From NCBI RefSeq assembly GCF_031456545.1, contig NZ_JAVDUV010000002.1, positions 930,001 through 994,000 on the forward strand: a stretch of 64,000 bases of DNA, read 5' to 3'. The translations under genes were made by a program, and so were the position numbers. Below the pieces are notes generated by a model, which did not search any database, was not told the origin of the DNA, and saw nothing but the letters and a program-made list of their open reading frames with translations. This DNA is from Agromyces sp. 3263 (lineage in GTDB: Bacteria; Actinomycetota; Actinomycetes; Actinomycetales; Microbacteriaceae). This document shows, in pieces, positions 1 to 64,000 of the stretch (its first letter is position 1; each line of letters starts with the position of its first letter).

Positions 1-331
1 CGCGAGCGGCGGCGAGCAGGTGGTCGGTGCCGCGGGTGCGCAGCGCGTTGGTCGCGGCGAACTCCTCGTCGAAGTGCTTGACGTCGCCCTCCATGGCGCT
101 GAGCCCGGTGAGCTCGTGCACGATCACGTCGGGCCGTGCGTCGAGCACGGCGGTGCGCACGGATGCCGCGTCGAGGCCGTCCATGACGACCCCCGTCGCC
201 CCGGCCGCCTCGATCGCGCCGAGGCGTTCCGGCTTCCGCGAGGTGCCGACGACCTCGTGGCCCGCAGCCACGAGCAGCGGCACCAACCTGGATCCCACGG
301 CGCCCGAGGCGCCGGCGATGAAGACTCGCAT
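1..331 (-). CDS. NAD(P)-dependent epimerase/oxidoreductase, partial
   Basis: The gene runs off the left edge, so only its first 110 codons are visible. It starts with ATG at 331 behind an AGGAAGGAA ribosome site (339-347). The N-terminus reads MRVFIAGASGAVGS, an extended-SDR Rossmann start with a GxxGxxG nucleotide-binding motif. A basic TSRKPERL stretch follows the second strand, as in NADP-preferring atypical SDRs of the NAD-dependent epimerase family. It is divergent from an ECF41-type sigma gene whose family is known to sit beside carboxymuconolactone decarboxylase, oxidoreductase or epimerase genes, so it is probably the sigma factor's target. The substrate cannot be told. The family call is firm; the regulatory link is inferred from context and the promoter match at 360-386. 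Confidence 0.85.
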   Translation of the reverse strand, partial: MRVFIAGASGAVGSRLVPLLVAAGHEVVGTSRKPERLGAIEAAGATGVVMDGLDAASVRTAVLDARPDVIVHELTGLSAMEGDVKHFDEEFAATNALRTRGTDHLLAAAR

Positions 332-359
332 GTGTCGATTCCTTCCTGTCACCCCCTCC

Positions 360-386
360 GACGGATCGGGCACCCGGTCTGTGACG
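360..386 (-). promoter_or_regulatory. Putative ECF41-dependent promoter
   Basis: Read on the minus strand, CGTCACA (380-386) is followed by a 16-base spacer (364-379) and CGTC (360-363). This is one base away from the TGTCACA-N16-CGTC promoter reported for ECF41 sigma factors (recalled from the literature). It lies about 30 bases upstream of the epimerase ATG at 331 and faces that gene. I see no matching promoter facing the sigma gene itself. Confidence 0.6.
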
Positions 387-441
387 GGCGGCGGCAGATC
401 TGCTCGGAACCTCTCCGATCGGCATGTGCCAAGCTCGGACC

Positions 442-1353
442 ATGCCCACCTCCACCGCGGAGCTCGGCGAGCTCCGGCCGCTCATGTTCTCGATCGCGTA
501 TCGCATGCTCGGCAGCGTGTCGGACGCCGAGGACGTCGTGCAGGAGGCATCCCTGCGCCTGCACGAGCGTTCGCGTTCGGGTGAGCCGATCGAGCGCCCC
601 GAGGCGTTCGCGTCGACCGTCGCGACGCGGCTCGCGATCGACGCGCTGCGTTCCGCGCGCCGCCGTCACGAGGTGTACCTGGGAACCTGGCTGCCCGAGC
701 CCCTGCCCGACGACGACCAGGATCCGGCGCACCGCGTCGAACGCGACGAGACCCTCTCGTTCGCATTCCTCGCGGTGCTCGAGCGGCTCGGACCTGTCGA
801 GCGGGCCGTGTTCCTGCTCCGCGAGGTCTTCGTGATGGACTACGCCGAGATCGCCGCGATCGTCGAACGCGACGAAGCGGCCTGCCGCCAGATCCTGCAC
901 CGAGCCCGGGCGCGCATCGCCGACGGCCGGCCGCGCTCGAAGACCGATGCCGCCCGCGACGCCGCCCTCCTCGACACGTTCTTCGCGGCGCTCGACGTGG
1001 GCGACGTCGACGCGCTCGCGAGCGTGCTCGCCGACGACGTGGCGTTCTACGCCGATGGCGGCGGCAAGGCGCCGGCGGTGCGGCATCCGCTGCACGGCAA
1101 CGTCACCGTGGCACGATTCCTGGCGGGCCTCGTGCGTCGCGGCGTGGGACTCCAGGTGCGCATGGAGCGCACCTGGATGAACGGCGACGCCGCACTGCGG
1201 GTGAGCAGCGCCGACGGCGCAACGCTGAGTCTGCTCATGGTGCACGTCGACGACGGCCGCATCTCGGTGATCGGCAACCAGCTCAACCCCGACAAGCTCC
1301 GCCACCTCGGACCGGTCGGCGACCTGAACGCCCTCGTCTCGGGGGATCACTGA
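442..1353 (+). CDS. sigJ: RNA polymerase sigma factor, ECF41 (SigJ-like) group
   Basis: This 303-residue extracytoplasmic-function sigma factor has sigma-2 (about 10-75) and sigma-4 (about 105-158) regions followed by a SnoaL-like C-terminal domain (about 170-300). The ECF41 hallmarks are all present: WLPEP at 83-87 between the two sigma domains, DGGGK at 205-209 and NPDKLRHL at 282-289. In this group the C-terminal extension replaces an anti-sigma factor and tunes promoter activation (family knowledge). The second ATG (442) is preferred because the sigma-2 region begins soon after it; an in-frame ATG also exists at 424. The neighbouring divergent epimerase-like gene matches the conserved ECF41 gene neighbourhood. 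The inducing signal is unknown. Confidence 0.92.
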   Translation: MPTSTAELGELRPLMFSIAYRMLGSVSDAEDVVQEASLRLHERSRSGEPIERPEAFASTVATRLAIDALRSARRRHEVYLGTWLPEPLPDDDQDPAHRVERDETLSFAFLAVLERLGPVERAVFLLREVFVMDYAEIAAIVERDEAACRQILHRARARIADGRPRSKTDAARDAALLDTFFAALDVGDVDALASVLADDVAFYADGGGKAPAVRHPLHGNVTVARFLAGLVRRGVGLQVRMERTWMNGDAALRVSSADGATLSLLMVHVDDGRISVIGNQLNPDKLRHLGPVGDLNALVSGDH

Positions 1354-1429
1354 GGCGGCGTCATCCCTCACCGGAGCAGCGGCTCTGGACGCGCTACCTT
1401 GGGGACACCGCAACAGAGAGGAGAGCCCG

Positions 1430-2011
1430 ATGGGCAAGGTGGTCATGTACAGCTCGGTGTCGATCGACGGCTTCATCGCCGACGAGCACGACCAGCCGGG
1501 GCCCCTGTTCGACTGGTTGGTCAGCGGTGACGTGCCCTTGGACGAGGGCGGCGTGCTGAAGGTGTCGCAGGCGTCCTACCACTACACCCGGTCGTACTGG
1601 GACCAGATCGGGGTGACGGTCGCCGGCCGCCACGTCTTCGACCTGACGGACGGCTGGGACGGGACGCCTCCGAGCGGGATCGATCACGTGGTCGTCGTGA
1701 CCCACCGGCCTCCGCCCGAGGGTTGGGACCCCGAGGCGCCGTTCCACTTCGTCGACGGCGTCGAAGCGGCCGTGGCCAGGGCGAAGGAGCTTGCGGGTGA
1801 CCGCATGGTCGAGGTCGCCGCCGGCGAGCTCGGCGGCCAGGCTTTTGCCGCGGGCCTGGTCGACGAGGTGCGCATGGACGTCGTGCCCGTCGTGTTCGGG
1901 TCGGGCAAGCGTTACTTCGGGTCGGTCGACGCACAGCACCTCCTGGAGGATCCAGACGCCGTGATCCAGGGCGAGCGGGTGCTTCACCTGCGATTCCAGG
2001 TGCGTCGCTGA
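1430..2011 (+). CDS. Dihydrofolate reductase / RibD C-terminal family protein
   Basis: A 193-residue protein that begins MGKVVMYSSVSIDGFIA, the usual first strand and substrate-site segment of the RibD-C/DHFR-like reductase fold. It ends with the family's glycine-rich NADPH-binding region and a VVPVVFGSGKRYF stretch. Members are NADPH-dependent reductases of mostly unknown substrate; they are not the housekeeping folate enzyme. A GAGAGGAGAG ribosome site precedes the ATG. The arfB gene follows after 14 bases in the same direction, so the two may be cotranscribed. The family call is sound; the physiological substrate is not known. Confidence 0.88.
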   Translation: MGKVVMYSSVSIDGFIADEHDQPGPLFDWLVSGDVPLDEGGVLKVSQASYHYTRSYWDQIGVTVAGRHVFDLTDGWDGTPPSGIDHVVVVTHRPPPEGWDPEAPFHFVDGVEAAVARAKELAGDRMVEVAAGELGGQAFAAGLVDEVRMDVVPVVFGSGKRYFGSVDAQHLLEDPDAVIQGERVLHLRFQVRR

Positions 2012-2025
2012 CCGAGCGGAGACCC

Positions 2026-2463
2026 ATGCCCGCCGCCCACCGTCCCGGCCTTCGGGTCGACTCGACCCTCACGATCCCCGAGTCCGAGCTGTCCTGGCGG
2101 TTCTCCAGGTCATCCGGCCCCGGCGGGCAGGGCGTGAACACGGCCGACTCCCGAGCCGAGCTCGTGTGGGATGTCGCGGGCTCGGCGACCCTCGCTCCGT
2201 ACCAGAGGGAGCAGATCCTCGAGCGCCTGAGCGGCCGGATCGTCGAGGGCGTGCTGACAGTCACGGCCTCCGAACATCGCGCGCAATTGCGCAACCGGGA
2301 AGCCGCGCGCGCTCGACTCGCCGTCCTCGTGGCCGAGGCGCTGCGACCCCCGCCGCCGACGCGACGACCGACGAGGCCGAGCCGCGGTGCCGCGGAACGA
2401 CGCTTGGACGCCAAGAAGCGGCGCACGGACGTCAAGCGACTTCGCCGCCCACCTCACGACTGA
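2026..2463 (+). CDS. arfB: Alternative ribosome-rescue peptidyl-tRNA hydrolase ArfB (YaeJ-like)
   Basis: This 145-residue protein has the class I release-factor-type catalytic loop SGPGGQGVN, with GGQ at residues 33-35. It lacks the codon-recognition domains of RF1/RF2. The C-terminal tail (about 108-145) is very rich in Arg and Lys, as in ArfB, where it enters the empty mRNA channel of a stalled ribosome (family knowledge). Its role would be hydrolysis of peptidyl-tRNA on non-stop ribosomes. It follows the DHFR-like gene closely. Length and architecture fit the family well. Confidence 0.92.
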   Translation: MPAAHRPGLRVDSTLTIPESELSWRFSRSSGPGGQGVNTADSRAELVWDVAGSATLAPYQREQILERLSGRIVEGVLTVTASEHRAQLRNREAARARLAVLVAEALRPPPPTRRPTRPSRGAAERRLDAKKRRTDVKRLRRPPHD

Positions 2464-2511
2464 CCGGCGAGGCGGCATCCCCCCGGTTGCGACCCGATCT
2501 GGGCGAGATTG

Positions 2512-2540
2512 TTGATCAATCTCCGCGAGCACCGTAGGGT
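2512..2540 (+). promoter_or_regulatory. Probable promoter of the secreted peptidase gene
   Basis: TTGATC (2512-2517) and TAGGGT (2535-2540) are separated by 17 bases, a good housekeeping-type promoter. The -35 element lies inside an inverted repeat GAGATTG-N5-CAATCTC (2505-2523), so a regulator may also bind here. Transcription would start near 2547, leaving a leader of about 65 bases before the GTG at 2612. Confidence 0.55.
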
Positions 2541-2556
2541 CCTGAGTGACCGCAGG

Positions 2557-2572
2557 GGGACAACGTTGTCCC
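2557..2572. promoter_or_regulatory. LacI-type palindromic operator
   Basis: GGGACAACGTTGTCCC is a perfect 16-base palindrome with the AACGTT core typical of LacI-family operators. It lies just downstream of the proposed transcription start of the PepX-like gene, a position suited to repression. Confidence 0.55.
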
Positions 2573-2579
2573 TCTCGTG

Positions 2580-2593
2580 GGAAAGCGCTCTCC
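2580..2593. promoter_or_regulatory. Second LacI-like operator candidate
   Basis: GGAAAGCGCTCTCC is a 14-base palindrome with one mismatch around AGCGCT, resembling the CebR-type operator class of actinobacteria. Read on the other strand it differs at only two positions from the site at 26268-26281 upstream of another secreted peptidase gene. Confidence 0.4.
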
Positions 2594-2611
2594 TCTGACG
2601 GAAGGACCTCA

Positions 2612-4513
2612 GTGAAATCCAGAGTTCTCGCCATCGCCGGCTCGGTGGCCATCGCCGTACCCCTGGCACTCGGCACGGCGGGTGCCGCCAGCGCCGCCGC
2701 GGCCGACACTCCGCCAGTCACGCTCGTCGACAACACCACCGCCCCGATCTACGACTACGCCGACGCCATTCGCGAGACCGTGTGGGTCGATGCTCCCGAC
2801 CTCGACGGCGACGGTGTCGACGAGCGGATCGCCACCGACATCATCCGGCCCCGGGAGCTGGACGGCAACGCCCGCATCCCGATCATCATGGACGCGAGCC
2901 CCTACTACCTGAGCTCCGGGCGAGGGAACGAGGCTGAGCGCAAGGAGTACGACGCGGCCGGCAACCTCGTCAAGTTCCCGCTGTACTACGACAACTACTT
3001 CGTGCCGCGCGGCTACGCCTACGTCGCCGTCGACATGGCCGGCACCGCCCGTTCGACCGGTTGCACCGACGAGGGAGGTCGTTCCGACATCGAGTCGGTC
3101 AAGGCCGTCGTGGAGTGGCTGGACGGCCAGGGCGTCGCGTACGACGCGAGCGGCACGGTCGTCGCGGCGGACTGGAGCAACGGCAGGACCGGCATGATCG
3201 GCAAGTCCTATGACGGGACCCTCGCCAACGGTGTCGCTGCCACCGGCGTCGACGGCTTGAAGACGATCGTGCCGATCAGCGCCATCAGCTCCTGGTACGA
3301 CTACAACCGCTGGCAGGGCGCAGTGAAGTCCAACAACTACCCGAGCAGCCTGTCCCGGTCCGTCGCATCCAATCGCACCATCGAAACCGACTGCTCGGCT
3401 CGGCTGAACTGGATGAACGCCAACGACGGTGACGAGACCGGTGCCTACACCGACTTCTGGGCCGAGCGCGACTACCGGGATGGCACCTCCTACGACGTGT
3501 CCAAGGTCAAGGCCAGCGTGTTCATCGTGCACGGACTGCAGGACACGAACGTCAAGACGATGAACGCCTCGAAGTGGTGGGAGGACCTCGGCGAGCAGGG
3601 GGTCCTCCGCAAGATGTGGCTCACCCGCCTCGGGCACGTGGACCCCTTCGACTCCGAGCGCGCACTGTGGGTCGACACGCTCCACCGATGGTTCGACCAC
3701 GAGCTCATGGACATCGACAACGGCATCGACCGTGAGCCCGCCGTCAGCGTCGAGACCGCGCCGAACCAGTGGGAGCAGTCGCCCACCTGGCCGATCTCCT
3801 CGGCCCGCACCCAGACGCTGAACCTGCACGCCGACGGCACGCTGATGCTGGGCAGGCAGGACCGTTCCACGGCCAGCTACATCAACTCCACGTCGCTGAG
3901 CGAGGCGAACGCGGTCAAGATCGGCGACAACGCCAACCGGCTGCAGTTCCTCACCGGCACGACCAAGCACGACGTCCGGATCTCGGGCACGCCGACCCTC
4001 GACCTCGACGTCACGCACGGCGCCCCGGTCGGGCAGGTGTCGGTCATGCTGGTCGACTACGGCGTGATGGACCGCGTCAGCGCCTCCGGCGACGGCGCGC
4101 AGACGCTGGGCACGGAGTCCTGCTGGGGACCGGCGACAGCAACCGACGACGCCTGCTACTTCGACGTCACCAAGCGCATCTCGAGCACCGAGCTGCAAGT
4201 GCTGGCCCGGGGCTGGGCTCGCCTGGATGGGGCCGGCAACCACAAGGTCACCGTCGAACTGGCTGCCAACGACGTCGTCGTCCCGGCAGGTCACCAGCTC
4301 GGCGTGGTGATCAGTGGCAGCCGCAACGGCGTCCTCGCGGTCGACACCGCAGCGACGACCTACACGGTCGACCTCAGCGGCTCGAAGCTCAATCTCCCCG
4401 TCTCGGGTCCGATGGCGGGCTTCGGCCCTGGTCACCTGACCGCGAAGGACACCGAGCACCTGAGCCCGGGAACGTTGGCCAACCTCGACGAAACGGTGTG
4501 GCCCGGCAACTGA
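2612..4513 (+). CDS. Secreted CocE/NonD-family hydrolase, Xaa-Pro dipeptidyl-peptidase-like
   Basis: The product is 633 residues with a Sec-type signal peptide (about 1-30, hydrophobic core then AGAASAAA), so it is exported. The body is an alpha/beta hydrolase of the X-Pro dipeptidyl-peptidase (S15) and CocE group. The nucleophile Ser199 lies in GKSYDG, the likely acid Asp311 in HGLQDTNV, and the base His342 in LGHVDPF. A C-terminal jelly-roll domain (about 430-620) completes the family architecture. The GTG at 2612 is chosen because GGAAGGA precedes it and the signal peptide starts there. Palindromic operator-like sites at 2557-2593 suggest LacI-type control. It probably cleaves X-Pro dipeptides or acyl esters outside the cell; the exact substrate is not certain. 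Confidence 0.88.
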   Translation: MKSRVLAIAGSVAIAVPLALGTAGAASAAAADTPPVTLVDNTTAPIYDYADAIRETVWVDAPDLDGDGVDERIATDIIRPRELDGNARIPIIMDASPYYLSSGRGNEAERKEYDAAGNLVKFPLYYDNYFVPRGYAYVAVDMAGTARSTGCTDEGGRSDIESVKAVVEWLDGQGVAYDASGTVVAADWSNGRTGMIGKSYDGTLANGVAATGVDGLKTIVPISAISSWYDYNRWQGAVKSNNYPSSLSRSVASNRTIETDCSARLNWMNANDGDETGAYTDFWAERDYRDGTSYDVSKVKASVFIVHGLQDTNVKTMNASKWWEDLGEQGVLRKMWLTRLGHVDPFDSERALWVDTLHRWFDHELMDIDNGIDREPAVSVETAPNQWEQSPTWPISSARTQTLNLHADGTLMLGRQDRSTASYINSTSLSEANAVKIGDNANRLQFLTGTTKHDVRISGTPTLDLDVTHGAPVGQVSVMLVDYGVMDRVSASGDGAQTLGTESCWGPATATDDACYFDVTKRISSTELQVLARGWARLDGAGNHKVTVELAANDVVVPAGHQLGVVISGSRNGVLAVDTAATTYTVDLSGSKLNLPVSGPMAGFGPGHLTAKDTEHLSPGTLANLDETVWPGN

Positions 4514-4518
4514 CCCGA

Positions 4519-4555
4519 GCCGGAGGCGCCGGCCACCACGGCGGTCGCCTCCGGC
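4519..4555 (+). terminator. Hairpin terminator after the PepX-like gene
   Basis: A perfect 10-base stem GCCGGAGGCG / CGCCTCCGGC with a 17-base loop begins five bases after the stop codon. There is no T-run, as is usual for this G+C content. Confidence 0.6.
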
Positions 4556-4558
4556 GGC

Positions 4559-4600
4559 GAGCTCAGCGGCATTCGGACGATTCCGGATGCCGCTGGGCTC
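4559..4600 (+). terminator. Second tandem hairpin
   Basis: A 19-base stem (4559-4577 with 4582-4600) closes on a four-base loop CGAT. Two G-U pairs are needed on the plus-strand RNA. It follows the first hairpin by three bases and may act as backup terminator. Bases 4601-4713 hold nothing recognisable. Confidence 0.6.
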
Positions 4601-4713
4601 GTGCTCCGACGATCACGCGGTCACCCGCCCGCCGACGGCTACCACGTGACCCTCCACGATCGCGCCTGATTCATCCCTCGCCGCCGACGGCGCGTCCTGG
4701 CTCGACGCAGGCG

Positions 4714-5385
4714 TCAGTCGTCGGTGTCGGTCCAGGACGCGATGTCCACGCCGTGGTTGTCGGGCGACGCGAGCGTCCACCACGAGGGGGCGTGCGAATC
4801 ATCGACGAGTCGTCCGCCGGCGGCCAGCACGGCGTCCACCCGCGCTTCGGCCCGGTCGGCCGGCACGAAGACGTCGAAATGCGTGCGGCCTCTGCCGCGA
4901 GCGTCGCCGGTGATCGGGTTGAAGGCGAGCTGCGGTCCGCAGCGGAGCGGATCGACGGCATCCGTGTCTCCGAACTCCTCGTAGCCCAGCGCGGCGGTGA
5001 AGAACGGTCGGACGTCGACCTCGGACTGCTGGGCGACGTAGATGCCGATCGACTGCGCCATCGAGGGATCCGGCGTCAGCACCAGTTCGGCGGCAGCCCG
5101 GGACACGGCAGCAGCGAAATCCGCTGCGACCGCCGAGATTCCGTCCGGGCTGCGGTATGGGATGCGGACCACGATGCCCTCAGGGCGAAGGTCGACGTCC
5201 GGCTGCACGCCGAGTCGCTCGGCGGCGGCGACGACCGGGGCCACGAGGGCGGCCGCGTGGCTCAGGGAGCTCGCCCTGAAGACCGCCTGCGGACCGGTGC
5301 CCGTGACTCGCCAGTCGGAGACGCCCGGTGCTCGGTGGAACTCGGCGGCAGAGATCCAGTCGGCCCCGCCCGTCGCTGCAGCCAT
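4714..5385 (-). CDS. VOC-family protein with a pterin-dehydratase-like N-terminus
   Basis: A 223-residue two-part protein. Residues about 10-105 resemble the 4a-hydroxytetrahydrobiopterin dehydratase fold (AERLGVQPDVDLRPEGIVVRI...). The catalytic HHPD-type motif reads GVQPDV here, so that activity is probably lost. Residues about 115-220 form a glyoxalase-like VOC domain (THFDVFVPADRAEARVDAVL and PDNHGVDIASW). The start at 5385 follows GGAG with good spacing; another ATG lies at 5397. Such fusions are common in actinobacteria and uncharacterised. The next gene (DUF1801) lies 39 bases upstream on the same strand. Confidence 0.78.
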   Translation of the reverse strand: MAAATGGADWISAAEFHRAPGVSDWRVTGTGPQAVFRASSLSHAAALVAPVVAAAERLGVQPDVDLRPEGIVVRIPYRSPDGISAVAADFAAAVSRAAAELVLTPDPSMAQSIGIYVAQQSEVDVRPFFTAALGYEEFGDTDAVDPLRCGPQLAFNPITGDARGRGRTHFDVFVPADRAEARVDAVLAAGGRLVDDSHAPSWWTLASPDNHGVDIASWTDTDD

Positions 5386-5424
5386 CTTGGACTCCATTCC
5401 CGAGCTGTCGAGGCTCGGCGGGCC

Positions 5425-5865
5425 TCAGCCGACCGCCTTGCGGACGAGCTGTGTGATCTGCTGCTCCACCGCCGGCGTCCACTTGCGGATCGCGAAGCCG
5501 ATGGGCCACAGGTCGCCGTCGTCGAGTCGCGCGCGGTCCTCGAAACCGATGGTCGCGTAGCGGGTCTTGAACTTGGCCGCGGCCTGGATGAAGACGACGA
5601 TCTTGCCCTCGGCGTTGGCGAACCCGGGCATGCCGTAGTAGGTCTTCGGCACGAGGTCGGGCGCGACCTCGGTCACCACCTTGTAGAGGCCCTCGGCGAG
5701 CACCTTGTCGTCGGGCTCCATCTCCGCGATCGCATCGCGCACGGCCTTGTCCCCCGCCTCGCGGTTCTTACCGGCCTTCTCCTGCTCGCGCAGCTCCTTG
5801 GCGCGCTGCTTGACCGCATCGCGCTCCTCGGCCGTCAGCCCTCCGGACGTGTCGCTCTTGGCCAT
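5425..5865 (-). CDS. DUF1801 (YdhG-like) domain protein
   Basis: A 146-residue soluble protein. The N-terminal third is a charged helix rich in Lys, Glu and Arg; residues about 50-146 match DUF1801, with PKTYYGMPGFA and FKTRYATIGFED segments. The family has an SRPBCC-unrelated alpha/beta fold and no settled function, although one branch has been linked to iron handling. The ATG follows GAAGGGAAC. It may share a transcript with the VOC gene downstream. Confidence 0.82.
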   Translation of the reverse strand: MAKSDTSGGLTAEERDAVKQRAKELREQEKAGKNREAGDKAVRDAIAEMEPDDKVLAEGLYKVVTEVAPDLVPKTYYGMPGFANAEGKIVVFIQAAAKFKTRYATIGFEDRARLDDGDLWPIGFAIRKWTPAVEQQITQLVRKAVG

Positions 5866-6012
5866 CGTGGTGTTCCCTTCGCGGATCCTGCTCGTCTGCG
5901 ACCCGGCATCGGGCCGTCGAGCTCAGGCTAGCGAGCCGCGATCTTCGGGCGCTTCTCCGAAACTGCTCCGATCCGGATGCCGCCGCGTGCACGCCGTGGG
6001 TCGCGCCAGGGC

Positions 6013-6633
6013 TCAGCCGTCGAGCCGAGCGGCGATGCGCTCGAGCTCCGGCAGCAGTTCGACGAACGCCAGCGCGCGGTGGCTCCGCGCGTCCTTCTCC
6101 GCGGGCTGCAGTTCGGCGGCGGTGACCTCGAGGCCCTCGGGCTCGAAGATCGGATCGTAGCCGAATCCGTGCGAGCCGCGCGGCTCGTAGGCCAGGCTGC
6201 CGCGCCAGGAGCCCTCGGCGACGAACTCGTGCCCGCCGGCCAACACCGAGTCGGGCACGACCAGCGCGATGGTGCAGTGGAACTCGGCGCCGCGGTTCGG
6301 TCGGCGCACGTCGGCGAGCTGCCCGAGCAGCAGCTGCACGTTGGCCTCGTCGCCGGCCGCCTCGCCGGCCCAGCGGGCAGAGAAGATGCCAGGGGCGCCG
6401 CCGAGCACGTCGACCATGATGCCCGAGTCGTCGGCGAGCGCGATCCGGCCGGTGTGCGCTGCAGCGGTGCGCGCCTTGATGAACGCATTGTCGGCGAAGG
6501 TCAGCCCGTCCTCGACAGGTGAGGGCCCGTCGTAGGGCAGTACGACCGCCTGCGGCATCCGCTCGCCGATGATCCGCTGGAACTCGCGGACCTTCTTCGC
6601 GTTGTGGGTCGCGAGCACGAACTCGAGGCTCAT
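6013..6633 (-). CDS. rdgB: Non-canonical purine NTP pyrophosphatase RdgB/HAM1
   Basis: A 206-residue protein that removes dITP, dUTP-like and XTP nucleotides by hydrolysis to the monophosphate and PPi, keeping them out of DNA and RNA. The substrate loop THNAKK (residues 9-14), [24 protein letters not shown] and [11 protein letters not shown] are the family signatures, and length is normal. The ATG at 6633 overlaps the rph stop codon by four bases (ATGA), so translation is coupled. It is the last gene of the murI-rph-rdgB operon, a common actinobacterial order. Confidence 0.96.
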
Positions 6634-7406
6634 GCCCCGGCCGCCTCCGCGCCGGCGGCGAGCGCTGCAACCTGCAGCCGCGTGAGCTCCGCCGTGCCCG
6701 ACAGGGCGAGGTCGAGCAGCGCGTCGAGCTCGCGACGGTCGAACGGCGCGCCCTCGGCGGTGCCCTGCACCTCGACGAAGAGGCCGCGGCCCGTGGCCAC
6801 GACGTTCATGTCGGTCTCGGCCCGCACGTCCTCGACATAGGCGAGATCGAGCATGGGCGTGCCGTCGATGATGCCGACCGACACGGCCGAGACGGTGTCG
6901 ATGAGCGGCTTCGCCTTCTGCCCGATGAACTTCTGCGTCCGTGCCCACTCGATGGCGTCGGCGAGCGCGAGGTAGGCGCCGGTGATGGCGGCCGTGCGCG
7001 TGCCGCCGTCGGCCTGCAGCACGTCGCAGTCGATCTGGATGGTGTTCTCGCCGAGGCCCTTGGTGTCGACGACGGCACGCAGGCTCCGGCCGATGAGCCG
7101 GCTGATCTCGTGGGTGCGCCCGCCGATGCGGCCCTTCACGGACTCACGGTCGTTGCGCGTGTTGGTCGCGCGCGGCAGCATGGCGTACTCGGCGGTGACC
7201 CAGCCGCGGCCCTTGCCGTTCATCCAGCGCGGCACGCCGTTCGTGAAGGACGCCGTGCAGAGTACCTTCGTCTCGCCGAACGACACCAGCGCGCTGCCCT
7301 CGGCGTGGGCGCTCCAGCCGCGTTCGAAGGTCACCTTCCGCAGCTCGTCGGCGGCACGGCCGTCGGCGCGAACCAGGTTCGCCTGGGGGTCGGATGCCTC
7401 GGTCAT
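6630..7406 (-). CDS. rph: Ribonuclease PH
   Basis: A 258-residue phosphorolytic 3'-5' exoribonuclease acting on tRNA 3' ends. It contains [11 protein letters not shown] near the start, [14 protein letters not shown], the NDRESVKGR motif and [23 protein letters not shown]; all are characteristic of RNase PH. The start is placed at 7406 because AGGAGAACGC precedes it and it overlaps the murI stop in an ATGA; an upstream in-frame ATG at 7427 lacks this. It sits between murI and rdgB, overlapping both by four bases, so all three are likely translationally coupled. Confidence 0.96.
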
Positions 7407-8248
7407 GCGTTCTCCTGTCGAAGCCATGCGGGGTGGGGAAGGGTGAGCGCGCCGGTCTCGACGAGCTCGACACTCGGGATCTCGGGGGCGATCAGTCGGT
7501 GGGCGAGGTCGAGGAACGCGCTCGTGGAGCCGCCCGTCGCCTCGTAGCGGTACGTGGGCGGCAGCGCGGATCGACGCTCCATGCCGTTCGACACGAGCAC
7601 CCGGTAGACGTCGTTCGCCGTCTCGACGTCGCTCGAGACGAGGGCGACCTGCTCCCCCATCACGTACGAGATGGCGCCCTTCAGGAACGGGTAGTGGGTG
7701 CAGCCGAGCACGAGCGTGTCGACGTTCGCGTCGCGGAGGGGTGCGAGGTACTCCTCGGCGACGGCCAGCAGCTCGTCACCGCTCGTCACGCCCGCCTCGA
7801 CGAACTCGACGAACCTGGGGCAGGCGGCGGAGAACAGCTCGAGGTGCGGGGCCGCGGCGAACGCGTCGTCGTACGCGCGCGACTGCACCGTGCCGACCGT
7901 GCCGATCACGCCCACGCGACCGTTGCGGGTGGTGGCCACCGCCCGGCGCACGGCCGGCTGGATCACCTCGACGACCGGAACGTCGTAGCGTTCGCGGGCA
8001 TCCCGGAGCATGGCCGACGACGCGGTGTTGCAGGCGATCACGAGCATCTTCACGCCCTGCGCCACGAGGTCGTCGAGCACGGCGAGCGCATAGCCGCGCA
8101 CGTCGGCGATCTTCTTCGGGCCGTACGGCGAGTGCTCGAGGTCGCCGATGTAGAGGATCGACTCGTGCGGCAGCTGGTCCTTCACGGCACGTGCGACCGT
8201 GAGACCGCCGACGCCGGAGTCGAAGATCCCGATCGGTGCATCCGTCAC
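7403..8248 (-). CDS. murI: Glutamate racemase
   Basis: A 281-residue cofactor-independent racemase that makes D-glutamate for peptidoglycan. Two catalytic cysteines are visible: Cys73 in IACNTASS and Cys183 in [21 protein letters not shown] at the start and [11 protein letters not shown] are family hallmarks. The GTG at 8248 follows TGAGGACC with normal spacing, so it is preferred over upstream starts. It heads the murI-rph-rdgB operon and is divergent from pncB across 67 bases. Confidence 0.96.
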
Positions 8249-8303
8249 GGTCCTCAAGCTTAGGCGAGCGTCGCGGGACACCGACCCGCCCGCGGCCGAC
8301 CAG

Positions 8304-8318
8304 TAGGCTGACCGTGTG
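8304..8318 (+). promoter_or_regulatory. Leaderless-type -10 element and start of pncB
   Basis: TAGGCT (8304-8309) stands six bases before the GTG start, so transcription would begin at the start codon. No ribosome site is visible. The same arrangement recurs before several other genes in the window. Confidence 0.5.
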
Positions 8319-9635
8319 ACCGGGTCAGCTGCGCTCTTCACCGACCGTTACGAGCTCACGATGGTGGATGCCGCACTGCGAGACGGCACGGCGCACCGCG
8401 AGAGCCTGTTCGAGGCGTTCGCGCGCCGCCTGCCCGACGGACGCCGCTACGGCGTCGTCGCCGGCACGGGGCGGCTCCTGGAGCTCGTGCAGCGGTTCCG
8501 CTTCGAGGACGCCGAGCTCGAGTGGCTGCGGTCGAACGAGGTCGTTCGACCCGAGACGCTCGACTGGCTCGCCGACTACCGCTTCCGTGGCGACATCTGG
8601 GGCTATCGCGAGGGCGAGGCGTACTTCCCGGGTTCGCCCCTGCTGACCATCCAGGCGACGTTCGCCGAGGCCGTCATGCTCGAGACCGTGGTGCTGTCGA
8701 CGCTGAACTACGACTCGTCGGTGGCCAGCGCCGCCGCGCGCATGGTCTCGGTCGCCCTCGGGCGGCCGATCGCCGAGATGGGCTCGCGCCGCACGAGCGA
8801 GCTGGCCGCGGTCGCCGCGGCCCGTGCCGCCTACATCGCGGGCTTCGACGCCACCTCCAACCTCGAGGCCGGTCGCACGTGGGGCCTGCCCACGATGGGC
8901 ACCGCCGCCCACGCGTTCACGCTGCTGCACGACTCGGAGGAGGCGGCGTTCCGCGCACAGGTCGAGGCCTTCGGCCCCGACACGACCCTGCTCGTCGACA
9001 CGTACGACATCGCGAGGGGCGTCGAGACGGCCGTGCGGGTCGCCGGCACCGGGCTCGGCGCCGTGCGCATCGACTCCGGCGACCTGCCCACGGTGGTCGC
9101 GGCCGTCCGCGAGCAGCTCGACTCGCTCGGCGCCGTCGACACGCGCATCACCGTGACGAGCGATCTCGACGAGTTCACGATCGCGGGCCTCTCGGGCGCG
9201 CCGGTCGACGCGTACGGCGTCGGCACGGCCGTCGTGACGGGATCGGGATTCCCCGCGGCGGGCATGGTCTACAAGCTCGTCGCCCGTCGTGACGACGCCG
9301 GCGAGTGGGTCGCGGTGGCGAAGGCGTCCACGCAGAAGGCGAGCGTCGGCGGCCGCAAGAACGCGGCACGGCGCCTCGACTCCACCCGCACCGCGCGGGA
9401 GGAGATCGTCTACGTCGGCGACGGACCCGACGGTGAGGCCGAGTTCGAACCCGGCAGCCAACTGCGACCGCTCATGGTGCACCTCATGCACGACGGCGTC
9501 GCCGACCCGGCGTTCCTCGGTGCCGCGGGCACTCGCGCGGCGCGCGAGCACCGGGCCGAGGTCATGCAGGAGCTGCCCATCGAGGCGTTCCGCCTCGGAC
9601 GCGGCGAACCGGTGATCCCGACGACCTACCGCTGA
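8316..9635 (+). CDS. pncB: Nicotinate phosphoribosyltransferase
   Basis: A 439-residue enzyme that joins nicotinate and PRPP to give nicotinate mononucleotide in the NAD salvage pathway. It begins [14 protein letters not shown] and contains [36 protein letters not shown] and VRIDSGDL, which are the family's substrate- and phosphate-binding segments. Length is typical of the shorter actinobacterial form. The GTG start has no ribosome site, but a -10-like TAGGCT ends six bases before it, which suggests a leaderless mRNA. It is divergent from murI and convergent with the DUF3039 gene. Confidence 0.95.
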
Positions 9636-9672
9636 CGGTGGGCACCGCCCTGACGACGCACCGCCGGGAGGA

Positions 9673-9960
9673 TTACGCCGACTTCATCCGCTCGTAGATC
9701 TCCTTGCAGGTGGGGCACACCGGGAACTTCTCGGGGTCGCGCCCCGGCGTCCACTTCTTGCCGCACAGCGCCTTGACGGGCTTGCCGGTGATCGCGGACT
9801 CGAGGATCTGGTCCTTCTTCACGTAGTGCGAGAACCGCTCGTGGTCGCCCGGCTCGATGGCCTCGTCCTGCAGGAGCTTCTCGAGCTCGCGGTCGAGCAC
9901 GGAGGTGCCTCCACCGGGGGCGTCGGGGTCGGCGATGCTCGCGCGCGCAGGATCGATCAT
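9673..9960 (-). CDS. DUF3039 domain protein
   Basis: A 95-residue actinobacterial protein of unknown function. It has a GGGTSVLDRELEKLL start, GDHERFSHYVKKDQI in the middle and a likely zinc-binding pair (ALCGKKW and CPTCKEIYERM) at the end. The spacing of Cys and His looks like a small zinc ribbon, which is my inference. The start at 9960 is supported by a -10-like TAGAAT ending seven bases upstream and no ribosome site. It is conserved in Microbacteriaceae and relatives. The gene before it in the same direction is an exporter pair, of no evident relation. Confidence 0.88.
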   Translation of the reverse strand: MIDPARASIADPDAPGGGTSVLDRELEKLLQDEAIEPGDHERFSHYVKKDQILESAITGKPVKALCGKKWTPGRDPEKFPVCPTCKEIYERMKSA

Positions 9961-10040
9961 GTGCTCGATTCTACGCGCGGATGCCACGGTGCCGGCCTTC
10001 ACACGATCCCGCAGCCGGGTCGTGCGATGCGGCGACGGGC

Positions 10041-11618
10041 TCAGGCGCGAAGCGCCGCGCCGAGGATCTCGGGGCCGCGCCGGTCGAACACGCGTCCGCC
10101 GGCCAGGATGCCGAGCACGAGCATCGCGATGCCGAGCCCGGTGCCCGCGGCGAACGCCGCCGCGTTCCACGTCGAGTCGCCGTCCAGGAAGCCGAGCGTC
10201 GCGAAGGCGAGTGCCGGGGCGGCCACGAGCAGTGATCCGAGCATGGTGATCGACTGCACGAGCGCCGTGATCGCGCCGGTCGACTGCGGCTGCTGGAAGG
10301 GGCTGTCGCCGGGCTTCACGGCCGGGTAGGGGAAGCGCGCCGACGTGATGGAGCCGACCCCGAGCCCGCCGAGGAGCAGGGCGGTGCTCACGCCGATGAC
10401 CGACGGCAGCAGCCGCCAGTCGTCGATGACGAACACCGTCACGGAGCTGCCGAGACCGATCACGAGGATGCCGGCGATGAGCACGGGCACCAGGCGGCCT
10501 GCGCGATCGGACGCCCCGCGCACCCCCGAGGCGACGTGCAGCCACACCGCCGTGCTGTCGTAGGCGGTGTCGTTGTGCAGCGACCAGCCGAGCAGCAGGC
10601 ACATGAGCGGCACCGGGATCAGGGCCGTGTAGGCGAGCGGGATGCCGGCGAGACCGAGGGGCACGATGACCAGCAGCGGCACGATCGGGATCATGATGAA
10701 CGACACCCAGTAGCGGGCGTCGCGGAACCAGTAGGTGATGCTTCGCGCGGCCACCGCACCCGTCGCGGTGTGCGGCATCCGGTCGAACCAGCCGAGCCCG
10801 CGGTAGCTCTTCGCCGACGCCTCCCGTCCGGGAGTCACGAGCATGCGCGCCACGACGGCCTGCCAGGCGAGCCAGAGCGCACCGAGCGTGAGCGCGGCCA
10901 CGAGGAACTTCAGGATGGCGATGCCCCAGTCGCCGGCCGCGGCGTCACCCGGTGCGGCGAAGGCCGCACCGAGCGGCGTCCAGCCGAGCACGCCCGCGAG
11001 CGACTCGAGCACGCCGAGGCCGGAGCTGGCCCAGTCGAGCGTCGCGAGCACCACGATGATCGGCGAGATCAGCACGATGAAGAGCACGCCGAGGACGCTG
11101 CTGACCTCTCGCGCGCGCCGCGTGGCGAGGAGCACGGAGGCGAGCGAGGTCGAGACGCGGGCGAGCAGCAGGCACGTGGCGAAGGCGAGCGCTGCGGCGA
11201 GCAGCGCGAGGATGGTCTCCCCCACTCCACGCGACCAGGTCACGACGGTCCCGGCGAGCACGATCGCGAGCACGAAGGCGGGGATCCCGATCATGGCGGC
11301 GATCGCGAGGCCGAACGCCAGGGTGCGGTCGGGCAGGCCGAACAGCGCGAATCGTCGTGGGTCCATGGTGTCGTCGACGCCGAACAGCAGCGGGAGCACC
11401 ACGAAGCCGATCACCGTCGCCGAGCCCGCGACGATGAACACGTCGCGGATGAGCTCGACGTCACCGACGAAGCGCAGCCCGACGAGCGTCATGAACAGGA
11501 GCGCGGCGAGACCCAGTCCGTAGACGAGGCCGAGCACGATCCCCACGACCTGCCAGACGCTCCGCCGGAAGATGTTCCCGAGCAGGCGCAGCTTCAGTCG
11601 GAGAAACTGTGCAACCAT
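10041..11618 (-). CDS. ABC exporter permease (ABC-2-like, about 12 membrane segments)
   Basis: A 525-residue integral membrane protein with roughly twelve hydrophobic segments in two similar halves, short cytoplasmic loops and no extracytoplasmic domain. It starts within the last 25 bases of the ATPase gene (ATG at 11618, ATPase stop at 11594-11596), so the two are surely one unit. Such permeases export drugs, peptides or lipids; nothing here fixes the substrate. The segment ITYWFRDARYWVSF marks the second half. Confidence 0.8.
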   Translation of the reverse strand: MVAQFLRLKLRLLGNIFRRSVWQVVGIVLGLVYGLGLAALLFMTLVGLRFVGDVELIRDVFIVAGSATVIGFVVLPLLFGVDDTMDPRRFALFGLPDRTLAFGLAIAAMIGIPAFVLAIVLAGTVVTWSRGVGETILALLAAALAFATCLLLARVSTSLASVLLATRRAREVSSVLGVLFIVLISPIIVVLATLDWASSGLGVLESLAGVLGWTPLGAAFAAPGDAAAGDWGIAILKFLVAALTLGALWLAWQAVVARMLVTPGREASAKSYRGLGWFDRMPHTATGAVAARSITYWFRDARYWVSFIMIPIVPLLVIVPLGLAGIPLAYTALIPVPLMCLLLGWSLHNDTAYDSTAVWLHVASGVRGASDRAGRLVPVLIAGILVIGLGSSVTVFVIDDWRLLPSVIGVSTALLLGGLGVGSITSARFPYPAVKPGDSPFQQPQSTGAITALVQSITMLGSLLVAAPALAFATLGFLDGDSTWNAAAFAAGTGLGIAMLVLGILAGGRVFDRRGPEILGAALRA

Positions 11619-13705
11619 TCCATGCCTTCCGCTGCCTTGCGTCCGCCGGCGAGCTCGACGAAACGGTCTTCGAGCGTCTCGCCGGCGCGCACCTCGTCGA
11701 GCGTTCCGGATGCCAGCACCCGGCCGCCCACGATGATCGCCGCCGAGTCGCAGACGCGCTCGATGAGGTCCATGCCGTGGCTGGAGAGCACCACCGTGCC
11801 GCCGCCGCCGACGTACCGCTCGAGGATCTCCGTGAGGTTGGCCGCGGAGACGGGATCGACCGACTCGAAGGGCTCGTCGAGCACGAGCAGGCGCGGAGCG
11901 TGGATCATGGCGCAGGCGAGCGCGATCTTCTTCGTCATGCCCGCGGAGTAGTCGGCGACGAGCCGGTCGACGGCGTCCTCGAGGCCGAAGGCGCCGATGA
12001 GCTCGGTGCTCCGTTCGCGCACGGTACGACTGTCGAGGCCGCGCAGGACCCCCGAGTAGTAGAGCAGCTGGGCACCGGTGAGGCGGTCGAAGAGCCGCAG
12101 CCGGTCGGGCAGCACGCCGGTGGCGCGCTTGGCCGCGCGCTGGTCGGCCCACGCGTCGATGCCGTTGATGCGCACCATGCCGGCGTCGGGTCGGAGCAGC
12201 CCGGTGACCATCGAGAGCGTCGTGGTCTTGCCCGCGCCGTTCGGACCGACGATGCCGTAGAACGAGCCGGCTCGCACGTCGAGGGTGATGCCGTCGACGG
12301 CGGTGTTGTCGCCGAACTTCTTCACGAGGCCCTCGATCAAGAGCACCGTGGGTGCGTCGGGCGATGGCGCCGGCCGCGCGACGCGGAGCGTGCGCTTCTT
12401 GCGGGCGGTGGCCTTGCGCGGCGCCGGGATGACCGCGACCGCCAGGTCGACGGTGGCATCGGATGCCTCGGGCTCGCGGTCGACCGTGGAGACGGGAGCC
12501 GCCTCGGCCGCCGGGACCGCGACGGTGACCGCGGACGGCGCCTCCGCGGGGGCCGTCGCCGCCGTCGCATCGTCCACGTCGGAGGCGTCGACGTCGACCT
12601 CGACGCCTGCCGCGTCGGAGAGCGCCTCCTCGAGCGTCATGGTGGCCGGCTCGGGGTCGACGGGGTCGCCGGCCGCGACGGCAGGGGCAGCGGATGCCGC
12701 GACGGCCGCCTTCGGCGGAGTCGTGGTGGTCTCGGGAGCCGAGTTGTCGGCACGCGACGACGGATCGGCGATCGCGTCGTCGGCGATCGCCGCGGCGGCG
12801 ACGACCGCAGCGGCCCTGGCGGTGGACGAGCGTTCGGGTCGCTCACGCGTCGTCTCGTCGACCTCCGTCGGGGAGGCCGCGGCATCCGCGATCGCGGGCG
12901 CGGCGACGACCGGGACGGTCTCGACGACGGGCGCTGGAGGCGTTGCGGCCGCGCTCTCGACGACGGGCGCCGTGGGCGCGGCCTCGACGGGCGCCTCCGC
13001 CTCGGCGGGGGCCGGCTTGCGGCTCGTCCGCTCGGCAGTCGTCGTCTCGGTGGTGAGGGACGCGGCCGTGCGCTGCGCCTGGCGCTTGGAGGTCGCTGCG
13101 GAGGCGGCACGGCTGCGCGCGGCCGGGCTGGTCGTGCTCGACGCACGTGCGGCACGGGCCGATCTGGCCGCCTCGCCACGGACCGATGCCGCCTTCGCTG
13201 AGGCGGTGCTCGATGCGGCGGTGCGCTTGGACGGCGGGGTCTGCTCGGCATCGACGGCCGGCGCGTCCTCAGGGGGCTTCGGTGCCGCGCTCGTCGAGGC
13301 GGTCGACCTCGAGGCGGTGGACCCGCCGGCTGCGGTCTTCGCGGCGGTCGACTTCGCCGTGGTCGACTTCCCCGCGGTCGACTTCGCTGCGGCCGACTTG
13401 GCCGCAGTGGTCTTGGCCGCGGTGGTCTTGGCCGCGGACTTCGCCGCCGTCGACGTGGCGGCGGTGGACTTGGCCGCAGTCGAGCGCGTGGAGCGGGGCT
13501 TGACCGCCGGCTTCGACGGGCTGTCGGCGTCCGTGTCTGCGGCTGCGGCTGCGGCTGCCGCGGTACCGCGAGTCGCGGAGCGTGCGCTCGTCGTGCTCCG
13601 CGACGCCCGCGGCGCAGCCGACGACCCCCGATCGGCAGACACCCCGGTGCCGGTGCCTTCGGGTTGTTCGTCGTTCTGGTCGGAGCGCGAAACGGAAGTC
13701 ACCAC
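11594..13705 (-). CDS. ABC transporter ATPase with a ~450-residue disordered N-terminal extension
   Basis: A 703-residue open frame. Residues about 453-703 are a normal ABC ATPase: Walker A GPNGAGKTT (Lys493), signature YSAGMTKK in place of LSGGQ, Walker B LLVLDEP, and the switch His in LSSHGMD. The first 450 residues are low complexity. Residues about 62-135 carry repeats such as STAAKS and TTAAKT, very like histone H1 or HupB tails; then follow Arg/Ser-rich and Ala/Pro/Glu-rich stretches. The frame is open throughout with strong third-position G/C. GTG at 13705 or 13702 could start it. A later internal start giving only the ATPase cannot be excluded. It pairs with the overlapping permease gene. 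Confidence 0.8.
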   Translation of the reverse strand: MVTSVSRSDQNDEQPEGTGTGVSADRGSSAAPRASRSTTSARSATRGTAAAAAAAADTDADSPSKPAVKPRSTRSTAAKSTAATSTAAKSAAKTTAAKTTAAKSAAAKSTAGKSTTAKSTAAKTAAGGSTASRSTASTSAAPKPPEDAPAVDAEQTPPSKRTAASSTASAKAASVRGEAARSARAARASSTTSPAARSRAASAATSKRQAQRTAASLTTETTTAERTSRKPAPAEAEAPVEAAPTAPVVESAAATPPAPVVETVPVVAAPAIADAAASPTEVDETTRERPERSSTARAAAVVAAAAIADDAIADPSSRADNSAPETTTTPPKAAVAASAAPAVAAGDPVDPEPATMTLEEALSDAAGVEVDVDASDVDDATAATAPAEAPSAVTVAVPAAEAAPVSTVDREPEASDATVDLAVAVIPAPRKATARKKRTLRVARPAPSPDAPTVLLIEGLVKKFGDNTAVDGITLDVRAGSFYGIVGPNGAGKTTTLSMVTGLLRPDAGMVRINGIDAWADQRAAKRATGVLPDRLRLFDRLTGAQLLYYSGVLRGLDSRTVRERSTELIGAFGLEDAVDRLVADYSAGMTKKIALACAMIHAPRLLVLDEPFESVDPVSAANLTEILERYVGGGGTVVLSSHGMDLIERVCDSAAIIVGGRVLASGTLDEVRAGETLEDRFVELAGGRKAAEGMEWLHSFSD
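13300..13520 (-). repeat. Coding tandem repeats for a Lys/Ala/Thr-rich tail
   Basis: Imperfect repeats of about 15 bases, of the kind TTGGCCGCGGTGGTC as seen on the plus strand, encode the S/T-A-A-K units of the ATPase extension. They are coding repeats, with no spacers, and are not a CRISPR array. Confidence 0.7.
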
Positions 13706-13956
13706 GCAAACCTACCAACCACCGCGCCGCGAACCCAGTCGTGACGTCACCCCCTTGACGCGAAGCGAACCTGTGCATCGCCTGTGCGCCCGATCACGAT
13801 CCTGCTACGACCATGTCAAGGGGTCGGCACGGCCGCGCCGGAGCCGATATCCTGAGACCCGGCATAACGGCGTGTCCACATTCGAACTTCCGGATGAACG
13901 TGGGGGGAACACTCGGCAACGAGCGCCCGTGGCATCCGACCATTGAAGGAGATGCA

Positions 13957-14649
13957 GTGACCACCCAGATCGTGATTCTCGCGGCCGGCATGGGGAGCCG
14001 GCTCGGGCGTTCCCTCCCCAAGCCCCTCACCGAGCTCAGCGACGGCCGCACCATCATGCGGCAGCAGTTCGACAACATCGAGCACGCGTTCGGCGCAGGC
14101 GCCGCCGTGACGATCGTCGTCGGCTACAAGCTCGAGCACATCATCGAGGCCTTCCCGCAGGCGTCGTTCGTCTACAACGAGGAGTACGACCAGACGAACA
14201 CCTCCAAGAGCCTCATGCGCGCCCTCTCCGCCTCGCACGCCGGCGGCGTGCTGTGGATGAACGGCGACGTGGTCTTCGACCCGCGCATCCTCGACCGCGC
14301 GCTGCCGTTCATCGCACGCGACCAGTCGTTCGTCACCGTCAACACCGCCAAGGTGTCCGACGAGGAGGTCAAGTACACGACCACCGCCGAGGGCTACATC
14401 AAGGAGCTCTCCAAGACGGTGCGCGGCGGCCTCGGCGAGGCGGTCGGCATCAACTACGTGTCGAGCCGCGACAAGGCCGCCCTGCTCGGGCACCTCGCCC
14501 GCGTCGGCGACCAGGACTACTTCGAGCGCGGCATCGAGCTCGCGATCGAGCAGAGCGGCATGCTCGTCGAGCCGATGGACATCTCCGACCTCTACGCGGT
14601 CGAGATCGACTTCGCCGAAGACCTGGAGCGTGCGAACCACTTCGTGTGA
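13957..14649 (+). CDS. Sugar/choline-type NTP transferase for wall glycopolymer
   Basis: A 230-residue nucleotidyltransferase. The signature VILAAGMGSRLG with PKPL (residues 6-24) is the NTP-binding loop of GlmU/LicC-type enzymes; MNGDVVF supplies the metal-binding Asp. There is no acyltransferase domain. LicC-like members make CDP-choline or related activated groups. The neighbours (CDP-alcohol phosphotransferase, CDP-glycerol transferase, TagGH-like exporter) suggest an activated polyol or sugar for a cell-wall polymer. The GTG at 13957 follows GAAGGAGA. The 251 bases upstream are shared with the divergent ABC ATPase and hold no gene I can recognise. Confidence 0.82.
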   Translation: MTTQIVILAAGMGSRLGRSLPKPLTELSDGRTIMRQQFDNIEHAFGAGAAVTIVVGYKLEHIIEAFPQASFVYNEEYDQTNTSKSLMRALSASHAGGVLWMNGDVVFDPRILDRALPFIARDQSFVTVNTAKVSDEEVKYTTTAEGYIKELSKTVRGGLGEAVGINYVSSRDKAALLGHLARVGDQDYFERGIELAIEQSGMLVEPMDISDLYAVEIDFAEDLERANHFV

Positions 14650-14665
14650 TCTGCACCACAGCAGT

Positions 14666-14697
14666 GAAGAGCGGATGCCAGGCGGCATCCGCTCTTC
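14666..14697. terminator. Bidirectional hairpin terminator
   Basis: A perfect 14-base stem GAAGAGCGGATGCC / GGCATCCGCTCTTC with loop AGGC lies between the convergent ends of the nucleotidyltransferase and YkoE-like genes. Confidence 0.75.
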
Positions 14698-14702
14698 GCA
14701 TC

Positions 14703-15254
14703 TCAGCCGTCGACCGGTGAGACCGACTGGGCCACGCCCGCCTTCGCGAGCCGCGCCGCGATGACCCGGCCGACCCAGGTGAACAGCACCGGGCTCAACA
14801 CCCACAGCGGCAGCGCGATCGCCCACGCCCACCACGCGTAGTGCTCGGCGCCGAGGCCGATGAACACGGCGATGGCGAGCACCAGTCCGGCGAACGCCGC
14901 CGACACGTAGAACATCCACGCGTCCCACCGCCGGTAGCGCGTGATGAGGAACGGCAATTCGATGAGCGCGCCCACGAGCAGGCCGGTGCCGAGGTACCGC
15001 CCGATCCACCACGGTGCGAAGGCGGTGCCGACGAGTCCCGCGACGACGCCGGCGAGCACAGCAGTGCCCGGGCGCTTCAGCAGCGCGAGCGCGACGACGC
15101 TCGGCAGGAAGTGTACTCCGACCGTCAGTCCGTAGAGCAGCGGGCCGAAGGCCGCGAACGCCGCCGCGAGGTAGCCGGATGCCCCGGCCACGAGGCCTCC
15201 GGCCACGCCGATCGCGGCGCAGCTCAAGAGGACGCGGGTACTGGTGCGGCGCAC
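14703..15254 (-). CDS. ECF transporter S component, YkoE-like
   Basis: A 183-residue membrane protein with about six hydrophobic helices. The order GPLLYGLTVGVHFLPSVVALALLKRPG, then GTGLLVGALIELPFLITRYRRWDAW, resembles YkoE, the substrate-binding unit of an ECF importer for a thiamine precursor. Normally ATPase and T-component genes follow; none are adjacent here. No TPP riboswitch is visible in the 80-base leader. The GTG at 15254 follows GGAAGGAG. The family match is by eye, so transport of hydroxymethylpyrimidine is only a possibility. Confidence 0.62.
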   Translation of the reverse strand: MRRTSTRVLLSCAAIGVAGGLVAGASGYLAAAFAAFGPLLYGLTVGVHFLPSVVALALLKRPGTAVLAGVVAGLVGTAFAPWWIGRYLGTGLLVGALIELPFLITRYRRWDAWMFYVSAAFAGLVLAIAVFIGLGAEHYAWWAWAIALPLWVLSPVLFTWVGRVIAARLAKAGVAQSVSPVDG

Positions 15255-15321
15255 GGCGCTCCTTCCGGACGGGCGCGGCACGCGCCGTCGGCCCGGTTCA
15301 AACCTACCGCCGCACGGCATC

Positions 15322-15336
15322 TACGATGAGAGCGTG
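15322..15336 (+). promoter_or_regulatory. Leaderless-type -10 element before the wall-polymer permease
   Basis: TACGAT (15322-15327) ends six bases before GTG 15334, which would place the transcription start on that codon. Confidence 0.45.
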
Positions 15337-16134
15337 ATGAGCTACGCCGACACGCATCCGCTGCAGCGGACGCCGATGGCGCGGTACCGGCACTCGCTCT
15401 GGCTGCTCACCACGCGAGACCTCAAGGTGCGCTACTCCACGTCGGCCCTCGGCTACGTCTGGTCGGTGCTCGACCCCCTGGTCATGGCCGGCATCTACTG
15501 GTTCGTGTTCACCCAGGTGTTCGAGCGACCCGTCGGCACCCAGCCCTACATCGTGTTCCTCCTCTCGGCACTCCTGCCGTGGATGTGGTTCAACGGCGCG
15601 GTGTCGGATTCGACGCGCGCGTTCCTGAAGGACGCGAAGCTCGTGCGCTCGACGATGATCCCCCGCACCATCTGGGTGAACCGCATCGTGCTCTCGAAGG
15701 GCATCGAGTTCCTGCTCGCGCTTCCGGTACTCGCCCTGTTCGCGATCGTGTTCGGCGCACAGGTGGGCTGGCAGCTCGTGCTGTTCCCCCTCGCGATCCT
15801 GCTCCAGGCGATCCTGACGGCGGGCGTGGCGCTCATCGTGGCGCCGCTCGTGGTGTTCTTCCGCGACCTCGAGCGCGCGGTCAAGCTCATCCTGCGCTTC
15901 CTCTTCTACGCGTCGCCCATCATCTACGGCGTCACGAACCTCCCGCCCGAGCTGCACGTGTGGGCCGCGTTCAATCCGCTCACGGGCATCTTCGGCCTCT
16001 ACCGCTCGGGCTTCTTCCCCGACGAGCTCGACTGGTTCAACGTCGCGATCGCCGCGGTCATGTCCATCGCCATCCTCGCCGTCGGGCTCCTCGTCTTCCG
16101 GGGCAGCGTGCGCCAGGTGCTGAAGGAGATCTGA
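15334..16134 (+). CDS. Polysaccharide/polyol-phosphate ABC exporter permease (TagG/Wzm-like)
   Basis: A 266-residue ABC-2 permease with six membrane helices. It has the TagG/Wzm pattern: RDLKVRYSTSALGYVWSVLDPL near the start, YIVFLLSALLPWMWF, and RFLFYASPIIYG before NPLTGIFGLYR. The partner exports lipid-linked teichoic acid or polysaccharide across the membrane. GTG 15334 is chosen because a -10 element stands six bases before it; ATG 15337 is the alternative. The ATPase gene follows with a one-base overlap (TGATG). Confidence 0.92.
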   Translation: MMSYADTHPLQRTPMARYRHSLWLLTTRDLKVRYSTSALGYVWSVLDPLVMAGIYWFVFTQVFERPVGTQPYIVFLLSALLPWMWFNGAVSDSTRAFLKDAKLVRSTMIPRTIWVNRIVLSKGIEFLLALPVLALFAIVFGAQVGWQLVLFPLAILLQAILTAGVALIVAPLVVFFRDLERAVKLILRFLFYASPIIYGVTNLPPELHVWAAFNPLTGIFGLYRSGFFPDELDWFNVAIAAVMSIAILAVGLLVFRGSVRQVLKEI

Positions 16135-16907
16135 TGACGGATGCCGCAGCGGCGGCGCTCGCCGCAACGGAGACGCACGCCATCCGCGTGCGCGGCCTCG
16201 GGGTCAGGTTCCGTCGCAACCGGCGGGGCCGGCGCAGCTTCAAGGACCTGTTCGCCGGACGCCGCCGGCGCACACGGCCCGGCGAGTTCTGGGCGCTCCG
16301 CGACGTGTCGATCGACGTGCGCCCCGGCGAGGCGATCGGCGTGGTCGGCCGCAACGGGCAGGGCAAGTCCACGCTGCTGAAGCTCGTGGCCGGCGTGATG
16401 ATCGCCGACGAGGGCACTGTCGAGGTGACGGGCGGCGTGGCCCCGCTCATCGAGATCACGGGCGGCTTCGTCGACGACCTCACGGTGCGCGACAACGTCT
16501 ACCTCACCGCCGGACTGCACGGCATGACGCGCGGGCAGATCGACGCGAAGTTCGACGAGATCATCGAGTTCGCCGACATCGGCGACTTCCTCGACACCCC
16601 CTACAAGCACCTGTCGAGCGGCATGAAGGTGCGCATCGCGTTCGCCGTGATCTCGCAGCTCGAGGAGCCGATCCTGCTCGTCGACGAGGTGCTCGCCGTC
16701 GGCGACAAGGCCTTCCGCGAGAAGTGCTACCGCCGCATCGAGGAGCTCCTCGACGGCGGTCGCACCCTGTTCTTCGTCTCGCACAACGAGCGCGACCTGC
16801 GCCGCTTCTGCACGCGCGGGCTCTACCTCGACAAGGGCGCGCTCGTGCTCGACGCCGGCATCGACGAGGTCCTCGACCGTTACAACGCCGAGCACGGCAC
16901 CGCCTAG
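16134..16907 (+). CDS. Polysaccharide/teichoic-acid ABC exporter ATPase (TagH/Wzt-like)
   Basis: A 257-residue ATPase with Walker A GRNGQGKST, a signature LSSGMKVR of the TagH/Wzt type and Walker B ILLVDEVLAVGD. IEITGGFVDDLTVRDNVYL is another hallmark of the O-antigen/teichoic exporter group. It lacks the carbohydrate-binding C-terminal domain found in some Wzt proteins, so it probably does not select a capped chain. It overlaps the permease gene by one base and powers that transporter. Confidence 0.93.
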   Translation: MTDAAAAALAATETHAIRVRGLGVRFRRNRRGRRSFKDLFAGRRRRTRPGEFWALRDVSIDVRPGEAIGVVGRNGQGKSTLLKLVAGVMIADEGTVEVTGGVAPLIEITGGFVDDLTVRDNVYLTAGLHGMTRGQIDAKFDEIIEFADIGDFLDTPYKHLSSGMKVRIAFAVISQLEEPILLVDEVLAVGDKAFREKCYRRIEELLDGGRTLFFVSHNERDLRRFCTRGLYLDKGALVLDAGIDEVLDRYNAEHGTA

Positions 16908-16998
16908 CGACATCCGCTCGCATACCGCATCGGCGAGACGCGCGCGAGCCCTCCCCGTTTCGGGCGACCTCCCCGCCGCCGCATCTAGGATCGGCGTC

Positions 16999-17988
16999 AT
17001 GGCCGAACGCGTGCACAGGATCACCTCGTTGGGCGGGGACGCGCCCCGCGAAGGTCAGCCGTCCGACTCGCCGACCACGGGGCCGGGGGCCGGCACGTCC
17101 CAGTCCTCGGGCACGGGCGGACCCGGCGGCAGCGCCCCCGACGAGGGGCGTGCCCACGGCATGGAGCGCGGCATCGACACCGTGCTGTCGATCCAGCGAC
17201 CGGTCGTCGTGGCGCACCTGCGCGGCATCCGCCGACGAGTGCCGAACGCCTCGCCCGAGCAGATGGTGCGCATCCTCGAGCGCCGCTACCTCACCGCCGT
17301 GACGACGGGCGGCGCCGCCGTCGGCGCGACGGCCGTCATCCCCGGCATCGGCACCGGCGTGACCCTCGTGCTCTCGGGCGTGGAGACGGCCGGGTTCCTC
17401 GAGGCCACCGCGCTGTTCGCCCAGTCGGTCGCCGAGGTGCACGGCATCGCCATCGAGAACCCCGAGCGGGCGCGAGCGTTGGTGATGACGCTGATGCTCG
17501 GGCGCGAGGGCGTCGACCTCGTGCGCCAGTTCGCAGGCCAGGCCGCCGGCGGCGGCATCGCCCGCAACGCCTACTGGGGCGAGCTCATCACGAACACCAT
17601 GCCGAAGGCGGTCATGGGCACCGTCGTGGACCGGCTCCGTCACGTGTTCGTGCGGCAGTTCGCGGTGCGGGGCGGCGCCGGCATCATCGGCAAGGCCATC
17701 CCGTTCGGCATCGGCGCGGCCATCGGCGGCACGGGCAACCACATCCTCGGGCGCCGGGTGCTGCAGCAGTCGCGCCTCGCGTTCGGGACCGCGCCGGCGA
17801 CGCTGCCGCTCGAGCTCGAACCACGGGAGGGCGACGGCATGCTCACGGCGGCGACCTCGCGGCTGACGCGTGCCGGGGCCGGCCTCGGCGGTTTCGCCCT
17901 GGAGACGAGTCGCGGCCTCCGTGCTGCGGCATCGCGCGCCGCACGCAGGAGCCGCCGGCGTCCGAAGCCGCCCGAGGTGGAGCGCTAG
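16999..17988 (+). CDS. EcsC-like membrane-associated protein
   Basis: A 329-residue protein. The first 55 residues are Gly/Ser/Pro-rich and probably disordered. Residues about 85-270 show glycine-rich hydrophobic helices (GGAAVGATAVIPGIGTG, then GIIGKAIPFGIGAAIGGTGN), a pattern like EcsC-family proteins. The last 30 residues are strongly basic. Function is unknown. A -10-like TAGGAT (16986-16991) ends seven bases before the ATG and no ribosome site is seen, so the mRNA may be leaderless. Its stop codon overlaps that of the convergent glycerophosphotransferase gene. Confidence 0.65.
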   Translation: MAERVHRITSLGGDAPREGQPSDSPTTGPGAGTSQSSGTGGPGGSAPDEGRAHGMERGIDTVLSIQRPVVVAHLRGIRRRVPNASPEQMVRILERRYLTAVTTGGAAVGATAVIPGIGTGVTLVLSGVETAGFLEATALFAQSVAEVHGIAIENPERARALVMTLMLGREGVDLVRQFAGQAAGGGIARNAYWGELITNTMPKAVMGTVVDRLRHVFVRQFAVRGGAGIIGKAIPFGIGAAIGGTGNHILGRRVLQQSRLAFGTAPATLPLELEPREGDGMLTAATSRLTRAGAGLGGFALETSRGLRAAASRAARRSRRRPKPPEVER

Positions 17989-19280
17989 GCGCCGAGCGAC
18001 TCGGCCTCGTCCTCGTCGTCCTCCTCGAACTCCTCGACGTCCTCGTCGTCGGCGTGCAGCGCGGCGAACCGCTCCCACTCCTGCATCAGGTGCTCGACGG
18101 CGGCGTGGAAGCGCTCCGTGGTGACCCCGGGCGTGGTGTCGCCGAAGTACCGCTGCACCCACACGCCGAGGCGTTCGAGGGCGTCGGCGTCATGGGCGAC
18201 CTCGTCGACGCGTGCGACCATGGCCGCGGCATCCGACACCTCGAGCCACTCGCAGGCCTGAAGGTATCCGCCGGTGTCGATCTGCGCTTCGGGGTTCGCC
18301 GGCCGCGTGATGAGCAGCGGCTTGCCTGCCGCCAGGCGGTCGTAGACCATCGCCGAGATGTCGACGATCGCCACGTCGGCGGCGGCCAGCTGCCAGCCCA
18401 GCGACGGCCCGTCGTCGAAGACGTGCTGCGCCGTGGCGTCCGCGGCATTGGCCGCCGCGATCGCCGCGATGATCTCCCGGTTCGCCGCGCCGTAGGCGGG
18501 GTCGACGACGCCCGACCTCGGGTGCGGGCGGTAGATCACGCGATGGCGTCCGGTGGCGAGCAGCCCGCGCACCAACCCGACGCCGTGCGAGGCGATCGAG
18601 CCGTAGGCGGCGGCGCCGCGGTCGCCCTCCCACGTCGGCGCGTAGAGCACCACCTCGCGGTCGTCGGGCGTGTACGGCAGGGGTGAGCCGTCGAGGTAGT
18701 GGTCGGCCTGCGGGCGCCCGATCGGGATGGCCCGCTTGTCGAAGTCGTAGTCCCAGAGCACCTTCTCGAGCCGCGCCCTGGCCGCATCGCCCGCGATGAA
18801 GGCGTAGTCGTAGGCCTTGAACTGGTTCGTGGTCATGTACATCTTGTCGGACTCGCCGTGGTTGATGAACACGTGCCACCGTCGCCCGTACCGCATCATC
18901 TGGAAGTTCTTGGCGTTCTGGTTCACGTAGAACACCACGTGCAGGTCCTGGTCATGGATCACCTGCTCGAGATCCGCCACGCGGCGCACGTAGGCCACCG
19001 GCAGCGGCGACTCCGCGAGCAGTTCCAGCGCCGAGCCGGAGGCGCGGCTGAGGATGAGCACCGGATGCCGCTTCGACAGCTCGAGGAGCGGCTGGTACCA
19101 CTGCCGGAGCTGGTAGAGGTTCACCCGACCGTCGGCGAAGTAGACGCCGATGCGGAAGCGGTGCGGCTCGAGTGGGGGCTGCTCGGCGAGCTTGGTGACC
19201 AGCTCGCGCTGGGCGCGCCGCGACCACATGATGTCCTTGGCCAGCTTGACGGCACGCCGCGTGTCATTCCGCAATCCCAC
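17985..19280 (-). CDS. CDP-glycerol glycerophosphotransferase family enzyme (TagB/TagF-like)
   Basis: A 431-residue peripheral membrane GT-B enzyme expected to add glycerol phosphate or a related polyol phosphate to a lipid-linked wall polymer. Family segments are FINHGESDKMYMTTNQFKAYDYAFIAG, VVLYAPTWEG, VIYRPHPRSG and DVAIVDISAMVYDRLAAGKPLL. The last 25 residues are strongly acidic (EDVEEFEEDDEDEAE), which is unusual. The GTG at 19280 has a TACCCT -10-like element six bases upstream on its strand, suggesting a leaderless start. It is convergent with the EcsC-like gene. Confidence 0.9.
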   Translation of the reverse strand: MGLRNDTRRAVKLAKDIMWSRRAQRELVTKLAEQPPLEPHRFRIGVYFADGRVNLYQLRQWYQPLLELSKRHPVLILSRASGSALELLAESPLPVAYVRRVADLEQVIHDQDLHVVFYVNQNAKNFQMMRYGRRWHVFINHGESDKMYMTTNQFKAYDYAFIAGDAARARLEKVLWDYDFDKRAIPIGRPQADHYLDGSPLPYTPDDREVVLYAPTWEGDRGAAAYGSIASHGVGLVRGLLATGRHRVIYRPHPRSGVVDPAYGAANREIIAAIAAANAADATAQHVFDDGPSLGWQLAAADVAIVDISAMVYDRLAAGKPLLITRPANPEAQIDTGGYLQACEWLEVSDAAAMVARVDEVAHDADALERLGVWVQRYFGDTTPGVTTERFHAAVEHLMQEWERFAALHADDEDVEEFEEDDEDEAESLGA

Positions 19281-19310
19281 CGTCCAAGGGTAGCGGGCGA
19301 TGGCTGCGCC

Positions 19311-20240
19311 TCAGACGATCGGGGGGCGCCCGGCGAGGGTCATCCGCCAGACCGTGCGCCATCGCATCGGACGCCGCTCCCCCGGATGCTCCCGCCAGCC
19401 CGCGCGCCAGCCCGCGAACCAGGCCTTCAACGCCGCCGGCTGGCGCGCCCAGCGCAGCACCTGGATCGCCGTCCACGAACCCACGTAGAGCGGCACGAGC
19501 ACGAGCGGCAGGTTGCGCCGGGCCAGCCATACGCGGTTCCTCGCGTTGAGGCGGTAGTAATAGGCGTGCCGCGCCGGGTCGATGACCGGATGACCCGCCT
19601 CGAGGTCGCCCGCATACCAGGCGACGTGGCCGGTGTCCCACACGCGCCACGCCAGCTCGATGCCCTCATGCGCGTAGAAGAACGGGTCGGCCCAGCCGCC
19701 CGTCGCGTCGAACACCGCCCGCGGCATCAGCACGGCCCCCTCCCAGCAGGAGAACACCCGGCTCGAGTCCGACGCGTCGCCCTTGCGGATGCGCGGGATC
19801 CACCGCCGCGGTGACACGCGACCGGTGGGGTCGACGACGCGGGGCTGGATGAGGCCGAGCTCGGGGCGCAGCGCCAGCATGCGGCATCCGGTGGCCAGGA
19901 ATCCCGGGTCGGGCAGGAACGCGTCGTCGTCGAGGAAGAACAGCACGTCGCCGTCGACCTCGGGCACGCCGCGGTTGCGCCCGGCGGGGATGCCGAGGTT
20001 CTCGGGCAGGTGCAGCGTCTTCACGCCCGCGGGCAGGGCCGGCTGGGCCGTGGCCGGATCCCAGCCGTTGCCGACGCAGACGACGTCGACGACCACGTCG
20101 TGCTGGTCGAGGACGCTCCGGATGCCGCGGGCCAGGTCCTCGGGGCGCGTGCCCATGGTGAGCACCACCACGCCGACGCGCGGGCGGGCGGGGTGACGGC
20201 GCACGCCGCCCGGATCGCCCTGCGTGTCAGGAACGGACAC
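19311..20240 (-). CDS. Family 2 glycosyltransferase
   Basis: A 309-residue GT-A glycosyltransferase. VGVVVLTMGTRPEDL is the nucleotide-binding start, NLGIPAGRNRG the usual loop, and FFLDDDAF (Asp104-106) the metal-binding DxD. DPFFYAHEGIELAWRVWDTG carries the catalytic-base region. A basic, partly hydrophobic tail suggests membrane contact. The GTG at 20240 gives a 14-base overlap with the preceding CDP-alcohol transferase gene, so the two are likely cotranscribed. It probably adds a sugar to the wall polymer; donor and acceptor are unknown. Confidence 0.9.
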   Translation of the reverse strand: MSVPDTQGDPGGVRRHPARPRVGVVVLTMGTRPEDLARGIRSVLDQHDVVVDVVCVGNGWDPATAQPALPAGVKTLHLPENLGIPAGRNRGVPEVDGDVLFFLDDDAFLPDPGFLATGCRMLALRPELGLIQPRVVDPTGRVSPRRWIPRIRKGDASDSSRVFSCWEGAVLMPRAVFDATGGWADPFFYAHEGIELAWRVWDTGHVAWYAGDLEAGHPVIDPARHAYYYRLNARNRVWLARRNLPLVLVPLYVGSWTAIQVLRWARQPAALKAWFAGWRAGWREHPGERRPMRWRTVWRMTLAGRPPIV

Positions 20241-21042
20241 GGCGCGACGCCATGATCGCCACGAAGTGGCCGACCAGGGAGAGGATCGCAAGCGGCAGCA
20301 GCAGGCCGACGACCCACCGGTCGACGACCGGCTGGCCGAGGAACAGGCCGACGAGCGCCGCGCCGAAGGCGATGAGCGTGAGCTCGACCGAGTGGTAGAG
20401 CCGGTGGAACGGCAGGAACCGGGCCGCCTTGCGCAGCTTCGCGACCAGGCCGCCGCGCGGTGCCGTCTCGCCGTGCGTGTCGGTGAGCTTCGGCAGGCCG
20501 GCGTTCGCCCGCGCGACGTGCACCATGTCGTTCAGCGCCTTGTTGAGCACGATCACGAGTGCGAGGAGGGCGCCGATCGTGGTCCAGAGGAAGTCGGCGG
20601 GGAACTCGAGCGGGTAGGCGGCGGCGCGGATGCCGAGCGCGAGCGGGATGAGCGCCTCGGTCGTGTAGTGGCCCACCTTGTCGAGGAAGACCCCGGCGGG
20701 CGACGACGTGCGCCGCCAGCGCGCCACCTCGCCGTCGCAGCAGTCGACGAGCATCTGCAGCTGGCCCAGCACGACCGCGAGGAGCGCGCCCCAGATGCCC
20801 GGGATCAGCAGCGCGGCTGCCGTCGACCAACCGACGAGGATCATGAGGCCGGTGACGCCGTTCGCCGAGATCGACGTCTTCAGCAGCCACCAGGTGAGGT
20901 AGGGCGAGAGGTTGCGGAGGTAGAGCGAGGCCGTCCAGTGCTCGGCGTTGCGGCGGCCGCGCACCTCGGGCGGCTGGGCGACGGCGCGGAGCTCGGCGAT
21001 GCTCGTGGGCCGGGCGTGAGCCTGGCCGGCGGCTTGTGACAT
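20227..21042 (-). CDS. CDP-alcohol phosphotransferase with altered fourth motif residue
   Basis: A 271-residue membrane enzyme. The family motif is DxxDGxxAR-N8-GxxxDxxxD. Here it reads Asp100, Asp103, Gly104, Ala107, Arg108, Gly117, Asp121, but position 125 is His instead of the fourth Asp. That Asp is thought to be the catalytic base in the family. Several hydrophobic helices flank the motif. With the CDP-glycerol transferase-like and GT2 genes it would join a phosphopolyol to a lipid or polymer. The change may define a subgroup rather than a dead enzyme. It starts five bases after the upstream GT2 gene ends. Confidence 0.88.
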   Translation of the reverse strand: MSQAAGQAHARPTSIAELRAVAQPPEVRGRRNAEHWTASLYLRNLSPYLTWWLLKTSISANGVTGLMILVGWSTAAALLIPGIWGALLAVVLGQLQMLVDCCDGEVARWRRTSSPAGVFLDKVGHYTTEALIPLALGIRAAAYPLEFPADFLWTTIGALLALVIVLNKALNDMVHVARANAGLPKLTDTHGETAPRGGLVAKLRKAARFLPFHRLYHSVELTLIAFGAALVGLFLGQPVVDRWVVGLLLPLAILSLVGHFVAIMASRRVRS

Positions 21043-21047
21043 CCGCG

Positions 21048-22103
21048 TCACCTTCCCGTGTGCTTGGCGATGTTGCTCGTCAACGAGAGGAAGCCGAGCA
21101 CGAAGCCCACACCCCACGAGACGTGTATGCAGGGCAAGACTACGAGAAAGCGACCCGCCACCGCCGCACCGCGGTGCCGCGCGTACACGAGCGTCGCGGC
21201 GACGACGAACAGCAGGTACACGACCGGCACGAGGAATCCGAGCAGCAGCCACGGCGTCGCGCCGACGGCGGCCTGCACGATGCCCGCGATGCCGAGCAGG
21301 AGCCCGACGGCCACGCCCACCACCATGACGGGAGGGATGAAGTAGCGGATGCCGTTCGCCGACGGGAACCGGCGTGCGAGCTCACCGCGCCAGAGCCCGG
21401 TCGAGAACATCTGCCGGGCGAGCCGCTCGATCGTGGAGCGCGGACGGTAGGTGACGGCGAGCGCCGGCGTGAACCACACCGTGCCGCCCGTCTCGCGGAG
21501 GCGGCGGTTGAGCTCCCAGTCCTGCCCGCGCTTGATCGTCTCGTCGAAGAGCCCCACCCGCTCGAGCGAGGTGCGGCGGAAGACGCCGAGGTACACCGTG
21601 TCGGCGGGACCCTCGTGGCCGCCGACGTGGAAGGCCGAGCCGCCGAGGCCGACCTTCGTCGTGTAGGCCAGGGCCACCGCCTGCTCGAAGGGGGTCTCGC
21701 CCCGGGCGTCCATGATGCCGCCCACGTTGTCGGCGCCGGTGCGCTCGAGCACCTCGACCGCCACGCGGGCGTAGTCGACGGGGAGCATCGAGTGCGAGTC
21801 GACGCGCACGACGACGGGGTAGCGCGCCGCGCGGATGCCGATGTTGAGACCGGCCGGCGTCGACCCGACCTCGTTCTCGAGCACGCGCACACGGGCGTCG
21901 CGGGCGGCGAGGTCGGCCACCAGTTCACCCGTGCCGTCGATCGAGGGACCGAGCGCGATGAGCACCTCGACGGGGCCGTCGTAGTCCTGGGCGAGGATGG
22001 ACTCGACCGCGGCGCGCACGTGCGAGGCGTCGTTGAGCACGGGCATGACATACGAGACGCCGACGAGCGACGACGGGGTCGTCGGTTGGGGCAGCTCGGG
22101 CAT
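21048..22103 (-). CDS. Family 2 glycosyltransferase, ExoA-like
   Basis: A 351-residue GT2 enzyme with VSYVMPVLNDASHVRAAVESIL at the start, VRVDSHSML supplying the DxD-type motif, and FDETIKRGQDWELNRRLRE as the acceptor/base region. Two or three C-terminal membrane helices (about 255-345) anchor it, as in succinoglycan ExoA. It is the first gene of a three-gene run with the CDP-alcohol transferase and the other GT2. ATG 22103 is used; GTG 22112 in frame is possible. Confidence 0.9.
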   Translation of the reverse strand: MPELPQPTTPSSLVGVSYVMPVLNDASHVRAAVESILAQDYDGPVEVLIALGPSIDGTGELVADLAARDARVRVLENEVGSTPAGLNIGIRAARYPVVVRVDSHSMLPVDYARVAVEVLERTGADNVGGIMDARGETPFEQAVALAYTTKVGLGGSAFHVGGHEGPADTVYLGVFRRTSLERVGLFDETIKRGQDWELNRRLRETGGTVWFTPALAVTYRPRSTIERLARQMFSTGLWRGELARRFPSANGIRYFIPPVMVVGVAVGLLLGIAGIVQAAVGATPWLLLGFLVPVVYLLFVVAATLVYARHRGAAVAGRFLVVLPCIHVSWGVGFVLGFLSLTSNIAKHTGR

Positions 22104-22173
22104 GTTCCTCACTCGCTCGGAAGTCGATCGAGCCTAGCAGCCGGGCCCCGGGAGGCCCGTGCGAGCACACCGG

Positions 22174-22209
22174 CGGCGGGGCCGGATCGATGTCGATCCG
22201 GCCCCGCCG
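22174..22209 (-). terminator. Strong hairpin terminator of the HtrA gene
   Basis: A perfect 17-base stem (22174-22190 with 22193-22209) lies downstream of the HtrA stop codon on the minus strand and before the GT2 gene. Confidence 0.75.
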
Positions 22210-22228
22210 TCGTGGTCGTGCCGAGGCG

Positions 22229-23995
22229 TCAGCCCTCGAACGTGCCGAGCGTCACGGTGACCGTCTTGGAGTCGCCGTCGCGGGTGAAGGTGACCTGCGC
22301 CTTCTCGCCGCCGGGCAGCGCACGCACCTGGGCGGTGAGGTCGGTCTGGTCGGTGATCGGCACGCCGTTGAACTCGGTCACGACGTCGCCCGACTGCAGG
22401 CCGGCCTGCTCGGCCGCCCCGCCGGCGCTCACCTCGGAGATGAGGGCGCCGACCGTGTCGCTCGCCTCGTCCGACTCGGCCGAGGTGACCGTCGCGCCGA
22501 GGAGGCCGTGCGTGGCCGCCCCGTTGTCGATGATCTCCTTGGCGATGCGCTCGGCCAGGTTCGACGGGACCGCGAAGCCCACGCCGATGTTGCCGGCCTC
22601 GCCGCTCGAGCCGCCGGCCGAGAGGATGGCGACGTTGACGCCGATGAGCTCGCCCTCGGAGTTCAGGAGCGCGCCACCGGAGTTGCCGGGGTTGATCGCG
22701 GCATCCGTCTGGATGACCGGGAGCGACACCTGGCCCGACGCCTGTGCCTGCGGCGCCTCGGGCTGCGAGCCGTCGGGGTTCGGCAGGTCGAAGAAGAAGT
22801 CGAACGGGCTCTGCTCGGAGCCGTCACCGCTGTCGCCCTGGCCGCTGTCGCCCTGGCCGCCGTCGCCCTCGGTCGAGTCGTCGGGCGTCGCCGGCGCGGC
22901 CGAGGACGCGACGTCGATCGAGCGGTTCAGCGCGCTCACGATGCCGTTGGTGACGGTGCCCGACAGGCCGAGCGGCGCGCCGATCGCGATGGCGGTGTCG
23001 CCGACGTTGAGCTTGTCGGAGTCCGCGAAGTCGAGCGGCGTGAGGCCCGAGGCATCCACCAGCTTGATGACCGCGAGGTCGGAGAGCGGGTCGGTGCCCA
23101 CGAGCTCGGCGTCGTAGAGGTGACCGTCGTTCGTCTTCACCTGGATGGTCGGGTCGCCGGTCGCACCGTCGAGCGTCACCACGTGGGTGTTGGTGAGCAC
23201 GTAGCCGTCCTCGGAGAGGATGATGCCCGATCCGGTGCCGCCGGCCTGGCCGCCGGTGACCGAGATGGTCACGACGCTCGGGCTCGCCTTCGCGGCGACC
23301 GCGGTGATCTGGTTCACCGAGTCGGTGTCGTTCACGACGATGTTCTGGGCGCTGCCCGCGCTCTCGGATGACGCGGGCGCGTCATTGCCCGCGATGAGCG
23401 CGTTGATGCCGGCGCCCGAGGCGCCCCCGATCAGGGCGGCGGCGACGATCGCCGCGGCCACGCCCAGGCCGACCCGGCGCTGCTTCGGCGCGGGCTGGCC
23501 GGCGACGGCCGGCTGGCCGGGCGGCGTGCCGTACGGCGGAACGCCGGCCACCGGGGTCGTGGGCTGGGTCTCGCCGGGGCGGGGGCCGCCGAAGGCCGGC
23601 GGGACCTGGCCCGAGACGGGCTGCGTCGGCGCGGTCGGCTGCGTGGCGGCGGCCGCCACCGGAGCTGCTACGGCCGCGGGAGCCGCGGCGGGGGCTGCGG
23701 CCGGAGCCGGCGCCGCGGCGGCGGGTGCCGCGGCGGGAGCCCGATAGGGCTGCGGGGCCTGGCCGGGCTCGTACACGGTGCCGGTCGCGGCGGGGGCGGC
23801 ATCGGCGGGCGCCTGCGCGGCGGCTGCGGTCGCGCCCTCGGTGGTCGGAGCCGGAGCGGCCGTGGCGGCGGGCTCGGTGGAGGTCGCGGGGGCGGTCTGG
23901 GCCGCCGGGTTCGCGGCGGTCTCGTTGGTGGCCGTCGTCGCCGCGACGTCGCCGTCGCGGGCCTCGCCCGAGGTGCCGTCAGTGATGTCGGTCAT
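22229..23995 (-). CDS. HtrA/DegP-type serine protease with PDZ domain
   Basis: A 588-residue membrane-anchored quality-control protease. Residues 1-170 are a cytoplasmic Ala/Pro/Thr-rich low-complexity tail. One membrane helix (about 175-200) precedes the trypsin-like domain. The triad is His271 (TNTHVV), Asp306 (SDLAVI) and Ser439 (GNSGGALL). A PDZ domain fills about 490-585. Residues 363-422 are an unusual insertion in the protease domain: Ala/Asp/Gly-rich with GQGDSG repeats and the aromatic segment PFDFFFDLPN. ATG 23995 follows GGAAGGAGC. It is a single-gene unit with its own terminator. Confidence 0.95.
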   Translation of the reverse strand: MTDITDGTSGEARDGDVAATTATNETAANPAAQTAPATSTEPAATAAPAPTTEGATAAAAQAPADAAPAATGTVYEPGQAPQPYRAPAAAPAAAAPAPAAAPAAAPAAVAAPVAAAATQPTAPTQPVSGQVPPAFGGPRPGETQPTTPVAGVPPYGTPPGQPAVAGQPAPKQRRVGLGVAAAIVAAALIGGASGAGINALIAGNDAPASSESAGSAQNIVVNDTDSVNQITAVAAKASPSVVTISVTGGQAGGTGSGIILSEDGYVLTNTHVVTLDGATGDPTIQVKTNDGHLYDAELVGTDPLSDLAVIKLVDASGLTPLDFADSDKLNVGDTAIAIGAPLGLSGTVTNGIVSALNRSIDVASSAAPATPDDSTEGDGGQGDSGQGDSGDGSEQSPFDFFFDLPNPDGSQPEAPQAQASGQVSLPVIQTDAAINPGNSGGALLNSEGELIGVNVAILSAGGSSGEAGNIGVGFAVPSNLAERIAKEIIDNGAATHGLLGATVTSAESDEASDTVGALISEVSAGGAAEQAGLQSGDVVTEFNGVPITDQTDLTAQVRALPGGEKAQVTFTRDGDSKTVTVTLGTFEG

Positions 23996-24151
23996 GGTGT
24001 GCTCCTTCCAAAGCGATGCCAGCATCCCGCTCCAAGCTGTGCACGGCATCGGCGAAGTCTATGAACCGGCTATCCGGTGGCGGTGATTCGTCCGAATGCG
24101 AATCGCACCGTCGTGGTCGCCGTGCGCCAGCGTAGCGGCCCCACCCTGACG

Positions 24152-24166
24152 TACGGTGAGAGCGTG
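24152..24166 (+). promoter_or_regulatory. Leaderless-type -10 element before the aminotransferase
   Basis: TACGGT (24152-24157) ends six bases before GTG 24164, the proposed start codon and transcription start. Confidence 0.45.
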
Positions 24167-25387
24167 AGCGACTTCTCCCCCTCGCCGGCCCTGCGGCCGT
24201 GGCAGCGCACCGCCGCAGGCGCCGGCCTGCTGGCGTCCGACGGCAGCATCGCCGCCACGATCTTCGCCGAGATGAGCGCGCTCGCGGCGCGCACCGGCGC
24301 GATCAACCTCGGTCAGGGGTTCCCCGACGAGGACGGACCGGCCGAGGTGCTCGAGGCCGCGCGCCGGGCCATCTCCGAGGGCGTGAACCAGTACCCGCCG
24401 GGGATCGGCATGCCCGTGCTGCGGGAGGCCATCGCCGAGCACCAACGTCGGTTCTACGCGCTCGAGGTCGACGCGGCATCCGAGGTGCTCGTGACGGCCG
24501 GCGCCACCGAGGCGCTCGCGGCCACCATCCTGGCGTTCGTCGACGAGGGCGATGAGGTCGTGACGTTCGAGCCGTACTACGACGCCTACGCGGCCCTCAT
24601 CGCGCGGGCGGGGGGCGTGCACCGCACCGTGCCGCTCCGGTTTCCCGACTGGCGGCCCGACCACTCGGAGCTCCAGTCGGCCGTCACCGACCGCACGCGC
24701 CTCATCCTGGTGAACTCGCCCCACAACCCGACCGGCGCCGTGCTCGACGCCGACACCCTCGCGCTGGTCGTGCGCCTCGCCGAGCGGCACGACGCGATCA
24801 TCGTCACCGACGAGGTGTACGAGCACCTCACGTTCGGCGTGCCGCACACGCCGATCGCGACGCTGCCCGGCGCTCGCGAACGCACCGTGTCGATCTCGTC
24901 GGGCGGCAAGACGTTCAGCACCACCGGCTGGAAGATCGGCTGGCTCACCGCACCCGCCGCGCTCGTCACGAGCGTGCTGGCGGTGAAGCAGTACCTCACG
25001 TTCGTGAACGGCGCACCGTTCCAGCCGGCCATCGCCACCGGCCTCGGGCTGCCCGATGCGGTGTTCACGGATGCCGCGACCGAGCTCCGCGCGAAGCGCG
25101 ACCTGCTCGCGGACGGCCTCACCGCCGCCGGCTTCTCCGTGTCGCTGCCCGGCGCCGGGTACTTCATCGTCGCGGACGCCCGCCCGCTCGGCTACGACGA
25201 CGGCGCGGCGCTCTGCCGCCGCCTGCCCGACCTCGCGGGCGTGGTGGGGGTTCCGGTCTCGGCGTTCGTGCACCCCGACCGCCAGGACGCGTACCGCAGC
25301 CTCGTGCGGTTCGCGTTCTGCAAGCGCCGCGAGGTGCTGGAGGAGGCATCCGCTCGGCTCTCGGCGCTCAGCGCTGGCGCGGACTGA
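24164..25387 (+). CDS. PLP-dependent aminotransferase, class I/II
   Basis: A 407-residue fold-type I aminotransferase. GAINLGQGFPDEDGP, LVNSPHNPTGAVL, VTDEVYEHLTF and SGGKTFSTTGWKIGW (with the PLP-binding Lys in SGGKTF) are the expected motifs. The pattern resembles kynurenine/methionine (YbdL-like) or N-succinyldiaminopimelate aminotransferases; which one is not decided by sequence alone. The GTG at 24164 fits a leaderless promoter. Its last 20 bases overlap the convergent amidase gene. Confidence 0.9.
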   Translation: MSDFSPSPALRPWQRTAAGAGLLASDGSIAATIFAEMSALAARTGAINLGQGFPDEDGPAEVLEAARRAISEGVNQYPPGIGMPVLREAIAEHQRRFYALEVDAASEVLVTAGATEALAATILAFVDEGDEVVTFEPYYDAYAALIARAGGVHRTVPLRFPDWRPDHSELQSAVTDRTRLILVNSPHNPTGAVLDADTLALVVRLAERHDAIIVTDEVYEHLTFGVPHTPIATLPGARERTVSISSGGKTFSTTGWKIGWLTAPAALVTSVLAVKQYLTFVNGAPFQPAIATGLGLPDAVFTDAATELRAKRDLLADGLTAAGFSVSLPGAGYFIVADARPLGYDDGAALCRRLPDLAGVVGVPVSAFVHPDRQDAYRSLVRFAFCKRREVLEEASARLSALSAGAD

Positions 25388-26207
25388 TCCGCTCGGTCAC
25401 GTCGAAGCGGCGCAGCGCGAGCGCCGGATTGATCCGGCGCACGGCGTCGATGCGCTCATGCGAGACCCAGGCCACCGCGACATCCGTCGCCTCGCCGATC
25501 GTCGCGATCTCGACGCCCATGGGATCGACGATCATGCTGTTGCCCGCGCCCACCGGAGGCGCGTGGTCGGCCGCGACGACGTACATGGTGTTCTCGAGGG
25601 CGCGTGCGGTGGTCAGCACCCGCCAGTGCGCCTCCTTGAGCGGGCCTCGCACCCATTCGGCGGGCATGCACACCACGTCGGCGCCGGCGTCGACGATGCG
25701 GCGGGTCACCTCGGGGAAGCGGGCGTCGTAGCAGGTCTGCAGGCCGAAGCGGATGCCGCCGGCCTCGAACAGCTCGGGCGGCGCGATGTCTCCCGGCGCC
25801 ACCCATTCGGACTCGCGCTGCCCGAACGCGTCGTACAGGTGCAGCTTGCGGTACCGCGCCACGACCCCGTCGTGGGGGGCGATCGCCACGACCGTGTTGC
25901 CGACGCGGCGCTCGTCGCCGCCGAGTCGCTCGATCATGCCCGCGACGAGGTGCACGTCGAGGCGCGTCGCGATGGCGCCGAGCGCCTCGGTGAACCGGCC
26001 CCCGATCGCCTCCGCGGCCCCCTGCCAGTCCCAGCCGGGCTCGGGCGTGAAGTAGCTCGAGTACTCGGGGAACACCACGAGGCGCGCACCGCGGGTCGCG
26101 GCGAGCGCCGCGAGCCGCTCGATCTCGACCAGGTTCGCGGCACGGTCGGCACCGGGCGCGAATTGTGCGACGGCGACGGCGAGAGCCCTTCCGGCGTGAT
26201 CGGACAT
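25368..26207 (-). CDS. Nitrilase-superfamily carbon-nitrogen hydrolase
   Basis: A 279-residue cytoplasmic amidase-type enzyme. The catalytic triad is Glu48 (FPEYSS), Lys121 (RKLHLYD) and Cys159 (LQTCYDARFPE). The motifs fit the Nit1/Nit2 and deaminated-glutathione/omega-amidase branch. Next to an aminotransferase this could make a transaminase/omega-amidase pair (inferred), although the genes are convergent and overlap by 20 bases. ATG 26207 has a TACGCT -10-like element six bases upstream, so it is probably leaderless. Confidence 0.92.
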   Translation of the reverse strand: MSDHAGRALAVAVAQFAPGADRAANLVEIERLAALAATRGARLVVFPEYSSYFTPEPGWDWQGAAEAIGGRFTEALGAIATRLDVHLVAGMIERLGGDERRVGNTVVAIAPHDGVVARYRKLHLYDAFGQRESEWVAPGDIAPPELFEAGGIRFGLQTCYDARFPEVTRRIVDAGADVVCMPAEWVRGPLKEAHWRVLTTARALENTMYVVAADHAPPVGAGNSMIVDPMGVEIATIGEATDVAVAWVSHERIDAVRRINPALALRRFDVTERISPRQR

Positions 26208-26267
26208 GCCGCCAGCGTAGCCCGCAGGTCGCTCTCCTGACGGGCTTCCAGCGGCTCCCCGCACCGT

Positions 26268-26281
26268 GGGGAGCGCTTCCC
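26268..26281. promoter_or_regulatory. LacI-like operator candidate before the secreted metalloprotease
   Basis: GGGGAGCGCTTCCC is a 14-base palindrome with one mismatch. It shares the pattern GGRGAGCGCTTYCC with the site at 2580-2593 upstream of the PepX-like gene. It lies about 160 bases before the metalloprotease start; TTGCGC (26313-26318) and TACTGA (26336-26341) could be the promoter. Confidence 0.4.
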
Positions 26282-26441
26282 GGACGGTTCCGAGCCTCGG
26301 GCGCAAGCCCTTTTGCGCTCGAATTCCGCGTGCTGTACTGACTCGGTTACACCGGGGACCGCGACCACGCGGCCCCCATACGACGGCCCTGCGGGGAGGC
26401 TGATCGTCTCCTCGGGGCCATGACAAGAGGGAGACAACGTC

Positions 26442-28580
26442 GTGCTCCGAGTTCCAACCCGCGTGATCGGCGCCGCGGTGACGGGTGTCGTCGCCGTCGC
26501 GATGATCGCGACATCCGCAGGGCCGGCCAACGCCGCGCCCGACAACCTGCCCGGTGAACCCACGCTCACCCTGCCGATCAACGACAGTGAGGCGGGCGGC
26601 ACCTACGAACAGGAGTTCGTGCGGGCCTATGCCGGGACCACCCCCGACGGCACGCCCGTCTACATCTACGTGCCCGCGGGCACACCCCTCGACGGCTCGG
26701 CGCCCACCGGCGTCGCGAGCCTCGACCCCGCCTTCGATCCCAATCCCGCTGACGAGTTCGAGCCGTGCGCGGACGCCAGCGCCGAGGACTACACGCTCAC
26801 GCAGGCCCAGATCGACTACCTGGGCGACGAGCTCTCGAGCCAGATCGTCGCGGTCGACGAGGAGCACTACGGCCCGATGGATGCCGCGGATCCCAGTGAG
26901 CCCGCGAGCGACTCGCTCGTCATGCTCGTCTACAACGTGCAGGACGCGAACTACTACGACTGCGCGGAGACGACCTACACCGCCGGGTACTTCGCACCCG
27001 AGTACATCGACTCGTCGGGCATGAACGCGATCGTCGTGGACGCCTTCGACTGGGCGAACCGCGTCGGACCCGCGGACTCGGAGTGGAACGACGACGACCC
27101 CGACAACGACCAGCCCACGCTGTACGAGGGCGTGATCGCCCACGAGCTGGAGCACCTGCTGCACAACTACAGCGACCCGGGCGAGCTGTCGTGGGTGGAT
27201 GAGGGCCTCGCGGACTTCGCGGTGTTCCTCAACGGCTACGACGTCGGCGGATCGCACCTGACGTACCACCAGGTGTTCTACGCCGACACGTCGCTCACGC
27301 GCTGGGCGGGCGGGCTGCAGAACTACGGCGCCGCCTACACGTTCTTCCAGTACCTCTGGGAGCAGGCGGGCGGCAACGGCGACGGCACCTACGCGCCCGA
27401 CCTGCAGTACGACGGCGCCGGCGGCGACCTGCTGATCAAGCTCATCTTCGAGAACCAGGCCGACGGCATGGAGGGCGTCCAGGCCGCGATCGACCAGTTC
27501 AACGCGCAGACGGGTGCCGGGCTGCGCTCGGCGAAGGTGCTGTACCAGGACTGGGCCGTGGCCGTGTACCTCGACGACGAGGCATCCGACCGCTTCGACA
27601 TCAAGGCCGTCGACTTCGGCGACCCCGCCTCGACGTCGTGGACGATCGACATCGCCGACGACCAGTTCTGGGAGGGCCGCGGTTCGAGCCAGGGCGCCCA
27701 GCCCGAGTCGAAGTGGCTTCGCCGCACGAACGCGCAGAGCCCGACCGCCGTGCCGTACGGCCTGCAGGTCGAGCGGTTCCGCAACCCGGGACCGAACGTC
27801 ACCATCTCGCTCGACGGCGAGGACACCACGCAGGTGGCGCCGCACTCGGGTGACACGCACTGGTACGCCGGCTACGAGAGCCAGTCCGACAACATCCTCG
27901 ACGTGGATGTCGCCGGCGCGGTGACGTCGCTCGACTTCTGGACCTGGCACTTCATCGAGGAGGGCTGGGACTACGGCTTCGTCGAGGCGCTCGTGAACGG
28001 CGAGTGGGTCACGGTTCCCGTGGTCGACGACTCGGGCGCGACCGTCACGACGAACGACGACCCGCATGGCGGCAACACCGAGGGCAACGGCATCACCGGC
28101 ACGTCGGGCGGCGAGTACTTCGTCGACGACCCGGTGTACGTGCACTACACGGCGCAACTGCCCGACGGAACCACGGACGTGCGCTTCCGGTACTCGACGG
28201 ACGCCGCCTACCTCGACACCGGATGGTTCGTGGACGACGTGATGGTGAACGGCGCGGCCGCCACCCTCTCGTCGCCCGAGGGCGAGTGGTTCGAGACGAA
28301 CGGCCTGCAGGACAACAACTGGACCCTGCAGGTGGTCGCGAGCTGCGACCTCACGCCCGGGGTGGACTCGCCGTACGAGATCGCCGACGGTGCCGGCAAC
28401 TACGTGTACCGGCTCGAGGGCGATGCCATCTCGCAGGGCGGCTTCAACACGAAGTGCGCGAACGGCAAGAACCGCGACTTCGCGACGCTCGTGTCGAACC
28501 TGCCGACGGGCGACCTGACGTACCTCGACGCGGGGTACGTGCTCTCGGTCACCAACAGCGGCAACGGTAAGAAGGGCTAG
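26442..28580 (+). CDS. Secreted zinc metalloprotease with HExxH motif (M6/immune inhibitor A-like)
   Basis: A 712-residue exported protein. A signal peptide covers about 1-32 (GPANAAP). The metal site is HELEH (234-238) with a third ligand probably Glu254 in WVDEGLADF, the gluzincin arrangement. Residues about 450-620 form beta-rich domains with LDFWTWHFIEEGWDYGFVEAL and TGWFVDDVMVNG, typical of the immune-inhibitor-A/M6 C-terminal region. The C-terminus has no sorting signal, so it should be released. The GTG at 26442 follows GAGGGAGAC. It stands alone between terminators and may be co-regulated with the PepX-like gene. Confidence 0.85.
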   Translation: MLRVPTRVIGAAVTGVVAVAMIATSAGPANAAPDNLPGEPTLTLPINDSEAGGTYEQEFVRAYAGTTPDGTPVYIYVPAGTPLDGSAPTGVASLDPAFDPNPADEFEPCADASAEDYTLTQAQIDYLGDELSSQIVAVDEEHYGPMDAADPSEPASDSLVMLVYNVQDANYYDCAETTYTAGYFAPEYIDSSGMNAIVVDAFDWANRVGPADSEWNDDDPDNDQPTLYEGVIAHELEHLLHNYSDPGELSWVDEGLADFAVFLNGYDVGGSHLTYHQVFYADTSLTRWAGGLQNYGAAYTFFQYLWEQAGGNGDGTYAPDLQYDGAGGDLLIKLIFENQADGMEGVQAAIDQFNAQTGAGLRSAKVLYQDWAVAVYLDDEASDRFDIKAVDFGDPASTSWTIDIADDQFWEGRGSSQGAQPESKWLRRTNAQSPTAVPYGLQVERFRNPGPNVTISLDGEDTTQVAPHSGDTHWYAGYESQSDNILDVDVAGAVTSLDFWTWHFIEEGWDYGFVEALVNGEWVTVPVVDDSGATVTTNDDPHGGNTEGNGITGTSGGEYFVDDPVYVHYTAQLPDGTTDVRFRYSTDAAYLDTGWFVDDVMVNGAAATLSSPEGEWFETNGLQDNNWTLQVVASCDLTPGVDSPYEIADGAGNYVYRLEGDAISQGGFNTKCANGKNRDFATLVSNLPTGDLTYLDAGYVLSVTNSGNGKKG

Positions 28581-28597
28581 CTCCCGGATGCCGCGGG

Positions 28598-28629
28598 GCG
28601 GCGGCCTGCACCACGGTGCGGGCCGCCGC
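28598..28629 (+). terminator. Hairpin terminator after the metalloprotease gene
   Basis: GCGGCGGCC pairs with GGCCGCCGC and encloses an inner GCACC/GGTGC stem, about 14 pairs with one mismatch, starting 17 bases after the stop. Confidence 0.65.
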
Positions 28630-28671
28630 TCCTCGTCCTGCTGCGACGTCGGCCGCCGACCTGCGTCTCCG

Positions 28672-29394
28672 TCAGGGGAGGTGACGAACGAAGAACCGTG
28701 CGGCGCTCTCGACCTCGAACCGGGGAACGCCGGCGTGCGGCCCCGGATTGGCGTGCAGCGTCTTCTCCGCGGAGGCGAGGGCGTCGAAGAGGTCGAGCGC
28801 GGCCTGCCTCGGCACGAGTTCGTCATCCCACTGCACGAGGAACTCGACCGGGATGGTGATGCGCGACGCCCTGACCGGGACGAGGTCGCCGCCGACGAGG
28901 CCGACCACGGCGGCCCGGATCCGGGAATCGGCGGCGAAGAACGGCAGGCCGATCGCGGCGCCGAGCGACAGGCCCCAGTAGCCCACGCGCCCCTCCCCCA
29001 GGTCCTCCTGCAGGGCGTCGAGCACCGACTTCCACTCGCCCACTGCCTGCTCGGCGACCGCGGCGTGATACTCCCCGACGTGGGCCGCGACCGGTTCGCC
29101 CGCCGACATCCGCTCGGCCATGCCGGCCGAGAATCGCCGCTCGCGATCCGATCGCGGCCGGTCGCCGTGGCCGGGAGCGTCGATCGCCGCGACCGCGAAG
29201 CCGGCGGCCGCGAATCGTCGCGCGCGAGCGACGAGGGCAGGGGCGGCCTTGTGCTGGCCGCCGCCGTGGCCGAGGAGGATGAGCCGTCGCGGGTCGTGGT
29301 CGCCGGCCGGCGTCCACAGGATGCCCGGCACGTCGCCGACGGTGAAACGACGTTCGATGAGCCCGTCGTCGACGGACTCTGAGGTGAACTGCAT
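28672..29394 (-). CDS. Alpha/beta hydrolase (dienelactone-hydrolase-like)
   Basis: A 240-residue cytoplasmic alpha/beta hydrolase. The nucleophile elbow is GLSLG, the acid is in WDDELVPR and the base His in NPGPHAGVP. LLGHGGGQHKAAP forms the oxyanion region. No signal peptide. It resembles dienelactone hydrolase and prolyl-oligopeptidase-like esterases; substrate unknown. It is divergent from the mannosidase gene across about 250 bases in which I see no other gene. Confidence 0.85.
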   Translation of the reverse strand: MQFTSESVDDGLIERRFTVGDVPGILWTPAGDHDPRRLILLGHGGGQHKAAPALVARARRFAAAGFAVAAIDAPGHGDRPRSDRERRFSAGMAERMSAGEPVAAHVGEYHAAVAEQAVGEWKSVLDALQEDLGEGRVGYWGLSLGAAIGLPFFAADSRIRAAVVGLVGGDLVPVRASRITIPVEFLVQWDDELVPRQAALDLFDALASAEKTLHANPGPHAGVPRFEVESAARFFVRHLP

Positions 29395-29645
29395 GGTGCT
29401 GCCTTTCGGATGCGTCAGGGACGCTCCGCGGCTGCCGATGCGGCTAGGCCGTCTCTCGAGGGAGCGCCCACGTGGTCTGAACGTTGATGGGTCTCACCTC
29501 CTCGGTATGGTCGTCCTGCAGCATATCGCGCTCGCGGCCCGAGGCGATCAGCTGCCCTAGACTGACCACCGCGAGCCACGCTCGCACCCAGCCCGCATCG
29601 GAGCGGCGGGAGTCCGGGCGGTCGGCTTCAGGCAAGGGGACGTGG

Positions 29646-32576
29646 ATGGCGGGGTTCGCGGCGTGGCTCTTCGGCCTTCGCGTGCAGCAACCCCGTGAGT
29701 ACCGACGGCTCATGCGCATCCGTCGCAGCGTGTACACCCCCGTCGCGCGACTCGATGCCGAGATCATCCGGTCGGCGGAGCCGATCCCGTTCGAGGAGCT
29801 CGACCGGGCCGGCTTCGTTCCGCTGCGGCCCGGCACCCGCTGGGGCAAGGTGTTCGACTGCGCCTGGCTGCGCATCACGGGCGACGTGCCGACGGGAATC
29901 GAGGACCCCGTCGTCATGCTCGGCATCCGGGGCGAGGGCCTCGTGCACTCGGCCGACGGCGAGCTCCTCGACTCCGTCAGCACCGTCTTCCAGCAGGGCG
30001 ACCTCCCGCAGAGCGGCGGCGGGCGCTACCGCCCCGTCCAGCACGTCGACACGTCGACCGGCACGGTCGAGTTCTTCGCCGATGTCACCTACAACGGCTG
30101 GATCCTCTACGAGGTGGGCCGCGCGACCTATCGCGGCGCGCACCTGGCCACCCGCGACGACGAGGCGTACGCGCTCTTCTACGACTACCTCACGCTCCTC
30201 GTGTTGGCCGGGGCCACCGAGGATGCCGCACTCGAGGTCGACGTGCGGCGCGCGCTGAACGCCGCCTACACCGCCTTCACCGCCGGCGAGGTCGTCGGCG
30301 CGCGTGCCATCCTCGCCGAGCAGCTCTCGGCGCCGTCCGCGAGCGAGTTCGTCTACAGCGCCGTCGGGCACGGCCACCTCGACATGGCCTGGCTGTGGCC
30401 GCTGCGCGAGACCCGCCGCAAGGCCGCGCGCACCTACGTCCGCGCCCTCAACGCGATCGACCGGCGCGCCGACTACGTCTACGGCACGTCACAACCGCAG
30501 CAGATGGCGTGGATGAAGCAGCGGCATCCGGCCCTCTACGACCGGATGCGGCGCGCCGTCGCCGACGGCCGCATGGAACTGCAGGGATCGTTCTGGGTCG
30601 AACCCGACACGAACCTTCCTTCGGGTGAATCGCTCGTCCGGCAGGCGCTCGTGGGCCGCCGGTTCCTCCAGGAGGAGTTCGGGCTCGGCGACGACCAGCT
30701 GCGTCTCTGCTGGCTGCCCGACACCTTCGGCTACAACGGCAACCTGCCGCAGATCCTCCGGGGCACCGGGATGGACTGGTTCCAGACCATCAAGCTCGCC
30801 TGGAACAAGGTCAACGACTTCCCGCACCGCACCTTCCACTGGCAGGGCATCGACGGGTCCACCGTCCTCGTGCACATGCCACCCGAGGGCGACTACAACA
30901 GCCGCGCGGCGGCCGACAACCTGCTCACCGGCCTGAAGCAGTACCCCGAGATCGCGTTGAACACGGCGCTCCTGGTGTACGGCTCAGGCGACGGCGGCGG
31001 CGGTCCGAACGAGATCCACCACGAGGTCACCGCTCGGGAACGGAACCTGCGCGGCCTTCCCAAGGTCGAGTACTCCTCGGCGGGCGACTTCTTCCGTTCG
31101 CTCGAGCAACGTGACATCCCCCACACCCATGTCGGCGAGCTCTACCTCGAGACGCACCAGGGCACGTACACGACGCAGGGGCGGGTCAAGCGGCACAACC
31201 GCCTCGTCGAGCGCAAGCTGCACGAGGTCGAGGCCCTGGCGGTGCTCGCGGGCGACGACAGCAGGCCCGTGCTCGAACAGCATTGGCGCGACGTGCTGCT
31301 GCACCAGTTCCACGACATCCTGCCCGGCTCGTCGATCGCCCGCGTCAACCGCGAGGCGATCGAGGCCTACGAGCGCATCGAGGCGGCACTCGACGGGTAC
31401 GCCGACGGGCTCGTCGACCGGCTGCCGCGCCAGCCGGGAACGCCCACCGCCGTGAACCTGACGGGCTTCTCCCGGAGCGAGTTCCTGAAGACCGACGAGG
31501 GCTGGGTCCACGCCGAGGTCCCGCCCTACGCAGCGGCTCCGCTGGCACCGGCCGGAGCGCAGCCGGGGCTCGTCTCCTCGGAGGATGCGCTCGGGAACGG
31601 CATCCTCACGCTGCGGTTCGACGCCACCAGCGGCGAGATCGTCTCGTGCCGGGATCGCGAGGGCGCCGAGCATGCCGCCGGCGGGCTCAATCGGCTCGTG
31701 GTGCACACGGACCCCTACGTGTGGCCGTTCAACGCGTGGGACATCAAGGCCGACTACGTCGGGAAGACGCCGCGCACGCTGCGGGTCAGCCGCGTCGAGA
31801 CCACGGTCGACGGCGCGTCGGCCGTTCGTCGCCAGGTGCTCCGTGGACGCGGCGTCACGATCGACCAGCGCGTCGTGCTCGACGCCGGCAGCGACGTCGT
31901 GCGGTTCGAGACCGAGGTCGACTGGCACACGCGGCACCGGATGCTGCGTGCGGAGTTCCGGCCGGTCCACTCCGGCGAGACGGTGCGGTGCGAGATCCAG
32001 TTCGGGCACATCGAACGGGTGACCACCGAGCGCGACTCGATCGAGAAGGCGCAGTTCGAGGTCTGCGCGCACAAGTGGATCGCCACGGAGGATGCCGGCG
32101 GCGGGTTCGCCCTGCTCAACGACGGCAAGTACGGGCACCGGGCCAAGAACGGGCTGCTGAGCCTCAACCTGCTGCGCTCCCCGACGTTCCCCGACAAGAC
32201 GGCCGACCGCGGCATCCACCACTTCACGTATGCGTTCTGCCCGTTCGAACGCGGCGATCTGGGCAAGGTGGTGCGCGAGGGCTACCGGCTGAACAACCCG
32301 CTTCGGATCACCGACGGTGTGGCGTTCGACAGCCTGGTCGATGTCGACGACCCAGGCGTCATCGTGGAGACCGTGAAGCGGGCCGAGCACGGCGACGGCA
32401 TCGTGCTCCGGCTGTACGAGAGCCTCGGGCGTCCGACCACGGTCTCGCTGCGGGTCGACCGGGCGTATCGCGCGGCGCACGAGACCGACCTGCTCGAACG
32501 GCCCCGGGGAGCCGCCGACCTCGGTCGGATCGCCTTCGGGCCGTTCGAGATCAAGACGATCCTGCTGGAGGACTGA
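29646..32576 (+). CDS. Alpha-mannosidase, glycoside hydrolase family 38
   Basis: A 976-residue cytoplasmic retaining exo-mannosidase. The catalytic domain holds zinc ligands His242 and Asp246-type residues in HGHLDMAW and the nucleophile Asp359 in WLPDTFGYNG. The C-terminal half is the usual GH38 beta-sandwich. No signal peptide is present, so the substrate must be imported. ATG 29646 is preferred because AAGGGGAC precedes it. The sugar symporter gene follows after three bases, so this is a two-gene mannoside uptake and hydrolysis operon. No regulator lies beside it. Confidence 0.94.
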   Translation: MAGFAAWLFGLRVQQPREYRRLMRIRRSVYTPVARLDAEIIRSAEPIPFEELDRAGFVPLRPGTRWGKVFDCAWLRITGDVPTGIEDPVVMLGIRGEGLVHSADGELLDSVSTVFQQGDLPQSGGGRYRPVQHVDTSTGTVEFFADVTYNGWILYEVGRATYRGAHLATRDDEAYALFYDYLTLLVLAGATEDAALEVDVRRALNAAYTAFTAGEVVGARAILAEQLSAPSASEFVYSAVGHGHLDMAWLWPLRETRRKAARTYVRALNAIDRRADYVYGTSQPQQMAWMKQRHPALYDRMRRAVADGRMELQGSFWVEPDTNLPSGESLVRQALVGRRFLQEEFGLGDDQLRLCWLPDTFGYNGNLPQILRGTGMDWFQTIKLAWNKVNDFPHRTFHWQGIDGSTVLVHMPPEGDYNSRAAADNLLTGLKQYPEIALNTALLVYGSGDGGGGPNEIHHEVTARERNLRGLPKVEYSSAGDFFRSLEQRDIPHTHVGELYLETHQGTYTTQGRVKRHNRLVERKLHEVEALAVLAGDDSRPVLEQHWRDVLLHQFHDILPGSSIARVNREAIEAYERIEAALDGYADGLVDRLPRQPGTPTAVNLTGFSRSEFLKTDEGWVHAEVPPYAAAPLAPAGAQPGLVSSEDALGNGILTLRFDATSGEIVSCRDREGAEHAAGGLNRLVVHTDPYVWPFNAWDIKADYVGKTPRTLRVSRVETTVDGASAVRRQVLRGRGVTIDQRVVLDAGSDVVRFETEVDWHTRHRMLRAEFRPVHSGETVRCEIQFGHIERVTTERDSIEKAQFEVCAHKWIATEDAGGGFALLNDGKYGHRAKNGLLSLNLLRSPTFPDKTADRGIHHFTYAFCPFERGDLGKVVREGYRLNNPLRITDGVAFDSLVDVDDPGVIVETVKRAEHGDGIVLRLYESLGRPTTVSLRVDRAYRAAHETDLLERPRGAADLGRIAFGPFEIKTILLED

Positions 32577-32579
32577 GCG

Positions 32580-33947
32580 GTGACGGCGACGGCGAACCAG
32601 GACGCGACCGAAGGCGTCGTCCCTCCGAGACGGCAGCGGATCGCCGTGGTCACGGCGGGATTCGGCCAGAACATCGTGCTCACCACGGTGTCGACGTTCA
32701 TCCTCGTGTACCTGCTGCAGTATGCGGGGATCAGCACCGCGGGGCTCGCGGTGGTCACGATCATCATCACCGTCTCGAAGGTCGTCGACGCGATCCTCGA
32801 CCCCGTCATGGGCAGCATCATCGACATGACCCGCACCCGGTGGGGCAAGCTCCGGCCGTACATCCTGTTCTCCGCCGCGCCCGTCGCGTTGCTCTCGGGG
32901 CTCCTCTTCACCGTGCCCGACACGGCCGAGCCGCTCAAGCTCGTGTACTTCGGGGTCTGCTACGTGCTGTGGAGCCTCGCGTACACGGTGTGCGACGTGC
33001 CGTTCTGGGGTCTCATCGGCTCCGCCTTCGCCGACCCGGCGGAGCGCACGCGAGTGATCGGGAACGTCCGCGCCTTCGGAGCCATCGCGCTCGGAGTCGC
33101 GACGCTCGGAATGCCGTGGGTGGCGCGCCTGCTGAGCTTCGGGCCCGAGACGACGAGCAGCGGATGGTCGCTGGCCGTGTTCATCACGTCGTTCCTCGGC
33201 ATGGGCGTCTTCCTGCTCGCCTTCTTCTTCACCCGGGAGCGACGGACCTCGGCCGCCTCGACGGGGCTCTCCCTGCGTCAGCTCGTCACCGCGCTGTTCC
33301 GGAACACGCCGCTGCTCATGGTGCTGCTCGGTTCCGTACTCGGCTTCGGACGGTTCATCGTCCAGGCGGGCGGTGCGGTCTTCGTGGTGATCGCGTACGG
33401 GAACGAGGGCACCTTCACCCTCGTCGGAGCCGCGATCATCGCGGGCATGGTCGTCTCGTCCTTCGCGACGCCGCTGCTGCTCCGCCGCCTCTCCGGGCGC
33501 ACGCTCATCGTGGGCAGTTCCCTCGTGGCCGCCGTGCTGTACGTCGCCATGTACCTCGTCGGATTCGCGAACCTCGCCGCCATCCTGGTGTTCATCTTCC
33601 TCACCGGACTCACCCTCGGCATCTTCCTCGTCACGCAGGCGACGATGATCGCCGACTCCGTCGACGACACGGAGCGCCGTCTCGGGGTTCGCAACGACGG
33701 CATCTCCTTCGCCAGCCTCACCTTCGCCACGAAGATCATGAACGCGCTGGCCGTGCTCGTGTTCGGGGCCTTCGTGGTGATGGCCGGGTACGAGGCCGGC
33801 GTGACGGTCACGCCCGAGATGCAGCAGACGGTCTTCGCGGCGATCACCCTCGTGCCCGCGGCCAGCTGCCTGCTCTCGGCGATCCCCTTCCTGTTCTATC
33901 GGCTGGGTGCGCCGGCACCCGGCCGCACGGATGCCGCGGCCGGCTGA
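32580..33947 (+). CDS. GPH-family sugar:cation symporter (MFS)
   Basis: A 455-residue membrane protein of about twelve helices. The GPH signature is clear: VVDAILDPVMGSIIDMTRTRWGKLRPYIL near the second helix and VCDVPFWGLI. The group carries glycosides, pentosides or hexuronides with H+ or Na+. Pairing with the GH38 gene suggests uptake of mannosides or small mannose oligosaccharides (inferred). GTG 32580 follows GGAGGA of the mannosidase end, so translation is probably coupled. Confidence 0.9.
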   Translation: MTATANQDATEGVVPPRRQRIAVVTAGFGQNIVLTTVSTFILVYLLQYAGISTAGLAVVTIIITVSKVVDAILDPVMGSIIDMTRTRWGKLRPYILFSAAPVALLSGLLFTVPDTAEPLKLVYFGVCYVLWSLAYTVCDVPFWGLIGSAFADPAERTRVIGNVRAFGAIALGVATLGMPWVARLLSFGPETTSSGWSLAVFITSFLGMGVFLLAFFFTRERRTSAASTGLSLRQLVTALFRNTPLLMVLLGSVLGFGRFIVQAGGAVFVVIAYGNEGTFTLVGAAIIAGMVVSSFATPLLLRRLSGRTLIVGSSLVAAVLYVAMYLVGFANLAAILVFIFLTGLTLGIFLVTQATMIADSVDDTERRLGVRNDGISFASLTFATKIMNALAVLVFGAFVVMAGYEAGVTVTPEMQQTVFAAITLVPAASCLLSAIPFLFYRLGAPAPGRTDAAAG

Positions 33948-33997
33948 CCCGGCTCCCCCCTCTGGTCGCGCGGGCGCCCATGACGCGCTGGAAATGC

Positions 33998-34034
33998 AGA
34001 AGATCCCGGCCTCTGTTCGAGACCGGGATCTTCT
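33998..34034. terminator. Bidirectional hairpin between symporter and tRNA genes
   Basis: A perfect 12-base stem AGAAGATCCCGG / CCGGGATCTTCT with a 13-base loop. It can end the symporter transcript and the oppositely read tRNA transcript. Confidence 0.7.
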
Positions 34035-34041
34035 GTTTCGG

Positions 34042-34115
34042 TTGCGGGGGCAGGATTTGAACCTACGACCTCTGGGTTATGAGCCCAGCGAGCTACCGAA
34101 CTGCTCCACCCCGCG
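34042..34115 (-). tRNA. Initiator tRNA-fMet (CAU), copy 1
   Basis: A 74-nucleotide cloverleaf with anticodon CAT. It has the two initiator marks: the unpaired C1-A72 at the acceptor end, and three G-C pairs (GGG/CCC) in the anticodon stem. The 3' CCA is not encoded; the following bases are CCG. The sequence is identical over all 74 positions to the copy at 58962-59035. Confidence 0.95.
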
Positions 34116-34216
34116 ACGCTGACTCCCGTGCGGCAGTCACTCCTCGCGATATCACCGATCAGATCGACATCTCTCGAGCGAGCCGATCGCGATGATGTGG
34201 CCAGTCTACGACAACT

Positions 34217-34250
34217 CTCGACCCCGCTCGACCGTCGACCTCGCTCGACC
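34217..34250. repeat. Short CTCGACC repeats upstream of tRNA-fMet copy 1
   Basis: CTCGACC occurs at 34217, 34227 and 34244, with a variant GTCGACC at 34234. The 10-base steps match a helical turn. They lie between the Ig-like gene's stop and the tRNA. Meaning unknown. Confidence 0.35.
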
Positions 34251-34277
34251 ACGCATGGGGCGTCCCTCCGCGGGCCG

Positions 34278-37200
34278 CTATCGCACGCCGATGTTGACGG
34301 AGTAGGTCTGCCCGTCGTCCAGACGAACGCCGATGCGATAGTAGTTGCCGCCCGACGGGGTCTTCCAGTTGTAGCCGTACTGGGAGCCCTCCAATCGATA
34401 CGTGCTGCCGCTGTCGGCGGCCACCGAGTAGAGCGACTCGTCGACGGGCAGGTTCATGGAGGCGCCCTTGGCCGGGGCCAGCCATGCCGGTGCGACATTC
34501 GTCGGTACGACCGTCCCGCTCGCGTTCTTGAGCTGGAGCTTGACCGGGATCGTGCTCCCGCCCTTGAAGACGCTCGTCGAGGTGCCGACCTGGTGTGCGG
34601 TGTCGTTGATCGGCTGCAGGAATCCGTCGAACCGGTAGATCACCCGGAAGCTCCCCGTCGTCGTTGCCGTGTTCCCGGCCGTGTCCGTCGCCCTCGCGGT
34701 GTAGGTGAAGGTGCCGACCCCGTTGGGAGTTCCTCCGGAGATCGTGACCACGCACGATCCCGCAAGGCCGGAGAAGCCATCGCCGGCCGTGCAGCTTGCC
34801 GGAGGTACGGCGCCGAGCGTGTAGGTGCCGCCGGCAACGTTGACCACGGCGATGGTGGGCGCCTCGGTGTCGATGTTGATGCCGGATACCGCGGTGACTG
34901 CCGTGTTGCCGGCCTTGTCGGTCGCGGTGCCGCTCGCAGAGTTCGCACCGTTGGCGGTGAGGATCACATCATCGGGGCAGGTGGCCACTCCGGAGCGGCC
35001 GTCGGAGCAGGTGAAGTGAACCGTGACCGGCCCCACATACCAACCGTTGCCACCCTGCGTGCCACTGACGACCGCACCGCTGATGGTCGGCGCCGTCTTG
35101 TCGAGTCTGATGGTCACCGCGTCGGTTCCCACGTTGCCCGCGGTATCCGTCGCCGATCCGACCAAGACCTGCCCGTCGGTCTCGGTGGAGACCGTCACGG
35201 GGGCGGTCACGTCGGCGACGCCGGATCCGGCATCGTCGTCCTTGGCACCGAAGGTGACCGTGACGTCGCTCCTGTTCCAGTCGTTCGCGTTGGGCACGGG
35301 TGACAGCGTGTGGGTGACCATCGGGGCGATGTTGTCCCACTTGAGTGCGACGGCGTTCGAGGCCTCGGTGTTGCCCGCGATATCGACTGCCCAGTAGTGC
35401 ACGGTGCCGATACCGCTTCCGTCGAGCGGGACACTGATCGTCTTGGCTGCACCTGCTGCCACCTGCTCGGCGCCGCCGTCGATCCTGTAGTGGATCTCCT
35501 TGACCCCCGACAGACCGGCCTGGTCGGTGGCCGCCAGCACGACATTCGCCGTCGCACCCGTGCACCAGCCGTTGGTCTTGGTGCACTGGTTGTTGGCTGT
35601 CGTGCTCGGGGCTGATCCGTCGATGTTGATGCCGCCGATGGTCTTTCCGGCACTGAGGTTGCCCGCCTTGTCGCCGGCCGGGTCGCTGGTGATGGCCTGG
35701 CCGGCTCCGTCGCCGGAGATCACCGCGCTGGTCGGGCAGGATGCCACCCCTGACAGTGCATCCGTGCAGGTGAAGTCCACCACCACCTGGTCGCGGTACC
35801 AGCCGGCGGCATTCGGAGTCGTCGTCGGACCGCCGTCGATGTGCGGCGCGGTGCGGTCGATGTTGATTCCGTTCACCGATGCCGTCGCCGTGTTCCCCGC
35901 CTTGTCGAGGATGCTGGCTGAGGCGCCCAGGTCGTTGCCCTCGCCGCTGATCGTGCTGTCGGCCGGTTGCGTCGACGGGTCGATGCCCGAGAGCGCGTCG
36001 TTCCCCGTCCACTCGATCGTGACATCGCCGTTGTACCAGCCGGCGCCATTGGCATCGACCGTCGCGGCGCCGACGAGCGTCGGCGCGGTCTTGTCGATGT
36101 TGATGTGGTCGACGATCGTCGAATTGACGTTGCCGGCGACGTCCTGGGTGTCGCCCTGGACCTGCTGGTCGGCGCCCTCGCTGGTGAGCGTTCCATCGGG
36201 ACCGCAACCGGCGACTCCGGACTCGGCGTCGGTGCACGTGAAGGTCACGCCGACGTCCGTGTTGTTCCAGCCGAAACCGTTCGCCGCCGGAGACGCCACG
36301 CCGACGATGGATGGGGCGACATCGTCGACGTTCACGATCGTCGTCCGCTTCGCCTCCGCGTTGCCGGCGAGGTCGACGCTCCAGTAGGTGATTGAGTGGC
36401 TCCCTGTGGCGAGCTCCGCGGTGAACGGCACGCCGTACGTCTGGGCTCCGCCACCGTCGATCTCGTAGTAGGTCGCCGAAATGCCCGACTCGGCATCGTC
36501 AGCGTCGAATGCGACCGGGATGCCGCTCATGACGAACCAGCCGCTGGCCGGCGAGATCGGGTTGATCACCGTCGTGACCGGCGGCACGTCGTCGATCTTG
36601 AGCGTGACGCTGTTGACGGTCGCATCTTCGCTGTTGCCCGCGACATCCGTGCTCCAGAACGCGATGGTGTGCGTGCCCTTCTGGGTGTATGGGAAGGCGC
36701 CGGTGTAGGGCTGGGCCGCGGCCCCGTCGATGCTGAAATACGTCGCCGCCACGCCGGAGAGTGTGTCGTGTCCGATCAACGCGACCGGGACTGCGTCGGC
36801 ATACCAACCGCTCGGGAGCGGGTCGGGAATTGTCGCGGTGGTGGTCGGTGCGGTGCGGTCGATCTGGATGCCGTCCACCGTCGTGCTTGCGGTGTTCCCG
36901 GCGACGTCCGTGCATGTGGCCGACGACGCCAGGTTGCCGCCCTCCCCCGTGACCGTGTCATCCACCGGCTCGGCTGCAACCCCGGACAGCGCATCCGTGC
37001 ACGACCAGAGCACCGTCACGTCATCGGCATGCCAACCAGGCGAGAACACCGCAGTGACGACCGGCGCCGTCGTGTCGACGTTGATCCCCGACACCCCTGC
37101 GCTCGCGCTGTTCCCAGCCGCATCCGTCGCGGTGCCAGTCACCGACTGGTTCGCACCCTCGCCCAGGATCTGGGCACCCGACGCGGAGGCCAGACCCGAG

Positions 37201-38930
37201 AGCGCATCGTTCGCGGAGAAGCTCACCGTCACGGCATCCCGATACCAACCGGCGCCGTTGGGCGCCCGATCAGCCGAAGCCGAGATCGTCGGCGCGGTCT
37301 TGTCGATGCTCACCACGGCCGTATCCGACGCGGAGTTCCCCGCATTGTCGGTCGCGGTGCCCGTCACCTGCTGGGAAAGACCCTCAGACGACTGCGTCAC
37401 GGGTGCCGTGCACGACGCAACACCGGAACCGGCGTCAGCACACGTGAACGTGACCGTCACGCCCTGGTTCGACCACGCACCCTCCGAGTACGTCAGCGGC
37501 GTGAACGAGTGACCGATCGTCGGGGCCGTCTTGTCGATCTTCACGTGGGCCGTTTGCGCGGCCTCGACGTTGCCGGCCCGATCGGTGCTGAAGAATGAGA
37601 TCGAGTGATCGCCCTCGCTCGACAGGATCACGCTCGTCCCGCTCTGCACCGCTCCGCCATCGATCGCGTACGACGTCGACCCGATGCCCGACAGATTGTC
37701 GGATGGCGACAGCACCAACGTCACACTGCCGCTCGTCCAGGTGTTCGAGGACCCGCTCACTCCCGTCACCGGAGCCGTCCGGTCGACATTCACCGGCACG
37801 CTCGACGCCGTCCTCGTGTTCCCGGCCCGGTCCGCGATCGACGCGCTTGCGGTCAACGCGCTGCCCTCACCGGTGATGAGGCCATTCGCGGGCTGCGTCG
37901 ACGGGTTGATCCCCGACAGCGCGTCGACCCCGGACCAGCCGATCGCGACATCGCCCTTGTACCAGCCGTTGCCGTTGGCCGAGGTGGTCGGTGTGCCGGT
38001 GAGGGTCGGCGCCGTCTTGTCGATGCTGATGCCTGAGACACCCGCACTCGCAGCGTTGTCTGCATTGTCCACTGCGGTTCCGGACACCGACTGGTTCGCT
38101 GCCTCGGTCGAGAGCACCACCGTGCCGCCACCGGTGCAGGACTTGATCCCGGAGAGCGCGTCCGCGCAGGTGAGCGAGACCGTGACATCGGAGTTGTTCC
38201 ACCCGGCCGCGTTCGCGGCCGGAGCGGCGCTTCCGGTGATGGTCGGGTTCATCTTGTCGAGCTTGACGACCACCGCGCCGGTGCCGCTGTTGCCCAGTCG
38301 GTCGCTTGCCGTGGCGTTCTTCGTGACACCCGCAGTGTTCGAGTTCACGCTCTCCGTGGCGGGGGTGGGCCCGGTGCCGATCCCCGAACCGGCATCCGTT
38401 GCCGACCAGGTGATACCGACGTTGGCCTTGTTCCACCCGGCTGCGTTGGCGGCAGGTGCCAGGGACGCGTTCAACACCGGCCCCGTGTTGTCGAGGGTGA
38501 ACGATGCCTGCAGCGAATTGGTTTGGCCCGTGCATTTCCCCTGCGCGTTCACGTTGGGCGAGGCGAACACGGTCACGGCCTGGGCGCCGTCGCCCGCACC
38601 GGCCGTCGTCGTGAAGGTCCAGTTCGTCTTGGCCCCGGCAGATTGGTCGTGTGCGGTGAACGCGCCGGCGACATCCACGCACCTGGTGTCACTGCTCGTG
38701 ATGGCCGTGAGCGTCAGCGCCCCGCCCTGCTTCGCATACAGCGTGCCGCCCGACGAGACGGTGCCGGCACCCCCGGTGAACGTCGCGGTCGTGACGGTCG
38801 AAGCGAAGGCCGGCATGCCACTGAGCATGGCCGCGACCACCGCCCCCGATGCGATCACGGCAAGCCAGCCGCGCATCCGGCCCTCCGGAACACGAACTCG
38901 TCTCGTCGAAATGCCGCTGGAAGCGCGCAT
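34278..38930 (-). CDS. Giant secreted protein of ~16 Ig-like modules with C-terminal PxKF domain
   Basis: A 1550-residue exported protein. ATG 38930 follows a strong GGAGG site and opens a signal peptide with a long basic n-region and a core ending SGMPAFAST. After an N-terminal domain (about 40-150) come about sixteen repeats of 65-90 residues. Each has a TAP entry, GWY/GWN, a DALSG- or DAGSG-type turn and a DxAGN exit, the pattern of OmpL47/Ig-like repeats in bacterial surface proteins. The last 110 residues match the PxKF domain (STIPVKLQLKNASG). There is no LPxTG or membrane anchor. It is probably an extracellular adhesive or matrix protein; the role is inferred. It has no partner genes. 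Confidence 0.85.
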   Translation of the reverse strand: MRASSGISTRRVRVPEGRMRGWLAVIASGAVVAAMLSGMPAFASTVTTATFTGGAGTVSSGGTLYAKQGGALTLTAITSSDTRCVDVAGAFTAHDQSAGAKTNWTFTTTAGAGDGAQAVTVFASPNVNAQGKCTGQTNSLQASFTLDNTGPVLNASLAPAANAAGWNKANVGITWSATDAGSGIGTGPTPATESVNSNTAGVTKNATASDRLGNSGTGAVVVKLDKMNPTITGSAAPAANAAGWNNSDVTVSLTCADALSGIKSCTGGGTVVLSTEAANQSVSGTAVDNADNAASAGVSGISIDKTAPTLTGTPTTSANGNGWYKGDVAIGWSGVDALSGINPSTQPANGLITGEGSALTASASIADRAGNTRTASSVPVNVDRTAPVTGVSGSSNTWTSGSVTLVLSPSDNLSGIGSTSYAIDGGAVQSGTSVILSSEGDHSISFFSTDRAGNVEAAQTAHVKIDKTAPTIGHSFTPLTYSEGAWSNQGVTVTFTCADAGSGVASCTAPVTQSSEGLSQQVTGTATDNAGNSASDTAVVSIDKTAPTISASADRAPNGAGWYRDAVTVSFSANDALSGLASASGAQILGEGANQSVTGTATDAAGNSASAGVSGINVDTTAPVVTAVFSPGWHADDVTVLWSCTDALSGVAAEPVDDTVTGEGGNLASSATCTDVAGNTASTTVDGIQIDRTAPTTTATIPDPLPSGWYADAVPVALIGHDTLSGVAATYFSIDGAAAQPYTGAFPYTQKGTHTIAFWSTDVAGNSEDATVNSVTLKIDDVPPVTTVINPISPASGWFVMSGIPVAFDADDAESGISATYYEIDGGGAQTYGVPFTAELATGSHSITYWSVDLAGNAEAKRTTIVNVDDVAPSIVGVASPAANGFGWNNTDVGVTFTCTDAESGVAGCGPDGTLTSEGADQQVQGDTQDVAGNVNSTIVDHINIDKTAPTLVGAATVDANGAGWYNGDVTIEWTGNDALSGIDPSTQPADSTISGEGNDLGASASILDKAGNTATASVNGINIDRTAPHIDGGPTTTPNAAGWYRDQVVVDFTCTDALSGVASCPTSAVISGDGAGQAITSDPAGDKAGNLSAGKTIGGINIDGSAPSTTANNQCTKTNGWCTGATANVVLAATDQAGLSGVKEIHYRIDGGAEQVAAGAAKTISVPLDGSGIGTVHYWAVDIAGNTEASNAVALKWDNIAPMVTHTLSPVPNANDWNRSDVTVTFGAKDDDAGSGVADVTAPVTVSTETDGQVLVGSATDTAGNVGTDAVTIRLDKTAPTISGAVVSGTQGGNGWYVGPVTVHFTCSDGRSGVATCPDDVILTANGANSASGTATDKAGNTAVTAVSGINIDTEAPTIAVVNVAGGTYTLGAVPPASCTAGDGFSGLAGSCVVTISGGTPNGVGTFTYTARATDTAGNTATTTGSFRVIYRFDGFLQPINDTAHQVGTSTSVFKGGSTIPVKLQLKNASGTVVPTNVAPAWLAPAKGASMNLPVDESLYSVAADSGSTYRLEGSQYGYNWKTPSGGNYYRIGVRLDDGQTYSVNIGVR

Positions 38931-39021
38931 GAGAACCTCCGGGAATAGCGGCGCTCGGGTACGCCACCAAGGCCCAAAGTCTGTTGCGCCCAAATGATCG
39001 GGTCAATCCCCCGTTCATGGG

Positions 39022-39147
39022 GTGTTCGCGGGCCGAGACCTGCGCGACCTCGACATGTTCCGTCGCTGGGTCGACACGCCCAACCTCGTCGTCGTCGACC
39101 AGCGGACATTCAGCTTCTGCAGACTATTGTGCAGTAACTGCACTTAA
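39022..39147 (+). pseudogene. Possible 3' remnant of a protein-coding gene
   Basis: From 39022 to 39120 the plus strand reads as 33 codons with nearly all third positions G or C, giving a natural-looking peptide (RDLRDLDMFRRW, then NLVVVDQRTF). It then passes into AT-rich sequence and stops at 39145-39147. There is no ribosome site, and a stop lies just upstream. This looks like the decayed end of a lost gene. I do not recognise the family, and it may be chance. Confidence 0.3.
39129..39143. promoter_or_regulatory. Palindromic operator, probably for the adjacent TetR protein
   Basis: GTGCAGTAACTGCAC is a perfect 7-1-7 palindrome in an AT-rich stretch 31 bases before the ABC ATPase start. The operon's third gene encodes a TetR-family repressor, so autoregulation here is likely. 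Confidence 0.6.
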
Positions 39148-39174
39148 CTGTTTCATGGACTGAAGGGAACTTCG

Positions 39175-39909
39175 ATGACCAACCCTCCGGCACCACCGGT
39201 GCTGCGAGCCGTCGACCTGACGCGGAGTTACGGCAGGGGCCAAGCGCGATTCGACGCGCTCCGAGGCGTCTCGCTCGAGGTCCGCCGCGGCGAGTCGCTC
39301 GCGATCGTCGGCAAGAGCGGCTCGGGCAAGTCCACGCTCATGCACCTGCTCGCGCTGCTCGACCGGCCCGACTCCGGTCGGGTCGAGATCGACGGCCAGG
39401 ACGTCGGCGCTGCTCCGGCGGCCGTGGTGAACCGCCTTCGGAACGAGCGGTTCGGTTTCGTCTTCCAGCAGTTCTTCCTCACCGCCGGCCAGACCGTGCT
39501 CGAGAACGTGAGCCTGCCGCTCGTCGTGGCGGGGGTCGCGCCGCGCGAACGGCGACGTCGCGCGCTCGCGTCGCTCGACGCACTCGGGCTCGCCGACAAG
39601 GCCGGCAACAGGGCCAACGACCTGTCGGGCGGCCAGAAGCAGCGCGTCGTGATCGCCCGCGCCCTCGTCAACGAACCCGACCTGATCTTCGCCGACGAAC
39701 CTACCGGCAACCTCGACACCGCCACCGGACACCAGGTGGACGACCTGCTCTTCGGCCTCCAGCGCGAGCGCGGCATCACCCTCGTGGTCGTGACGCACGA
39801 CGAGGAGCTCGCCGCGCGCTGCGATCGCCGCATCACCATCGCCGACGGGCTCATCGTCGGCGAATCGGATGCCGCGGCATCCGTCATCGCGGAAGGAGCG
39901 GGTCGATGA
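39175..39909 (+). CDS. ABC exporter ATPase (MacB/LolD type)
   Basis: A 244-residue ATPase: Walker [11 protein letters not shown]-loop FVFQQFFL, signature LSGGQKQR, Walker [13 protein letters not shown] and the His switch VVTHDEE. The GNLD ending and length are typical of the MacB/LolD/FtsE group that pairs with FtsX-domain permeases. It follows GAAGGGAAC. Its stop overlaps the permease start (ATGA at 39906-39909), and a TetR gene ends the operon. Likely export of a drug, peptide or lipid; the substrate is unknown. Confidence 0.94.
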
Positions 39910-41207
39910 GGGCCGCCGATGTCATCACGAGCGCCACGCGGAACGCGTTCCGCTCGAAGCTCCGCACGACGCTCACCGTGCTCTCGCTGTTCGTCGGTGC
40001 ATTCACCCTGACGCTCACCACGGCGCTCGGCGCGGGGGTCAGCGACTACGTCACGAAGCAGGTCGCCTCGCTCTCCACCGGGGACGTGCTGCTCGTGAGC
40101 CCCGCGACCACGACCGACACCACCGACGGTCCGGCGGAGTACGACCCCGACGGCCGCCAGCAGTCGTCTCAGGCCAACCCGCTCGGCGGTGGCACGCTCA
40201 TGAGCGACGATGACCTCGACGCGATCGCCGCGATCTATGGCGTGGACCGGGTGGAACCCATCCGCTCGATCTCCGTCGACTGGGTCGCGGCATCCGACAC
40301 GTCCACCGACACGAGGTTCGAGCTCGACGTGAACCCCACCTCGTCCATCGGACGCAGTGACCTCGTCGCCGGAGCGCAGCTCGACCAGGAGGCCGACGAG
40401 GCGCAGGTCATCCTGCCCGAGGACTACGTCGACACGCTCGGGTACGACGATGCCGACGACGCGATCGGTCGCACGGTGGAACTCGGGTACACCGTGGCCG
40501 ATGGCGGCGAGCAGAGCACCGAGGCCACGATCGTCGGCGTCGCGCGCACCAGCCTGCTCGCCTCGGGGGCCGGGGCCAACCAGGCCCTCACCACCGAGGT
40601 CGCCGACGCGCAGGCCGTGCCGGGGCAGCCCGACGCGTACGCCGTCGCGGTCGCGTACCTCACCGGGTCGGGCGCCGACGGCGCCGTCACCGACGACGAC
40701 GTGACCGAGGTGAAGCTCGCGCTCGCGGATGCGGACCTCGCCGGGCAGACGGTCGAGGACCAGCTCGGCGTCGTGCAGACGATCATCAACGGCATCATCG
40801 GCGTGCTCAGCGCGTTCGCGATCGTGGCCCTCATCGCCGCGTCGTTCGGCATCATCAACACGCTGCTGATGAGCGTCCAGGAGCGCACCAGGGAGATCGG
40901 GCTCATGAAGGCGATGGGCATGTCGAACGGGCGCGTGTTCGGGCTGTTCAGCCTTGAAGCCGTCGTCATCGGATTCCTCGGGAGCGCGCTCGGCGCCCTG
41001 GCGGCCATCGGGGTCGGTACCGCGATCTCGTCCGTCGCGTCGGCCGGCCCCCTTGCCGCCCTGCCCGGGCTCACGCTCCTGCTGTTCGACCCGCTGAGCG
41101 TCGCCCTCGTGATCGCGGCGATCATGCTCATCGCCTTCCTCTCGGGTGTACTGCCCGCCCGCCGCGCTGCCCGACAGGATCCGATCGAGTCGCTACGGTA
41201 CGAGTAG
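39906..41207 (+). CDS. ABC exporter permease with MacB/FtsX domains
   Basis: A 433-residue permease. One N-terminal helix (about 20-45) is followed by an extracytoplasmic MacB-like periplasmic-core domain (about 46-285). Three C-terminal helices form the FtsX domain, with [25 protein letters not shown] between the first two. [17 protein letters not shown] is the typical C-terminal end of this family. It overlaps the ATPase gene by four bases, and the TetR gene follows after 17. Confidence 0.93.
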
Positions 41208-41224
41208 CGGAGGGAGCAGAGAAC

Positions 41225-41869
41225 ATGTCGACCGCACCGGGTGCCGGGCCGCGTCGTCGCGGAGCCGCCGAGACGACCGCCGCCATCGAGCGCGCCGCCG
41301 TCGAGCTCGTGCTCGAGCACGGCTACGACCTGGTGACGGTCGACATGATCTGCGAGGCGGCCGGCGTCTCCCAGCGCACCTTCTTCAACCACTTCAGGAC
41401 GAAGGATGCCGCGCTGCTCGGCGTGGACCTGCCCACCATCGATGAGCGCGCGGCGCGCGCGTTCATCGTGTCCGACGGGCCGCTCCTCGCCGAGGCCGTC
41501 GGCCTCATCCGGATCGACCCGTCGAAGCTGCCCGGCGACCCCGCCGTCATGGCTGAGCGATTCCAGGCCATCTCGACCCATCCGGCGCTGCTCGCCCGGC
41601 AGATGGAACGGCTGGCCGCGATCGAGGGCGAGCTTCGCGAGATCATCGCCCTCCGCCTCCGCCAGCAGTCGGGCAGGGATGGCACGGATGCCGCGTCCGA
41701 CGCCGAGCTCGACGCGCAGGCCGAGCTCATCACCCACATGCTGGCCGGAGTCATGCGCTACGTCGGCGTGGAATGGGCTCGACGGATGCGTGACGGCGCA
41801 GCCCCGCAACCGCCCGACGGGCCCGAGTTCCGCGCCACCCTCGCGGCGGCACTGCGCCGGCTCGGCTGA
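41225..41869 (+). CDS. TetR/AcrR-family repressor
   Basis: A 214-residue regulator. The HTH domain (about 12-62) includes AAVELVLEHGYDLVTVDMICEAAGVSQRTFFNHF, the standard TetR pattern. The rest is an all-helical ligand and dimer domain. A GGAGGGAG site precedes the ATG. As the last gene of the MacB-type exporter operon it probably represses it from the palindrome at 39129-39143 and responds to an exported compound (inferred). Confidence 0.93.
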   Translation: MSTAPGAGPRRRGAAETTAAIERAAVELVLEHGYDLVTVDMICEAAGVSQRTFFNHFRTKDAALLGVDLPTIDERAARAFIVSDGPLLAEAVGLIRIDPSKLPGDPAVMAERFQAISTHPALLARQMERLAAIEGELREIIALRLRQQSGRDGTDAASDAELDAQAELITHMLAGVMRYVGVEWARRMRDGAAPQPPDGPEFRATLAAALRRLG

Positions 41870-41892
41870 GCGAGCGCGGCACGCCGAGCGCG

Positions 41893-41908
41893 CACCACAG
41901 CGTGTGGT
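41893..41908. terminator. Weak hairpin between convergent TetR and RpiR genes
   Basis: ACCACA-GCG-TGTGGT gives a six-base stem in the 49-base gap between the two convergent genes. It is the only terminator-like structure there. Confidence 0.3.
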
Positions 41909-41918
41909 CCGGCGGTGG

Positions 41919-42785
41919 TCACACCAGCCCGAGTGCGTGCGCGTCGCGTTCGGTGTGGCGCATCCGCTCGGTCGCCGACTCGCCGAGCCGCTCGAAGCAC
42001 GAGGCGATCACCGCTTCGACGAGGGCCATCGCCGGCGTCATCGCATCGAACGGCGACGACGAGTCCGTGGCGCTCGGGAGCACCACCGTCGCCACGGAGG
42101 CGATGGGCGACATCCAGGTGTCGGTGAAGAGCACCACCCGCGTCCGCTTCGCGGCGGCGAACTCGGCCAGCGCCCGGGTCGGCTCCTCATACCGCCGGAA
42201 GTCGAAGAGCACGAGCACGTCGCGGCGGGTCAGGGTGCCCATCTCCGCCGCCCGGCTGCTGGTCTCGTCGGGAAGCATCGCGGCGCCGGGGCGCATCGAG
42301 CGCAGGTGCAGCTCGAGGAACCGAGCGAGGAGCTGGCTGTAGCGGCCGCCGGCGAGCCGGATCTGCGCTCGCGGATCCGCGAGCGCCTCCGCGCACGCCT
42401 CGATGTCGTGGGGCGGCACCGTGGCGAACGTGCGCTCCACGGAGGACACGGCGATGGCGGCGGGATCGGCCGGCTCCGCCGGCGAGGGGTGCTCGACCCC
42501 GCGGTCGTAGATCGCGAGCGGCGAGGCCGAACGCTGGTCGAGGTCGTCCCTGAGCGCCTGCTGGAACTCGGGGAATCCCCGGTAGCCGAGCCTCGTCGCG
42601 AATCGCACCACCGTGGGCCCGCTCACCCCCGCCCGGGAGGCCAGCCGCGCCACCGTCTCGAACCCGGCGGACGGGTAGCCGTTGAGCAGCGCCCGCCCGA
42701 CCTTGCGCTCGGCGGGCGAGAGCTCGCCCATGCGCGAACGGATCGCCTCGGCCACGGACGTGACCGGCGCCGGTTCACTCGCCAT
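41919..42785 (-). CDS. MurR/RpiR-family transcriptional regulator
   Basis: A 288-residue regulator. The N-terminal HTH_6 domain (about 8-80) contains LSPAERKVGRALL, ARLASRAGVSGPTVVRFATRLGYRGFPEFQQALR. A SIS-type sugar-phosphate-binding fold fills about 115-260. It is the last gene of the importer/peptidase operon, 12 bases after the M20 gene, and most likely controls that operon and the divergent cyanophycinase gene. In peptide and amino-acid loci RpiR proteins often sense a pathway product, but the ligand here is unknown. Confidence 0.92.
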   Translation of the reverse strand: MASEPAPVTSVAEAIRSRMGELSPAERKVGRALLNGYPSAGFETVARLASRAGVSGPTVVRFATRLGYRGFPEFQQALRDDLDQRSASPLAIYDRGVEHPSPAEPADPAAIAVSSVERTFATVPPHDIEACAEALADPRAQIRLAGGRYSQLLARFLELHLRSMRPGAAMLPDETSSRAAEMGTLTRRDVLVLFDFRRYEEPTRALAEFAAAKRTRVVLFTDTWMSPIASVATVVLPSATDSSSPFDAMTPAMALVEAVIASCFERLGESATERMRHTERDAHALGLV

Positions 42786-42797
42786 CGTCGGCTCCCC

Positions 42798-44048
42798 TCA
42801 CGAGATCACGTCACAGCGTAGTGGCCGGCGGTGCGCGAGGTCGGCGATGAGCGCGGCGAGGAGCGCGACCCGCTCGGGCACGCTGTCGAGGTCGAGCCAT
42901 TCCGTCGCAGCGTGGTCGTCGCCGCCGATCGGCCCGAGCCCGTCGAGGGTCGGCACGCCCACGGCAGCCACGAAGTTGGCATCGGACGCGCCGCCGGTCG
43001 GACCGGCCTGGACGCGGAAGCCCAGGCGGTCCGCGACATCCGCCGCCGCGGCGACGACCGGGGCGGTCGACGCGGCCTCCAACGGCGGGCAGACGTCCTG
43101 CCGGACGGCGAAGACGCTGGTGCCCGCCACCTTGACGGCCGACGCCCGCTCGTCGATGGCGTCGAGCACCGCCTCGAGGTCGTCAAGGGTCCGCGCGCGG
43201 ACCTCGACGAGGAGCTCGGCCGCGTCGGGGACGATGTTCGGGCGGCTCCCGGCCGAGACGTTGCCGACGTTCACCGTGACGCCGGGGCGGCTGGCGTTGA
43301 GGGCGAGCAGGTCGAGCACCAGGTGCGCGGCCTCCGCCGCTGCGTTCGCGCCGCGCTCGGGCTCGATGCCGGAGTGCGCCGCTCGGCCCCTGACCTCCAG
43401 GCGCACGTCGGCGATGCCCTTCCTCGCCGACACGAGGTCGCCGTTCTCCCTCGCGCACTCCAGGGACAGGGCGACATCCGCCTCGCCGGCCAACGTCGCG
43501 AGCTGCGCGCGGCTCGCGGGCGACCCGACCTCCTCATCGGGGGTGAGCGCGATGATGAGCTCGCCGTAGCCGCGCCATCCGCTGGCTTCGAGGGCCCGGG
43601 CCGCGGCGAGACCGGCCAGGAGCCCGCCCTTGTCGTCGCTGACTCCCGGTCCGTACGCCCGCCCGTCCGACTCCCGATACGGCCGGCGTGCCGCCTCGCC
43701 GGTGGGGAAGACCGTGTCCATGTGCCCGAAGAGGAGCACCGTGGCCGTGCCGGTCCCACGCCGACGGGCCACGACGACATCGCCGCGGCGGACACCACCG
43801 ACGGGGTCGGTGGCCGTGCGGGCGACGGTGAGCCCGTCGGCAGCGAGGCGGCCCGCGCACCAGTCGGCGACGCGATTCACGCCGTCGACGTCGGCGCTGC
43901 CGGAGTCGATCGAGACGAGTTCGGCGAGGTCAGTGCGGTAGCCGGCGACCGCGCCCTCGACGGCGGCACGGAGGGACGCGAGCCAGGTCGGCGATTCGGA
44001 CGGGAGGGTGGTGCGAAGCCCGACCGGTCGCGAAAGATCGAGCGGCAC
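42798..44048 (-). CDS. M20 metallopeptidase (carboxypeptidase G2-like)
   Basis: A 416-residue cytoplasmic dizinc hydrolase. Metal ligands and catalytic residues are visible in order: FGHMDTVFP, GPGVSDDKGG, TPDEEVGS (catalytic Glu pair), LECARENG and the late GGDDHAATEW. The lid domain about 205-320 is typical. No signal peptide. Family members remove C-terminal Glu or Asp residues or split unusual dipeptides. It directly abuts the ABC ATPase gene, so its substrate is likely the imported compound. With a secreted cyanophycinase opposite, an Asp-Arg isodipeptidase role is attractive but unproven. Confidence 0.92.
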   Translation of the reverse strand: MPLDLSRPVGLRTTLPSESPTWLASLRAAVEGAVAGYRTDLAELVSIDSGSADVDGVNRVADWCAGRLAADGLTVARTATDPVGGVRRGDVVVARRRGTGTATVLLFGHMDTVFPTGEAARRPYRESDGRAYGPGVSDDKGGLLAGLAAARALEASGWRGYGELIIALTPDEEVGSPASRAQLATLAGEADVALSLECARENGDLVSARKGIADVRLEVRGRAAHSGIEPERGANAAAEAAHLVLDLLALNASRPGVTVNVGNVSAGSRPNIVPDAAELLVEVRARTLDDLEAVLDAIDERASAVKVAGTSVFAVRQDVCPPLEAASTAPVVAAAADVADRLGFRVQAGPTGGASDANFVAAVGVPTLDGLGPIGGDDHAATEWLDLDSVPERVALLAALIADLAHRRPLRCDVIS

Positions 44049-44864
44049 TCAGAGCACCTTCGACAGGAACGACCGCGTGCGCTCCTCGGCCGGCTCGACG
44101 AGCACCTGCCGCGGATCGCCCTGCTCGACGACGACCCCGCCGTCCATGAAGACCGCCACGTCGGCGACCTCCCGCGCGAACCCGATCTCGTGGGTCACCA
44201 CGATCATGGTCATGCCCCGCTCCGCGAGCCCGCGCATGACGTCGAGCACGTCGCCGACGAGCTCGGGGTCCAGCGCAGACGTCGGCTCGTCGAACAGCAT
44301 GACCTGGGGGTCCATGGCGAGCGCTCGCGCGATGGCCACCCGCTGCTGCTGGCCGCCCGAGAGTTGCGCCGGATACGTCCCCGCCTTGTCGCCGAGCCCG
44401 ACCTGTTCGAGCAGGCGAATGCCGTCGTCACGCGACTGGGCCCTCGAACGCCCGAGCACCTGGGTCGGCGCCTCCATCACGTTCTCGAGGGCGGTCATGT
44501 GGGGGAACAGGTTGAACCGCTGGAACACCATGCCGACCTTGCGGCGTTGGGTGGCGACCTCCTTCTCGCGCAGTTCGAAGAGTCGGCCGTCCTTCTCCCG
44601 GTAGCCGACCGTCTCACCGGCGACGCGGATCACGCCCGAGTCGATCTGCTCGAGGTGGTTGATGCACCGGAGGAACGTGGACTTCCCCGACCCCGAGGGG
44701 CCGAGCAGGCACACGACCTGGCCACGCTCGACGGACATCGTGATGCCCTGCAGCACCTCGAGGCTGCCGAAGCGCTTGTGCACCTCGACGGCCTCGACCA
44801 TGGGGCCGGCGGTGGGGCCGGTGGGGTCGGCAGGAGGGGCGGCCTGTGGGGCGGCGGCGGTCAT
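44049..44864 (-). CDS. Polar amino-acid ABC importer ATPase
   Basis: A 271-residue ATPase of the GlnQ/HisP group: Walker [30 protein letters not shown], signature LSGGQQQR, Walker [16 protein letters not shown] and THEIGFA. The first 20 residues are Ala/Pro-rich. The ATG at 44864 overlaps the permease stop in an ATGA. It is followed with no gap by the M20 gene. It energises uptake through the neighbouring permease and binding protein. Confidence 0.94.
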
Positions 44865-45847
44865 GAGGCGGACTCCTTCTTCGAGGCACGCGCGGGCAGG
44901 GTGAGGCTCTGGGTGAACGTGGAGACCCGCGACCCCAGCGTGGGGCGCACGCCGGTGAAGCCGCGGCCGTAGCGGCGCTCCAGCCACATCTGCGGAATCG
45001 AGAGGATCGAGGTCAGCGCCAGGTACCAGATCGCCGCGACGATGAGCAGCGGGATGATCTTGTAGTTCTGGGTGTACGCCTCGCGGATGTTCGACATCAG
45101 GTCGTCACCGGCGACGATGGCGACGAGCGAGGTGCTCTTGAGCATCGTGATCGTCTCGTTGCCCATGGGCGGGATGATCACGCGCATCGCCTGCGGGAGC
45201 ACGATCCGCCGCAGGGTCTTCATCGGGGACATGCCCAGCGAGTGGGCGGCTTCCGTCTGGCCGGGATCCACGGACTGGATCCCCGCGCGCACGATCTCCG
45301 CGGCGTACGCCATCTCGTTGAGCCCGAGCGCGAGCAGCGCGGCCACGGTGGCCGGGATGAGGTCGCTCGTCGTGAACGACCAGAACTCCACCGAGGTGAA
45401 CGGCACGCCGATGACGACCTTCGGGATGAAGGCGCCGATGAAGCCCCAGAAGATGAGCTGCAGCAGCAGCGGCGTGCCGCGGAAGACCCAGATGAAGAGG
45501 GCCGCGGCGATCGAGAGCACCGGGTTCGGCGAGAGGCGCATGACGGCGACCACGATGCCGCCGATGACGCCCACCACCATGGATGCCGCGGTGAGCCAGA
45601 GGGTGATGACGACGCCGCTGAGCGTCAGGGGCTTGAAGAGGTACTCCCCCACCGTCGGGAGGTCGAGGTTCGGGTTCTGGAGGATCGACGACAGGGTCGC
45701 GATGCCGATCACGAGGACGAGCACTGCGGCGATCCAGCGGCCCGGATGCCGCACGGGCACCGCCTCCACGGGTCGGGGGCGGGCGGCGCCCGAGGAGCCG
45801 CGCGGTCCCTCGGGCGCCGTCAGGGCTGACGGCTTCGTTGCGGTCAT
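44861..45847 (-). CDS. Polar amino-acid ABC importer permease
   Basis: A 328-residue permease of the HisM/GlnP family. After a 40-residue cytoplasmic tail it has about five or six helices, the [12 protein letters not shown] motif and the EAA loop [31 protein letters not shown] that docks the ATPase. The family usually carries L-arginine, histidine, glutamine or small peptide-like compounds. One permease only is encoded, so it must act as a homodimer. ATG 45847 lies 34 bases after the binding-protein gene. Confidence 0.93.
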
Positions 45848-45881
45848 GGGTGGTGCTTTCGGTTCGGTCGCGACCGGATGG

Positions 45882-46850
45882 TCACGAGGAGGCGGCGCCG
45901 TTGATGGTGGCTTCGTCGATGCCGATGCCGGTGACACCGTACTGGTCGAGGATGGCTTCGTAGGTGCCGTCGTCCATGAGCGACTGGAGCGCGGCCTGGA
46001 TCGCCTCGGCGAACGCCGGGTCGTCCTTGAGCACGCCGATGCCGTTCAGCGTGGCGTCGTAGCCGTTCGGGGCCTCAGGATCCTCGACGACCTCGAACGT
46101 CTTGCCGTCGTTGGTCGTCTTCGCCACGTATCCGGCGCTCGGCTTGGTGAGCAGCGAGGCGATCGCCTTGCCGCTCGTGATCGCGAGCTGGGCATCCGCG
46201 TCGGACGGGAACTCCGACAGCGCGATGGGCTCCAGTCCGTTCGCCTCGCATTCGCCCTGCCAGACGTCGTTGACCAGGTCCACCTGGCTCGTCGCCGCCT
46301 GCACGGCGACGTCGGCGCCGCAGAGGTCGAGGAAGCCCTCGATGCCCTCGGGGTTGCCGGCCGCGGTCAGGATGCCGGTGCCCGACGCGGAGTAGTCGAC
46401 GAAGGTGAGCACCTCCATCCGCTCGACGCTCGAGGTCATGGCGGTGATGGTCGCGTCGAAGTTGCCGGCCTGCAGTGCCGGGATGATGCCGTCGAACGCC
46501 TGCTGCTCGAACTCGAAGTCGACGCCGAGCTTGGCGCCGATCGCACGGCCGAGGTCGACGTCGACCCCGGTCAGCTCATCGGACCCCTCCTCGGTGAACA
46601 TCTCGAAGGGCGCGTACGGGGCGTCGGTCGCGACCTTGACCGAGCCGGCGTCCGCGATCTCGGGCGGCAGCAGTGCCGCGGCGTCCTCATCGACGGTGAT
46701 CTCGATACCGGCGATCTTCACCGGCTCGGATGCCGCGGGCTCACCCTCGGCGGATGCGGCGGTGCATCCCGTGGCGAGCAGCGCCGTTGCGGAGACCAGC
46801 GTGAGGGCCGCGGTGAGGCGACCAGCGGAGGGAAGTGGGGAACGCGACAT
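45882..46850 (-). CDS. Amino-acid ABC importer substrate-binding lipoprotein
   Basis: A 322-residue SBP of family 3 (PF00497 type). A lipoprotein signal ends LATGC with Cys29. The mature part begins VKVATDAPYAPFEMF and contains GVDVDLGRAIGAKLGVDFEFE, and later DLCGADVAVQAATSQ, typical of polar amino-acid binders. It is the first gene of the operon (SBP, permease, ATPase, M20 peptidase, RpiR) and is divergent from the cyanophycinase gene across 141 bases that hold palindromic sites. Ligand not determinable by eye. Confidence 0.94.
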   Translation of the reverse strand: MSRSPLPSAGRLTAALTLVSATALLATGCTAASAEGEPAASEPVKIAGIEITVDEDAAALLPPEIADAGSVKVATDAPYAPFEMFTEEGSDELTGVDVDLGRAIGAKLGVDFEFEQQAFDGIIPALQAGNFDATITAMTSSVERMEVLTFVDYSASGTGILTAAGNPEGIEGFLDLCGADVAVQAATSQVDLVNDVWQGECEANGLEPIALSEFPSDADAQLAITSGKAIASLLTKPSAGYVAKTTNDGKTFEVVEDPEAPNGYDATLNGIGVLKDDPAFAEAIQAALQSLMDDGTYEAILDQYGVTGIGIDEATINGAASS

Positions 46851-46900
46851 GACATGCCCTTCGTGCGGTTCGTGGGGTGGGGTGTGCTTGCGGTCGAGTA

Positions 46901-46944
46901 TGTAACATCCGTTACAGAAATGCTAGTGATTTCTGTTTCTGTAA
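46901..46944. promoter_or_regulatory. Nested palindromes in the divergent cyanophycinase/importer promoter
   Basis: TGTAAC-ATCC-GTTACA (46901-46916), ACAGAAAT-N7-ATTTCTGT (46914-46936) and TTACAGAAA (46912-46920) opposite TTTCTGTAA (46936-46944) interlock in one AT-rich patch. In such G+C-rich DNA this marks a regulated divergent promoter; the operon's RpiR protein is the best candidate binder. Confidence 0.6.
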
Positions 46945-46991
46945 TGTAGCGTCGCGGCCATCCCCGCATCCGGCGGGCACGAAGGAGTGAC

Positions 46992-48296
46992 ATGAATCGC
47001 ATGCTTGCCCCCATTCTCGCCTCGACGTTGGCCATCGGCCTCGTCGCCGTCGCGGCGCCGGCGCACGCCGCTCCCGGCGGACCGCGCGCACACGGCGCCG
47101 ACCCGCGCGCCGGCTCGCTCGTGCTGATCGGAGGGAACCTCTCGGAGGACGCGGCCATCCTCTCCAAGATCGTGGAACTCGCCGATCCCGACGGCGGCGG
47201 GCCCGAAGCCGCCCGCATCGCGATCATCACGGCGGCGGCGGCCCCCGCGGAGAGCGCTGCGGAGGGATCCGATTCCGCCGAGAACAACGCCCAGGCCAAC
47301 GGCCTCTACTACGCCGAGCTGTTCGGGCGCTATGGAGCCGAGACCTACGTGGTGCCCATCGACGAGGCGGTGGACTTCGACGGAGACTCGTACGTGCCGA
47401 GCAATGCCGACCGTGCCGACGTCGCCGACCAGGTCCGGCAGTCGACGGGCGTGTTCCTCGGCGGGGGCGACCAGATGCGGTACGTCCGCACCCTGCTCGA
47501 CTGCTCGGGAGCACCGGTCGACGAGGCCTACCGCCGGTGCGCCGACACGCCCGTGCTCGGCGCGGTCCGCGACGTGCTCGACGCCGACGGCGTCGTCGCC
47601 GGGGTCAGCGCCGGCCTGACGATCCAGCAGGGCGCCGACATGGTGACCGGCGGAGAGTCCTACCAGGCGTGGCGGGACGGCGGCTCGCCGGGATACCTCG
47701 ACGACCCGACGGCGCTCGCATCGCTGCCGTTCGGCGGCTTCGGCTTCTTCCAGGAGGCCCTGCTCGACAGCCACTTCGGCACGTGGGGCCGACAGGCCCG
47801 CATGATCCGGCTCGCGGACGACACCCACCACCGCCGGATCCTCGGCGTCGACGAGACCACCGCCCTCGCCTATGACCGCTCCACGCGCATCGGAGAGGTG
47901 ATCGGCGAAGCCGGCGCATCCGTGATCGACGTCGAACCGCGCGACGTGCGCGGACAGACCGCACGCGACGTGCGCTGGACGCGGCTCGTCGCCGGCGACG
48001 CGTTCGACTTCGCGCGCGGCACGGCCATCCCCGGCGCGGAGCGGATCACGGCGCCGGCAACCGGTGCCGGACCGGCGGAGGCCGCCGACGTCTGGGACTC
48101 GATCGACGGGCCGGGCAACTCGGGCTCCCTCAGCGACCTGGCCACCGCCCTGGTCGCCTCCTCGGCGACGACGGCCTCGGGCACGAGCTTCGAGACCGCG
48201 CCGCAGTTCCGCACGACCCTCACGCGTGACCGCGCGACGAGCTGGTGGTCGACCGGCGGGTTCGAGCAGCTGCGGGTCGACATCGGCGCCGAGTGA
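46992..48296 (+). CDS. Secreted cyanophycinase-family serine peptidase (S51)
   Basis: A 434-residue exported protein with a clear signal peptide (about 1-27, APAHAAP). Cyanophycinase landmarks occur in order: VLIGGNLSED, FLGGGDQMRY (about 155-164), GVSAGL with nucleophile Ser206, DSHFGTWGRQARM (about 259-271) and LGVDETTALAYD. The family cuts cyanophycin to beta-Asp-Arg dipeptides. The C-terminal 100 residues extend beyond the intracellular CphB length, as in extracellular CphE-type enzymes. It is divergent from an amino-acid importer, M20 peptidase and RpiR operon, which fits polymer scavenging. The true polymer substrate is inferred. Confidence 0.85.
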   Translation: MNRMLAPILASTLAIGLVAVAAPAHAAPGGPRAHGADPRAGSLVLIGGNLSEDAAILSKIVELADPDGGGPEAARIAIITAAAAPAESAAEGSDSAENNAQANGLYYAELFGRYGAETYVVPIDEAVDFDGDSYVPSNADRADVADQVRQSTGVFLGGGDQMRYVRTLLDCSGAPVDEAYRRCADTPVLGAVRDVLDADGVVAGVSAGLTIQQGADMVTGGESYQAWRDGGSPGYLDDPTALASLPFGGFGFFQEALLDSHFGTWGRQARMIRLADDTHHRRILGVDETTALAYDRSTRIGEVIGEAGASVIDVEPRDVRGQTARDVRWTRLVAGDAFDFARGTAIPGAERITAPATGAGPAEAADVWDSIDGPGNSGSLSDLATALVASSATTASGTSFETAPQFRTTLTRDRATSWWSTGGFEQLRVDIGAE

Positions 48297-48302
48297 GCGC
48301 CC

Positions 48303-48356
48303 GCCGTTCGCCACGACGGCCCCGGGGCCGATGCTCAGGTCGTCGCGGCGAACGGC
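48303..48356. terminator. Shared hairpin at a convergent gene end
   Basis: GCCGTTCGCC (48303-48312) pairs with GGCGAACGGC (48347-48356), with further CGAC/GTCG pairing inside. The right arm lies in the end of the dioxygenase coding region. Confidence 0.5.
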
Positions 48357-49291
48357 ACGCTCCCCGCGCTGCAGTACGAGCCGGGGCTGTGCACGAGGTG
48401 CGCGATGCGGAGCTCCTCGTCGTGATCGTCGCCCACCGCGGGCGCGAGCTCGGGGGCGACATTCCACGTGAACTGCGGCGCATCCGGATTCGCTCGTTCG
48501 TGCTCCCCCAGCGCGACGGGCAGCAGCCGCAGTCGCCGGTCGACCCACTCGGCGTCCCACGGACCCTCGTCCGCGATCTGCTCGGCGGCGCGGAACTCGT
48601 AGTAGATCGTACGGCGGAGCCGATTGCCGGTCACCGCTTCCGACCCGTGCACGACCATCACGTCATGCACGAGGACATCCCCCGGTTCCAGCTCCACCTG
48701 GATCACGCCCGGCGCATCCCACCCGTACTCCTCCTGGAGCTGGCAGACGTCGACCGGGGCGAGGTGCGAGCCGGGTGCCACGCGCAGCGCGCCCTCGCCC
48801 GCACGGGACGCGTCGAGGTAGACGTCGACGTTGAAGATGCGGTGGGTGCGCGGGTGGACGGCGTCCTGATGCCAGTCGATGGCGGCGCCGTCGCCCTCGT
48901 CCTTGAAGACGAGCGACTCGTAGGTGGGCACGAGGTTCGGCCCGGCCAGGCTCTCGGCGATGCCGAGCACGGCCGGGCTCCCGAGCAGTTCGAGCGAGGC
49001 GGCGCGTCCCTTGCCGTGCAGGTAGTCGACGCGGAACATGCGGCGTTCCCCGCCCCGCGTGGCCCATTGGTAGTCGGATGCCGCGGGGTCCTGCTCATCG
49101 AGCGCGCGACCGTCGGCGATCCACCCGTCGGCCGCGGCTCGCAGGCGTTCGAGCAGCGGTGCGGGGATGCGGCCGCGCAGCACGAGGTATCCCTGCGCAT
49201 CGAACTGCGCGATCTCCTCGGGCGTGAGGTGGTACGCGCCTGGCGCGACGAGTCCGGCCTGCGGCGGGCGGGCGTGGACGGTCTGGCTCAT
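48335..49291 (-). CDS. Phytanoyl-CoA dioxygenase (PhyH)-family protein
   Basis: A 318-residue Fe(II)/2-oxoglutarate-dependent dioxygenase. The iron site HxD is in DWHQDAVHPRTH and the distal His in VVHGSEAVTGN; Arg in RLRRTIYYEF likely binds 2-oxoglutarate. N-terminal YHLTPEEIAQFDAQGYLVLRG is typical. ATG 49291 follows GAAGGAG. It is divergent from an AraC-type regulator, a pairing common for PhyH-like genes that act on small natural products or carbohydrate-derived compounds. The substrate is unknown. Confidence 0.9.
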   Translation of the reverse strand: MSQTVHARPPQAGLVAPGAYHLTPEEIAQFDAQGYLVLRGRIPAPLLERLRAAADGWIADGRALDEQDPAASDYQWATRGGERRMFRVDYLHGKGRAASLELLGSPAVLGIAESLAGPNLVPTYESLVFKDEGDGAAIDWHQDAVHPRTHRIFNVDVYLDASRAGEGALRVAPGSHLAPVDVCQLQEEYGWDAPGVIQVELEPGDVLVHDVMVVHGSEAVTGNRLRRTIYYEFRAAEQIADEGPWDAEWVDRRLRLLPVALGEHERANPDAPQFTWNVAPELAPAVGDDHDEELRIAHLVHSPGSYCSAGSVPFAATT

Positions 49292-49384
49292 GAGCGGTCT
49301 CCTTCGTCGAAGTGGAGTGGTCGACATCGACGCTAGATCGGAGGATCGCGCGGTTCTTCCGGTCTGAGGTGCGAGAATTCCGGA

Positions 49385-50200
49385 ATGCTCAGGTCTTCCT
49401 TCGGGCTCGCATGCTGGCAGGGCGAGGCGGGTCCGATGACGGTGGCCCATCGCCACGACGACGTCGAGTTCAACCTCGCCACCGTGGACCTCGAGTACCT
49501 CGTCGACGGCCGGCCGTTCTCGATCCCGGCCGGGCGGCTCGCGGTGTTCTGGGCGGCCAGGCCGCATCAGCTCGTGAGCGCGGCCGGCAGCCAGGTGGTC
49601 ACCTGGCTCACGGTCCCGCTCGACCGCGTGCTGGGATGGGGGCTCTCCCGCCGCTTCGTCGAGCGGATGCTCGCCGGTGAGTTCGCGCTCCTCGACCACG
49701 ACGGGGCGCTCGGCCTCGGCGACCGCGTCCCGGGGTGGCAGGCGGAACTGGCGGGCGACGACGACGAGCACCGCACGGCCGTCCTCGAGATCGAGGCGTT
49801 CGCCCGGCGCGTGGCGCGAGCGTCGTCGGCGGATGCCGCTGCGAATGCCGCGGCATCCGGATCAGGCATCCGCCCCCAGGCCGCGGCAATGGCCGCGTGG
49901 ATCTCGGAGCACGCGCACGAGGAGGTGCGCGTGCCGGAGGTCGCACGCCAGGTGCACCTGCATCCGCAGTACGCGATGGCCGTCTTCCGCGACGCCCTCG
50001 GCATCACGATCGGCGAGTACCTCACGCAGTGCCGCATCGCCCGCGCACAGCACCTGCTGCTCGCGACGAGGATGCCGGTGCCCGAGGTGGGATTCGCGTC
50101 GGGCTTCCGCTCGCAGAGCCAGTTCTACGCCCGCTTCCGCGAGCGATGCGGTGAGCCGCCGGCCGCGTATCGACGCCGATTGGGCAGCGCGGTCGACTGA
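49385..50200 (+). CDS. AraC-family transcriptional regulator
   Basis: A 271-residue regulator with an N-terminal cupin sensor domain (about 15-150; AHRHDDVEFNLATV) and a C-terminal double HTH (about 165-268). The second HTH contains VPEVGFASGFRSQSQFYARFRERCGEPPAAYRR. It is divergent from the PhyH-family gene, with 93 bases between, and probably activates it. It is convergent with the LacI-family gene, six bases apart. Confidence 0.93.
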   Translation: MLRSSFGLACWQGEAGPMTVAHRHDDVEFNLATVDLEYLVDGRPFSIPAGRLAVFWAARPHQLVSAAGSQVVTWLTVPLDRVLGWGLSRRFVERMLAGEFALLDHDGALGLGDRVPGWQAELAGDDDEHRTAVLEIEAFARRVARASSADAAANAAASGSGIRPQAAAMAAWISEHAHEEVRVPEVARQVHLHPQYAMAVFRDALGITIGEYLTQCRIARAQHLLLATRMPVPEVGFASGFRSQSQFYARFRERCGEPPAAYRRRLGSAVD

Positions 50201-50206
50201 CCCGCG

Positions 50207-51235
50207 TCAGGCCGAGTCCCGCCAGACGATCTCGGTGTCGAGCAGGAGGCCGCTCGTGTCGACGTCGCCGCGGAGGCGATCGAGCACGAGGGCGGCCGCG
50301 CGGCTGCCGAGCACGGCGGCGGGCTGCCGCACGGTCGAGAGCGCGGGCTGGGTGCGTGTGGCCCACGCGCTGTCGTCGAAGCCGACGACGCCCGTGTCGA
50401 GGGGCACGCTCCGCCCCGTCGAGCGCAGCGCCTCCATCGCGCCGGCCGCGACGGCGTCGGATGCCGCGAACACGCCGTCGATCGCCGGATCCCGTTCGAG
50501 GAGCGAGAGCATCGCGGCCCGCCCCTCGGAGTACGAGTAGAACGGGATCGGCTCCACGATCCGCTCGTCGAACCGGTCGCCGAGCGCGTCGGTGAACCCG
50601 GCGAGTCGGTCGGCCCCGGAGTCCCGGTCGAGGGCGGCGGCGATCATCGCGATGCGACGGCGGCCGGTGCCCATGAGCCGTTCGGTGATGGCGCGCGCCG
50701 CACCCCGGTTGTCGATCCCGATGTAGGCACCGGAGACGAGCCCCGGCGGGTGCCCCACGTACACCGCGGGCAGGGCGAGCCGCTCCACGACCCGGGTGAT
50801 CGGGTCGTTCTCGCGAGCCGAGACGATGATCACGCCGTCGACGAAGCCGCCGCCGAGGTAGCGGGCGACGCGGTCGGTGTCGCGGTCGGAGTCGACGATC
50901 AGGCACACCATCTGGTGGTCCGCCTCTGACAGCGTCGTGTTGGCGCCGAGCAGGATCGAGCCGATGTTGGGGTCCTCGACGAACAGCGAGTGGGGTTCGT
51001 GCACGATGAACCCGATGGCCTGCGTGCGCTGCATGACGAGGTTGCGCGCGGCCGTGTTCGGCGTGTACCCGACCTTGCGGATCGCCGCTTCGATGGCCTC
51101 TCGCGCGTGCGCGGAGACGTACCGCTCGCCGTTCACGTACCGGCTGACCGTGCCGCGTGAGACGCCGGCCTCCGTGGCGACGTCGTGCACGGTGGCGCGC
51201 CTCGGGGAGTGCGACGGGGTGGACACGAGACTCAC
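50207..51235 (-). CDS. LacI-family repressor of the galactoside operon
   Basis: A 342-residue repressor. HTH (about 12-60): TVHDVATEAGVSRGTVSRYVNGERYVSAHAREAI; the hinge helix ends AARNLV, and the rest is a periplasmic-binding-protein-like sugar domain. It is divergent from the GH42 gene across 135 bases with two matching operators. GTG 51235 follows GAGGGCG; GTG 51226 is an alternative with a TACAGT -10-like element seven bases upstream. The inducer is probably a galactoside imported by the adjacent transporter (inferred). Confidence 0.93.
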   Translation of the reverse strand: MSLVSTPSHSPRRATVHDVATEAGVSRGTVSRYVNGERYVSAHAREAIEAAIRKVGYTPNTAARNLVMQRTQAIGFIVHEPHSLFVEDPNIGSILLGANTTLSEADHQMVCLIVDSDRDTDRVARYLGGGFVDGVIIVSARENDPITRVVERLALPAVYVGHPPGLVSGAYIGIDNRGAARAITERLMGTGRRRIAMIAAALDRDSGADRLAGFTDALGDRFDERIVEPIPFYSYSEGRAAMLSLLERDPAIDGVFAASDAVAAGAMEALRSTGRSVPLDTGVVGFDDSAWATRTQPALSTVRQPAAVLGSRAAALVLDRLRGDVDTSGLLLDTEIVWRDSA

Positions 51236-51253
51236 TGTATCGCCCTCGAAGAG

Positions 51254-51282
51254 TTGACATCCGGGCGACACGATGCAAATGT
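51254..51282 (+). promoter_or_regulatory. Promoter of the galactoside operon
   Basis: A consensus -35 TTGACA (51254-51259) precedes, after 17 bases, the weak -10 AAATGT (51277-51282). The first LacI-type operator begins inside the -10 element. Confidence 0.6.
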
Positions 51283-51293
51283 GTGTACGTTCA
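51280..51293. promoter_or_regulatory. LacI-family operator O1
   Basis: TGTGTACGTTCACA is a 14-base near-palindrome with a central ACGT. It overlaps the -10 region of the GH42 promoter. Confidence 0.65.
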
Positions 51294-51323
51294 CAGACAT
51301 TCGCCGGGGAGTTGTCGCCGTCG

Positions 51324-51341
51324 GATCTGTGCACGTTCACA
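51324..51341. promoter_or_regulatory. LacI-family operator O2
   Basis: TCTGTGCACGTTCACAGA repeats the O1 core TGTG-ACGT-CACA 46 bases downstream, centre to centre, in the untranslated leader of the GH42 gene. Two sites allow cooperative repression. Confidence 0.7.
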
Positions 51342-51370
51342 GATGCACGAGCACGATCGACGGAGCGCAC

Positions 51371-53425
51371 ATGTACCACCTCGCCACGATGGCGCCGCAG
51401 CCCACCGCCGACGCGTCGCGTCCCCGCTTCCAGCACCAGGGCGTCGCCTTCGGCTGCGACTACAACCCCGAGCAGTGGGACCCCTCGGTCTGGCGCGAGG
51501 ACGTCGCGCTCATGCAGGAGGCCGGCGTCGACCTGGTGGCCGTGAACATCTTCGGCTGGTCCCGCCTGCAGGGTCCCGACGGCTCGTTCGACTTCACCGA
51601 CCTCGACACCGTGATCGAGCTCCTCCACGAGGCGGGCGTCCGGGTGAACCTCGGCACCGGTACCGCATCGCCCCCGCCATGGCTGACCGCACGCCACCCC
51701 GAGATCCTCCCGGTGATGGCCGACGGCACCACGCGGCATCCGGGCGGCCGGCAGGCCTGGTGCCCCAGCTCCCCCGTCTTCCGGGCCTCCGCCCTCGCGC
51801 TCGTCGATGCGGTGGCCGAACGATACGGCGAGCACCCCGCCGTCGCGCTCTGGCACGTGTCGAACGAGCTCGGATGCCACAACGCCCTCTGCCACTGCGA
51901 TGCGAGCACCCGCGCGTTCCGCGACTGGCTCGAGCGGCGCTACGGCACCATCGCCGAGCTCAATCGGGCTTGGGGCACGAGCTTCTGGAGCCAGCGCTAC
52001 ACCGACTGGAACGAGATCGGCACCCCGCGCCTCACGGTCTCCACGCGCAACCCCGGCCAGGTGCTCGACTTCCACCGGTTCTCCTCCGACGAGCTGCTCG
52101 GGTACTACCGCTCGGAGGCCGCGATCATCCGCAGCCGCAGCGAGCGGCCGATCACCACGAACTTCATGGTCACCGCGCACATCCGGAACCTCGACTACTG
52201 GACCTGGGCGCCCGAGATGGACGTGGTCGCGAACGACCATTACCTCGACCACCGCCTCGACGATCCCCGCGCCGAACTCGCCTTCGCCGCCGACCTCACG
52301 CGCGGTCTCGCCGGCGGCGAGCCGTGGCTCCTGATGGAGCACTCGACCGGATCGGTCAACTGGCAGCCCGTCAACGCCGCCAAGGAACCCGGACAGATGC
52401 TGCGCGACTCCCTGACGCACGTCGCCCGCGGCGCCGACGCCGTCTGCTTCTTCCAGTGGCGCGCCTCCCTGCAGGGATCCGAGAAGTTCCACTCGGCGCT
52501 GCTGCCGCACGCGGGCACGACGTCCGCGCTGTGGCGCGAGGCCGTCGAGCTCGGCTCGATCATCGGTCGACTCGACCAGGTCGCGGGCGCCCGTGTGGTC
52601 GCCGACGTCGCCCTGCTCTTCAGTTGGGAGTCGTGGTGGGCGAGCGACGCCGAGAACCGCCCGACCCACGAGATCGAGTACCTCGACCAGGTGCACGCCC
52701 TCTACGGCGCACTGCGCGACCTGGGCGTCACGGTCGACATCGTGCGGCCCGGTGCCGACCTCACCGCGTACCGTCTCGTCGTCGTTCCCGGCCTCTACTC
52801 GGTGCGTGACGCCGAGGCCGCCACCCTCGACGACGCCGTCGCCGCCGGCGCCCACGTGCTCGTCACCTTCTACAGCGGCATCGTCGACGAATCCGATCGG
52901 GTCCGTCCCGGCGGCTACCCCGGCGTGTGGCGCGACCTGCTCGGCATTCGGGTCGAGGAGTTCGCCCCGCTGCTGCCCGGTACGCCGCTGACCCTCGAGT
53001 CCGGTGCCTCCGCGTCGCTCTGGAGCGAACGCATCGAGGTGACGGATGCCGCGGTCGTCGACCGGTTCGCCGACGGCCCCGCCGCCGGGCGCCCCGCGAT
53101 CACACGCCGCGCCGCGGCATCCGGAACCGACGGCGGTGACGCCTGGTACCTCGGCACGCTGCTCGAGCAGGGCGCCCTGCGCGACCTCGTCGGCCGCGTG
53201 CTCGAAGGTGCCGGCGTCGAGGCCGACCCCGCGGCATCCGCCTCGGTCGAGGTCGTGCGCCGGGTCGGCGCCGAGCACTCGTACCGATTCATCATCAACC
53301 ACGGCACGGACGACATCGACGTCGTCGCCCGCGGAACGGAACTCGTGACCGGCGACGCCATCGCCGGATCGTGCCCCGTTCCCGCCGGAGCCGTGCGCGT
53401 CGTCAGAGAGGAAGGAGCGGCATGA
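51371..53425 (+). CDS. Beta-galactosidase, glycoside hydrolase family 42
   Basis: A 684-residue cytoplasmic enzyme. The TIM barrel starts GVAFGCDYNPEQW; the acid/base is Glu166 in HVSNELGC and the nucleophile Glu323 in LLMEHSTGSVNWQPVN. GCHNALCHCD supplies the family's zinc-cluster cysteines. The trimerisation domain (about 395-600) and a small C-terminal domain follow. No signal peptide, so it hydrolyses imported beta-galactosides. ATG 51371 follows ACGGAG. It is first in the operon with two permeases, binding protein and GH36, and its stop overlaps the next start. Confidence 0.94.
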   Translation: MYHLATMAPQPTADASRPRFQHQGVAFGCDYNPEQWDPSVWREDVALMQEAGVDLVAVNIFGWSRLQGPDGSFDFTDLDTVIELLHEAGVRVNLGTGTASPPPWLTARHPEILPVMADGTTRHPGGRQAWCPSSPVFRASALALVDAVAERYGEHPAVALWHVSNELGCHNALCHCDASTRAFRDWLERRYGTIAELNRAWGTSFWSQRYTDWNEIGTPRLTVSTRNPGQVLDFHRFSSDELLGYYRSEAAIIRSRSERPITTNFMVTAHIRNLDYWTWAPEMDVVANDHYLDHRLDDPRAELAFAADLTRGLAGGEPWLLMEHSTGSVNWQPVNAAKEPGQMLRDSLTHVARGADAVCFFQWRASLQGSEKFHSALLPHAGTTSALWREAVELGSIIGRLDQVAGARVVADVALLFSWESWWASDAENRPTHEIEYLDQVHALYGALRDLGVTVDIVRPGADLTAYRLVVVPGLYSVRDAEAATLDDAVAAGAHVLVTFYSGIVDESDRVRPGGYPGVWRDLLGIRVEEFAPLLPGTPLTLESGASASLWSERIEVTDAAVVDRFADGPAAGRPAITRRAAASGTDGGDAWYLGTLLEQGALRDLVGRVLEGAGVEADPAASASVEVVRRVGAEHSYRFIINHGTDDIDVVARGTELVTGDAIAGSCPVPAGAVRVVREEGAA

Positions 53426-54369
53426 CCGCCCCCGTCACCACCACCGGCGCCCCCGCGGCCCCCGGGATCGACGCCGGTCCCTCCCCCGCGCCGCGGCCAC
53501 GCCGACGCGTGCAGCACCCCGGAGCCATCGTCGCGTTCGTCGCCCCGTTCGGACTGCTCTACCTGCTGTTCTACGTCGTGCCCATCGGGTACGCGATCTA
53601 CCAGTCGCTGCTCGTCGTCGAGCGAGAAGGCACGTTCGGCGAGGCCACTGAGGTGTTCGGCGGGCTCACCCAGTACGCGCTCGTCTTCCAGAACGAGCCG
53701 TTCTGGACCTCCGTCGGCCGGGTCCTCGCGTTCGGCGTCGTCCAGGTGCCCATCATGCTCGGCCTCGCACTCCTCTTCGCCCTGCTGCTCGACTCGCCGC
53801 TGCTGCGCGGCAAGAAGTTCTTCCGCCTCGCGTTCTTCGTGCCCTACGCGGTGCCGGGCGTCATCGCCGCGATCATGTGGGGCTTCCTGTTCTCCCCCAA
53901 CCTCTCCCCGTTCCAGGAGCTGACCCGCAACGTCGACTTCCTCGGCGCCGACCTGGTGCTGTGGTCGATCGCGAACGTCGTGACGTGGGTGTTCGTCGGT
54001 TACAACATGCTCATCATCTACTCGTCGCTGCTCGCGATCCCGGCCGAGATCTACGAGGCGGCGGTGCTCGACGGCGCCGGCCAGGGGCGCATCGCCTGGT
54101 CGATCAAGATCCCGCTCGTCCGTCCCGCGCTCATCCTCACCGCCATCTTCTCGATCATCGGCACCCTCCAGCTCCTCGCCGAGCCGCAGGTGTTCCGATC
54201 GTTCAGCTCGGCGGTCACGAGCACGTACACGCCCAACATGACGATCTACGCGACGTCCTCGATCCCGAACGTCAACCTCGCGGCGGCCTTCTCGGTCGTG
54301 CTCGCACTGGCCACGTTCATCCTCTCGTTCACGTTCCTGCGCATCACCCGGAAGAAGGCCGAAGCATGA
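53422..54369 (+). CDS. Sugar ABC importer permease (MalF-like)
   Basis: A 315-residue permease of the CUT1 family with six helices after a Pro/Arg-rich cytoplasmic start. The EAA loop reads EIYEAAVLDGAGQGRIAWSIKIPLVRPAL. ATG 53422 overlaps the GH42 stop by four bases and follows GAAGGAG. With the MalG-like partner it forms the membrane pore. No ATPase gene is in the operon, so a shared MsiK/UgpC-type ATPase encoded elsewhere is probably used, as in many actinobacteria. Confidence 0.94.
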   Translation: MTAPVTTTGAPAAPGIDAGPSPAPRPRRRVQHPGAIVAFVAPFGLLYLLFYVVPIGYAIYQSLLVVEREGTFGEATEVFGGLTQYALVFQNEPFWTSVGRVLAFGVVQVPIMLGLALLFALLLDSPLLRGKKFFRLAFFVPYAVPGVIAAIMWGFLFSPNLSPFQELTRNVDFLGADLVLWSIANVVTWVFVGYNMLIIYSSLLAIPAEIYEAAVLDGAGQGRIAWSIKIPLVRPALILTAIFSIIGTLQLLAEPQVFRSFSSAVTSTYTPNMTIYATSSIPNVNLAAAFSVVLALATFILSFTFLRITRKKAEA

Positions 54370-55304
54370 GCGCCGCGATCGACACGGATGCCGCGCACGG
54401 CAGCATCGGCTCGGAAGCTCCCACCGGACGCACCCAGCGCGGTGGTTTCCCCGCAGGACGCGGGCCGCGGGAGCGGTTCGTCCCGCGTGCCGGAGCCATG
54501 CTCGTCATGGGCGTGTTCACGCTCTACTTCCTCATCCCGATCTGGTGGCTTGTCGTCGCGTCGACGAAGGACCGCGCCGACTTCCTCGGCACCAACCCGC
54601 TGTGGTTCGCCGACGTCGCGTTCTTCGACAACGTGGCCGCGCTCTTCGCCTACCGCGACGGCGTCTACCTCAGGTGGATGCTCAACAGCGTGCTCTACGC
54701 CGGCCTTGGCGCGCTCGTGGCGACGCTCCTTGCGGCCATGTGCGGCTATGCGCTGGCGAAGTACCGGTTCCCGGGCCGCGAGACGATCTTCAACGTCGTC
54801 CTCGGCGGCGTGCTCGTGCCCGCCACCGCCCTCGCCCTGCCGCTGTTCCTGCTGTTCAGCCGCGTCGAGCTGACCAACACCTTCTGGGCGGTCTTCCTCC
54901 CGAGCATCGTCAGCCCCTTCGGCGTGTACCTCACGCGGGTGTTCGCCGAGGCATCCGTGCCCGACGAACTGCTCGAGGCCAGCCGCCTCGACGGCGCAGG
55001 CGAGGTGCGCACCTTCTTCACCGTCTCGATCCGCCTCATGTTCCCGGCGCTCGTCACCGTGTACCTCTTCCAGTTCGTGGCGATCTGGAACAACTTCTTC
55101 CTGCCGCTCATCATGCTGCGCAGCGAGGAGCTGTTCCCGGTGACCTTCGGCCTCTACGCGTGGAACTCGTCGATCAACCAGTTCCCCGAGCTCCGCAGCT
55201 TCGTGCTCGTCGGAGCGCTCCTCTCGATCATCCCCCTGATCGTCACCTTCCTCCTGCTCCAGCGGTACTGGCGCACCGGCCTCGGCACGGGCGCGTTGAA
55301 GTAG
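54366..55304 (+). CDS. Sugar ABC importer permease (MalG-like)
   Basis: A 312-residue CUT1 permease. The first 40 residues are polar; six helices follow. The EAA loop is DELLEASRLDGAGEVRTFFTVSIRLMFPAL, and NNFFLPLIML is typical of MalG. It overlaps the MalF-like gene by four bases. A hairpin and a 92-base spacer separate it from the binding-protein gene. Confidence 0.94.
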   Translation: MSAAIDTDAAHGSIGSEAPTGRTQRGGFPAGRGPRERFVPRAGAMLVMGVFTLYFLIPIWWLVVASTKDRADFLGTNPLWFADVAFFDNVAALFAYRDGVYLRWMLNSVLYAGLGALVATLLAAMCGYALAKYRFPGRETIFNVVLGGVLVPATALALPLFLLFSRVELTNTFWAVFLPSIVSPFGVYLTRVFAEASVPDELLEASRLDGAGEVRTFFTVSIRLMFPALVTVYLFQFVAIWNNFFLPLIMLRSEELFPVTFGLYAWNSSINQFPELRSFVLVGALLSIIPLIVTFLLLQRYWRTGLGTGALK

Positions 55305-55308
55305 GACC

Positions 55309-55328
55309 GCGTCCCGACGGCGGGACGC
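55309..55328 (+). terminator. Intercistronic hairpin between permease and binding-protein genes
   Basis: GCGTCCCG-ACGG-CGGGACGC forms a perfect eight-base stem just after the MalG-like stop. It may stop part of the transcription or protect RNA ends, and so set transporter stoichiometry. Confidence 0.5.
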
Positions 55329-55353
55329 CACCACCCAGCACCATCCCCACTCA

Positions 55354-55383
55354 GCACCACCACACCGAGCACCACCACACCGA
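55354..55383 (+). repeat. Two tandem copies of a 15-base repeat in the SBP leader
   Basis: GCACCACCACACCGA occurs twice in direct succession (55354-55368 and 55369-55383), ending just before the ribosome site of the binding-protein gene. The C/A-rich leader is unlikely to fold. Confidence 0.7.
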
Positions 55384-55396
55384 GAAAAGGAACACC

Positions 55397-56719
55397 ATGC
55401 GTCACACGAAACGAGCGGTCGCCGCAGCCCTGCTCACCACCGTCGCGATCGCGATGGTCGGATGCTCCGCCGGAGGAAGCGGCAGCGACGCCGCCTCCTG
55501 CGAGCCCGCGGACGGCGACGTCAACCTCACCTTCACCTCCTGGATCCCCGGCATCGAGGACGCCGTGGCGATCTGGAACGCGGACAACCCCGACATCCAG
55601 GTCGAGGTGCAGACGGGCCCCTCCGGCAACGCCGGCACCTACCAGAACTTCTTCAACCAGCTCGAGGCCGGCAACGCGCCCGACCTCGGCCAGATCGAAT
55701 ACGACGCCCTGCCCAACTTCCGCGTGCAGGACGGCCTCGAGAACCTGGCCGCGTGCGAGGACATCGTCGCGGCCGAGGACCAGTTCCTCCCATGGACGTG
55801 GAGTCAGGCCAGCCTCGGCACCGACGACGAGCTCTACGGCGTGCCGCAGGACCAGGGACCGATGGGCCTCTTCTACCGCAGCGACCTGTTCGAGCAGAAC
55901 GGCATCCCGGTGCCCACCACGTGGGAGGAGTACAAGGCGGCAGCGGAGCAGATCCGCGCGCTCGGCGGGTACATCACCAACTTCTCGCAGACCGACATCA
56001 ACCAGTTCGCCGGATTCGTGTGGCAGGCGGGCGGCCAGTGGTTCCAGAACGACGGCGACGAGTGGACCGTCGACCTGACGAGCGAGGAGTCGACCAAGGT
56101 CGCCGAGTACTGGCAGGACCTCATCGCGAACGACCTCGTCTCGACCTACCCCGCCTGGACCGACGAGTGGAACAACGCGTACAACTCCGGTGAGGTCTGG
56201 ACCTGGAACTCCGCCGTCTGGGGCGCCAACTCGATCCTGAGCGGCGCACCCGACACCGCCGGTCACTGGTCGGTCGCGCTCGCCCCGCAGTGGGAGGCCG
56301 GCGGCGAGGCCGCGGGCAACTGGGGCGGTTCGTCGGTCGCGGTCTTCAAGGGCACCGAGCACCTCTACGAGGCCGCCAAGTTCGCGCTGTGGCTGAACAC
56401 CTCGGAGGAGGCGCTCACCTCGCTCAACCAGACGGCCCAGATCTACCCGGCCACCACGGCCGGCCTCGAGCTTCCCGTCCTCAAGGAGGGCGTCGACTTC
56501 TACGGCGGCCAGAAGATCTACGACGTGTTCGCCGAGGCGGCCACGCAGGTGAGCCCGGACTTCACGTGGGGTCCGACCATGACGCAGACGTACGCCGACG
56601 TCTCCGACGGCTTCAAGGCCGCCGCGAGCGGTGACGGCACGCTCGTCGACGCGCTCACCAAGGGGCAGGCCACGACCATCTCCACGCTCGAGGCCCAGTC
56701 CATCCCGGTCGCGGAGTAA
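55397..56719 (+). CDS. Sugar ABC importer substrate-binding lipoprotein
   Basis: A 440-residue family 1 solute-binding protein. The lipoprotein signal ends AMVGC (Cys23). Typical segments are LTFTSWIPGIEDAVAIWN, APDLGQIEYDALPNF, GVPQDQGPMGLFYRSDLFEQNGI and WGGSSVAVFKGTEH. It should deliver alpha- or beta-galactosides to the MalF/MalG-like permeases. ATG 55397 follows AAAAGGAAC. Its gene follows the permease genes instead of preceding them, with a structured spacer between. The ligand is inferred from the flanking GH42 and GH36 genes. Confidence 0.94.
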   Translation: MRHTKRAVAAALLTTVAIAMVGCSAGGSGSDAASCEPADGDVNLTFTSWIPGIEDAVAIWNADNPDIQVEVQTGPSGNAGTYQNFFNQLEAGNAPDLGQIEYDALPNFRVQDGLENLAACEDIVAAEDQFLPWTWSQASLGTDDELYGVPQDQGPMGLFYRSDLFEQNGIPVPTTWEEYKAAAEQIRALGGYITNFSQTDINQFAGFVWQAGGQWFQNDGDEWTVDLTSEESTKVAEYWQDLIANDLVSTYPAWTDEWNNAYNSGEVWTWNSAVWGANSILSGAPDTAGHWSVALAPQWEAGGEAAGNWGGSSVAVFKGTEHLYEAAKFALWLNTSEEALTSLNQTAQIYPATTAGLELPVLKEGVDFYGGQKIYDVFAEAATQVSPDFTWGPTMTQTYADVSDGFKAAASGDGTLVDALTKGQATTISTLEAQSIPVAE

Positions 56720-56728
56720 CCTCACCCC

Positions 56729-58858
56729 GTGATCCATTACCTCCGTGCCGCGGGCGTCAGCGTCGTCGTCGACGCCCGCGGCACGGGCGTGCCCGCCGTG
56801 CTGCACTGGGGCGCCGACCTCGGAGCACTCGACGAGGCCGCCCTCGATGCCCTCGCCCTCGCCACGGTGCCCTCGGTGCCGCCCTCTTCGATCGACCAGC
56901 CCCTCCGGCTGAGCCTGATGCCCACGTTCGGCGAGGGCTGGAGCGGCCGACCGGGCCTCCAGGTGTTCCGGGATGCCGCAGGGGCAGACGGTCCCGCCGC
57001 GGCTCGCGCGCTCGCAGCGCCCCGGCTGGAGCTCGCCCATGGCGTCCTCCACGAACTCGATGCGCCGTCGACCCTCACCTGGGAGCTCGTCGACGCCGGG
57101 GCATCCGTTGCCGTCATCACCGAGCTCGACCTCAGTGACACGGGCGTCCTCCGGCTGCGGCACCGCGTGGAGAACCGCGGGCAGGGTTCGCTCGGCATCG
57201 GCCGCGCGGCCGTCGTGCTGCCGGTGCCGGCGCGCGCCACCGAGCTCCTCGACTTCAGCGGACTGTGGAGCCGCGAGCGACGGCCGATCCGCCGCACCCT
57301 CGAGCACGGCGTCCACAGCCGCGAGGGGCGCCACGGCCGAGGCGGCCACGACGACGCGTTTCTCCTGGCCGCCGGCACCCCCGGGTTTCGATTCCGCAGC
57401 GGCGAGGTGTGGGCGACCCACGTCGCCTGGAGCGGTGACACCGAGGCGTGGGCCGAGCGGTCGGCCCTCGGACCCGCGACACTCGGCGGCGGCGAACTCC
57501 TCGCGCCGGGCGAGCTCACGCTCCCGGCCGGAGCCGCCTACACCTCGCCGTGGGTCATCGCCGTGTACTCGAACGCCGGGCTCGACGGCATCTCCGACCG
57601 GCTGCATCCGTGGATCAGGTCGTGGTCGACCATCCGGCGGGAGCGGCCGCTCGTGCTCAACACCTGGGAGGCCGTCTACTTCGATCAGTCCCTCGAACGA
57701 CTGGAGCCGCTCATCGACGCGGCGGCCCGTGTGGGCGTCGAGCGGTTCGTGCTCGACGACGGCTGGTTCCGCGGCCGGCACGACGATCGGCATGCGCTCG
57801 GCGACTGGACTGTGGACTCCGCGAACTGGCCCGATGGCCTCGGCCCGCTCATCGCCCGCGTGCACGGGGCGGGCATGGAATTCGGACTGTGGGTCGAACC
57901 CGAGATGGTCAACCTCGACTCCGACCTCGCGCGGGCGCATCCCGAGTGGGTGCTCGGCCGACCTGGCGACCTCGCGTGGCGGCACCAGCACGTGCTCGAC
58001 CTCACCGCCCCCGGTGCGAGCGACCATGTCTTCGCGCGCCTCGACGACCTGCTCGCCAACCACGACATCGCCTACCTCAAGTGGGACCACAACCGCGACC
58101 TGCTGGGCGGTTCGGCCCACGCGCAGACCCTCGCCGCCTACGCGCTCATCGACCGGCTCCGCGCCGCGCATCCGGCCGTGGAGATCGAGTCGTGTGCCTC
58201 GGGCGGCGCGCGCATCGACCTCGGCATCCTCGAGCGCACCGACCGGGTGTGGCCGAGCGACACCAACGACCCGCTCGAGCGGCAGGGCATCCACCGGTAC
58301 ACGAGCCTCCTCGTGCCGCCCGAGTACCTCGGTGCACACCTGGGAGCCGCCCGTGCGCACACGACCAGGCGCCGGTCCGAGCTCTCCTTCCGGTTCGCGA
58401 CCGCTCTCTTCGGGAGCGCCGGCATCGAGTGGAACCTCGCCGAGGCGAGTGACGCCGAGCTCGATCACATCGCGGCGTGGGCGAGCGAGTACCGCCGTCT
58501 CCGTCCCCTGCTGCACAGCGGGCGCGTCGTGCGGGCCGACCCCGACGATCCGGCCCGGATCGTGCACGGCGTCGTCTCCGCGGACCGGACGCACGGGATC
58601 TTCTCGATGGCGATGCTCGGCACCGCACGTGCGGCCCTGCCCCCGGCGATCCGGATGCCGGGACTCGATGCCGACCGCGTCTACCGGGTCCGGCGCCTCG
58701 AGCTCGGCCCGGCACCGCGCACCGTGCAGGATGCCGCTCCCCCATGGTTCGAGGCGGGAACGATCGAGCTCACCGGGCGAGTGTTGGCGGAGGTCGGCCT
58801 CGCCGTGCCGCTGCTCGCGCCCGAGAATGCCGTGCCCTTCGAACTCTCGGCGGTGTGA
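56729..58858 (+). CDS. Alpha-galactosidase, glycoside hydrolase family 36
   Basis: A 709-residue cytoplasmic enzyme with an N-terminal beta-supersandwich (to about 290), a TIM barrel and a C-terminal sheet. ERFVLDDGWF and WVEPEMVN are GH36 motifs. The nucleophile is Asp453 in YLKWDHNRD and the acid/base Asp511 in WPSDTNDPLERQ. It removes alpha-1,6 galactose from melibiose- or raffinose-type sugars. The GTG at 56729 has no ribosome site; TAACCT, which includes the preceding stop codon, ends six bases before it, so an extra leaderless promoter is possible. It is the last gene of the galactoside operon. Confidence 0.94.
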   Translation: MIHYLRAAGVSVVVDARGTGVPAVLHWGADLGALDEAALDALALATVPSVPPSSIDQPLRLSLMPTFGEGWSGRPGLQVFRDAAGADGPAAARALAAPRLELAHGVLHELDAPSTLTWELVDAGASVAVITELDLSDTGVLRLRHRVENRGQGSLGIGRAAVVLPVPARATELLDFSGLWSRERRPIRRTLEHGVHSREGRHGRGGHDDAFLLAAGTPGFRFRSGEVWATHVAWSGDTEAWAERSALGPATLGGGELLAPGELTLPAGAAYTSPWVIAVYSNAGLDGISDRLHPWIRSWSTIRRERPLVLNTWEAVYFDQSLERLEPLIDAAARVGVERFVLDDGWFRGRHDDRHALGDWTVDSANWPDGLGPLIARVHGAGMEFGLWVEPEMVNLDSDLARAHPEWVLGRPGDLAWRHQHVLDLTAPGASDHVFARLDDLLANHDIAYLKWDHNRDLLGGSAHAQTLAAYALIDRLRAAHPAVEIESCASGGARIDLGILERTDRVWPSDTNDPLERQGIHRYTSLLVPPEYLGAHLGAARAHTTRRRSELSFRFATALFGSAGIEWNLAEASDAELDHIAAWASEYRRLRPLLHSGRVVRADPDDPARIVHGVVSADRTHGIFSMAMLGTARAALPPAIRMPGLDADRVYRVRRLELGPAPRTVQDAAPPWFEAGTIELTGRVLAEVGLAVPLLAPENAVPFELSAV

Positions 58859-58869
58859 GGGCAGACGAA

Positions 58870-58902
58870 GAATCCGGCGCAGCGTGGCGCTGCGCCGGAT
58901 TC
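58870..58902. terminator. Strong bidirectional hairpin between GH36 and tRNA genes
   Basis: A perfect 15-base stem GAATCCGGCGCAGCG / CGCTGCGCCGGATTC with a three-base loop, 12 bases after the GH36 stop and downstream of the oppositely read tRNA. Confidence 0.8.
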
Positions 58903-58961
58903 GTGCCAAGCCAGTTGCCTCGAGTGATGTCGAGAAACCGAAACTGACCGGGACTTCTTGG

Positions 58962-59035
58962 TTGCGGGGGCAGGATTTGAACCTACGACCTCTGGGTTAT
59001 GAGCCCAGCGAGCTACCGAACTGCTCCACCCCGCG
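58962..59035 (-). tRNA. Initiator tRNA-fMet (CAU), copy 2
   Basis: Identical over 74 bases to the copy at 34042-34115, with C1-A72 and three G-C pairs in the anticodon stem. Here the 3' CCA is encoded (58959-58961), unlike copy 1. The flanks of the two copies are otherwise unrelated. Confidence 0.96.
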
Positions 59036-59047
59036 GCACAAGAGACA

Positions 59048-59077
59048 ACACTAGCATGCGTCTGAAACGTCGTCCAA
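59048..59077 (-). promoter_or_regulatory. Promoter of tRNA-fMet copy 2
   Basis: On the minus strand, TTGGAC (59072-59077) and TAGTGT (59048-59053) are separated by 18 bases, placing transcription start about six bases before the tRNA 5' end. Copy 1 has no equally clear promoter. Confidence 0.6.
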
Positions 59078-59116
59078 TCGAGGGCGACGGCCACGCGGCA
59101 TCCGCTCGGGCGATGC

Positions 59117-59497
59117 TCACACCGCCATGGCCACGAGGACCAGCGCCGGCACGAGCACCATCGGCGCCACCAGCCGCCAGTACCGGAGGTCGCCGAACAA
59201 GATGGCCAGCGCACGGATGATGGTGGCGATGCTCACGAAGATGACGAGCGTGCGCCCGACCTCGGGGAACCCGAGGTTCACGGCCACCACGCCGGCGAGC
59301 GCCCCGGTGCCCCACGCGAGGTTCGAGAAGCCGTAGGAGATGGCCCACGGGCGCACGATCTCCTGGTTCTCGGGTTCGATGAGGAAGACGCCGCGCATCC
59401 TGGGGCTGCGGAAGAAGAATGCGGAGAGGATCCCGAGGAACGCGACGCCGAGCCCTTCGACGATCGCGAGGATCTGGGCGACCACGCTCATGGGCAC
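59117..59497 (-). CDS. Small four-helix membrane protein, function unknown
   Basis: A 126-residue protein that is almost wholly four membrane helices (about 4-26, 48-70, 76-98 and 103-124). The only sizeable loop is SPRMRGVFLIEPENQEIVRP between helices one and two. I do not recognise a family with confidence. GTG 59497 follows GAGGA; ATG 59491 is the alternative. It lies 80 bases after the methyltransferase gene on the same strand. Confidence 0.65.
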   Translation of the reverse strand: MPMSVVAQILAIVEGLGVAFLGILSAFFFRSPRMRGVFLIEPENQEIVRPWAISYGFSNLAWGTGALAGVVAVNLGFPEVGRTLVIFVSIATIIRALAILFGDLRYWRLVAPMVLVPALVLVAMAV

Positions 59498-59577
59498 AGT
59501 GTCCTCGCCGCCGAGGAGCAGGACAAGACCCCAGATCGGATGTCACTCGGCCGAACCGCGCATCGATGGAGTGGGCG

Positions 59578-60435
59578 TCAGGACGAGGGGGCCTGCGCGA
59601 CCAGCTCGTACGAGAGCGGCAGCCACTGCTCGGTCGGCCAGCCGAACATGCCCTCGCCCTGCGGCACCGTCATCGGGAAGATCCGCCACGGCACCTGGAA
59701 GCGCTCGGCCAGCTCGTCGACCACCAGTCCGGCGGCGCGGACGGCGCCCACGACCTCACCGATCGGATGCATCCACTCCCACGTGCGGGCGTGCGCGATC
59801 ATCGCGTCGGGGTCGGCGTAGTCGGACGGGTCATCGAGCACGTCGGGCTCGCCTCCGCCGTACGCGTACTGGAAGGTCGGCAGGCCGCCCGGGCCCCCGT
59901 CGCCGTCGAACACGAAGGCCGCCGGATGCCCGTCCGCGAAGTAGAGACGGCCGCCCGGCTTCAGGAACCACGCGACGATGCGCGCCCACTCCGCGACATC
60001 CGGAAGCCACCCGATGGTGCCCCAGGTCGTGAACACCAGGTCGAACGACCCGGGCTCGGGCAGCACGTGGCGGGCGTCGTAGAGGTTCGCCTCGACGAAT
60101 CGCGCGCGATCGCCGAGCCCGAGCTCGGCGGCCATGCGTCGCGCCTCCTCGACGGCGGGACGCGAGAAGTCGAGTCCGACGACCGTCGCGCCGCGGTTCG
60201 CGAGCGAGAGCGTGTCCGAGCCGAAGTGGCACTGCAGGTGCAGCACCCGCAGTCCGTCGAGACCGTCGGGGTGCAGTCGCTCGACGCCGGCCCGGGAGAT
60301 CGGGTCGAGCACGATGTCGCCGCGACGGAGCGGCTCCTGGTCGTAGAAGTCCGACGCCAGGTGCACCGGCACCCGTTCGTCCCAGTTGGCGCGGTTGTCG
60401 TCGAGCCAATCGCCGTGGCGGAGGTCGACGACCAC
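59578..60435 (-). CDS. Class I SAM-dependent methyltransferase
   Basis: A 285-residue methyltransferase. Motif I is VLHLQCHFGSDTLSLA, then VVGLDFSRPAVEEARRMA (ribose-binding acidic residue), and FDLVFTTWGTIGWLPD as motif IV. The cysteine/histidine variant of motif I (LQCHFG in place of DxGxGxG) is typical of one actinobacterial branch. The GTG at 60435 lies directly after the stop of the UPF0182 gene, so translation is likely coupled. The methyl acceptor is unknown. Confidence 0.9.
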   Translation of the reverse strand: MVVDLRHGDWLDDNRANWDERVPVHLASDFYDQEPLRRGDIVLDPISRAGVERLHPDGLDGLRVLHLQCHFGSDTLSLANRGATVVGLDFSRPAVEEARRMAAELGLGDRARFVEANLYDARHVLPEPGSFDLVFTTWGTIGWLPDVAEWARIVAWFLKPGGRLYFADGHPAAFVFDGDGGPGGLPTFQYAYGGGEPDVLDDPSDYADPDAMIAHARTWEWMHPIGEVVGAVRAAGLVVDELAERFQVPWRIFPMTVPQGEGMFGWPTEQWLPLSYELVAQAPSS

Positions 60436-60436
60436 G

Positions 60437-63325
60437 TCACTGGTCCTGGGTGATCGCGAGCAGCTGGGCGATGATCTCCGCGAGCTGGGCGTCGGCGGCG
60501 CCGTACGCCGCCCAGTCACCCTCGGAGAGCGCGGCCTGCTTGTTCTTCAGGGCCTGCGACGCCTGGTTCAGGAGCGCCTGCACCTCGTCGCTCGGCTGGG
60601 GCGCCACCGTGGTGCCGTCGTCGGGCGGCGTCGTGGGCGTCGCGTTGGGATCCACCTCGTTGTCGCCCGCCTCAGCGCCGGAGTCGCCGCCGAAGAGCAC
60701 GTCGAGCGCCGCATCCAGGGTGTCCTGGAACGCGATCTGGTCGCCGAAGGCGACGAGCACCTTCTGCAGCAGCGGATAGCTCGTATTGCCGGTCGACTTC
60801 ACGTAGACGGGCTGCACGTAGAGCAGGCCGCCACCCACGGGCACCGTCAGCAGGTTGCCGTTGATGACCTCGGACTGACCCTGTTTCAGCAGGTTGAGCG
60901 ACTGCGACACCGTGGGATCGCCGTTGAACGTGTTCTGCACCTGGCCCGGGCCGGGCACGTTGTCATCCTCTGGCAGCGTCAGCAACCTCAGCTTGCCGTA
61001 GCCGTCGGATCGCTCGCCGTCGCTCGCCCCCGCGTCGGAATCGACGGCGAGGTAGCCGCGCAGCACGTTGCGGCTCTGGTCGCCTCGAGCCTCGGGGATG
61101 AACGTCGAGTAGAGCGAGTATGCGGGCTCCTCCTGCCCGGGCATCTGCATCGTCAGGTAGTACGGCGGCTGCAGCAGCGTGGAGTTCGCTCCGGCCGTCG
61201 GGTCGTTGGGCGTCGTCCACGCGTCCTCACGCGAGTAGAACGAGGAGGGGTCGGTGACGTGGTACCGGCCGAGCACCGCGCGCTGCATCTTGAACAGGTC
61301 GGCGGGGTAGCGAACGTGGCTCATGAGCGCGCCCGACATCTCGCTCATCGGCTTCAGCGAGTTCGGGAAGATCTTCTGCCAGGTCTGCAGGATCGGGTCC
61401 TCGTCGTCCCAGGCGTACAGGGTCACCGAACCGTCGTACGCGTCGACCGTGGCCTTCACCGAGTTGCGGATGTAGTTGACCTCGTCGAAGGGCAGCGACT
61501 GGGGCAGGCCCTCGCTGTCGGCGATGGCCTCGCTCATGCTGACCTTGTTGGAGTACGGGTACTGGTCGGTGAGGGTGTAGCCGTCGACGATCCAGACGAT
61601 CCGTCCGTCGACGACCGACGGATAGGTGTCGGAATCGATCGTGAGGTACGGGGCGACCTTCTTCACTCGATCGATCGGGTCGCGGTCGTAGAGGATCTGC
61701 GACTCGTCGTTGACCGCCTCGGAGAGGAAGATCTGCTCCGACTGGAACTTCAGCGCGTACACGAGCTTCGTGAAGACGTTGTCGAGCTTCGGCCCGCCAT
61801 CGCCCTCGAACGTGGTCTGCGTCTGCTGGTCGCTCTCGCCTCCGGCGGGGTAGTCGAGCTCGACGGGGTCCTCGCCCTCGGGGGCGCCGACGATCGAGTA
61901 CGCCGGGGACTCCTCGCCGAAGTAGACGCGCGGCTCGAAGTCGCCGAGGGTGCCCGTCGACGGGATGCCCGACTGCAGGAACACGGGCTGCCCGTCGACC
62001 GAGCGCTGGTTGCCTGCGGCGGCCACCAGGCCGTAGCCGTGCGTGTAGACGACGTGCGAGTTGAACCAGGTCTCGGCATCGCCGAGGCCCGAGAGCGCGA
62101 GGTCTCGCACCGCGACCACGGTGTCCTGGGTGGTGCCGTCGATGTCGTACCGGTCCACGTCGAGCGCGTCGGGGAACTGGTAGTACTGGCGGAACTGCTC
62201 GAGCTGCTGGAACGCCGGGCTGATCACGAGCGGGTCCATCAGTCGGATGTTCGCCGTCGTCGCGGCATCCGATCGCAGCGCGCCGGGCTCGGCGTCGGTC
62301 TTCGCCTCGAATGGGATCGTCTCGATGTCGGCGACGCCGTAGGCCTCACGGGTGAGGTCGATGGAGCGTTCGATGTACGGCGCCTCCAGCGAGCGGGCGC
62401 TCGGGTCGACCTGGAACCGCTGGATGATCCAGGGGTAGAGGGAACCGATGATCAGGCTCGAGACGACGAGGAGCGCGACGCCCACGAGCGGCAGCCGCCA
62501 GCGGCCGATGAGCGCGGTGACGAAGAAGAGGATCGCGACGCCGACCGCCGCCGCCGCGAGGATCTGTCGACCGGGGATCACGGCGTTGACGTCGGTGTAT
62601 CCCGCACCGGTGATGAGGGTGCTGTTCTCCGTGACGGTCGCGTACTGGTCGAACCAGATGCTGACGCCCTGGAGCAGCAGGTAGAGGCCAGCCGTCACCG
62701 CGATCTGGATGCGAGCCGACTTCGAGATGACGACCTCGCGGCCGCTCACGCGGATGGACCCGTAGAGGTAGTTCGTCGCGATGACGAGGAGCAGCGAGAG
62801 CAGCACCACGGCCGACGCGAAGCCGACGATCGAGCGGTAGAACGGCAGCTCGAAGACGAAGAAGCCGATGTCGAAGCCGAACTGCGGATCATTCGTGCCG
62901 AACGGGGTGCGGTTCAGCCAGGTGAGGGTGAGTTCCCACCGGCTCGACGTCGAGACGCCCGCGAAGATGCCGAGCACGACGGGGATGCCGTACATCGCGA
63001 GGCGGCGGAGTGGCTCGAACACCTCCTGATAGCGGTCGAGCTGCGAGTTCAGCTTCGCGTAGACGGGACGCGTGCGGTAGGCGATCTGGATGGAGGCCCA
63101 GACGGGCACGGCCATCGCGAGGAAGCCGATCAGGAAGAGGACGAGGCGCGCCACCCACTCGGTCGTGAGCACGTCGACGAAGCCGAGCTGGTCGTACCAG
63201 AGCACGTCGGCGTAGAGGCCCACGAACACGAAGAACGCGATGAGGAGCAGGGCCACCACCCCGATCGTGATCGCGATCGGCGCGCGACGGCGCGGCATCC
63301 TCGGTTCGTGCGGCTGTGCAGACAC
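60437..63325 (-). CDS. UPF0182 family membrane protein
   Basis: A 962-residue actinobacterial protein. Seven hydrophobic helices occupy the first 310 residues, with WYDQLGFVDVLTTEWVARLVLF after the first; a large extracytoplasmic domain (about 320-880) follows, including VYTHGYGLVAA and TYPSVVDGRIVWIVDGYTLTDQYPYS. The C-terminal 90 residues are Pro/Thr/Asp-rich and then helical. GTG 63325 follows AAGAGGCGAAG. Function is unsettled; it is widely conserved next to a PDZ/Lon-like protease gene, as here. Confidence 0.93.
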   Translation of the reverse strand: MSAQPHEPRMPRRRAPIAITIGVVALLLIAFFVFVGLYADVLWYDQLGFVDVLTTEWVARLVLFLIGFLAMAVPVWASIQIAYRTRPVYAKLNSQLDRYQEVFEPLRRLAMYGIPVVLGIFAGVSTSSRWELTLTWLNRTPFGTNDPQFGFDIGFFVFELPFYRSIVGFASAVVLLSLLLVIATNYLYGSIRVSGREVVISKSARIQIAVTAGLYLLLQGVSIWFDQYATVTENSTLITGAGYTDVNAVIPGRQILAAAAVGVAILFFVTALIGRWRLPLVGVALLVVSSLIIGSLYPWIIQRFQVDPSARSLEAPYIERSIDLTREAYGVADIETIPFEAKTDAEPGALRSDAATTANIRLMDPLVISPAFQQLEQFRQYYQFPDALDVDRYDIDGTTQDTVVAVRDLALSGLGDAETWFNSHVVYTHGYGLVAAAGNQRSVDGQPVFLQSGIPSTGTLGDFEPRVYFGEESPAYSIVGAPEGEDPVELDYPAGGESDQQTQTTFEGDGGPKLDNVFTKLVYALKFQSEQIFLSEAVNDESQILYDRDPIDRVKKVAPYLTIDSDTYPSVVDGRIVWIVDGYTLTDQYPYSNKVSMSEAIADSEGLPQSLPFDEVNYIRNSVKATVDAYDGSVTLYAWDDEDPILQTWQKIFPNSLKPMSEMSGALMSHVRYPADLFKMQRAVLGRYHVTDPSSFYSREDAWTTPNDPTAGANSTLLQPPYYLTMQMPGQEEPAYSLYSTFIPEARGDQSRNVLRGYLAVDSDAGASDGERSDGYGKLRLLTLPEDDNVPGPGQVQNTFNGDPTVSQSLNLLKQGQSEVINGNLLTVPVGGGLLYVQPVYVKSTGNTSYPLLQKVLVAFGDQIAFQDTLDAALDVLFGGDSGAEAGDNEVDPNATPTTPPDDGTTVAPQPSDEVQALLNQASQALKNKQAALSEGDWAAYGAADAQLAEIIAQLLAITQDQ

Positions 63326-63396
63326 TCTTCGCCTCTTGTTCGGTCGCTGTGGGATCGAGACTCCATCCTAGAGTCGCGTTCCTTTGAAACTGCTGT

Positions 63397-64000
63397 TCAG
63401 GCGGCGGGGCAGGAGGCGAAGGCCGAGGTGTCCTCGCCGTCGCCGATCGCCTCGACCACCGAGCGCGCCTCGTCGAGGGTCTTCACGGCGAAGACTCGCA
63501 TGCCGTCTGGGACATGTCCGGTGACCTCGTCGCAGTTCGAGGCCGGGGCGAGGAACCAGTCGGCGCCCGCCTCCTCGGCCCCCCAGAGCTTCTGGCGGAT
63601 GCCGCCGATGGGCCCGACCTGGCCCGACGAGTCGATCGTGCCGGTGCCGGCCAAGACCTCGCCGCCCGTCATCTCGTCGGGCGTGAGCTTGTCGATGATG
63701 CCCAGGGCGAACATCATGCCGGCGCTGGGGCCGCCGACGTTGTCGAGCTGCAGCACGACGTCGATGGGGAACTCGTAGTGCATGCGCACGCCCACGCCGA
63801 GCACCACGGTGCCGTCGCGGTCGACGGGGGTGACCTCGAGCGTCTGCTCGGCGCCGTCGCGCACCACGAGGAGGCTGGCGGAGGTGTCGGCGCCGTTCTC
63901 GCGCACGGCGGAACGGAGTTCGTCGATGGAGTTCACGGCGGTGCCGTTGACGGAGACGATGACGTCGCCCTCCTCGAGCACGCCCGCGGCGGGCGAGTCG
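63397..64000 (-). CDS. PDZ/Lon-like serine protease (YlbL type), N-terminus outside window
   Basis: The gene enters from the right edge; its last 200 codons are visible. A PDZ domain (EEGDVIVSVNGTAVNSIDELR) leads into a Lon-type protease domain with nucleophile Ser in NVGGPSAGMMFALG and the catalytic Lys in GIRQKLWGA. TGGEVLAGTGTIDSSGQVGPIGGI is the usual Lon strand pair. In the family a single N-terminal helix anchors it to the membrane. It lies 71 bases upstream of the UPF0182 gene on the same strand, a conserved pairing. Confidence 0.93.
   Translation of the reverse strand, partial: DSPAAGVLEEGDVIVSVNGTAVNSIDELRSAVRENGADTSASLLVVRDGAEQTLEVTPVDRDGTVVLGVGVRMHYEFPIDVVLQLDNVGGPSAGMMFALGIIDKLTPDEMTGGEVLAGTGTIDSSGQVGPIGGIRQKLWGAEEAGADWFLAPASNCDEVTGHVPDGMRVFAVKTLDEARSVVEAIGDGEDTSAFASCPAA

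What the first reader, a model, noticed from the sequence alone, without database searches (positions are those of the whole stretch)
41919..48296. Candidate extracellular cyanophycin-scavenging locus with an M20 peptidase
A secreted cyanophycinase-family enzyme (signal peptide, GGDQ, GVSAG, DSHF, VDETTA landmarks) is divergent from an operon of amino-acid SBP, permease, ATPase, M20 peptidase and RpiR regulator. Together they would cut an Asp-Arg polymer outside, import the dipeptide, hydrolyse it and sense the product. Known beta-Asp-Arg hydrolases are isoaspartyl dipeptidase, plant-type asparaginase and CphZ; an M20/CPG2-like enzyme in that role would be new to me. The link is inferred from gene order.
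Basis: partly seen in the sequence, partly recalled or inferred. Interest (0 to 1): 0.75.

Follow-up and report, generated by a model that had tools for sequence, protein, structure and literature searches.

The report
Co-regulated cyanophycin-type polymer scavenging module
A soil actinobacterium carries a conserved, apparently co-regulated gene set that probably cuts a cyanophycin-like nitrogen-storage polymer outside the cell, imports the pieces and splits them with an M20 peptidase that we found no report of in this job.

Summary
A secreted S51 (cyanophycinase-branch) enzyme is divergent from SBP–permease–ATPase–M20–RpiR.

The link is more than gene order. In 60 genomes of the genus (Agromyces), strong S51 hits and the M20 ortholog occur in the same 13 genomes. 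The module recurs in Microbacterium, Leucobacter, Nocardioides, Streptomyces and Kitasatospora, with rearranged gene order and two importer types. A palindrome, TGTAAC-N4-GTTACA, lies before S51 and other module genes: 47 of 47 strong sites in 37 loci (760,599 bases) are within 320 bp upstream of one, some before S51 copies not linked to the operon.

None of the 13 genomes has IaaA, IadA or a CphZ-superfamily gene over cut-off, so M20 is the best candidate dipeptidase; its activity is inferred.

The parts
46992..48296 (+). secreted S51 protein of the cyanophycinase branch, 434 aa; Ser206/His261/Glu288 triad, Gln161, Asp259, Arg267, Arg270 kept; Trp265 in place of CphB Arg178
46901..46916 (.). 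predicted operator TGTAACATCCGTTACA between S51 and the SBP operon; a left half-site TGTAAT starts 39 bp further on (46940), the spacing seen in twin sites elsewhere
   Evidence: half-site read from the sequence
46914..46936 (.). second inverted repeat ACAGAAAT-N7-ATTTCTGT in the same intergenic region; role unknown
   Evidence: read from the sequence
45882..46850 (-). family-3 solute-binding lipoprotein (lipobox LATGC); Thr where paralogs have the Asp that binds a free alpha-amino group
44861..45937 (-). amino-acid-type ABC permease; start between 45769 and 45937
44049..44987 (-). amino-acid-type ABC ATPase; start probably 44864
42798..44048 (-). M20 metallopeptidase, carboxypeptidase-G2 fold, candidate beta-Asp-Arg dipeptidase
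41919..42785 (-). RpiR-type regulator (HTH + SIS), inferred to bind the 46901 operator
   Evidence: operator placement

Best explanation
This is an actinobacterial scavenging module for cyanophycin or a close beta-aspartyl-linked relative. The secreted S51 enzyme releases dipeptides from the polymer outside the cell. The SBP and ABC transporter import them. The M20 metallopeptidase splits them in the cytoplasm at the residue with the free alpha-carboxylate. RpiR controls S51 and the operon through a shared palindromic operator. Shown here by sequence: the genes, their co-occurrence, recurrence with different importers, the shared palindrome, the predicted fold, and the residue changes. Inferred: polymer identity, dipeptide import, M20 activity, RpiR binding and its effector.
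Against: Arg178, reported critical in CphB, is Trp in the window type (26 rows) and Tyr or Ala in the Streptomyces/Kitasatospora derived type (3 and 1 rows), two separate changes. The window S51 scores below the cyanophycinase cut-off. Two of seven M20-bearing genomes outside the genus have the operon but no match to the Streptomyces S51 at E <= 1e-5. No arginine-catabolism gene was seen among the actinobacterial neighbours scanned (a part of all neighbours). M20's nearest solved relative is a glutamate carboxypeptidase. Seven of 37 loci have no site of >= 11 bases. No assay exists.
Confidence: 0.57

Rival explanations
1. The module is a real scavenging unit, but in the window's lineage the W-type S51 has moved to a different polymer or peptide (a cyanophycin variant or another isoaspartyl or Asp-rich polymer), and importer and M20 follow.
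For: Loss of Arg178 in two lineages, both inside M20-linked modules, while R-type S51s sit beside the derived type in Leucobacter, Streptomyces and Kitasatospora.
Against: M20 signature residues (ECAR..G, DGLGPxGGxDH, EWL) are the same in R-type and W-type modules (23 of 23 rows) and the palindrome is of the same kind, which argues for the same product. The SBP has Thr in both.
Confidence: 0.27
2. General peptide salvage: S51 works as an Asp-X peptidase like PepE, the importer takes amino acids or peptides, and M20 is a CPG2-like carboxypeptidase for N-acyl amino acids; the link to a storage polymer is accidental.
For: CPG2 is the nearest solved M20 and PepE shares the fold.
Against: Fold and profile are nearer cyanophycinase than PepE. 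CPG2's Glu-side-chain residues Lys208 and Ser210 (numbers and roles recalled, placed by counting on the alignment) are not kept. CphE-type residues occur in sister modules.
Confidence: 0.12
3. M20 is in the regulon but is not the dipeptidase; another, unrecognised enzyme splits beta-Asp-Arg. (This is compatible with the best explanation's other steps, so the odds overlap.)
For: Opp-type loci also carry two Amidohydro_3 genes whose function is unknown; remote homologs (28-30% identity) lie near two of 24 amino-acid-importer loci, L032 and L034.
Against: No Amidohydro_3 homolog of this kind is in the window at E <= 1e-4, while M20 is in both importer types.
Confidence: 0.25

Closest known systems
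Cyanophycin-scavenging (utilization) loci with IadA or IaaA (Ben Hania et al., as cited in passages and section 6 of PMC10206079); Pseudoalteromonas plasmid examples
   Same: A cyanophycinase, a transporter and a dipeptidase clustered without cyanophycin synthetase.
   Different: Here the peptidase is M20, the importer is an amino-acid-type or Opp-type ABC system (TonB receptor and YfcC in Pseudoalteromonas), and an RpiR regulator with a predicted operator is part of the unit.
Extracellular cyanophycinase CphE (Pseudomonas alcaligenes, passages of PMC3235067)
   Same: Sec signal, 1260-bp gene against 1305 bp here, Ser/His/Glu triad, hydroxyl residue (Thr/Ser) in place of CphB Gln173.
   Different: CphE keeps Arg228 (= CphB Arg178); the window S51 has Trp265 there.
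Cyanophycin dipeptide hydrolase (M14/aspartoacylase-like, passages of PMC10206079; the name CphZ from a passage of PMC12661447 and recall)
   Same: Proposed role: splitting beta-Asp-Arg.
   Different: Unrelated family; its superfamily model PF24827 (taken as a proxy) is found in 2 of 60 genomes of the genus, neither with S51.
Carboxypeptidase G2 (M20)
   Different: Glu-side-chain residues Lys208/Ser210 not kept; invariant ECAR and DGLGP motifs of its own.
Beta-alanyl-lysine dipeptidase PM20D2 and carnosinases (M20)
   Different: Only remote sequence similarity.

Membership tests
Cyanophycinase (S51, TIGR02069 equivalog) | score over the curated cut-off (126.6 bits) | tested here: not met
   74.1 bits for the window protein; five relatives 85-110 bits
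Cyanophycinase (S51, TIGR02069 equivalog) | Ser/His/Glu triad with GGDQ | tested here: met
   Q161, S206, H261, E288 in alignment
Cyanophycinase (S51, TIGR02069 equivalog) | residues reported critical for activity: Gln101, Asp172, Gln173 (Thr in CphE), Arg178, Arg180, Arg183 | tested here: not met
   Four kept, Gln173 replaced by Ser (Thr in CphE), Arg178 replaced by Trp265
Cyanophycinase (S51, TIGR02069 equivalog) | fold | tested here: met
Cyanophycinase (S51, TIGR02069 equivalog) | releases beta-Asp-Arg from cyanophycin | not testable with these tools
   needs an assay
Cyanophycin-scavenging locus | cyanophycinase + importer + dipeptidase, no CphA | tested here: inconclusive
   architecture present and CphA over cut-off 0 of 60 (partial matches to other ligases in all 60); the enzymes' activities are unproven
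Cyanophycin-scavenging locus | IadA or IaaA in the cluster | tested here: not met
   IaaA 0 of 60; IadA over cut-off 0 of 60, with weak amidohydrolase matches in 58 of 60
M20 peptidase | Peptidase_M20 + M20_dimer domains with metal ligands | tested here: met
   109.7 and 78.1 bits over cut-offs; ligand positions kept
Glutamate carboxypeptidase (NF004788) | score over cut-off 349 | tested here: not met
   306.8 bits
RpiR regulator | HTH_6 + SIS | tested here: met

The most novel reading that the evidence does not exclude
The M20 enzyme is a further, evolutionarily unrelated cyanophycin-dipeptide hydrolase (beside IadA, IaaA and CphZ), running in a dedicated RpiR regulon of Actinobacteria. Within that regulon S51 enzymes twice lost the critical Arg178 to take a modified or related isoaspartyl polymer, and some lineages pair an outer R-type S51 with an inner W-type one and an oligopeptide importer.
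Probability: 0.42. Interest if true: 0.76.

Novelty: new variant of a known kind. Interest (0 to 1): 0.62.

Why it matters
It predicts a cyanophycin-type nitrogen-scavenging pathway in soil actinobacteria with no recognised cyanophycin synthetase, names a candidate dipeptidase family at a time when PMC10206079 calls the enzyme of Firmicutes and Bacteroidota undiscovered, and supplies a regulator and operator with which the regulon can be found and tested. The two-fold loss of Arg178 gives a natural experiment on cyanophycinase specificity.

Tried and rejected
A plain CPG2/glutamate role for M20 was judged less likely because the Glu-side-chain residues are not kept. A PepE-like role for S51 was judged less likely because fold and profile are nearer cyanophycinase. 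Arginine-catabolism genes as a clue to the product: none among the actinobacterial neighbours scanned; an agmatinase lies beside two S51 genes in the archaeal Natronosalvus plasmid. Non-actinobacterial S51 relatives (L070-L076): 0 of 7 have module genes in the DNA held. M20 in plasmids at E <= 1e-30: only Kitasatospora. Papers: the searches M20 + cyanophycin + cyanophycinase (5 papers, of which I read only the passages with these words, none linking them), cyanophycin/dipeptidase/M20/Streptomyces (40 papers, 15 listings seen), isoaspartyl dipeptidase + M20 family (1 paper, passages seen), RpiR + cyanophycin (0) and cyanophycinase + glutamate carboxypeptidase (0) gave no report of this role; only open-access PMC text is covered. 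Residue roles and numbers of CPG2 and of LAO-binding protein are recalled.

Control told in full: 2 of 159 control upstream regions reach >= 10 bases of the palindrome (19 reach >= 9). Both belong to the neighbour gene on the other side of an S51 gene's upstream region (L027, L031) and so share its intergenic DNA; they also cap the p-values of the unlinked S51 promoters.

Rows dropped: the weak partial S51 hit G024 was left out of the co-occurrence count. From the residue table: duplicate loci of the same genome, two partial copies (L026/L046), one wrong frame (L141), a shorter L065 call and the annotated Kitasatospora frames (both replaced by re-read frames). In the tree, 8 of the 21 over-cut-off cyanophycinases plus L139 were kept. 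Structure jobs used only window and the search for related loci rows.

Full report

CO-OCCURRENCE. In 60 genomes of the window's genus (Agromyces, since contigs of its members match named Agromyces records), S51 is found in 14; one, G024, is a weak partial hit (E 9.5e-5) and is left out. The M20 ortholog (E <= 1e-60) is in 13 of 60, the same 13. Random assortment would give this with probability 1.9e-13; shared ancestry makes the true number larger, and no species tree was available to correct it. The SBP search gave 19 of 60 at 1e-60: 11 with a copy at 71-100% identity, all among the 13, and otherwise paralogs at 42-45%. The two of the 13 without SBP ortholog (G033, G034) carry an Opp/Dpp-type importer instead (family names from the Leucobacter locus L062). 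In the wider family S51 is rare: 6 of 299 genomes, two of them Agromyces and two weak.

LINKAGE. Of the 13 genomes, 10 have S51 and operon together (G000, G007, G018, G020, G021, G025, G029, G033, G034, G053), one is broken by contig ends (G011), and two have them apart (G022, G058). Gene order differs between these groups. Starting from M20 alone (394 genomes of the class), 9 have the ortholog, 7 outside the genus; 5 of the 7 have S51, and 2 (G1061, G1008) have SBP-permease-ATPase-M20-RpiR but no match to the Streptomyces S51 at E <= 1e-5 (a very remote S51 could be missed). Seven non-actinobacterial S51 relatives show no module genes in the DNA held.

OPERATOR. The S51-SBP intergenic region holds TGTAACATCCGTTACA (46901-46916), the only site with up to one mismatch to TGWAAY-N4-RTTWCA in 64 kb (0.04 expected). 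The pattern was drawn up after one search had shown the window, L025 and the L037 SBP promoter, so it is not blind. Of 20 S51 promoters 17 reach >= 10 of 12 bases, of 8 separate SBP promoters 8, of 159 control upstream regions 2, both of which share an S51 intergenic region. A weight matrix built from 14 linked S51 promoters scores 8 of 8 SBP promoters above all 159 controls, and 5 of 6 S51 promoters not linked to the operon at rank p 0.0125-0.025; the sixth is the second gene of a tandem pair. In 37 loci (760,599 bases) there are 47 sites with at least 11 bases, and 47 of 47 lie within 320 bp upstream of a module gene, zones covering 6.8% of the bases; 7 of the 37 loci have no such site (L029, L030, L031, L051, L056, L144, L156). 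The loci were chosen for holding module genes, so this speaks for placement, not genome-wide specificity. Twin sites 38-39 bp apart occur in L037 (twice), L054, L062 and L155 (twice); in the window a half-site starts 39 bp after the first. That RpiR binds these sites is inferred from its constant presence. Sites also precede Leucobacter M20 genes and R-type S51s of Leucobacter, Streptomyces and L155.

SUBSTRATE. PMC3235067 (passages) states that Gln101, Asp172, Gln173, Arg178, Arg180 and Arg183 of CphB are critical and that the extracellular CphE keeps all but Gln173, which is Thr. 21 of 21 over-cut-off actinobacterial cyanophycinases keep the CphB pattern. In three modules of other families (L155, L159, L160) the S51 is secreted and keeps the CphE pattern entirely. 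Leucobacter (4 loci), Streptomyces and Kitasatospora modules include an R-type S51, in Leucobacter L041, L063, L064, in Streptomyces and in Kitasatospora beside a derived one. The window's S51 and all 26 rows of its type have Trp at 178; the Streptomyces/Kitasatospora derived type has Tyr (3 rows) or Ala (1). The tree needs two changes (quick method with some long branches). Cyanophycin is therefore a good inference for the module and a weaker one for this copy.

COMPARISON. Known scavenging clusters pair cyanophycinase with IadA or IaaA (PMC10206079, passages and section 6). Pseudoalteromonas plasmids show an annotated cyanophycinase, TonB receptor, YfcC and IadA. An archaeal plasmid has two S51s with M28, an Opp importer and agmatinase. 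The present module fills the same plan with M20 and adds RpiR. PMC10206079 notes that the dipeptidase of Firmicutes and Bacteroidota remains undiscovered. Searches for M20 or RpiR with cyanophycin in open-access text found no such report (with passages in 104 and 119-123).

VERDICT. Functional unit: about 0.9. Cyanophycin or a close beta-aspartyl relative as the module's substrate: about 0.65. M20 as the dipeptidase: about 0.5. Overall a new variant of a known kind with a testable prediction.

Noticed in passing
window 39175-41869: ABC ATPase + MacB-like permease + TetR cassette borders the module; orthologs also border the S51 gene or module in G011 (L033), G029 (L035), G025 (L036) and Microbacterium trichothecenolyticum (L054), on different sides.
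   Followed up: partly
window 34278-38993 -: very long (about 1530-1570 aa) repeat-rich protein with a secretion-like N-terminus beside a tRNA-Met gene at 34040-34115.
   Followed up: no
L041/L059, L058, L063, L064 (Leucobacter): R-type S51 proteins of 620-636 aa; the L041 copy ends in a sortase-like LARTGG tail and basic C-terminus, suggesting wall anchoring.
   Followed up: partly
L062:16820-19902 and orthologs in L038, L039, L041/L165, L064, L065: two Amidohydro_3 genes of unknown function follow the Opp-type importer wherever the locus reaches far enough (one in view in L064, locus ends before them in L063); remote homologs lie near the module in L032 and L034.
   Followed up: partly
L146 (Natronosalvus plasmid): haloarchaeal locus with two S51 genes, M28 peptidase, Opp importer and agmatinase: a possible archaeal cyanophycin-scavenging cluster.
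   Followed up: no
L157 (G1061), L158 (G1008): SBP-permease-ATPase-M20-RpiR with no match to the Streptomyces S51 in the genome: possible users of dipeptides released by others.
   Followed up: partly
G000:C1:261423-262010 (L163): second, remote S51-like gene of the window's genome with a GASAG motif and no operator site nearby; weak TIGR02069 hits also in G023 and G054, orthology not tested.
   Followed up: partly
window 46914-46936: inverted repeat ACAGAAAT-N7-ATTTCTGT overlapping the operator; role unexplained.
   Followed up: no
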